Below are positions 1 to 21,684 of a stretch of DNA of 21,684 nucleotides, one piece after another. The notes under the pieces were generated by a model. The model was not told the DNA's origin. It was given only the letters and a program-made list of their open reading frames with translations, and ran no database searches. The DNA lies in the IMG/VR virus record IMGVR_UViG_3300007512_000228, positions 1-21,684 of that record. One strand, written 5' to 3'. The translations under genes were made by a program, and so were the position numbers. How positions within the stretch are numbered: position 1 is the stretch's first letter; every line of letters starts with the position of its first letter. The stretch comes from a virus.

Positions 1-332
1 CTGTCTTCAGCGGTCACCATCAAGACCTTGCCCTGCTGCATCACCTTGCCGCCCATCGCCCACTGACCGAAGGCACCGGGGCCGGCCGCGATACGGACCG
101 CTGCGTCGAGCATGAGAAAGCTTTTCCCGACTCCGCCCATACTGGCGATCAGTCCTGGCGTCACGGGCAGCACGTCCTTGATGATCCACTCGATCTCTGG
201 CGCCCAGCCCTCATAACGCTCGATACCCCACTTCGAGTAGTCGTGTATCAGCTCAGCCGGTAACACTTCCCGCTTGAGCAACGAGGCGTAGTAGTCGTCG
301 AGTTCGTTAAGCTGACGCTCGTATTCAGGCAT
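1..332 (-). CDS. RepA-like replicative helicase / AAA ATPase (partial, C-terminus off the left edge)
   Basis: The visible 110 residues begin MPEYERQLNE and contain a Walker A motif, SMGGVGKSF, at about residues 64-72, followed by a beta-strand segment GKVLMVTAED at 101-110. That spacing is typical of the RepA/AAA_25 hexameric helicase-like ATPases, which unwind DNA at phage or plasmid origins. The start is ATG at 332-330 and overlaps the stop of the zinc-finger primase gene by 8 bp, so the two are probably translationally coupled and together make a split primase/helicase. The gene runs off the window, so Walker B and any C-terminal domain cannot be seen. A DnaB/KaiC-type ATPase is the main alternative. 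Family assignment is by motif only. Confidence 0.75.
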   Translation of the reverse strand, partial: MPEYERQLNELDDYYASLLKREVLPAELIHDYSKWGIERYEGWAPEIEWIIKDVLPVTPGLIASMGGVGKSFLMLDAAVRIAAGPGAFGQWAMGGKVMQQGKVLMVTAED

Positions 333-747
333 CAATCAATCTCCTTAAGTCCTCACAAGCGCCCTCGAAGATGACCTTCTCGTCATCGGTCAGCGCCAGC
401 TCTCCTTCGTTGCGCAGCTTCGCCGCGACAACGCTTACCAGGATCGCGGCATGCCGGCCGCGTTCAATCAGTAATCTGTAGTTCTCGACCTTGCGGTCAC
501 CGCGACGCACGGTGTTGATGTAGTCATCCTTCGGGAAGAGATCACTCATCGTCAGACCCACAGCTTCGACGATGTCGGCTGCTCCGCAGCCGGCGAAGCA
601 GTGGATCAGCAGCTGCCCGTGGTCTGTCTCAGTGATCGATAGCGACGGACCGCGATCGTCATGGGCTGGGCATCGTGCTTTGAATTTCCCCCTGCCCCCG
701 GTCACCATCTCCAGTTTTGGTAACAGCTTCTGTAGCGGCAGGTTCAT
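325..747 (-). CDS. Stand-alone CHC2-type zinc-binding primase domain protein
   Basis: A 140-residue protein with a primase-type zinc site: CPAH (C26, H29) and CFAGC (C50, C54), ending the domain with GLTMSDLFP at 64-72. This is the N-terminal zinc-binding module of bacterial and phage primases, which reads template sequence during primer synthesis. The usual TOPRIM catalytic domain is absent. Residues 80-140 form a charged, probably helical tail. The next gene (helicase) overlaps by 8 bp, so the primase function may be shared with other subunits. The ATG at 747 lies directly after a terminator U-tract and has no recognisable ribosome binding site; M14 (708) is an alternative start but its GGAG touches the ATG. 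Confidence in the zinc domain is high; the biochemical role is inferred. Confidence 0.8.
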   Translation of the reverse strand: MNLPLQKLLPKLEMVTGGRGKFKARCPAHDDRGPSLSITETDHGQLLIHCFAGCGAADIVEAVGLTMSDLFPKDDYINTVRRGDRKVENYRLLIERGRHAAILVSVVAAKLRNEGELALTDDEKVIFEGACEDLRRLIDA

Positions 748-749
748 GG

Positions 750-778
750 CATAAAAAAATGCCCCCCGAGGGGGGCTT
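750..778 (-). terminator. Rho-independent terminator before the primase gene
   Basis: On the minus strand a GC-only stem (arms 771-776 and 761-766, tetraloop 767-770) is followed by ATTTTTTTAT (760-751). It starts one base after the stop of the 46-aa gene and ends three bases before the primase ATG. It would end the short Cro-like transcript unless transcription is antiterminated or restarted downstream. Confidence 0.85.
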
Positions 779-917
779 AATGTTGGAGGAGGAGATATGC
801 CCGAGTATTAACGCCCTCGGGAGGCGTGATGTTCTTCTCGGGCCAGTGCATCGTCTTGAACGCACACTCATCGCTGCGGTGTCCCAACCTGGGGCATTCA
901 GCCATCTGTTGAGTCAT
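777..917 (-). CDS. Small hypothetical protein (46 aa) of the early leftward operon
   Basis: A 46-residue reading frame from ATG 917 to TAA 777, beginning MTQQMAECPRLGHRSDEC and ending AYLLLQH. It overlaps the 3' end of the YdaS/Cro-like gene by 20 bp and has a weak GAGG site six bases before the ATG. It contains Cys8, Cys17, His12 and His22, which might bind a metal, but no family is recognised. The terminator follows its stop directly, so it would be the last gene of a two-gene immediate-early transcript. Its position matches the short regulators often found after cro in temperate phages. It is real only if the overlap start is used; the evidence is context and spacing. Confidence 0.5.
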   Translation of the reverse strand: MTQQMAECPRLGHRSDECAFKTMHWPEKNITPPEGVNTRAYLLLQH

Positions 918-1119
918 GGGTGGCCTCGAAGGGGTAGAGGTCGGGTCGGAGGTCATGCCGCGAGACCCCAGTCGCTCGCTCAATCGGGAGCACCAACTCC
1001 GCAGGTATCTGTTTGTCACGGTGCAGCCAGTTGTTGAGCCGTTGCTGACTGACGCCGATATTTTTTGCGAGTGCCGTCTGCGAGCCGGAAATCGCGATTG
1101 CGCGTTTTAGATGTTTCAT
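898..1119 (-). CDS. YdaS/Cro-type DNA-binding repressor
   Basis: A 73-residue helix-turn-helix protein. Residues 1-60 follow the YdaS antitoxin/Cro pattern: ISGSQTALAKNIGVSQQRLNNW (helices 2 and 3), the acidic IPAELVLPIERATG helix, then the characteristic RHDLRPDLYP near residue 54. Proteins of this type act as phage Cro-like repressors and oppose the divergent CI-type repressor at 1201. The start is ATG 1119. A leftward promoter (TTGACA at 1154-1149, TAAAGT at 1131-1126) predicts transcription starting at about the ATG itself, and no Shine-Dalgarno site is present, so the message may be leaderless. The family is clear; the Cro role comes from its position. Confidence 0.85.
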   Translation of the reverse strand: MKHLKRAIAISGSQTALAKNIGVSQQRLNNWLHRDKQIPAELVLPIERATGVSRHDLRPDLYPFEATHDSTDG

Positions 1120-1200
1120 ACACTAACTTTAAGTTCTAGTTTATTTGGTGTCAATCACAGTGTAACCAAAAAACACATATGTGGATGTAAAATATGAGGT
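1120..1200. promoter_or_regulatory. Divergent cro/cI operator-promoter region
   Basis: An AT-rich spacer of 81 bp between the divergent repressors. Leftward promoter: TTGACA (1154-1149), 17-bp spacer, TAAAGT (1131-1126). Rightward -10: TAAAAT (1188-1193), with no good -35, as expected of an activated PRM-type promoter. Three inverted repeats could be operators: AACTT-T-AAGTT (1125-1135), an imperfect 21-bp GGTnnCA-n7-TGnnACC repeat (1147-1167), and the perfect 10-bp palindrome CACATATGTG (1174-1183). Both predicted transcription starts fall at or next to the ATG codons. Which palindrome binds which repressor cannot be told from sequence. Confidence 0.7.
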
Positions 1201-1818
1201 ATGGGACTAGGGCAACGAATACGCACAGCACGAACAGCGGCCTCCCTGACTCAGGGGGAGCTGGCTGACTGTGCAGGAATTACAACCGCAGCAATATCGA
1301 ACCTTGAAACCCGAGACCTTGGGCGCAGTACCCATGTCCTGGAAATGGCCGGTTGCCTCGGAGTCGATCCTAACTGGCTCGCGACCGGCACTGGCAATAT
1401 GAATATCCGTAAGCCGAATCAGGTGATCGAGGTGCCGCTGATCTCATGGGTCCAGGCCGGTGAATGGGCCGCTGCTGAAGACCCTTACGAGTTAGGGGAC
1501 GCAGAAACATGGGTTCCCTGCCCTAATGGCTGCTCAAAACTGAGTTACGCACTGACGGTGTCTGGTGAGTCGATGGAACCCGACTTCCGTGATGGCGACA
1601 TCATTATCGTTGATCCCAAAGTAGACGCCAGGCACGGTGATAACGTCATTGTGCGGGTTCACAATAACAACGAATGCACCTTTAAGCGGTTGGTTGTTGA
1701 GGGTAGTCGCGTTTACTTAAAAGCCGTCAATCCCCGCTGGCCTACTCAGATTATTGAAGTCCAGGGAGATGCCACCGTGTCCGGTGTCGTGGTCTCCCGC
1801 ATCTCCAACTTCCGATAA
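1201..1818 (+). CDS. cI: CI/LexA-type phage repressor with S24 autoprotease domain
   Basis: A 205-residue repressor. The N-terminus (about 4-62) is an XRE helix-turn-helix (SLTQGELADCAGITTAAISN). A linker leads to the peptidase S24 domain: the self-cleavage site is Ala86-Gly87 in SWVQAGEW, the nucleophile is Ser124 in VSGESMEP, and the general base is Lys162 in TFKRLVV. RecA-stimulated self-cleavage would induce the lytic cycle after DNA damage. The start is ATG 1201; an in-frame TGA lies at 1195, so no earlier start is possible in this frame, and GAGG sits too close to the ATG to be a normal ribosome site. A -10 at 1188-1193 suggests a leaderless message, as known for lambda cI from PRM. It is divergent from the Cro-like gene and heads the rightward operon. 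Confidence 0.93.
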   Translation: MGLGQRIRTARTAASLTQGELADCAGITTAAISNLETRDLGRSTHVLEMAGCLGVDPNWLATGTGNMNIRKPNQVIEVPLISWVQAGEWAAAEDPYELGDAETWVPCPNGCSKLSYALTVSGESMEPDFRDGDIIIVDPKVDARHGDNVIVRVHNNNECTFKRLVVEGSRVYLKAVNPRWPTQIIEVQGDATVSGVVVSRISNFR

Positions 1819-1830
1819 ACCTACCCCAGG

Positions 1831-1894
1831 CTCACGTTGTGAGTCTGTCGCGGCGTTACAGTTCTCTTGACTTGAGATTACACCGTGTTGTATT
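1831..1894 (+). promoter_or_regulatory. Probable promoter for the recombination operon, with upstream inverted repeat
   Basis: The gap between the repressor and the ATPase gene holds TTGACT (1867-1872), a 16-bp spacer and TGTATT (1889-1894), a plausible sigma70 promoter, followed by AGGAG seven bases before ATG 1933. The short inverted repeat CTCAC-gtt-GTGAG (1831-1843) lies upstream. It lacks a U-tract, so an operator is more likely than a terminator. Confidence 0.5.
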
Positions 1895-1932
1895 CTCATT
1901 CCACTACTGTGTATACGGACTAGGAGAACACT

Positions 1933-2628
1933 ATGGCATTCGAATTCATCAACGTCGCCGACGCGGTCAAGAAGACCGGTCTCAAGGTCATCCTCTACGG
2001 GCCAGCCGGCTCGGGAAAGACACGGACGTGTGCGACCACCGGCGAACCGACCCTAATCATCTCAGCTGAAGGTGGGCTGCTGTCCATCAAGGACGCACCC
2101 AAAAACATCACCGTCGCAGAGATTCATTCTCGGGCTGAGTTTGAGGAAGTCCTCAAGTACCTCGAGACAGAGGGTCCGCCGCCCTGGGTATGCATCGACA
2201 GTATCAGCGAGATCGCCGAGATCGTGCTCGCCGAAGAGATGGAGAAAACCAAGATGAAGATGCAAGCCTACGGAGAGCTCGGCATCGTCGTCACTGCCCT
2301 CGTCAAATCATTCCGCGATCTGCCCTGCCACGTCGTGATGACTTGCAAGCAAGCCAGGTCCAAGGACGACTCGCGAGGACAGATGCTTTACGAACCCGGC
2401 ATGCCGGGGCAGAAGCTCTCGGCCGCACTCCCGCATTACTTCGACATCGTCTCAGCGATGCGGGTATTCAAACACGACGACGAACTGCAGCACTGGATGC
2501 AGTGCAACCGGGACGAACAGTACGAAGCAAAGGATCGATCCGGTCGCCTGGACCTTTTCGAAACACCCAACCTTGCCTCGATCAAATCCAAGATCGAAGG
2601 CACAACCAAAAAAGCCAAAGCGGCATAG
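1933..2628 (+). CDS. Sak4-like phage recombination ATPase (AAA_24 nucleotide-binding protein)
   Basis: A 231-residue protein with Walker A GPAGSGKT at residues 23-30 and a Walker B-like strand WVCIDSISE at 85-93. The strand ISAEGGLLSIKD (43-54) and the conserved core order match the AAA_24 / Sak4 family, which are short RecA/Rad51-like cores that promote single-strand annealing together with an SSB. The Lys/Ala-rich C-terminus (KKAKAA) is typical. AGGAG precedes the ATG by seven bases. The next gene encodes a DUF669-type SSB-like protein eight bases downstream and a PD-(D/E)XK nuclease follows further on, so a phage recombination module is well supported. Whether it anneals strands itself is inferred from the family. 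Confidence 0.85.
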   Translation: MAFEFINVADAVKKTGLKVILYGPAGSGKTRTCATTGEPTLIISAEGGLLSIKDAPKNITVAEIHSRAEFEEVLKYLETEGPPPWVCIDSISEIAEIVLAEEMEKTKMKMQAYGELGIVVTALVKSFRDLPCHVVMTCKQARSKDDSRGQMLYEPGMPGQKLSAALPHYFDIVSAMRVFKHDDELQHWMQCNRDEQYEAKDRSGRLDLFETPNLASIKSKIEGTTKKAKAA

Positions 2629-2636
2629 GAGCACTT

Positions 2637-3059
2637 ATGGAACTTAACCTAAAAGTCGATGACTTCAACACCACTGATTCCTTCGACCCACTGCCAGAAG
2701 GATGGTACGGGGCAACGGTCGAAACCGAATCAGATGAGGTATCCCAGGCGGGAAACCAACAGCTGAAGCTGGCCTTTTCGATCGACGATAACGGTCGCCG
2801 CGTCAATGCCTGGTACAACACCGGACACCCCAAGGACAACGTCAAGGAGATCGCCTACAAGGAGCTGGCGCGTCTCGCAGAAGCCTGTGGTCTCGTGTCT
2901 GTCGGCCCGTCATCTGAGCTGATTGGCCGCAAATGCGAGATCAGGCTTGAGATCGACGGTAGCTATAACCGTGTCAAAGGCTACCGCGCCCTGCCCCGCT
3001 CAGCTCCGCCGGCAAGCAACGGTGCTAATGGTGCCAAGAGAAAGAACCCGTGGGACTGA
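2637..3059 (+). CDS. DUF669-type single-stranded DNA-binding-like protein
   Basis: A 140-residue protein. The N-terminal half (FDPLPEGWYGATVETESDEV, QLKLAFSIDDNGRRVNAWYN) and the middle EIAYKELARLAEACGL-x-ELIGRKCEIRLEI pattern fit the DUF669 family, found beside phage recombinases and considered SSB-like (OB-fold). The C-terminus is low complexity and ends KNPWD; it lacks the acidic SSB tail of E. coli SSB. AGGAG lies seven bases before ATG 2637. It directly follows the Sak4-like gene, consistent with an SSB partner that coats DNA for annealing. Its 3' end overlaps the small membrane-protein frame that starts at GTG 3050. Confidence 0.75.
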   Translation: MELNLKVDDFNTTDSFDPLPEGWYGATVETESDEVSQAGNQQLKLAFSIDDNGRRVNAWYNTGHPKDNVKEIAYKELARLAEACGLVSVGPSSELIGRKCEIRLEIDGSYNRVKGYRALPRSAPPASNGANGAKRKNPWD

Positions 3060-3172
3060 TCGACGAGCTCATCTGGTTGCTGATTCTTTTCATTGGCTGG
3101 GGCGTAGCACTCTGCGTCCCGGCCGCAATCATCGAATGGTGGACACATGACACGGAAGGAACCGAAACGTGA
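3050..3172 (+). CDS. Small single-pass membrane protein (40 aa)
   Basis: A 40-residue frame from GTG 3050 to TGA 3172: Met-Gly-Leu-Ile-Asp-Glu, then a hydrophobic segment LIWLLILFIGWGVALCVPAA (residues 7-26), then a polar tail rich in Thr and Glu. It overlaps the previous gene by 10 bp and the next by 26 bp, the overlap style seen throughout this operon. A purine-rich stretch (AAGAGAAAG) lies upstream. No family is recognised. Its presence among early genes in the repressor direction, followed by two lipoproteins, suggests an envelope function. The reading frame is short, so a chance ORF is possible, but the clean transmembrane profile supports it. Confidence 0.5.
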   Translation: MGLIDELIWLLILFIGWGVALCVPAAIIEWWTHDTEGTET

Positions 3173-3410
3173 GCTCGGGCGCGAGGCGGACCAGGTCTTC
3201 AAGGACATCCGAGCCGAGCTCGCGAGTTTGCTCGATAACGCGATTGAGAGCAGCGAGATGGTGCCGAGCCCTGACCTCTGGTCCGACTACGCGATGTGCT
3301 TTCACTTGTCGCTCCAGACGCTGAACGACCTAGCGAACGAGCTGAATGGTCTCTCTATCAAGGCTTTTGCAATCGAAGACGATGAAGTTAAAGCAACGAT
3401 TCCGAGATAA
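3147..3410 (+). CDS. Hypothetical protein, 87 aa
   Basis: A soluble, acidic 87-residue protein beginning MTRKEPKRELGREADQVFKD. The first half is helical and charged (RAELASLLDNAIESSEMVPS), and the second includes SLQTLNDLANELNGLSIKAF. No catalytic motif is visible and no family is recognised. It overlaps the membrane-peptide frame at its 5' end and lies 13 bp upstream of the first lipoprotein. Gene spacing and codon use resemble the neighbours, so it is probably a real small early gene of the recombination operon. Confidence 0.6.
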   Translation: MTRKEPKRELGREADQVFKDIRAELASLLDNAIESSEMVPSPDLWSDYAMCFHLSLQTLNDLANELNGLSIKAFAIEDDEVKATIPR

Positions 3411-3423
3411 CAGGAGAAAAGTG

Positions 3424-3585
3424 ATGAACAAGATTTTGACTTGGGAATTTATTTTGATTTTCTGGATCGTGCTGGCCGCGTCTTTCCTGATGACCGGCTG
3501 CGCGAGCCACATTTCCGCAACGGTCGGTGATCACACCGTCCGCAGCGGATTCCATCTCACACACGAGGCAAAGACAGATGACTGA
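3424..3585 (+). CDS. Small lipoprotein A (53 aa)
   Basis: A 53-residue precursor with a classic lipoprotein signal: MNKILTWEFILIFWIVLAAS followed by the lipobox LMTGC (Cys28). The mature part is only about 26 residues (CASHISATVGDHTVRSGFHL then a short charged tail). ATG 3424 is chosen because AGGAG lies seven bases upstream; GTG 3421 is less well spaced. The stop overlaps the start of a second short lipoprotein. Residue +2 is Ala, so outer-membrane sorting is expected in a Gram-negative host. Small phage lipoproteins of this kind include known superinfection-exclusion factors, but no specific family match is claimed. Confidence 0.7.
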   Translation: MNKILTWEFILIFWIVLAASFLMTGCASHISATVGDHTVRSGFHLTHEAKTDD

Positions 3586-3763
3586 ACTAGGCAAAAAATT
3601 CTGGACCTGGACCTACATGACGGGCGCGGTCGCCATCATTCTGGCGCAGGTGTTTCTGGTTGGCTGCGTTGAGGTTGGCAGCACCAGCGGTGGTGCAACC
3701 AGCGACGCTGACGCGACCGGCGGCTCGAGCACTCAAACGCAAGAACAGACGCCAGCTGAGTAA
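3578..3763 (+). CDS. Small lipoprotein B (61 aa)
   Basis: A 61-residue precursor overlapping lipoprotein A by 8 bp. The signal segment (MTGAVAIILAQVFLVGC) ends in lipobox LVGC with Cys at residue 31. The mature part is an unstructured Gly/Ser/Thr-rich tail (VEVGSTSGGATSDADATGG) ending in Gln/Glu-rich residues. The N-terminus before the hydrophobic stretch (MTELGKKFWTWTY) is longer than a minimal signal. Residue +2 is Val. A strong stem-loop follows 12 bp after the stop and would end the transcript. The overlap is end-to-end, not the nested or embedded Rz/Rz1 type, and lipoprotein A lacks a coiled coil, so a spanin pair is unlikely. Confidence 0.65.
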   Translation: MTELGKKFWTWTYMTGAVAIILAQVFLVGCVEVGSTSGGATSDADATGGSSTQTQEQTPAE

Positions 3764-3775
3764 GCGAATAGAAAT

Positions 3776-3823
3776 AACCCCGCTGCCATAACTACTCATC
3801 CTTGGATATGGCAGCGGGGTTTC
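3776..3823 (+). terminator. Strong stem-loop terminator or attenuator
   Basis: A perfect 15-bp inverted repeat (3776-3790 with 3807-3821; arm AACCCCGCTGCCATA) with a 16-base loop. The U-tract is short on the plus strand (UUUC) and similarly weak on the minus strand (UUAUUUC), so it may be bidirectional or act as an attenuator. It lies between lipoprotein B and the gene at 3837, and its right arm ends 15 bp before that ATG. Confidence 0.75.
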
Positions 3824-3836
3824 ACCAGGAGACAAC

Positions 3837-4082
3837 ATGAAACAAATATACGAATTACCGTCTGGCGTTTCAATCGAGTTTCAGTACGAGCCAGGCTGGG
3901 AGAAGTTCCGTATCGCATGGCAATCAGAAGAGTGGGGTCAACGCAAACCAGCATTTGGTCTGCACCGGCTGTATCAGCGAGCCTTGTTCATGGATGCACT
4001 TTCCAATGCTCATTCTGATTTCATTGGACTCGTGCGGCTCGAGCACCAAACGCAGTTGCAGCCACTGCATGGCTGTTGCTGA
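3837..4082 (+). CDS. Hypothetical protein, 81 aa
   Basis: An 81-residue protein starting MKQIYELPSGVSIEFQYEPG, with AGGAG seven bases before the ATG. The N-terminal half alternates hydrophobic and charged residues like a small beta-rich fold; the second half is helical and ends in Cys-Cys. No family is recognised. It is the first gene after the 3776-3823 stem-loop, so its expression may depend on readthrough. Confidence 0.6.
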   Translation: MKQIYELPSGVSIEFQYEPGWEKFRIAWQSEEWGQRKPAFGLHRLYQRALFMDALSNAHSDFIGLVRLEHQTQLQPLHGCC

Positions 4083-4092
4083 CTGATCAAAA

Positions 4093-4485
4093 ATGATCCC
4101 GTCGCCCGAAATCCACATGGAAAGGTCTGGTCACCTTGGTGGGCGGCGGGATCAGCGTGAGCTTTGGTGGGACTTTCATCACGATAACCCTGGCGTCTAC
4201 GCCCTCTTCAAACGCTACGCCCTCGAGATGATCAGCAAGGGCGTGAGGAAGAGCTCACCCTGGCTGATCGTGAATCGCATCAGGTGGGAAGTTGCCCTCA
4301 AAACAGTGGGCAGCGAATACAAGATACCTAACGAACACATCGCCTATTACTCCAGGCTATTCATGTTCGAGCACCCTGAGTACGGAAAATTCTTCAATAC
4401 CAAAACCATCAAGGGCGAGGACGACACCTGGTGGAAAAGGAGCAAGCATGGAATTAAACATTCCGCCGCCCGATCTAACGCTTAA
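4093..4485 (+). CDS. Conserved-looking phage hypothetical protein, 130 aa
   Basis: A 130-residue basic and aromatic-rich protein. Residues 24-50 (LWWDFHHDNPGVYALFKRYA) and 60-100 (WLIVNRIRWEVALKT, IPNEHIAYYSRLFMFEHPEY) form a compact, strongly patterned core that I recognise as a recurrent unannotated phage protein, but no function can be assigned. It could bind DNA or another replication protein, given its basic charge and its 38-bp overlap with the downstream nuclease gene. The start could be ATG 4093 or the in-frame ATG 4117; neither has a good ribosome site. Confidence 0.7.
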   Translation: MIPSPEIHMERSGHLGGRRDQRELWWDFHHDNPGVYALFKRYALEMISKGVRKSSPWLIVNRIRWEVALKTVGSEYKIPNEHIAYYSRLFMFEHPEYGKFFNTKTIKGEDDTWWKRSKHGIKHSAARSNA

Positions 4486-5617
4486 GGCACTCGACCAGGC
4501 GATCGTCGCGGCTAATCCGCCGAGCGTCAGAACCTACCTGCAATGTAACAACCTCGGCCAGGACTGCGAACGGCAAACCTGGTACAGCTGGCGCTGGGTA
4601 CTGCCGGCGATCTTTGATGCGGCGACCCTTCGCCGCTTTGAGGATGGTCACCTCTCTGAGGATCAGATGGCGAAGAGGATTCGGATGGTGCCTGGGGTTA
4701 AGCTGCAAACCGCATACGACGACGGCTCACAGTTCGAAGTCGAGGACTTCGCCGGACACGTACAGGGACACCTGGACGGGGTTATTGAGGGAGTCGCAGC
4801 AGCGCCCAAGACCATGCACGTCTGGGAGCACAAGTGCGTCCAGGACAAGAGCTTCAGGAAGCTCGACAAGCTCAAGCGGGAGCGCGGGGAGAAGGAGAGT
4901 CTCGAGCTCTGGAATGGCACCTACTACGGTCAGGCGCAGCTCTATATGGGTCTCACGGGCCTTAAACGCCACTATCTGACCGTTACGACCCCTGGGGGTA
5001 GGGACATCACCAGCTGCCGCACTGACTTCGATTCTGGGGCATTTGAGGCGCTGATAGCCAAGGCTCGCCGCGTATTCGAGGCAACCGAGCCGCTGCCACG
5101 CATATCAAAGAAGCCCGATTACTACCTCTGCCGCTGGTGCAACTTCTCTGAGACCTGCCACGGGGAGAAGGTTGCCCAGGTCAATTGCCGCACCTGCGCT
5201 CACTCAACGCCCGTAGAGGACCAGAATGCCGGCGCCCCTGGTAAGCCCCCTAGACGCGGCGCCTGGAAGTGTGAGCTCCATTCCAAGCTGATCACCGTCA
5301 AACGCCAGAAGGAAGGCTGCGGGGATCACATATTCATCCCGGCCCTGATCCCCTTCGCCGAGGTCGTGAAGTTCGACCCTGAAGAGAACCGTGCCGTGTA
5401 CGTCACCAGGAACACCCACAAGGCATTCGCTAACGCCAGCCGTAACGACTGGTCAGCTGATCCGCCCGTGTTCCGCAGCAAGGACTTGGCGCTGCTGGAC
5501 GAGCGTCTGCTGACGTCAGAGAGCGAGATGCTGGCCGCGTTCGGGAAGTTTGAGACAGCGACGCTGAAATCCGTAGACCCAGCCGACCCATTCGACGACC
5601 CAATACCACCCATATGA
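4448..5617 (+). CDS. RecB/Cas4-like PD-(D/E)XK nuclease with Cys cluster
   Basis: A 389-residue nuclease. The catalytic core reads GHLDG (Asp110), WEHK (Glu127-x-Lys129) and a QxxxY-type motif GQAQLY (Gln162, Tyr166), the RecB-family signature. C-X2-C-X5-C follows at C228, C231 and C237 (YLCRWCNFSETC), the arrangement that holds an iron-sulphur cluster with one N-terminal cysteine (C33 or C40) in Cas4 and AddB nucleases. A second Cys set (NCRTC at 247-250, then WKCELH and EGCGDH) looks like an added zinc ribbon. Its likely role is processing DNA ends for the Sak4-like/SSB-like recombination system. ATG 4448 is preferred because AAGGAG lies upstream; it overlaps the previous gene by 38 bp and the excisionase by 4 bp. 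Confidence 0.85.
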   Translation: MELNIPPPDLTLKALDQAIVAANPPSVRTYLQCNNLGQDCERQTWYSWRWVLPAIFDAATLRRFEDGHLSEDQMAKRIRMVPGVKLQTAYDDGSQFEVEDFAGHVQGHLDGVIEGVAAAPKTMHVWEHKCVQDKSFRKLDKLKRERGEKESLELWNGTYYGQAQLYMGLTGLKRHYLTVTTPGGRDITSCRTDFDSGAFEALIAKARRVFEATEPLPRISKKPDYYLCRWCNFSETCHGEKVAQVNCRTCAHSTPVEDQNAGAPGKPPRRGAWKCELHSKLITVKRQKEGCGDHIFIPALIPFAEVVKFDPEENRAVYVTRNTHKAFANASRNDWSADPPVFRSKDLALLDERLLTSESEMLAAFGKFETATLKSVDPADPFDDPIPPI

Positions 5618-5859
5618 TTGAAATTCGATATTTGAGGATTGCCGATGTGGAACACATCACCGGCATAGGGAAATCGGCGATTTATCGCCTGATTAAGGAA
5701 GGGACATTCCCTGAACCCGTCCGACTCCTACCGAAAACATCTCGGTGGAAGTCGGACGACATCCAGGAGTGGATTAAGCAGACCTCGAAACGAGCTTCAA
5801 TGCTGGGCTCGGGACAACTGCGTCCGCGTAGTACTGAAGCATCCTCCGACGCGCCTTGA
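5614..5859 (+). CDS. AlpA-family excisionase / regulator
   Basis: An 81-residue MerR/AlpA-type winged helix protein: YLRIADVEHITGIGKSAIYR, then LIKEGTFPEPVRLLPKTSRW, and the DDIQEWI helix. AlpA proteins regulate integrase or act as recombination directionality factors. It overlaps the nuclease stop by ATGA and converges on the integrase gene, overlapping its 3' end by 86 bp, so its C-terminal tail (about 26 residues, Ser/Arg-rich) is coded antisense to the end of int. Whether it is a true Xis or a transcription regulator cannot be decided from sequence; the position next to int favours Xis. Confidence 0.85.
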   Translation: MIEIRYLRIADVEHITGIGKSAIYRLIKEGTFPEPVRLLPKTSRWKSDDIQEWIKQTSKRASMLGSGQLRPRSTEASSDAP

Positions 5860-7144
5860 GGTAATCCGCCTCGTTGTAGCTCTTTCGGACCTTGTTGGGA
5901 TCGACGTGGGCAAGCTGGAACTCCACCCAGAGCGAGTCGAACATCGCTCGCTCTTCGCCCTCTTCGCCAATCTCCTGGGAGTGTAAGAAGCTCGACGCCA
6001 TCCGGCGAAACCCGTGCGGGTTCGCTTCGTAACCCATCGCGTAGATCGCCTTCTGCAGTGTCGATTCACCCTGGCACCCAGAGTCGTCCAGGGCGCCGCC
6101 CTTTTTGATCAGCCTGGGAAACAGGTGCTTGCACTCACCCGAGATTTGACGGAGCTCGTTGAGCAGCTGGATTACCTGACGTGACAACGGCACCAGGTGC
6201 GGTGTGTCCATCTTCATCCGACGCGCTGGGATCACCCAGAGCTTCTTGTCGAAGTCGAACTCACTCCACTTGGCCTCACGCAGCTCCACCGGACGCACCA
6301 TCGTCAGGATTAAGAGCTTCAGGCCCAGCTTGGTCAGAGCGTTATGACCGGACTGACCTGACGAGCTTGCGAGACTGTTACCGCTATTGCCCCGGTAGCT
6401 GTCGATCTCAGCCCAGAACCCAGGCAGCGCAGACCAGGTCGCGAGAAAGCCCTCGTCATCGGGGGCAAGCATGCGACGGTGCGAGACCTTAAGCGTACCC
6501 TTCTTTTTCTGCAGCTGGGTATTCTTAAGATCAAACGACGCTGGGTTCTTCACGAGCACCGGCTGATCATTCACGTCGGTATCGTCCATCGCCAACGCGA
6601 AGATGCCGACCAGGTGCTCTTTGCACTTGTCGCGAGTCTCGAGCTTGGCCGACTTCTTGTCCTTGCCGTGAAACTTTTTCAGCAGCTCCTTAATCATCGG
6701 AGTCGAAATCTGATCCACGGGCAACGAACGAAAAGCCGGATACAGATGGTTCTCGAGGCGACCGCGTACTGCCCTCTTGTACTTCTCGCTGGTCCACTCG
6801 GTTGAGCGCAGCGCGTACCAGTCTTCGGCATACGACTCGAAAGTACGCACACCGCTGACGTTTGCAGCCGCTTTGAACGAAAGCTCTTTGGCTTTCGGGT
6901 TCCTGCCTTTCGAAAGCGGATTCAGAACACGCTCGGTGTACTGACCACGCGCCCACTCCAGGCCGCGTTCTTCACCGTAAACGCCGAGGCGCATCGTGTC
7001 GCGCTTGCCGTTGTAGTGGTAACGCCCTTGCCAATACTTGCGACCGTCCTTCACAAGAAGCATCAGCCCTTTCCACTGACCACCGTCACTGACGGATCGA
7101 GTCGCTTTGGCGACGTCCTTCTCTTCTAATATGTTGACTGTCAT
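5774..7144 (-). CDS. int: Tyrosine recombinase integrase
   Basis: A 456-residue integrase of the large P4-like class. The N-terminal arm-binding (DUF4102-like) domain covers about 1-90 (KYWQGRYHYNGKRDTMRLG), a core-binding SAM-like domain about 100-200, and the catalytic domain 225-430. Active-site residues: Arg284 (LTMVRPVELREAKW), Lys311 (RRMKMDTPHLVPLS), His377 and Arg380 (NPHGFRR), His413 (LAHVDP) and nucleophile Tyr423 (VRKSYNE). All are present, so the enzyme looks intact. The start is ATG 7144, overlapping the upstream HTH gene by ATGA. The attachment site is not directly adjacent but appears to lie about 1.2 kb upstream at 8347-8561. Confidence 0.93.
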   Translation of the reverse strand: MTVNILEEKDVAKATRSVSDGGQWKGLMLLVKDGRKYWQGRYHYNGKRDTMRLGVYGEERGLEWARGQYTERVLNPLSKGRNPKAKELSFKAAANVSGVRTFESYAEDWYALRSTEWTSEKYKRAVRGRLENHLYPAFRSLPVDQISTPMIKELLKKFHGKDKKSAKLETRDKCKEHLVGIFALAMDDTDVNDQPVLVKNPASFDLKNTQLQKKKGTLKVSHRRMLAPDDEGFLATWSALPGFWAEIDSYRGNSGNSLASSSGQSGHNALTKLGLKLLILTMVRPVELREAKWSEFDFDKKLWVIPARRMKMDTPHLVPLSRQVIQLLNELRQISGECKHLFPRLIKKGGALDDSGCQGESTLQKAIYAMGYEANPHGFRRMASSFLHSQEIGEEGEERAMFDSLWVEFQLAHVDPNKVRKSYNEADYLKARRRMLQYYADAVVPSPALKLVSRSA

Positions 7145-7341
7145 CTTAACTCTCCTTTATCGAGTTTGATTTCCAGAAGCTCCAGTAAGCCTTTCGGCAT
7201 CACGCGATGCCTGGAAGTGTTCGGGGAACACCTCCAGGCTCGCACCGTATCGATCGACACATGCGTCAGCTCCGCAACCTCCGAGCTGGTGAGTCGATGT
7301 TTGCTCATCAGTGCAATGAGCTGCTGGTTAGAAGTTGTCAT
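7141..7341 (-). CDS. Small helix-turn-helix protein upstream of integrase
   Basis: A 66-residue protein with an HTH in residues 7-38 (LIALMSKHRLTSSEVAELTH, VSIDTVRAWRCSP) followed by SSR/HRVMPKGLLELLEIKL, a pattern common to phage and mobile-element XRE/YdaS-like regulators. It overlaps the integrase start by ATGA, so the two are probably translationally coupled, and it overlaps the upstream membrane peptide by 14 bp. A likely role is control of int expression or assistance at att; this is inferred from position. Confidence 0.75.
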   Translation of the reverse strand: MTTSNQQLIALMSKHRLTSSEVAELTHVSIDTVRAWRCSPNTSRHRVMPKGLLELLEIKLDKGELR

Positions 7342-7450
7342 CGAGCTTTCGAATCGCTAACTGGTATCGAGCTTCGTCGATAAGGTAAGCAACAATGACT
7401 ATAGCACCCAGGCCGAAGCCCAGGAGCAGTGCTTGCAAAATGATATTCAT
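7328..7450 (-). CDS. Small membrane protein (40 aa)
   Basis: A 40-residue frame beginning MNIILQALLLGFGLGAIVIV and continuing AYLIDEARYQ, with one transmembrane helix at about residues 3-23 and a charged cytoplasmic tail ending KLDDNF. GGAGA lies seven bases upstream of ATG 7450. It sits in the integrase operon between a hypothetical protein and the HTH gene. No family is recognised. The good ribosome site and clean hydrophobic profile support a real gene. Confidence 0.6.
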   Translation of the reverse strand: MNIILQALLLGFGLGAIVIVAYLIDEARYQLAIRKLDDNF

Positions 7451-7451
7451 G

Positions 7452-7700
7452 TCAAATCTCCAAACGAAAAACGTGATCCCTAAGCTCGTTAAGGGCTTCC
7501 GACACGTCACGAAATTCCTTCGCAAGAGGATGTGGCTCATGCTCATACTCAGGGCTCACAGCTGCGCTCTCTAACGCCTTTGCCAATAAGTAGAGTACGT
7601 CCGACGCTCTCTCGATATTGTCTTCAGCCGGTTGATCAACGGACAGCGCCAAAACTTCGATCGCAAAATCGCTGAATTCATAATCGCCTATCGCATTCAT
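7452..7700 (-). CDS. Hypothetical acidic protein, 82 aa
   Basis: An 82-residue acidic helical protein beginning MNAIGDYEFSDFAIEVLALS, with long amphipathic helices (ERASDVLYLLAKALESAA, FRDVSEALNELRDHVFRL). AAGGAG precedes ATG 7700. It is followed one base after its stop by the membrane-peptide gene. No motif identifies a function. Its small size, acidity and place in the int operon match phage accessory or inhibitor proteins in general, but no specific claim is made. Confidence 0.65.
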   Translation of the reverse strand: MNAIGDYEFSDFAIEVLALSVDQPAEDNIERASDVLYLLAKALESAAVSPEYEHEPHPLAKEFRDVSEALNELRDHVFRLEI

Positions 7701-7744
7701 GTTAGTTCTCCTTGAAGTCTCATCAGTGCGCCTACATGACGCAG

Positions 7745-7768
7745 ACACGGGACGTTGCCGCCCCGTGT
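7745..7768. other. Intercistronic hairpin
   Basis: A 7-bp perfect stem (ACACGGG 7745-7751, CCCGTGT 7762-7768) with a 10-base loop lies in the 81-bp gap between the 7782-8147 and 7452-7700 genes. There is no U-tract in the leftward direction, so an RNA-processing or stability element is more likely than a terminator. Confidence 0.4.
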
Positions 7769-7781
7769 TTCGACTAGTGTG

Positions 7782-8147
7782 TTAAGCAATCTCGATTTCC
7801 GAGAAGCCGACCAGGTCGCAAATGAAGTACTTGCCATCCTGTTCGACCAGGTCGCCGATGCTCAGTGAGCTGACGTTCTCCGCAATCTTGTGGATTCGGT
7901 CTTCGTCCTCTTCGTCACCGAATACCCCGTAGCGGTTGTGTACCAGGTACGCATCCTCGGGATCGTCGGCGTCGATGTCGGCGACGTGATCGTAATGAGC
8001 GAAGAACTCCGGTTCCCAGCTTTTTGAGCCGTAGGTCATCAGGTCGCGATGCACCCGCAGCGCCGGGAACTTATCCTCGGCTTCTGATCCGGCTCGGTTG
8101 ATCGCTCGGAAGTTTTTGAAGATCACTTGGTTCTGAAAAAGTTTCAT
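7782..8147 (-). CDS. Hypothetical acidic protein, 121 aa
   Basis: A 121-residue protein; ATG 8147 is chosen because AGGAG stands seven bases upstream, whereas the longer open frame has no support. It starts MKLFQNQVIFKNFRAINRAG, has a very acidic middle (DIDADDPEDAY, FGDEEDEDR) and ends VSSLSIGDLVEQDGKYFICD then LVGFSEIEIA. The closing S-x-S-x-GD-V...Y...D..GF-E pattern resembles a C-terminal motif seen in YodL-like proteins of mobile elements, a weak similarity only. It is the first gene of the leftward int operon beside the attachment region. Confidence 0.65.
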   Translation of the reverse strand: MKLFQNQVIFKNFRAINRAGSEAEDKFPALRVHRDLMTYGSKSWEPEFFAHYDHVADIDADDPEDAYLVHNRYGVFGDEEDEDRIHKIAENVSSLSIGDLVEQDGKYFICDLVGFSEIEIA

Positions 8148-8346
8148 CTCGTTCTCCTGTGTTGCTGTGTTGACACTGACAAACCGTTTTGGCTTGTCGC
8201 TATCAACTTCAGCTGTCTGTTGCCTTTCGGCGTTTTGTGAGAGCTGGCTTCCCACTCGGTGTCAGGGTTTCTTGTCCATCGATCCCCCCCGCAGACTTAA
8301 GAATATCAAAACAGTGTACTTTGTACAAGGCTATAGGCAAAAAAAA
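8148..8346. promoter_or_regulatory. Non-coding leader upstream of the int operon
   Basis: No credible gene on either strand. The region must hold the promoter for the leftward 8147-5774 operon, but no convincing -35/-10 pair stands out. A perfect inverted repeat TGTAC-TTT-GTACA (8315-8327) near its right edge could be an operator. An A-run (8340-8346) adjoins the attP arm repeats and could bend DNA. Confidence 0.45.
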
Positions 8347-8370
8347 GTACACCAAATGTATACCAAATCA

Positions 8371-8410
8371 CTGGGAAGAGCTGGGACTAACTGGGACTAA
8401 CTGGGAGGGA
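8371..8410. repeat. Four phased 10-bp repeats (CTGGGAnnnn)
   Basis: Four contiguous 10-bp units, CTGGGAAGAG, CTGGGACTAA, CTGGGACTAA and CTGGGAGGGA, start two bases after the left arm repeats. The period of nearly one helical turn puts every CTGGGA on the same face of DNA, as expected for cooperative binding of an excisionase or other accessory protein. Confidence 0.85.
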
Positions 8411-8431
8411 AACACTATATATACAGTGTTT
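8410..8431. repeat. Inverted repeat inside the attachment region
   Basis: AAACACT (8410-8416) and AGTGTTT (8425-8431) form a perfect 7-bp inverted repeat around ATATATAC. It directly follows the phased repeats, 39 bp before the tRNA-like core. It could be a protein-binding site or a cruciform-prone element. Confidence 0.7.
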
Positions 8432-8560
8432 TAGTGATTCTGAAACGAGGGGAAAAAGTGCGTCGGGTTCCTCTCCTCGGTACCAATAGGCATATTTTCT
8501 TCTTTAAAATCAGTCACTTACCTTCTCCAGTTCTAAAAGTATACCAAAATGTATACCAAA

Positions 8561-9028
8561 TCAGAGCTGAGACCAGGCTTCACGATACTGTTCCAAACGG
8601 GTTTCGACACCCCTTCGCACCTTCGCTGTGGTCCGTCCCTCGAGCTCCGCTATAGGTACTATATATAGTACATCGACATCGAGACAGACCAGCGCGAAAA
8701 AGTCGAAGTCCTCTCCGTCGTAGGTGTGTCCCGCTGAACCATGCCTCAACGAAAAACCGTAACGCCCTGAATGCCCCTCTGGCTTGCTTGATGTCTTGAT
8801 CTGTATTCGGTGGATTTTGGTGCTCGTGTCAATCAGACAATCGTAACGCGAATTGTCGCCTATCGGTACCGAGACGTTGAAGCCGCGCCGCAGAGCGCGG
8901 GAGTAGAAGAGCTGCTCGCCGGCAGCGCCTATTGTTTTGGCGGGGAGGATGAGCGCATTCCCTGGAGCTTGTCGTAAAGCCCGTCCGGCATGTCTGAGAA
9001 CCAGCCCTGCTGTGAACCCCTGCGACAT
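8561..9028 (-). CDS. I-Ssp6803I-like PD-(D/E)XK endonuclease
   Basis: Up to 155 residues. The region GAAGEQLFYSRALRRGFNVS, VPIGDNSRYDCLID and KIHRIQIKTSSK matches the I-Ssp6803I / PDDEXK_5 family: Glu38, Asp63, Gln76 and Lys78 have the same spacing (25, 13, 2) as I recall for the catalytic E11, D36, Q49 and K51 of I-Ssp6803I. Members are homing or intron endonucleases and freestanding phage nucleases. ATG 9028 is the only normal start in frame, giving about 27 extra residues and a 100-bp overlap with the 84-aa gene; AGGTGA lies 13 bases upstream, a poor site. The stop touches the right arm repeat of attP. No intron is recognised, so a freestanding nuclease is the best description. Confidence 0.75.
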   Translation of the reverse strand: MSQGFTAGLVLRHAGRALRQAPGNALILPAKTIGAAGEQLFYSRALRRGFNVSVPIGDNSRYDCLIDTSTKIHRIQIKTSSKPEGHSGRYGFSLRHGSAGHTYDGEDFDFFALVCLDVDVLYIVPIAELEGRTTAKVRRGVETRLEQYREAWSQL

Positions 9029-9183
9029 AATATGTCGATCACCTGCGCCTTATTCCTCGCCTCGAGCAGCTCAGAATGAAAATTGGCGCCAGGAGTTATC
9101 GGGTTCGCAGGTAGCTTCATATCTATCTCGCAACAAAGTCCAGGGGTTTCAAAGATTGTTTTTGGGTGGTTCTCGGTGTTCAT
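8929..9183 (-). CDS. Hypothetical protein, 84 aa
   Basis: An 84-residue protein starting MNTENHPKTIFETPGLCCEI with GAGGTG seven bases before the ATG. A middle segment (HSELLEARNKAQVIDILCRR) looks helical; the tail is Ser/Pro-rich. No family is recognised. It overlaps the upstream gene by 35 bp and the PD-(D/E)XK gene by 100 bp, and ends close to where that nuclease's conserved core begins. It may be an independent gene or the 5' part of a broken fusion; its good ribosome site favours a real protein. Confidence 0.55.
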   Translation of the reverse strand: MNTENHPKTIFETPGLCCEIDMKLPANPITPGANFHSELLEARNKAQVIDILCRRGSQQGWFSDMPDGLYDKLQGMRSSSPPKQ

Positions 9184-9451
9184 CTAACACCTCACGTTTG
9201 CGCGGCTTGTCCGGCACTTCGGCCAACTCATTAATCTGCACAACCATGCCGCGAGGGATGTGCCACAATGATCCCCAATACGGGGATTTACCAGGAACAA
9301 AGGTCATCGCCAGGACGACCCACTCCCGAGACTTCTCAACCAGTAACCCGTAGGTACTAACCAGGCAGTCTTCTTTTTTTGTTTTCTCGAATTCTTTCCA
9401 CTCGCCCTCAATGAAAGCATCTATCCAGATAACCTCAACGAGCTTTTTCAC
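9149..9451 (-). CDS. Conserved-looking phage hypothetical protein, 100 aa (GTG start)
   Basis: A 100-residue protein from GTG 9451. Pattern: VEVIWIDAFIEGEWKEF, then CLVSTYGLLVEKSREWVVLA, MTFVPGKSPYWGSLWHIPRG and MVVQINEL. This alternating strand pattern and closing W-IPRG-MV are typical of small beta-barrel phage proteins often found near lysis or tail genes (roughly 'W-x-D...V.T.G.L......V..A......IP.G'). Function unknown. The start overlaps the end of the upstream lipoprotein gene by 17 bp. An in-frame ATG at M49 is too internal to be preferred. Confidence 0.65.
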   Translation of the reverse strand: MKKLVEVIWIDAFIEGEWKEFEKTKKEDCLVSTYGLLVEKSREWVVLAMTFVPGKSPYWGSLWHIPRGMVVQINELAEVPDKPRKREVLDEHREPPKNNL

Positions 9452-9866
9452 GTCGGTTCAGCTTGAACGGGCTGGGCATCAGCCAACCGAGCACGATGAA
9501 CGCAAGAGCGCATAGCCCTATCCACTTCGCGGATGACGCAAACAGCACTGCCAGTGCTCCCCAACCGCTTGTCGCCTGTTCCGGCGCACTCGGCATCGAA
9601 GCGTCAGGGATCACTGCAGCAGTAAGTCCGCCGGCCGCGCTTGCGGCCGCTACTGCTGGCAGTGGTCCAGCGACCAGGCTGGCCGCTCCACCAGTCACCA
9701 GCGCAGTTCCGGTCACCCAGCCAGCTTCTTTTAGCGACGCGCAGCCTGGGAGAGCAACCACGACCAGGAGGAGGGTCATGGTAAGGAGAACCAGGCTGCG
9801 ACGTCTTGTCTTAATCAGGTGCTCGACGTACTGATCGAGCCCTTTGAAGGGATCAATCACATTCAA
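9435..9866 (-). CDS. Membrane lipoprotein-like protein, 143 aa
   Basis: Starts TTG 9866 (or GTG 9860), reading MNVIDPFKGLDQYVEHLIKT then a hydrophobic segment LVLLTMTLLLVVVALPGC with lipobox-like LPGC near residue 42. A Gly/Ala-rich low-complexity middle (GGAASLVAGPLPAVAAASAAG) is followed by a second membrane helix WIGLCALAFIVLGWLMPSPF and a basic tail. It could be a lipoprotein if started at the internal ATG 9779, but that start lacks a ribosome site. It belongs to a run of small envelope proteins (9435-10782) resembling a lysis cassette. No known family is claimed. Confidence 0.6.
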   Translation of the reverse strand: MNVIDPFKGLDQYVEHLIKTRRRSLVLLTMTLLLVVVALPGCASLKEAGWVTGTALVTGGAASLVAGPLPAVAAASAAGGLTAAVIPDASMPSAPEQATSGWGALAVLFASSAKWIGLCALAFIVLGWLMPSPFKLNRREKAR

Positions 9867-10041
9867 GTTCTTTCGCGATCCGCTTGTTAGCGAGCGTCAG
9901 AAATTCTGGCATCCAGAAAGGTAGGATAGCGTGTGTCAGTCCGATCAACCCGCTACAAATGAAAAGGCCAGCAATGAAGCTGGCCCGTATGAGGTGTTGC
10001 CAGTATTTGCCCCTGGCATGGGCATAATCAAATACTTTCAT
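9853..10041 (-). CDS. DUF6356-like small membrane protein, 62 aa
   Basis: A 62-residue protein: an N-terminal soluble helix (GKYWQHLIRASFIA) followed by a membrane segment GLFICSGLIGLTHAILPFWM and a basic amphipathic tail (LANKRIAKELECD). The H-A-x-L-P-F motif after a helix and the ending L-ANKRI resemble DUF6356 proteins. Its start overlaps the upstream coiled-coil gene by 4 bp and its stop overlaps the next gene. A role in the envelope or lysis is inferred from the neighbours; the family function is not established to my knowledge. Confidence 0.65.
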   Translation of the reverse strand: MKVFDYAHARGKYWQHLIRASFIAGLFICSGLIGLTHAILPFWMPEFLTLANKRIAKELECD

Positions 10042-10271
10042 TTAGACATTAACCTTTCTTCCATTTTGTCTATGCGCTGAAGCACGCGGTCTATCGCCCC
10101 TTGCAGCTCCTGGCGCGACACGGCATCAGTCGCGAGCTCGGTCAGGCGACCGTGGATAATCTTGTCCTCTTGCTGCAGTCGATCGAGCAAAAAAAATATG
10201 CGTTTCAGCACCCAGCCCCCCAGGATCACCACGACCCCAAACAGCATATCGATCAAAGTTCCTTCCATCAC
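10038..10271 (-). CDS. Holin-like membrane/coiled-coil protein, 77 aa
   Basis: One N-terminal membrane helix (LIDMLFGVVVILGGWVLKRI, about residues 6-25) followed by a long coiled coil (FFLLDRLQQEDKIIHGRLTE, LQGAIDRVLQRIDKMEERLM). This single-TM plus coiled-coil build is common in phage lysis cassettes, where such proteins are annotated as holin or haemolysin-XhlA-like. GTG 10271 is eight bases after AAGGA; ATG 10268 is the next codon. It overlaps the HigA-like fragment gene by GTGA. No endolysin accompanies it in the window, so the holin role is tentative. Confidence 0.65.
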   Translation of the reverse strand: MMEGTLIDMLFGVVVILGGWVLKRIFFLLDRLQQEDKIIHGRLTELATDAVSRQELQGAIDRVLQRIDKMEERLMSK

Positions 10272-10417
10272 ATTTCTTTTCCTTTTTCGTAAGCCTCAAC
10301 AAGCGTGACCATGACATCCAGTTTTTCGCCTTCCGGGGAGTCTGGCCCAGCCATCATAAGGCTTTCAATTTCTTTTAATGCCGCGCGGTAGTCGGCATCA
10401 GTTTTAATCGTCGTCAC
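10268..10417 (-). CDS. HigA-type antitoxin N-terminal domain without HTH (49 aa)
   Basis: A 49-residue protein from GTG 10417 (AAGGA eight bases upstream): (M)TTIKTDADYRAALKEIESL, then MMAGPDSPEGEKLDVMVTLV and EAYEKGKEM. This matches the N-terminal region of long HigA antitoxins (I-K-T-E-x-DY-x-x-A-L-x-EI-x-x-LM, then PGTPEGD-x-L-x-VL-x-TLVEAYE). In HigA an HTH domain follows; here the gene stops after the first domain, so DNA binding is absent. It overlaps the secreted-protein gene upstream and the holin-like gene downstream by 4 bp each, so it is co-expressed with them. No HigB toxin is present. It could neutralise a host toxin or interfere with a host HigA; both are inference. Confidence 0.7.
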   Translation of the reverse strand: MTTIKTDADYRAALKEIESLMMAGPDSPEGEKLDVMVTLVEAYEKGKEM

Positions 10418-10782
10418 ATTTCCGTTCCTTCTTGTGGCTCGGGCCAATCAGGGGCGGGGTTAGTGGAATAACTGAGGCCGTCTGACTTGCCTGACCACAC
10501 CAGACAGGCTTGCTCGCGGTCTTTGCTTGTCTTCGCGATCACGAGACTCGACGTGGTCAAATCTTCATTGACGTAGAGAACAAAGGTCGTGGTTGGCGAA
10601 AGTCGGGACATCACAACGCCGACCTCTTGAAATTCTTCGCGGAGCAGAGTGTTCAGAAATTCAACCGAATCCGCGCAGAAAAGTTGGAACGGTCGCACCA
10701 TGGGCTTCAAGCCGACCGGGGGTGGTTCTTGCGCCAACGCGGGAGAAGCGATCAGCGCGAGTGCAAGGGTGAGTGCTTTCAT
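10414..10782 (-). CDS. Secreted periplasmic protein, 122 aa
   Basis: A Sec-type signal peptide MKALTLALALIASPALAQ (cleavage after ALA) leads to a mature domain of about 105 residues with two cysteines (FCADSVEFLNTLL, EQACLVWSGKSD) that may form a disulphide. The pattern C-x-x-S-x-x-F, G-V-V-M, FVLYVNEDLTTSSLVI and C-x-x-W-G fits a recurring small periplasmic phage protein family of unknown function. The ATG at 10782 has no Shine-Dalgarno site; three 12-bp repeats occupy that position instead. The stop overlaps the HigA-like gene by 4 bp. Confidence 0.7.
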   Translation of the reverse strand: MKALTLALALIASPALAQEPPPVGLKPMVRPFQLFCADSVEFLNTLLREEFQEVGVVMSRLSPTTTFVLYVNEDLTTSSLVIAKTSKDREQACLVWSGKSDGLSYSTNPAPDWPEPQEGTEM

Positions 10783-10785
10783 ACA

Positions 10786-10821
10786 AAATGGCCGGTTAAA
10801 TGGCCGGTTAAATGGCCGGTT
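10786..10821. repeat. Three perfect 12-bp tandem repeats before the secreted-protein gene
   Basis: AAATGGCCGGTT is repeated exactly three times (10786-10797, 10798-10809, 10810-10821), starting four bases upstream of the ATG at 10782. On the coding strand each unit reads AACCGGCCATTT. The array is in the untranslated leader of the secreted-protein gene. Confidence 0.95.
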
Positions 10822-10827
10822 GAGGTA

Positions 10828-10968
10828 TCATAGTTTCGTTGCATTATTATGACTTTGTGAAACGATCCGGCGCTTGTGTTTCAAGAATTCTTGGCGCATC
10901 TTTTTAAAGGCTTCGCTGACCTTTGGGTCTTTCAGCCACCGCTTTTTAAGTTTGGCGATACTGGTCAT
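10828..10968 (-). CDS. Short basic protein resembling an antitoxin N-terminus (46 aa)
   Basis: A 46-residue frame from ATG 10968: MTSIAKLKKRWLKDPKVSEA, FKKMRQEFLKHKRR, then a polar tail. The L-K-K-x-x-L-K-DP-x-V-x-x-x-(F/Y)-x-x-x-x-x-EF pattern resembles the leader that precedes the HTH in many XRE-type antitoxins of RelE/HigB-like toxins. No HTH follows. It is strongly basic. The start is uncertain: ATG 10968 has no ribosome site, and a longer frame begins at TTG 11013. The same AACCGGCCAT element that precedes the 10782 gene stands directly at this ATG. Similarity is weak and by eye only. Confidence 0.45.
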   Translation of the reverse strand: MTSIAKLKKRWLKDPKVSEAFKKMRQEFLKHKRRIVSQSHNNATKL

Positions 10969-10988
10969 GGCCGGTTTAATGTCCGGTT
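10967..10988. repeat. Two diverged copies of the 12-bp repeat at the 10968 start
   Basis: ATGGCCGGTT (10967-10976) and ATGTCCGGTT (10979-10988) lie 12 bp apart, the same unit and period as the array at 10786-10821. They overlap and immediately precede the ATG of the 46-aa gene. Confidence 0.75.
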
Positions 10989-10990
10989 GC

Positions 10991-11076
10991 GTTATGCAGC
11001 AATAGCGTTGCAACGCTGCATTAGATTGCGTTTCGCCCTGATTGCGATATTTTCGTTTCGCAAAGGACGAATTTGC
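10991..11076. promoter_or_regulatory. Gap after the late virion operon, with a 14-bp palindrome
   Basis: The stretch between the last virion gene and the 46-aa gene holds a perfect 14-bp palindrome AGCGTTGCAACGCT (11004-11017) and two GTTTCGC repeats near 11030 and 11055. No U-tract terminator is seen. It may hold an operator or promoter for the 10968-8561 genes. Confidence 0.4.
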
Positions 11077-13329
11077 TTATTGAGTCGGTCCGCCCCCACC
11101 GAGCAAACCAGTGGCACTGTTCTTTAACACCCCGAAACCTGCGCCGACAGCTGCGGGAGCGGCAGCACCCAAATTCGGATACCGCTGATCTAACGGTACT
11201 GCAGCCTGGGGCGCAGCCAGTGCAGCTGCTATGCTTACCTGCGGCACAATGCTGGTGGGCAGTCTGCCACTGAACGATGACGCTGCTTGCCTCGGAGCAC
11301 CGATATTACGCAAGTAACTCACCAGGGGTAGCCCTTTAAAGAAAGCTGCAGTGTTGGAGGTATTGCGTCCGGTCGGTTTCACCTTTCCAGCTTTCGCCGC
11401 ATTGAAAATCCAGCGGCTGATCATTTTCTGCTCATCGAGCGTATACATCAGATTAAGAAGACCCGTGTTCCGCTCTTTAAGCGTCATCCAGTTTTTCATA
11501 AACGTGGACGGGACAAACTCACCAGCTTTGTTTCTGGATGCGCTCAACATACGCAGCGTGCCTTCATCTACTATTCCCAGCCACTCTGGATTATCGGCAC
11601 CCAGGCGATCGCGAACTACGCTGAGACCGCGATGCAATGCCGGCTTCGTAAAGAACTCTGTATTGGCGCCGCCCAGGATAAAGCTTGCAGCCTCCTCTGG
11701 AAGGACAACCATTCGACCGTCCTCGGTCACGAGCCTAGAAGCAATATGGTTTGGATCGCTTTTGTTCTTCGCTTGCCAGTTCTTCCCGAAGTCTCGACGC
11801 AGCTTAACTGCGGTCTTCCACCACTGCGCACCTTGAGCATCGCCAATAAGCAATCCCTGCTCGATGATGCCATCGATATGCTCATCGAAGTTCTTGATCA
11901 TCTTGTTAAGGTGTAAGCTCGCTTCACCCTCGGCCTTATGCGCTACCTGGCCCCAATCACGACGCCAGTAGTTAAGCTCTGTGATCGTCGGATTTTCTTT
12001 CTCGAGGATTTTTGAAAGGCTATCCCGAGCTCGCTGAAACTCCGCGACGCGCTCATGCATTCCGGTTCGGCTAACGTCCACAACGTCATCGAATAGCGCC
12101 TGACGACCGTTCGCCGGTAATGCCGTAGAAGTCGTCTCCGCAACGTCGTAGGCATAACGGTACGCGGCCTGATCGGTCGCCGCCATCGACTGCAATCGCT
12201 GCTGGATGATCTCGCCTGGTGTGCCGCGAGCTTGCGCAACACCTGTACCGACTGCGCTGTGCAAGACATCCGGTGCGCCCTGTACTGCTTCGCTCTGACT
12301 AGCCCTTACGCCCTGCGCAATCATCTGAGCGGTCTCACCCCTCATCGGTGTCTCTAGTGCGTACTCAGCTTGCTGAGCTGCGGCATCGCCGGTGATGTCG
12401 CCTTTGGTTAGTGGGGTTCTCAAACCTTCCGGCGTAAGCGCATCAGCGGTCTTAGAGACTGCGACCGCTTGCCCGTACTTGGCTTCCAGGTTTCGGTAAA
12501 GGCCGCGCAGCTGCGGGGTCAGGTCTTGGCTATAGACGCCAGCCTCACGTAAGGCGCGGATCGCGTCGTCAGTCAGGTCGCCTTTGTTAAACCACTTCTG
12601 GAGAGCACCCCAGGCTTTCCTGGCACCCTTACCTGCCAGGTCGCCAGCTGGAACACTTAAAGCACCGAGTGCAGCGGTCAACAGAACACGATTCCCGTCC
12701 GGTATGGGTCCGCTTTCAGGTCCGCCGCCAAGACCCCAGGAGGCACTCTCTCGAGCTGCAGAGGTCAGCCCCATCCCTAATCCTGTCTTAATAGCTCGCC
12801 CGATTGCCGTACCAAGTAACCCCAATCGTGAAGCCGGCGCGTAGGTTGCGAGCTGTCCACCGAGTCGCTGCAGGTCCGCCATCGAGAATCCAGGCTTGTT
12901 CAGATAGAACGGTTTGCCGCCGAGAGAGACGACAGTGTTATTAAAGCGATCAGAGTAGAACTGGACATTCTCTTTACCGACTGCGTTCTCGAGGATCGCT
13001 CTCATCTGCGTATCGTCCTCGGTGAGGTAACGACCAGCTGTAAACTTGCCGGCGTCGGTAGCCGACACACTGCTGTCCTGCCAGGGCATGCCGTACATCA
13101 ATGCGTTGGGATCGCCGCCACCGGCTTCCCACAAATCACGCTCGGCCAGCTCTGGCACACCCTCTTCGCGGCGTCCGCGACCCGTTACGACTGCCGTCAT
13201 CTCCTCGAGCTTGTCCCAGATGTTGCCGCTTTTTTTGGCTGCAGCATCGGCTGCTCCTGGATGAGGTAGGATGTCCTTCGGTTCTTCAGCAGCTTCCTGG
13301 TACGCTTTTAAAAAGTCTTCTGGCTTCAT
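11077..13329 (-). CDS. Large putative internal virion / DNA-ejection protein, 750 aa
   Basis: A 750-residue protein with a charged N-terminus (MKPEDFLKAYQEAAEEPKDI), an Ala/Gly-rich hydrophobic stretch at about 180-215 (RLGLLGTAIGRAIKTGLGMG), a long helical middle with heptad-like spacing (EFQRARDSLSKILEKENPTI) and a Gly/Pro-rich C-terminus ending GGGGPTQ. Its size, helix content, amphipathic membrane-like segment and place at the end of the virion operon are typical of podovirus ejection proteins that enter the cell with the DNA. No lysozyme or transglycosylase motif was seen. It overlaps the upstream gene by ATGA. Function is inferred from composition and order. Confidence 0.6.
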   Translation of the reverse strand: MKPEDFLKAYQEAAEEPKDILPHPGAADAAAKKSGNIWDKLEEMTAVVTGRGRREEGVPELAERDLWEAGGGDPNALMYGMPWQDSSVSATDAGKFTAGRYLTEDDTQMRAILENAVGKENVQFYSDRFNNTVVSLGGKPFYLNKPGFSMADLQRLGGQLATYAPASRLGLLGTAIGRAIKTGLGMGLTSAARESASWGLGGGPESGPIPDGNRVLLTAALGALSVPAGDLAGKGARKAWGALQKWFNKGDLTDDAIRALREAGVYSQDLTPQLRGLYRNLEAKYGQAVAVSKTADALTPEGLRTPLTKGDITGDAAAQQAEYALETPMRGETAQMIAQGVRASQSEAVQGAPDVLHSAVGTGVAQARGTPGEIIQQRLQSMAATDQAAYRYAYDVAETTSTALPANGRQALFDDVVDVSRTGMHERVAEFQRARDSLSKILEKENPTITELNYWRRDWGQVAHKAEGEASLHLNKMIKNFDEHIDGIIEQGLLIGDAQGAQWWKTAVKLRRDFGKNWQAKNKSDPNHIASRLVTEDGRMVVLPEEAASFILGGANTEFFTKPALHRGLSVVRDRLGADNPEWLGIVDEGTLRMLSASRNKAGEFVPSTFMKNWMTLKERNTGLLNLMYTLDEQKMISRWIFNAAKAGKVKPTGRNTSNTAAFFKGLPLVSYLRNIGAPRQAASSFSGRLPTSIVPQVSIAAALAAPQAAVPLDQRYPNLGAAAPAAVGAGFGVLKNSATGLLGGGGPTQ

Positions 13330-15038
13330 TGCTTTAATATGACCTCAATTGCTTTGCCGTCTCTGACTATCCAATACGAACCATTAACAAAAATTGGCCC
13401 TTCTGTATCGACCATGCCAGAGAGAAATTCCCATCCCTCTTTTTCGGCTGATATGACATTGTCTGTCACGGTGTACCCACCTGGATCAGGAATGCCAGCG
13501 ACATTGCTATCCCTCAGTAAGCCCTCAAACTGGGTCCACATTTCCCGAGGAATGATGCCGCCAAACCCTTCCTCATTTGACTGCCACTTTTTCATCAATT
13601 CGTGATCGCGTACAAAAGACATCCACAGTTTTGAACTTTCAACGGTATACCCGTGCAGTTTTCTAAACTCTTCCGAAACATTGAAAAGATCGATTTGTCT
13701 TTGCGCAGCGTTTTGAATAATCTCTAGGAGTATTCGGTTTCCTTGAGGTGTTTTGATCAGCTGCGGCGCCATGCTCATAAAGATTGCCATCTCACGATCG
13801 GAGACTGCGCCCTTTGTCATAGAAATATTACGCGCACCGGCTTGCTTCGAGAAGACGTCAAAGAAGTCGTAAGCGCCCAGCTCGAGAGCGGCCATGATCC
13901 TCTGTTGGTCCTCATCTGCGCTGCCAGCGAACATATCGTGAGCCCATTGTTTGATCGACATCCTGATTGGAGCAGTCGGCCCCGTCTGAATGATGCCCTG
14001 ATTTATGAGCTGAAGGGATAGTGTTGCTTTTTGCCGGTCTGCCTCCGCAGCACTAACATCTATCTTAGATGCGGCCATCATGTCCTTAACTTGAGTAAGC
14101 TCAATATACTCAGCAGCTTTACTCTGCGGACCGACAGCGTTCGGTTTCTGCTTCTGCGCCAGCATAATCTGAGCAGCTCGCTGCTGTACAAAGGCTTCCT
14201 TATCGCCGCCGAAAGTTTCGCGTTGCACATCAGTCATGTTGTCCCAGTTCGCTTCTGCGATGTACATCGCTTCAGCTGCATCGGTGCCGAGCTGCGGTCC
14301 TTGCTGCGGCATCGGGACCATACCGGCGATCGTTTGCGCCTCCTCCAGACTCATCTCAGGATTCGCAGCGATGATCTCCGCGACCGTGGGACGCGCCTGG
14401 GCAAAGGCGTCGCCGCCCAGGTAGTCGCTCGCGAGAACCGGAGCAGCTTCGGGCTTAAACTGCTCGAAGATTTCGTGTGCTCGCTTGATGTCGTCCACGT
14501 CGGTAATGCCCGACGCAATCAATATCTGTTTCAGGTCAGCGGACGTCTCAGGCGAATACTTCAGGATAAGCTGGCCGATAGCGCGGTCAATGTAATCCTG
14601 GCGATCCGCATCGCGCTCCTTGCGAGACGTCATGGTCGAGCCCACCGCTTTCTCGTAAGCTGAACGTCGGCTGGTGTTGCCGGTCAGGTACGCTAACGTA
14701 TCCAGGATAGCTCCGTGACGTTCTCTGCGCGTTTCAAGCTCAGCCTGTTGCTGCGGGGTCAGTTGGCCCTGCATCGCTTGCTGATCCGCTGCCTCGTACA
14801 CGTTCGGGATTTCGCTGTAACGCATGCCCGTGGTGTCGGCCGGTATCGCCGAAGCGGCTTCGGCAGCGTCTTGAGCGTCCATCTCAATGTCAGCAGCTGC
14901 TGGCAAAAGCCCCTGACGGCTTAACCGGTCATTTTGACGGTAACGATTTAGCTCCATATCCCGGCGCTTTCTTCGCACATCAAAAAGCATCTCCCTGGTG
15001 TCTGAGAGCAACGGGGATAAAAATGTTTGATCAACCAT
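13326..15038 (-). CDS. Putative internal virion protein, 570 aa
   Basis: ATG 15038 (MVDQTFLSPLLSDTREMLFD) is preferred to an earlier ATG because GGAG lies eight bases upstream. The protein is acidic and helical, with Gln/Ala-rich segments (QAMQGQLTPQQQAELETRRE), and ends in a small beta-rich domain (DTEGPIFVNGSYWIVRDGKA). It overlaps the neighbouring virion genes by 8 and 4 bp. Composition and position among other Ala/Gln-rich late proteins suggest an internal or ejection protein; no family signature is recognised. Confidence 0.6.
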   Translation of the reverse strand: MVDQTFLSPLLSDTREMLFDVRRKRRDMELNRYRQNDRLSRQGLLPAAADIEMDAQDAAEAASAIPADTTGMRYSEIPNVYEAADQQAMQGQLTPQQQAELETRRERHGAILDTLAYLTGNTSRRSAYEKAVGSTMTSRKERDADRQDYIDRAIGQLILKYSPETSADLKQILIASGITDVDDIKRAHEIFEQFKPEAAPVLASDYLGGDAFAQARPTVAEIIAANPEMSLEEAQTIAGMVPMPQQGPQLGTDAAEAMYIAEANWDNMTDVQRETFGGDKEAFVQQRAAQIMLAQKQKPNAVGPQSKAAEYIELTQVKDMMAASKIDVSAAEADRQKATLSLQLINQGIIQTGPTAPIRMSIKQWAHDMFAGSADEDQQRIMAALELGAYDFFDVFSKQAGARNISMTKGAVSDREMAIFMSMAPQLIKTPQGNRILLEIIQNAAQRQIDLFNVSEEFRKLHGYTVESSKLWMSFVRDHELMKKWQSNEEGFGGIIPREMWTQFEGLLRDSNVAGIPDPGGYTVTDNVISAEKEGWEFLSGMVDTEGPIFVNGSYWIVRDGKAIEVILKQ

Positions 15039-15495
15039 AAGTCTTTCTCCACCAATCAGGATCAAGAATGGCAGGGTCTGTTCCGATTGCTTCGTAATCG
15101 ACAGCTGCCATTGAAGGCACATCCGGCCCAGGCGTTGCAGAGAAATCTAGCGTCCCAGGCGGCGGACCGACTGCTCCCGTTGATGCCTCTGCTCCTCCGC
15201 CGCCAGCGTCTAGTGGGAATGTCTCTTGCATGTTCTTGATGAGCTGCTGCCGAAATTCGTGATCGTCGAGTGCTTTTTGATAGCCAAAAGCGTCAAAATT
15301 ACCCTCTTGCGATAACGCTCCTGGGGCGCTGCCGAATCTTTGATCCCCTTGGCCTCGATACCGCATCGCGTCCATTCGATTCGATGCCCCGAAGTCACCA
15401 TGAGTCGTAAAGTCACCGGGCGTAGGCTTCTTCCAGCCACCGCTAAAGGGATTGGAAACGCCAGCACTTCCCATTTTTCCAGACGCAGTCGTCAT
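15031..15495 (-). CDS. Putative virion protein, 154 aa
   Basis: A 154-residue Gly/Pro/Ser-rich protein: MTTASGKMGSAGVSNPFSGG, then RFGSAPGALSQEGNFDAFGY, a short helix (HEFRQQLIKNMQETFP), a Gly-rich linker (LDAGGGGAEASTGAVGPPPG) and the ending ILDPDWWRKTYG. Largely disordered. Its ATG overlaps the stop of the preceding gene by one base (TAATG), and its 3' end overlaps the next gene by 8 bp. It is probably a minor internal or tail-associated virion protein, by position only. Confidence 0.55.
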   Translation of the reverse strand: MTTASGKMGSAGVSNPFSGGWKKPTPGDFTTHGDFGASNRMDAMRYRGQGDQRFGSAPGALSQEGNFDAFGYQKALDDHEFRQQLIKNMQETFPLDAGGGGAEASTGAVGPPPGTLDFSATPGPDVPSMAAVDYEAIGTDPAILDPDWWRKTYG

Positions 15496-16853
15496 TACAG
15501 TGCTCCGTAGTTCACAAACTTGACGCCATCGATCTCACCGACCGCGTCAGGATTGATGAGCTCAACTTCTTGGGCCATCACGCCGCGTCGCGGTGTGTCG
15601 TCTCCGACATAGTTATAGTTGTAGACGTTGTATTCGCGAATGCCGCTGCGGTAAGTGCCGTCGTACTCGATGTTCTCTTTAATGCGAGCATCTGAGGTCA
15701 TGAAGGGCGCAGCGATCGATGCGATCTGTCCAATCGTCTGAAGACCGCTCGGCCCAGGCTGCGTAATGGTGCTGCTGGACCCGTAATTACCCTGGATCAG
15801 TGCCATGTAATTCGCAAGGTGTCGCATGTCTTTTGTTTGATCGTAGTTATACGCTGCGATGTCCGCATTGATGTTCGCCTGATCGAGAGCGCGTTCGGAC
15901 CCACCGACTTTCTCGAGACGGTCATACAAGCTCAGCGGCGCATTCATAATGCTCGGGTACTGCTGCAACGCTTGAAGCCCCATTCGGCCAGCACCTTGAG
16001 CTGCCTGGTTCCCCTGCAGTGCTGCCTGGGCGCCAGCCAAACGCAGGTTTCCGCCGGCGTCGGTTCGCTGCTGCGCAAACTGCTGCGCACCGAGCGCCAT
16101 CTGGCCAGCTGGCAGTCTCCGCTGCTGCGCTTGCGAGTACGCATCGGCGTACATACGTGACGCCTGATCCGAGAGCTTAGAGGTGGCAGTGTTGATCGCT
16201 TTCGATGTGATTAGATCAGCTCTCGATGATCCACCTGGTTGGTACGCGATCTGTGACTCGCGAATCTTCGGAAGAATGGTGCCGGTAAGGTTATCGAGCA
16301 CATCCCGTGACATCGCTGCCGTAACCGGTGCGAGCTGCGCAGTGTTGACGCGACCTGCCAACATATCCGACAGCTGCTCGTTTTGGAATGGCGTCATCCC
16401 TGCGTACTGATTCTGCGACAAGTCGTACTGGGTCGCTCTGTTTCCGTAACGCATCATGTTATTAGCGTAGGGACGAACCTGATTTTCCGCCAACGTCCCT
16501 TGCTGCATTGCCTTGGTCGCAAGGTTGCGGGACAGGTTGTACGTTCCCAGCAGCTGCTGATTAGCGGCGGCTTGCTGACGCGCTGCTTCCGGCCCCATCA
16601 CGTAGCCCTTGATGGCATCATGCGCTGCTGTTTGCGTGGGCGTGAATCCGGCGACGGTCGGGTTATATACCCAGTCTCCTACTTTCGATGCTTTCCCCGC
16701 TTCAACATCCTCTGCGGTCGCCTCTCGCCCGTAATATCTCGGTGCGCCCTTTTGAAATGCCTTGACCGCGTTGGCGAAACCGAATTTCAGATAGTTCTGC
16801 TGCCCCTTCCAGGGGCCGGTTTCTTGCGTCGTTACTTTTGTGCTGCCACCCAT
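15495..16853 (-). CDS. Putative ejection/tail protein with C-terminal S74-like chaperone motif, 452 aa
   Basis: A 452-residue protein starting MGGSTKVTTQETGPWKGQQN. The long middle is Gln/Ala/Arg-rich and helical (AARQQAAANQQLLGTYNLSR, AQQRRLPAGQMALGAQQFAQ), as in DNA-transfer proteins. The last 66 residues (387-452) match the peptidase S74 intramolecular chaperone start: SDARIKENI, a Tyr-rich strand (YNVYNYNYV), GVMAQEVELINPDAVGE and VNYGAL. The S-D-x-R-x-K motif carries the self-cleavage serine and lysine in tail spikes. Here the domain is short and the protein otherwise lacks fibre features. AGGA lies nine bases before ATG 16853. Confidence 0.65.
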   Translation of the reverse strand: MGGSTKVTTQETGPWKGQQNYLKFGFANAVKAFQKGAPRYYGREATAEDVEAGKASKVGDWVYNPTVAGFTPTQTAAHDAIKGYVMGPEAARQQAAANQQLLGTYNLSRNLATKAMQQGTLAENQVRPYANNMMRYGNRATQYDLSQNQYAGMTPFQNEQLSDMLAGRVNTAQLAPVTAAMSRDVLDNLTGTILPKIRESQIAYQPGGSSRADLITSKAINTATSKLSDQASRMYADAYSQAQQRRLPAGQMALGAQQFAQQRTDAGGNLRLAGAQAALQGNQAAQGAGRMGLQALQQYPSIMNAPLSLYDRLEKVGGSERALDQANINADIAAYNYDQTKDMRHLANYMALIQGNYGSSSTITQPGPSGLQTIGQIASIAAPFMTSDARIKENIEYDGTYRSGIREYNVYNYNYVGDDTPRRGVMAQEVELINPDAVGEIDGVKFVNYGAL

Positions 16854-16877
16854 AATTTCATTCCTAATTGTCGCTCC

Positions 16878-17180
16878 CTAATCAGCGGGAGTGTCGTCGA
16901 AGTTTGTCGTCGTATCTGTCGTTGTGTCCGTCGTTGTATCTGTCGTCGTGTCTTGCAATGCTGATAACATAGACCGCGAACCAGGATTGTTCACAAGGAA
17001 ATACCTGTTTCCAATCTTGAGTTTGACTCCTGGGCTATAAAACGCACCGGGGTTTGAAAAACGGTAAGTCGGCCTATTCGGGTTTGAAAAACTAAACCCT
17101 GTTGAAGGGGCGATTAAGTTGTTATTGGCACCATAAATTCCTACGCTTTGTCGCCCCCAGCCAGCAGGGGTCAATACCAC
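16878..17180 (-). CDS. Hypothetical virion-region protein with TTTD repeats, 100 aa
   Basis: From GTG 17180 (AGAGG nearby): VLTPAGWGRQSVGIYGANNN, then aromatic, Asn/Pro-rich sequence (FSFSNPNRPTYRFSNPGAFY) and a C-terminal tandem repeat TTTDTTTDTTTDTTT coded by a 12-bp DNA repeat at about 16890-16950. The repeat makes a flexible acidic tail. The protein could be a minor structural or scaffold-like factor; no family is recognised. Repeat number is likely to vary between relatives. Confidence 0.5.
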   Translation of the reverse strand: MVLTPAGWGRQSVGIYGANNNLIAPSTGFSFSNPNRPTYRFSNPGAFYSPGVKLKIGNRYFLVNNPGSRSMLSALQDTTTDTTTDTTTDTTTNFDDTPAD

Positions 17181-17230
17181 TAACCTCTTATCCTTTTCTG
17201 ACTTCGGTTTCCACAGAACATTCCCGGAAC

Positions 17231-18076
17231 CTACTTCTCCGGGTTTTCGGCCTCCGGCTTTTTTCCGTTCTTTTCTGTTACCTCCTCGGTCGGCAAATCT
17301 TTAAAGTCTTCCCAGTTTTCCCACTCGATTGGTCTGTACTTCCACCGCGCCAATGGCGCCGGGGCATACTTCAAAAACCCTCCAGGGAGATATCTTTTAT
17401 GGTACTCAGCTGACCAGGGCTGGTAGTTCATCAAACCGATCTGGCGGACAGGACCATCAACCTCATCGCGCATCAGAGAAAGAGAAGCATTGGCGACCGG
17501 ACCGAAGAGCTGGTTTTTTCCGAATCCCTGACGGTTAGGAATGTATCGAGACCAATCCTGTGCTTTAGGTTGTGTGTAATCTTTTTGAAGGATGAAGCTT
17601 TTGGGGCTTAGCGTTACCTGTCCGCCGCCCCCGCCACCGCCCCCGCCTCCGCCTCCTCCGCCGCCATTGTCTTTTCCGCCTCCGCCATGATAATCGTCGT
17701 GAGACGTGGTGTCCTTACCCTTGAAGTAATCGTCATAGGCTTTTGTCCCTGGCTTTACCTTAGTGCCGCCAGGATATTTACCTTGCAAAAGAGCTTTGTC
17801 TTCTGCGGCATGGAAGCGCCCGAAATCCGCTTTGGTGAATCTTCCGCCTTCGGCTTTTTTGATCCAGTATTCCGCTTGTGCGGCTGGTGACATACCGTTG
17901 TGGTCTGCAAAACCAGACATGTCGCCACCTTTCTGGTGGGTGTCAATCATGCGCCATGCATTGGCAAGATCACCGCGTGAATTTACGTAAGACTCAAACT
18001 TAGAGTCAGGAACATTCTTCATGTAATTACGCAAATTACGGTTGTACGCTGCGTTTTTGTTTCCGCCAAAACTCAT
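17231..18076 (-). CDS. Putative virion protein with a 15-residue glycine linker, 281 aa
   Basis: Two parts separated by an uninterrupted run of 15 glycines (residues 138-152; codons 17665-17621). The N-terminal half (MSFGGNKNAAYNRNLRNYMK, then a helical region with WRMIDTHQKGGDMSGFADHN) is hydrophilic. The C-terminal half is Pro/aromatic-rich (GFLKYAPAPLARWKYRPIEW) and ends in a charged tail. The linker suggests two independently folding parts. It overlaps the upstream gene by ATGA. It is probably a minor virion protein by position; no family is recognised. Confidence 0.55.
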   Translation of the reverse strand: MSFGGNKNAAYNRNLRNYMKNVPDSKFESYVNSRGDLANAWRMIDTHQKGGDMSGFADHNGMSPAAQAEYWIKKAEGGRFTKADFGRFHAAEDKALLQGKYPGGTKVKPGTKAYDDYFKGKDTTSHDDYHGGGGKDNGGGGGGGGGGGGGGGQVTLSPKSFILQKDYTQPKAQDWSRYIPNRQGFGKNQLFGPVANASLSLMRDEVDGPVRQIGLMNYQPWSAEYHKRYLPGGFLKYAPAPLARWKYRPIEWENWEDFKDLPTEEVTEKNGKKPEAENPEK

Positions 18077-18564
18077 TTTTCTTCCCTCAGTTCTTTCGTT
18101 AGAACTTGGTAGCTAGATTTCCAATCAGGTAACATTTTTTCAAAACCTTTTCTTGCCCACGCTTCTACTGAGTCACACCCCTGGTTCAGCGCGAATTGTT
18201 CAATCTCTTTGAACAGGTAGTACCACTTTTTCAGGCCGCGCCCACCGAGCGATAACACCCGCAAAATCCGCTTGCGCGGATAGGTAATAATCTCAGTAAT
18301 CACAGACGCAACAATTGCGGTGTCCTGCACTACGACCCACAGCTGCATGTCGCCCATGCATAGCGGCGCGTAAACGTCCTCTGCTAAGAGCTCACCTTCG
18401 CTGTGGTCTACTGCGGCCTCAATGTGCGGAAGTACATAAGCCCAGATTGCGGCCACCTTATCAGGTGGTACGAAAAAACCTTTAAAGTTTCGTCCAGCTG
18501 GTTCCGTCGAACCAGTAGATTCCTTCTCCGGTACTTCCTGGGTTCCAGTCCGTTCCATCGGCAT
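18073..18564 (-). CDS. GNAT-like phage protein, 163 aa
   Basis: Residues 31-160 fit the acetyltransferase-fold proteins common beside podovirus tail genes: FFVPPDKVAAIWAYVLPHIE, MQLWVVVQDTAIVASVITEI, then YPRKRILRVLSLGGRGLKKW and VEAWARKGFEKMLPDW. The L-R-V-L-S-L-GG-RGL loop replaces the usual acetyl-CoA site Q/R-x-x-G-x-G/A, so catalysis is uncertain. ATG 18564 (or 18558) overlaps the upstream 96-aa gene by 83 bp; GGGAG lies nine bases before it. No shorter in-frame start is available near the domain boundary. Confidence 0.6.
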   Translation of the reverse strand: MPMERTGTQEVPEKESTGSTEPAGRNFKGFFVPPDKVAAIWAYVLPHIEAAVDHSEGELLAEDVYAPLCMGDMQLWVVVQDTAIVASVITEIITYPRKRILRVLSLGGRGLKKWYYLFKEIEQFALNQGCDSVEAWARKGFEKMLPDWKSSYQVLTKELREEK

Positions 18565-18772
18565 ACCTGATGTCTCCCTTCCTTGGGTTGTCCGGTGTTA
18601 CGTGTGTTGGTTCCAGGCGGAATAACGCCTGGTTTAAAACAATACTTGAAAGACGCCGCAGCTCCGTCACGACGTACTGTGCTAGATCGCGCTGATCAGG
18701 CGGCAGCATAGGCGTCGGACCAGGCTCAAACCGTGTTACCGATTTGACCTTCTTATCCGCGTGAATCGCCAT
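18482..18772 (-). CDS. Small virion-region protein, 96 aa
   Basis: A 96-residue protein starting MAIHADKKVKSVTRFEPGPT, with a helix (QYVVTELRRLSSIVLNQALF) and an ending typical of phage fibre or adaptor modules: P-R-KGDIRYADGTDWNPGSTG then EGIYWFDGTSWTKL. This G-x-YWFDGT-SW motif also occurs in tail-fibre proteins. The start overlaps the upstream stop by one base. Its 3' end overlaps the GNAT-like gene. It may link tail and fibre, or be a minor tail protein. Confidence 0.65.
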   Translation of the reverse strand: MAIHADKKVKSVTRFEPGPTPMLPPDQRDLAQYVVTELRRLSSIVLNQALFRLEPTHVTPDNPRKGDIRYADGTDWNPGSTGEGIYWFDGTSWTKL

Positions 18773-20376
18773 TAGCTATGCGTGTACGATCCGCGACGTC
18801 CGTAATCGTTTACGTCAAACTCGATGCCGTGCAGCTTCCAATCCGTGTTTGAATCGGACTCGATGCGTACTCCGTAATAACGCCCCGTAACACGACACGG
18901 CACCTTTGACTGCTCATCTGGATTAAAGGTGTACGGACCTTCCCAGGTTACGCCCTCCTCGGTGTTCATTTGTGCGCCGACGTAAACATTAACTGTGTTT
19001 GCGCCGCTTACTTCCATCTTGGGAAAAACGGCTTTTACGTGTTTGATTGCCGATTGATCTGGAGCTCCCTGCGAATTGATACTTAACCCGGTGCGTTCTA
19101 TATAAGACGTCATATTTGTGCCGTCTTTGGTATTTCCGTAATCATCGCGGTACAGCTTGGTGTTACCTGGATCAACCATCACGAGATTTTTGAGAACCGA
19201 GTCATAGGACCGCGTTCCCCAGGTGCTTGAAGCGGTGTCCCAGGTATCCGTAATTGTCGCCCAGGTGCGTCCACCCGTAATCTCTGCGATGCCATAGGCG
19301 ATGTGGCTTACATCGGGGAGATCGCGCAAAGAAAAAGAATTGTTATGCCAATTCCAGATTATTGCCTTATCGGGATAGGTTGACCCGATCGATGGAAAAC
19401 AAGCCAGCATTTCCTTTCTGGCGTAGTCGGCCGCAACGAATGAACGGTTATAGTTATCTCCGTCGATGTTATCGAACAAGTATCGACGCAGCTTGTTCGG
19501 CAGCAGTGGATGAATGTTTTGACCGTCCATTAGGTACAGATCAGAGTTTCCAAAGAAGAAAATTCCTTTATCAAATTCAGCTGCACAATTTTTCGCGATC
19601 GCACCGATTGTTGGCGACAAGGTGCGGAAGCTGAAAATAAAGGGTGATCCAACGTAAGACATCTGGACGATTGAATCTTCCTTAAAAACAATAAACTGAT
19701 CGCCCAGGGTCATGCCGTCAACAATCTCGCCGGCGCTGCCTTGCGCTAGTTCATATTCACCAGCGTCCTTGTCTGCAGCGGCCTCATTCCAGGAGCTGGG
19801 TACGCTATGAGTCGCTGCCTCATGCGACCATTTCACCAGACGCGGATATTCAGTACCGCTTTCCGTGACGTTCAGCGCAACCAAAAACGTGCGATACGCC
19901 CTTATTATTTTGCACGTTGTACTTGCCGGCCAATTGGTCAGGTCTTGTAGCTTGGTTGCTGTACTCGCAGCTCCCGCAGAAGTCGGCCATTCCTGGGGGT
20001 CATCAATACCATTGTTCAGAATTAACACTCCACCAATTACCGTCGCGCTCCAGTTCTCTGTCGCAGTCGCGGAATAATTGACGTCGCTACCGCCGCTCTG
20101 GCGCGTTATGTTTGTCCAGGAGCTGCCGTCATGGACGTAAACTTTTGCCGTACCGCAAGCAACCCAGAAATATTCACTGCCGCTTGGCAGGGGAGTTAAG
20201 AACAGCGGTGAAATCGGACACGTCGCAAGAATCTCCTGGTAGCCCGTACACTTCTTTATCGCATTATCGAGGACGCGCACATTATTGCCATCGCTCCAGG
20301 CATTGGGCGGCAGCTGGTACGCTGGAATATCTTTGACGATGCCGAGCTCGCCGATATTTTCGATAGGGATTATCAC
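18772..20376 (-). CDS. Putative tail nozzle / stabilisation protein, 534 aa
   Basis: Begins MIIPIENIGELGIVKDIPAY and continues QLPPNAWSDGNNVRVLDNAI, the N-terminal signature I associate with podovirus tail or stabilisation proteins. It contains repeated blades of the type FWVACGTAKVYVHDGSSWTN, FIVFKEDSIVQMSYVGSPFI and IFFFGNSDLYLMDGQNIHPL, consistent with a beta-propeller, followed by a strand-rich C-terminus. Such proteins close the tail tube and bind fibres. It overlaps its neighbours by 4 bp and 1 bp. The general class is well supported; relation to P22 gp10 or T7 gp12 is not proved here. Confidence 0.65.
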   Translation of the reverse strand: MIIPIENIGELGIVKDIPAYQLPPNAWSDGNNVRVLDNAIKKCTGYQEILATCPISPLFLTPLPSGSEYFWVACGTAKVYVHDGSSWTNITRQSGGSDVNYSATATENWSATVIGGVLILNNGIDDPQEWPTSAGAASTATKLQDLTNWPASTTCKIIRAYRTFLVALNVTESGTEYPRLVKWSHEAATHSVPSSWNEAAADKDAGEYELAQGSAGEIVDGMTLGDQFIVFKEDSIVQMSYVGSPFIFSFRTLSPTIGAIAKNCAAEFDKGIFFFGNSDLYLMDGQNIHPLLPNKLRRYLFDNIDGDNYNRSFVAADYARKEMLACFPSIGSTYPDKAIIWNWHNNSFSLRDLPDVSHIAYGIAEITGGRTWATITDTWDTASSTWGTRSYDSVLKNLVMVDPGNTKLYRDDYGNTKDGTNMTSYIERTGLSINSQGAPDQSAIKHVKAVFPKMEVSGANTVNVYVGAQMNTEEGVTWEGPYTFNPDEQSKVPCRVTGRYYGVRIESDSNTDWKLHGIEFDVNDYGRRGSYTHS

Positions 20377-20723
20377 GGAGCAGTCGGCCAGGAGATGCTG
20401 TAGGGGTCGGCTTGCTCAGTAATATCCCGTAACTGCTGACGGTAGACCTCATATTCAGTACGCTTAGCGGCTGGCATCGGCACGTCTGAGTTCATCACCC
20501 AGTCCGACTGCGCTAAACGAAAATTTCTTGAAGCCCTTACCTCGATCCACTGCTCGTCGGTTTCGGCAGCTTTTACCGCTGTCCAAGCAGGACGCTGAGT
20601 AGGATCATTAAAGACTACTCCAGTATCAAATTCTGATTCGTTGTTTACGCTACCGTAAATTGAGAAACCATCATTCGAGGGAGCAATTCTTGCCAGAATA
20701 TTGGAAAGCACCACAGTATTCAT
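20373..20723 (-). CDS. Tail-assembly chaperone (Phage_tail_APC-like), 116 aa
   Basis: The C-terminal part (66-116) carries the family pattern: RASRNFRLAQSDWVMNSDVP, then EYEVYRQQLRDITEQADPYS and ISWPTAP, matching R-x-x-RN-x-x-LA-x-SDW...W-x-x-YRQ-x-LRD-IT-x-x-DP...WP. Such proteins often follow tail-fibre genes and help fibre assembly. The N-terminal 65 residues include an unrelated beta-rich segment. It overlaps the fibre gene by 4 bp and the nozzle gene by 4 bp. Confidence 0.8.
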   Translation of the reverse strand: MNTVVLSNILARIAPSNDGFSIYGSVNNESEFDTGVVFNDPTQRPAWTAVKAAETDEQWIEVRASRNFRLAQSDWVMNSDVPMPAAKRTEYEVYRQQLRDITEQADPYSISWPTAP

Positions 20724-21592
20724 ACTTTCACCTCGTACACTGTCATCACGCCATGCGAAAACGCTGATCCGCCATCATCTGCGTCGTTCACTTTTGAGTA
20801 AATTTTGAATTCATTGTTACCGCTTGTGCCGTCTGGACACTGCGCCGCTGTGACCTTCCACAAATACGACCAGCTATTTTGAAGCTCAACCGTAGAGCAG
20901 CCGCTCGGCACCTGGTCCCGCATGTCAGCAATTTGAATGTTATCGGTTTGACCCGTTATCAGAGTGCCGGTGGAGTTTGCCAGTCGTGCATAGGCATACA
21001 TATTGGAACATCCGAGATCACCCCAAGAGGAGTACATATGGTGTGCGCAATGAATTGAAACATGGAGATTGCTCGTGGCCGATGTTTTGTTGTGCGTGAT
21101 CGACCATCCCGTATCGACGTAGCTCTCGCTTCTGGTAATCGTTGCAGAAGATTGTTCGGTTACTGTTGTTGCGATAATGCGGCCGACATCCGAATCTGTT
21201 GTCCAGCTTAGCGCACCAGCTCCGTTTGTTTTTAGCAGCTGGCCGCTCGTACCATCAGCTGTCGGCAACGTCCATCCAACCGTCGTACTTCCCATGATCT
21301 TGTACGATGTCTCTGGAGACAGCGGCAAGGTCACCCAGGCGCTGTTTGCTTCGTTCCGCAGCTTCAGCACATTCGATGCGGTATCAAACCAGAGCAGTCC
21401 AGCGGCAACACTTGTCGTCGGCGCGGTCGCTTTAACGTGAATGCACTGTACTGCCTGGTCAACGGATGGAAAGCTCGCCAGGATAGTGCTTTTACAGAGA
21501 CGGATATGGTCGTCGCCAAAACTGACAGCATCCCCTGAAGCGGGATTCGATGAATTCAGCCCACTAATGTATGTTGCGCTTTCTAATGCCAT
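20720..21592 (-). CDS. Tail fibre protein, 290 aa
   Basis: The N-terminus (ATYISGLNSSNPASGDAVSF, GDDHIRLCKSTILASFPSVD) is the conserved virion-attachment module of many phage tail fibres. Then GLLWFDTASNVLKLRNEANS-AW, a typical fibre repeat, a linker SGQLLKTNGAGALSWTTDSD, and a Cys/Ser/Thr-rich C-terminal receptor-binding part (150-290). GAGGA lies seven bases before ATG 21592. It is flanked by two tail-assembly chaperone genes. The receptor-binding part shows no family match and is probably the variable, host-range part. Confidence 0.8.
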   Translation of the reverse strand: MALESATYISGLNSSNPASGDAVSFGDDHIRLCKSTILASFPSVDQAVQCIHVKATAPTTSVAAGLLWFDTASNVLKLRNEANSAWVTLPLSPETSYKIMGSTTVGWTLPTADGTSGQLLKTNGAGALSWTTDSDVGRIIATTVTEQSSATITRSESYVDTGWSITHNKTSATSNLHVSIHCAHHMYSSWGDLGCSNMYAYARLANSTGTLITGQTDNIQIADMRDQVPSGCSTVELQNSWSYLWKVTAAQCPDGTSGNNEFKIYSKVNDADDGGSAFSHGVMTVYEVKV

Positions 21593-21595
21593 GTT

Positions 21596-21684
21596 TTAAT
21601 CCTCGGGCCACACCACGTTGTTTACATCTTCTACTGTTCTTAGTCCCTCGGGCAGATCACGCAATGCTTTGCGGTAGTTCCGCA
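21596..21684 (-). CDS. Second tail-assembly chaperone-like protein (C-terminal fragment, partial)
   Basis: The last 29 codons of a gene entering from the right edge: RNYRKALRDLPEGLRTVEDV then NNVVWPED and TAA. The YR-x-ALRDLP...VWP ending is that of Phage_tail_APC-type chaperones, related in pattern to the complete one at 20373-20723. It ends three bases before the fibre ATG, giving that gene its ribosome site (GAGGA). Confidence 0.7.
   Translation of the reverse strand, partial: RNYRKALRDLPEGLRTVEDVNNVVWPED

Follow-up and report, generated by a model that had tools for sequence, protein, structure and literature searches.

A mobile pair of small predicted lipoprotein genes in phage operons with a possible role in superinfection exclusion

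Very short lipoprotein genes that stand within a DNA recombination operon raise the question of what they do for a phage. We studied such a locus in positions 1 to 21,684 of the IMG/VR virus record IMGVR_UViG_3300007512_000228 (the window, 21,684 nucleotides). A preliminary description had grouped a small membrane peptide and two short lipoproteins into one cluster, coded with overlaps downstream of cI and closed by a strong stem-loop, and had proposed an exclusion module that can be expressed in the lysogen. The features of the locus are the following.

1201 to 1818, + strand: CI/LexA-type repressor, matching lambda CI, 434 repressor and LexA chains
1867 to 1896, + strand: promoter-like site TTGACT-18-TATTCT, in the gap that separates the repressor and Sak4-like genes
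1933 to 2628, + strand: Sak4-like single-strand annealing protein (phrog_124, E 4.7e-48)
2637 to 3059, + strand: DUF669/SSB-like protein, an operon neighbour
3050 to 3172, + strand: orfA, 40-aa single-helix membrane peptide with one hydrophobic stretch and a GTG start
3147 to 3410, + strand: orfB, 87-aa two-helix protein, absent from the preliminary description
3424 to 3585, + strand: lip1, predicted 53-aa prelipoprotein with lipobox MTGC and a 28-aa mature part; ATG at 3424, AGGAG upstream
3578 to 3763, + strand: lip2, predicted 61-aa prelipoprotein with lipobox LVGC and a 32-aa mature part; second gene of the pair
3776 to 3821, + strand: hairpin 1, 15-bp GC-rich stem, 12 nt after lip2, of a covarying hairpin family
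3837 to 4082, + strand: 81-aa ORF (MKQIYELP...), carried as cargo in the cassette of hairpin 1
4094 to 4154, + strand: hairpin 2, the family's second member, ahead of the genes for phrog_13625 and the exonuclease
4448 to 5617, + strand: Cas4-domain exonuclease (phrog_1990, E 4e-67)

The open reading frames of the membrane peptide and both lipoproteins are present, and the Sak4-like, DUF669/SSB-like and Cas4-domain exonuclease genes as neighbours confirmed the recombination operon. The upstream repressor had also been correctly taken for cI, as it matched the lambda CI and 434 repressor chains. The overlaps hold in part: orfA shares 10 nt with the end of the SSB-like gene and 26 nt with the start of orfB, and lip1 shares 8 nt with lip2, but orfB stands in between and does not overlap lip1. 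Similarly, a strong hairpin does follow lip2 (−30.8 kcal/mol, z = −9.0, 200 shuffles), but genes on the same strand run on beyond it and include those of the exonuclease and an AlpA-like protein. Three promoter-like sites were counted for the operon, which is not above what shuffles give (mean 2.2). A test for a repressor operator common to the intergenic regions cro-cI and cI-Sak4 did not reach significance (matched in 22-38 of 100 shuffles, five lengths).

Both lip1 and lip2 are real genes under selection. For lip1, dN/dS was 0.13-0.35 in seven of the eight tested pairs, the eighth being identical. For lip2 it was 0.11-0.44 in five of eight pairs; two of the remaining three had at most four changes (0.84 and 0.28) and one had a saturated dS. 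GC of the lipobox is conserved in all 21 distinct lip1 sequences and the cysteine in all 20 distinct lip2 sequences. The N-terminal signal with its lipobox cysteine, by which bacterial lipoproteins are recognised, is present, and lipidation is predicted. The mature parts comprise 25-34 residues in lip1 and 28-37 residues in lip2, that of lip1 being more constant; the tails of lip2 fall into three types. In the window, mature lip2 starts with C-V-E-V-G, followed by an acidic tail rich in S, T, D and Q (net charge −5). lip2 appears unstructured, and the predicted structure of lip1 had a pLDDT of 68.9.

Wherever the DNA upstream of lip2 could be read (26 contigs), lip1 was found in front of it; this set leaves out L003 (a near-identical copy of the window phage), L017 (lip1 only), L123 (starts at lip2) and L138 (ends after lip1), and it includes L089, L112 and L114, whose identical lipoproteins are hardly three independent cases. 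The 8-nt overlap occurs in 22 of the 26, a count that rests on start codons picked by us. When viral contigs were searched with a DNA motif of lip2, 61 stretches matched, of which 19 hold lip2, and lip1 was located upstream in all 18 with readable upstream DNA. There are two exceptions: L017 has lip1 without lip2, and in L011 the genes are 146 nt apart. By chance, about 0.002 pairings would be expected per locus (15 pairs used). For the same number of pairs, the distances between lip1 mature parts correlated with those of lip2 (Mantel r 0.28, reached in 20 of 5000 permutations), which may stem from shared descent. In addition, 29 more distant exonuclease relatives were scanned with varying upstream reach, leaving out L050 and L051; the script used for these can overlook a lipoprotein within a longer frame, as a later script did in L088.

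As an accessory module would, lip1 and lip2 travel together and turn up at unrelated positions. Four contexts (I-IV) were found for them in phage genomes from metagenomes, namely the recombination operon, the replication operon, the virion operon and an island. The recombination operon is the commonest place, and 22 of 28 carrier contigs hold the pair or lip2 in either a recombination or a replication operon. Virion operon placement was seen in L089, L112 and L114. In L089, the pair is located between the homologues of p18482 and p18073, and the same genes abut in the window without a gap; an insert absent from the same junction of a relative is one of the marks of a moron. In the island (L099, L116 and L132), the adjoining larger genes lie on the opposite strand, and the upstream region harbours a conserved terminator and then a promoter-like site (3-contig alignment, mean column identity 81%), recognised by sequence pattern as a stem with T-run and promoter-like hexamers. 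An inverted repeat within this promoter occurs once each in L099 and L132; the exact pattern is missing in L116, and therefore the repeat is no pointer to a shared repressor. Among 26 records searched for an integrase, 12 had one (11 above cut-off), and 10 of those 12 carry the pair.

The three envelope genes of the preliminary description do not form a unit. Because profile searches miss both orfA and orfB on the pair's strand in contexts II-IV, the mobile unit is lip1-lip2, with these two genes outside it. In context I, orfB was present in 16 of 16 loci and orfA was clear in 12 of 16. Among the ten context II-IV loci, the orfB profile had no match and the orfA profile none on the pair's strand, its one weak match (E 7e-5) being on the opposite strand of L100. 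Moreover, orfB is kept with the recombination operon even where the lipoproteins are missing (L024/L026); its model is a plain two-helix hairpin (pLDDT 92).

The hairpin stands apart as a conserved element of its own and shows strong covariation. Its DNA pattern matched 25 stretches in viral contigs, six in contigs of the existing set and one in a new carrier of the pair (L068); in the scan, the remaining 18 were without the pair. Some of these unrelated GC-rich hairpins reach E 4e-7 with the hairpin model. No Rfam family reached its gathering threshold in the 11 sources searched. The 81-aa ORF of the window is missing in L003.

What could such a pair do? The premise that small phage lipoproteins disable receptors is established in the accounts of two systems, Llp of T5, which acts on FhuA, and Rtp45 of Rtp, a lipoprotein of ~6 kDa that acts on LptDE. 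From the sequence features above we tentatively propose, with a confidence somewhat short of even, that lip1-lip2 is a portable, translationally coupled outer-membrane lipoprotein pair in superinfection exclusion or receptor inactivation. Both proteins would be made together through translational coupling at the short overlap, exported and then lipidated at the cysteine of the lipobox. Their most likely final place would be the outer membrane, with a short part of 25-37 residues on the periplasmic side or the surface. There, the pair may act jointly on a receptor or entry site of this membrane, with the result that infected or lysogenic cells as well as lysis debris would stop taking up related phages. 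This would be the mode of Llp, Cor and Rtp45, yet with two lipoproteins, and the tail types of lip2 would give specificity. The earlier idea of an exclusion module is supported in so far as the lipoproteins are real, selected and a mobile accessory pair. The recombination operon as the commonest place, however, counts against the proposal and points to expression early in the lytic cycle more than in the lysogen. A fuller version, which we regard as possible and rather doubtful, is a two-lipoprotein exclusion device, perhaps a split and shortened Cor relative, in which a more constant lip1 partners a lip2 whose exchangeable acidic tails set the receptor that is blocked; kept together by the 8-nt overlap, it would move between phages, some of these temperate, and between places in recombination, replication and virion operons or on its own, often bounded by the covarying hairpin that would mark cassette gain and loss.

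It is unlikely, in our judgement, that the pair instead tunes the host envelope (lipoprotein sorting, LPS transport, a stress sensor or division) for replication or lysogen fitness. The place in recombination and replication operons would agree with this, as would the membrane peptides that accompany the pair (orfA, and another one 3′ of lip2 in 10 of 23 screened contigs) and several weak matches: the host lipoproteins YgdI/YgdR (NF033216, NCBIfam; 7 of 32 members, best E 7.8e-5), NF038104, also a lipoprotein family (best E 3.3e-5, 4 of 32 members), and, for individual lip1 members, LptM (0.073) and Blr (Pfam 0.0025, NCBIfam 0.0086). However, where bit scores were given they are well under the curated cut-offs, and what LptM and Blr match is the signal peptide. 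For YgdI/YgdR, five of the ten lip1 were listed at 14.3-22.5 bits, under the 42-bit cut-off, and hhalign with full-length profiles aligned 28 columns (probability 74%), but mature parts alone gave no hhalign match; homology of lip1 to this family (DUF903) was rejected. Furthermore, movement of the isolated pair into an island that has its own promoter-like site is what one would expect of an accessory function with a separate phenotype.

In the libraries searched, neither lip1 nor lip2 was seen to match a family at its curated cut-off. Pfam New_glue matched four of nine lip2 (best E 1.8e-4) through the low-complexity tail, and the Sie-like phrog_8545 matched three members (best E 0.0077). A PADLOC scan of 32 members for a defence family gave Cmr1 (E 0.015) as the sole match, which we took as chance. 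Searching named phages by tblastn with lip1 and lip2 of the window and lip2 of L016, L142 and L116 gave nothing convincing, and plasmids searched with the L108 pair gave no match. A scan of bacterial genome contigs returned two loci, yet lip2 was matched in neither genome. The lip2 profile, which recovered six of six carriers as a positive control, found no true lip2 in 398 genomes from the phylum of the Rhodobacteraceae MAG, the sole match (E 1.5e-4) being a 608-aa frame in which the lip2 motif is lacking.

The small lipoproteins entericidin A/B are paired in toxin-antidote style. That lip1 and lip2 work in this manner, one harming the envelope and the other protecting it, is quite improbable and likened here by description, not sequence: the genes are small, tandem, regularly paired and apparently translationally coupled, but by eye the two proteins are unlike paralogues and L017 keeps lip1 alone. 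Even less probable are minor virion or DNA-entry components that are lipoproteins by happenstance, to which the virion operon placement in L089, L112 and L114 would point; the window's virion operon, however, is without the pair at that junction, and 22 of 28 carriers have the recombination or replication placement. Least of all do we expect a role in lysis, be it as a two-component spanin or otherwise. Short overlapping genes including a lipoprotein speak for it, as do weak matches to Rz-like PHROGs, O_Spanin_T7 (E 0.018) and P2 Rz1 (E 0.03). However, a spanin as described requires an inner-membrane i-spanin besides the o-spanin (PMC6139136) and here, in contrast to Rz/Rz1, there is no inner-membrane partner, both proteins carrying a lipobox in all listed members, with mature parts of 25-37 residues judged too short for bridging the periplasm, genes mostly in recombination/replication operons and a separate candidate at 9435-9866 with a lipobox and a C-terminal hydrophobic stretch.

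Genes of ~55 codons are easily missed or left hypothetical, and those found here make up a mobile unit of two genes that is conserved. Should the pair block receptors, the principle of Llp, Cor and Rtp45 would reach uncultivated phages in a two-lipoprotein form, and pairing and tail exchange would become directly testable. Whatever the function, the pair and the hairpin are markers for accessory cassettes in early phage operons.

Among known systems, Cor of N15, HK022 and T1 (phrog_1119, NF047972) is likewise a small phage lipoprotein with a lipobox, and phrog_1119 was the PHROG matched most often (7 of 32 members, best E 1.7e-4). The cysteine-type lip2 tail has a C-[ST]-G-T stretch in common with N15/HK022 Cor, which follows the same ten residues in L016, L089, L108 and L136. 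Past the lipobox, six of seven cysteine-type lip2 beat nearly all mature-part shuffles (0-14/300), as do nine of 21 lip1 (1-13/300), while the resemblance is absent in 14 of 20 lip2, including that of the window (125/300), and none of the 13 other lip2 reaches ≤15/300; the shuffles keep composition only, not order effects near the anchor, and the members are related, therefore these counts are not probabilities. Scores with the Cor profile are low (≤16.4 bits) and the best BLASTP match, that of L016, is 13 of 31 residues. In hhalign, small alignments matched Cor over 10 and 15 columns, at the lipobox, and larger ones over 26 columns for lip2 (probability 57%) and 16 columns for lip1 (probability 87%). 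In contrast to the 25-37 residues here, mature Cor has 58-62 residues including the cysteine (six proteins), and it is a single protein with two further cysteines, whereas lip1 and lip2 are two proteins. Further cysteines occur in none of the 21 distinct lip1 and in seven of the 20 distinct lip2 (two more, close together), leaving 13 of 20 lip2 without one for an Llp/Cor-type disulfide. The mature parts are shorter than in Cor, and most members have no further cysteines; judged by these sequences, the weak resemblance does not make lip1 or lip2 Cor. As it reaches past the lipobox in part of the members, it nevertheless slightly raised our confidence in exclusion and lowered that in a host-envelope role.

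Lpp021 and Lpp010 of the mEpimmI coliphages, found by a lipobox search and with demonstrated phage exclusion, are described as single lipoproteins in the structural gene cluster and by this description are set apart from the pair (PMC11893012). The known exclusion lipoproteins, as far as they are described, adjoin receptor-binding or structural genes. The pair in the island, with neighbours on the opposite strand and a terminator followed by a promoter-like site, resembles phage morons, whereas the context I pair lies inside a same-strand gene run with no own promoter detected. PDB profile searches with lip1 and lip2 returned no Llp or Rtp45 chain. Llp and Rtp45 are described as single proteins with solved receptor complexes, and we liken the pair to them by description: small lipoproteins of phages that sit on the periplasmic side of a receptor in the outer membrane, they provide the proposed working model for lip1-lip2.

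The preliminary description of this locus had put forward orfA, lip1 and lip2 as a possible exclusion module. The cluster does consist of real genes, but the 87-aa orfB had been overlooked, and the mobile unit is lip1-lip2 rather than the entire cluster. The window comprises an IMG/VR contig of 21,684 bases in full. The gene order on its plus strand is as follows.

Gene order on the plus strand of the window
repressor
Sak4-like annealing protein (phrog_124)
DUF669/SSB-like protein
3050-3172 (+), orfA, 40-aa membrane peptide
3147-3410 (+), orfB, 87-aa two-helix protein
3424-3585 (+), lip1, small prelipoprotein with lipobox
3578-3763 (+), lip2, small prelipoprotein with lipobox
3776-3821, hairpin 1
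81-aa ORF
4094-4154, hairpin 2
phrog_13625 gene
Cas4-domain exonuclease (phrog_1990)
AlpA-like gene

The repressor matched lambda CI, 434 repressor and LexA chains. Because a Phage_integrase-family integrase is encoded on the opposite strand, the phage is probably temperate. None of orfA, orfB, lip1 and lip2 had an acceptable match in Pfam or PHROGs; the best one, that of lip1 to Blr (E 0.0025, 17.7 bits versus a cut-off of 27), was not accepted. Relatives were gathered from viral contigs by searches with the exonuclease sequence and an exonuclease alignment. At the equivalent site, a lip1-like lipoprotein was found in 10 contigs including the window, and lip2 in nine of these. Two contigs with an exonuclease 59% identical (L024 and L026) harbour orfB and then the exonuclease, without lipoproteins, and none were seen upstream of 29 more distant exonuclease relatives, for which the upstream reach varied. 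Contigs L136, L140 and L142, later found via orfB, contain the pair and exonucleases of about 45% identity; the pair is therefore not limited to the nearest relatives. Substitutions in lip1 and lip2 were chiefly synonymous (eight comparisons each). Seven of the lip1 comparisons gave a dN/dS of 0.13-0.35, and in the eighth the two sequences were identical. Five of the lip2 comparisons gave 0.11-0.44; two more, at 0.84 and 0.28, had no more than four changes, and dS was saturated in the last one. L024 (DJHJ01000022.1) is binned in an Acidobacteriia MAG, and the ORFs of its first 3 kb are the same as in the viral contig L026; the true host may not be the one that the bin suggests.

Furthermore, viral contigs were searched for the beginning of mature lip2, G-C-V-E-V-G-G, with a degenerate DNA motif. 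In total, 61 stretches matched, from which 19 encode a lip2 lipoprotein; the other 42 failed the lip2 criteria and served as control set. Ten of the 19 lie in contigs missed by the exonuclease, orfB and hairpin searches (L088, L089, L099, L100, L108, L112, L114, L116, L123 and L132). When all searches were pooled, lip1 preceded lip2 in 26 of the 26 contigs with readable upstream DNA, the window included. In 22 of these, the overlap between the two genes is 8 nt long; L016 has 4 nt, L116 and L132 have 14 nt, and the genes of L011 are separated by 146 nt. These lengths depend on the start codons picked by the analyst. The control loci have 0.031 small lipobox ORFs per kb of strand; at this density, about 0.002 ORF ends are expected within 60 nt. 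L017, with lip1 and no lip2, counts against strictly obligate pairing.

The pair was found in four genomic contexts.

Genomic contexts of lip1-lip2
I, recombination operon (Sak4-SSB-orfA-orfB-lip1-lip2 up to exonuclease): 18 contigs (window, L003, L008-L011, L013-L016, L068, L098, L115, L136, L137, L139, L140, L142), some showing only part of the gene set; L098, L115, L137 and L139 assigned by orfB
II, replication operon: 4 contigs; pair behind initiator-like genes in L088, L100 and L108, followed by an Hjc-like gene in L100 and L123 and a RusA-like gene in L108 (gene names by sequence inspection)
III, virion operon: L089, L112, L114; virion proteins 39-65% identical to the window's
IV, island: L099, L116, L132; zinc-ribbon-like ORF (by inspection), lip1 and lip2, with larger neighbour genes on the opposite strand

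Profile searches of 16 context I loci detected orfB in every one, and those of 10 loci of contexts II-IV gave no orfB. orfA was clear in 12 of the 16, weak in L136, L139 and L140 and absent from L016; its sole match in contexts II-IV was weak and on the opposite strand of L100. In L068 the cassette lies with a Sak4 and an SSB 50% and 30% identical to the window proteins. The context III contigs are probably one lineage, since their lipoproteins are identical to each other. In L089 the pair sits between homologues of window genes 18482-18772 and 18073-18564, with the lip1 start on the stop codon of the first gene; at the same junction in the window, this stop is directly followed by the homologous part of the second gene. 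In all three context IV contigs, the DNA upstream of the island has a GC-rich stem with T-run, followed by a TTGAC-type hexamer and, after 17 or 18 nt, a TA.A.T-type one, and it aligns with a mean column identity of 81%. The -35 and -10 hexamers flank an inverted repeat, ACACC-N4-GGTGT, perhaps an operator; L099 and L132 have it in exact form, and L116 gave no exact match. This distribution of lip1-lip2 is that of an accessory unit.

A strong hairpin follows lip2, or the next small genes, in most context I contigs. Twelve copies, taken from 11 contigs, were aligned: 97% of the stem cells are paired, and 9 of the 15 pairs show changes on both sides; the stems had been hand-trimmed, which favours the stem, and slid controls drop to 38-56% paired. 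Of five measures, four were not reached by any of 500 shuffles; for the fifth, the number of pair types, 103 shuffles did so. A covariance model of these copies found more, 3-6 nt after lip2, in L142, L136, L139, L140 and the context II contig L100 (E 2.1e-9 or better), although unrelated GC-rich hairpins from a pattern search scored down to E 4e-7. With E up to 1, the model found no hairpin in L088, L089, L099, L108, L114, L116, L123 and L132, nor in L098 and L115, where the DNA ends soon after lip2. No Rfam family matched the hairpin at gathering threshold. L003, about 99.8% identical to the window over aligned stretches, is without window positions 3767-4093 (327 bases, hairpin 1 and the 81-aa ORF; L003 junction 7834-7836). 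A hairpin-led cassette was thus gained or lost at this place. We infer that the hairpin is a processing or cassette-boundary element.

A second indel consists of about 514 extra bases in L003 (11525-12039) just beyond the integrase, around 7775-7783 in the window. Between the lipoprotein module and the hairpin, L013 (4828-5913), L014 (3848-5119) and L015 (3792-5063) harbour a DNA methyltransferase-like gene (by sequence inspection), which we take as a further sign of cassette traffic. Of 23 contigs screened, 10 encode another small hydrophobic peptide of 25-42 aa behind lip2 (L009, L010, L011, L013-L015, L098, L108, L115 and L123); the window is without it.

Mature lip1 has 25-34 residues, with a frequent pattern C-[AS]-...-TVGD-T-T-Y-S-[TS]. 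Mature lip2 (28-37 residues) starts with C-[VI]-[ED]-[VI]-G and continues in an acidic tail, with a net charge of -4 to -9. By eye, these tails are of three types: DADTTST-like, DIDxDNT-like and one with two extra cysteines (7 of 20 distinct lip2). The lip2 of L108 and of the window have nearly the same signal part, whereas their tails differ, which suggests tail exchange. Over 15 pairs, there is a weak correlation between the mature-part distances of lip1 and those of lip2 (Mantel r 0.28, 20 of 5000 permutations), and shared descent could explain this.

That the pair acts in exclusion is a tentative reading, to which we give somewhat less than an even chance. Coupled translation would keep lip1 and lip2 in step. 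The early-operon placement suggests action during infection, and the context IV layout would allow the pair to act in the lysogen. Transcription from the cI promoter has been reported for a gene located behind cI in a Salmonella prophage (PMC7067206), so the earlier idea of expression in the lysogen is reasonable. In the window, however, a shared-operator comparison of the cro-cI and cI-Sak4 intergenic regions was matched by 22-38 of 100 shuffles, and the number of promoter-like sites was not above chance in shuffles.

Other small genes were seen in passing. Beside the virion genes, window 9435-9866 (-) encodes a conserved protein of about 143 aa, possibly a unimolecular spanin, that has LPGC as an internal lipobox and a hydrophobic stretch at the C-terminus; it matched phrog_19883, whose function is unknown, only weakly (E 0.0032). 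L010 11844-12206 (-) and L026 6463-6762 (-) are small ORFs with a GGGC-type segment reminiscent of IscA/HesB iron-sulphur proteins; the L010 ORF matches phrog_17776 of unknown function.

Among known systems, a spanin was judged unlikely for the pair, as lip1 and lip2 are both lipoproteins with very short mature parts. YgdI/YgdR was rejected, with a best score of 22.5 bits versus a cut-off of 42 and no match without the signal peptide. PADLOC gave a single match (E 0.015), judged to be chance; with PDB profiles, lip2 had no match and lip1 only two, both to the signal peptide. Named phage records gave no convincing relative, and among the matches listed from open-licence PMC papers, no such pair was found described in titles and abstract openings. 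Of 32 members, 7 matched Cor (phrog_1119), a known small phage exclusion lipoprotein, with a best E of 1.7e-4. When the alignments were small, the hhalign comparison with Cor covered just 10 and 15 columns, at the lipobox. With alignments of 20 and 21 sequences, lip2 aligned over 26 columns (probability 57%), extending into a C-[ST]-G-T stretch common to both, and lip1 over 16 (87%). By BLASTP, the L016 lip2 and N15 Cor are identical at 13 of 31 positions. Members were also scored against an HMM made from six Cor proteins, and 300 shuffles of the mature part served as control: six of seven cysteine-type lip2 (0-14 shuffles as high) and nine of 21 lip1 (1-13) stood out, and none of the 13 other lip2, including that of the window (125 of 300); the window lip1 was at 45 of 300. 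Part of the lip family may thus be a shortened relative of Cor, or convergent on it. Membership of Cor itself was rejected, as no score exceeded 16.4 bits and the mature domain of Cor is about twice as long as the mature parts of lip1 and lip2.
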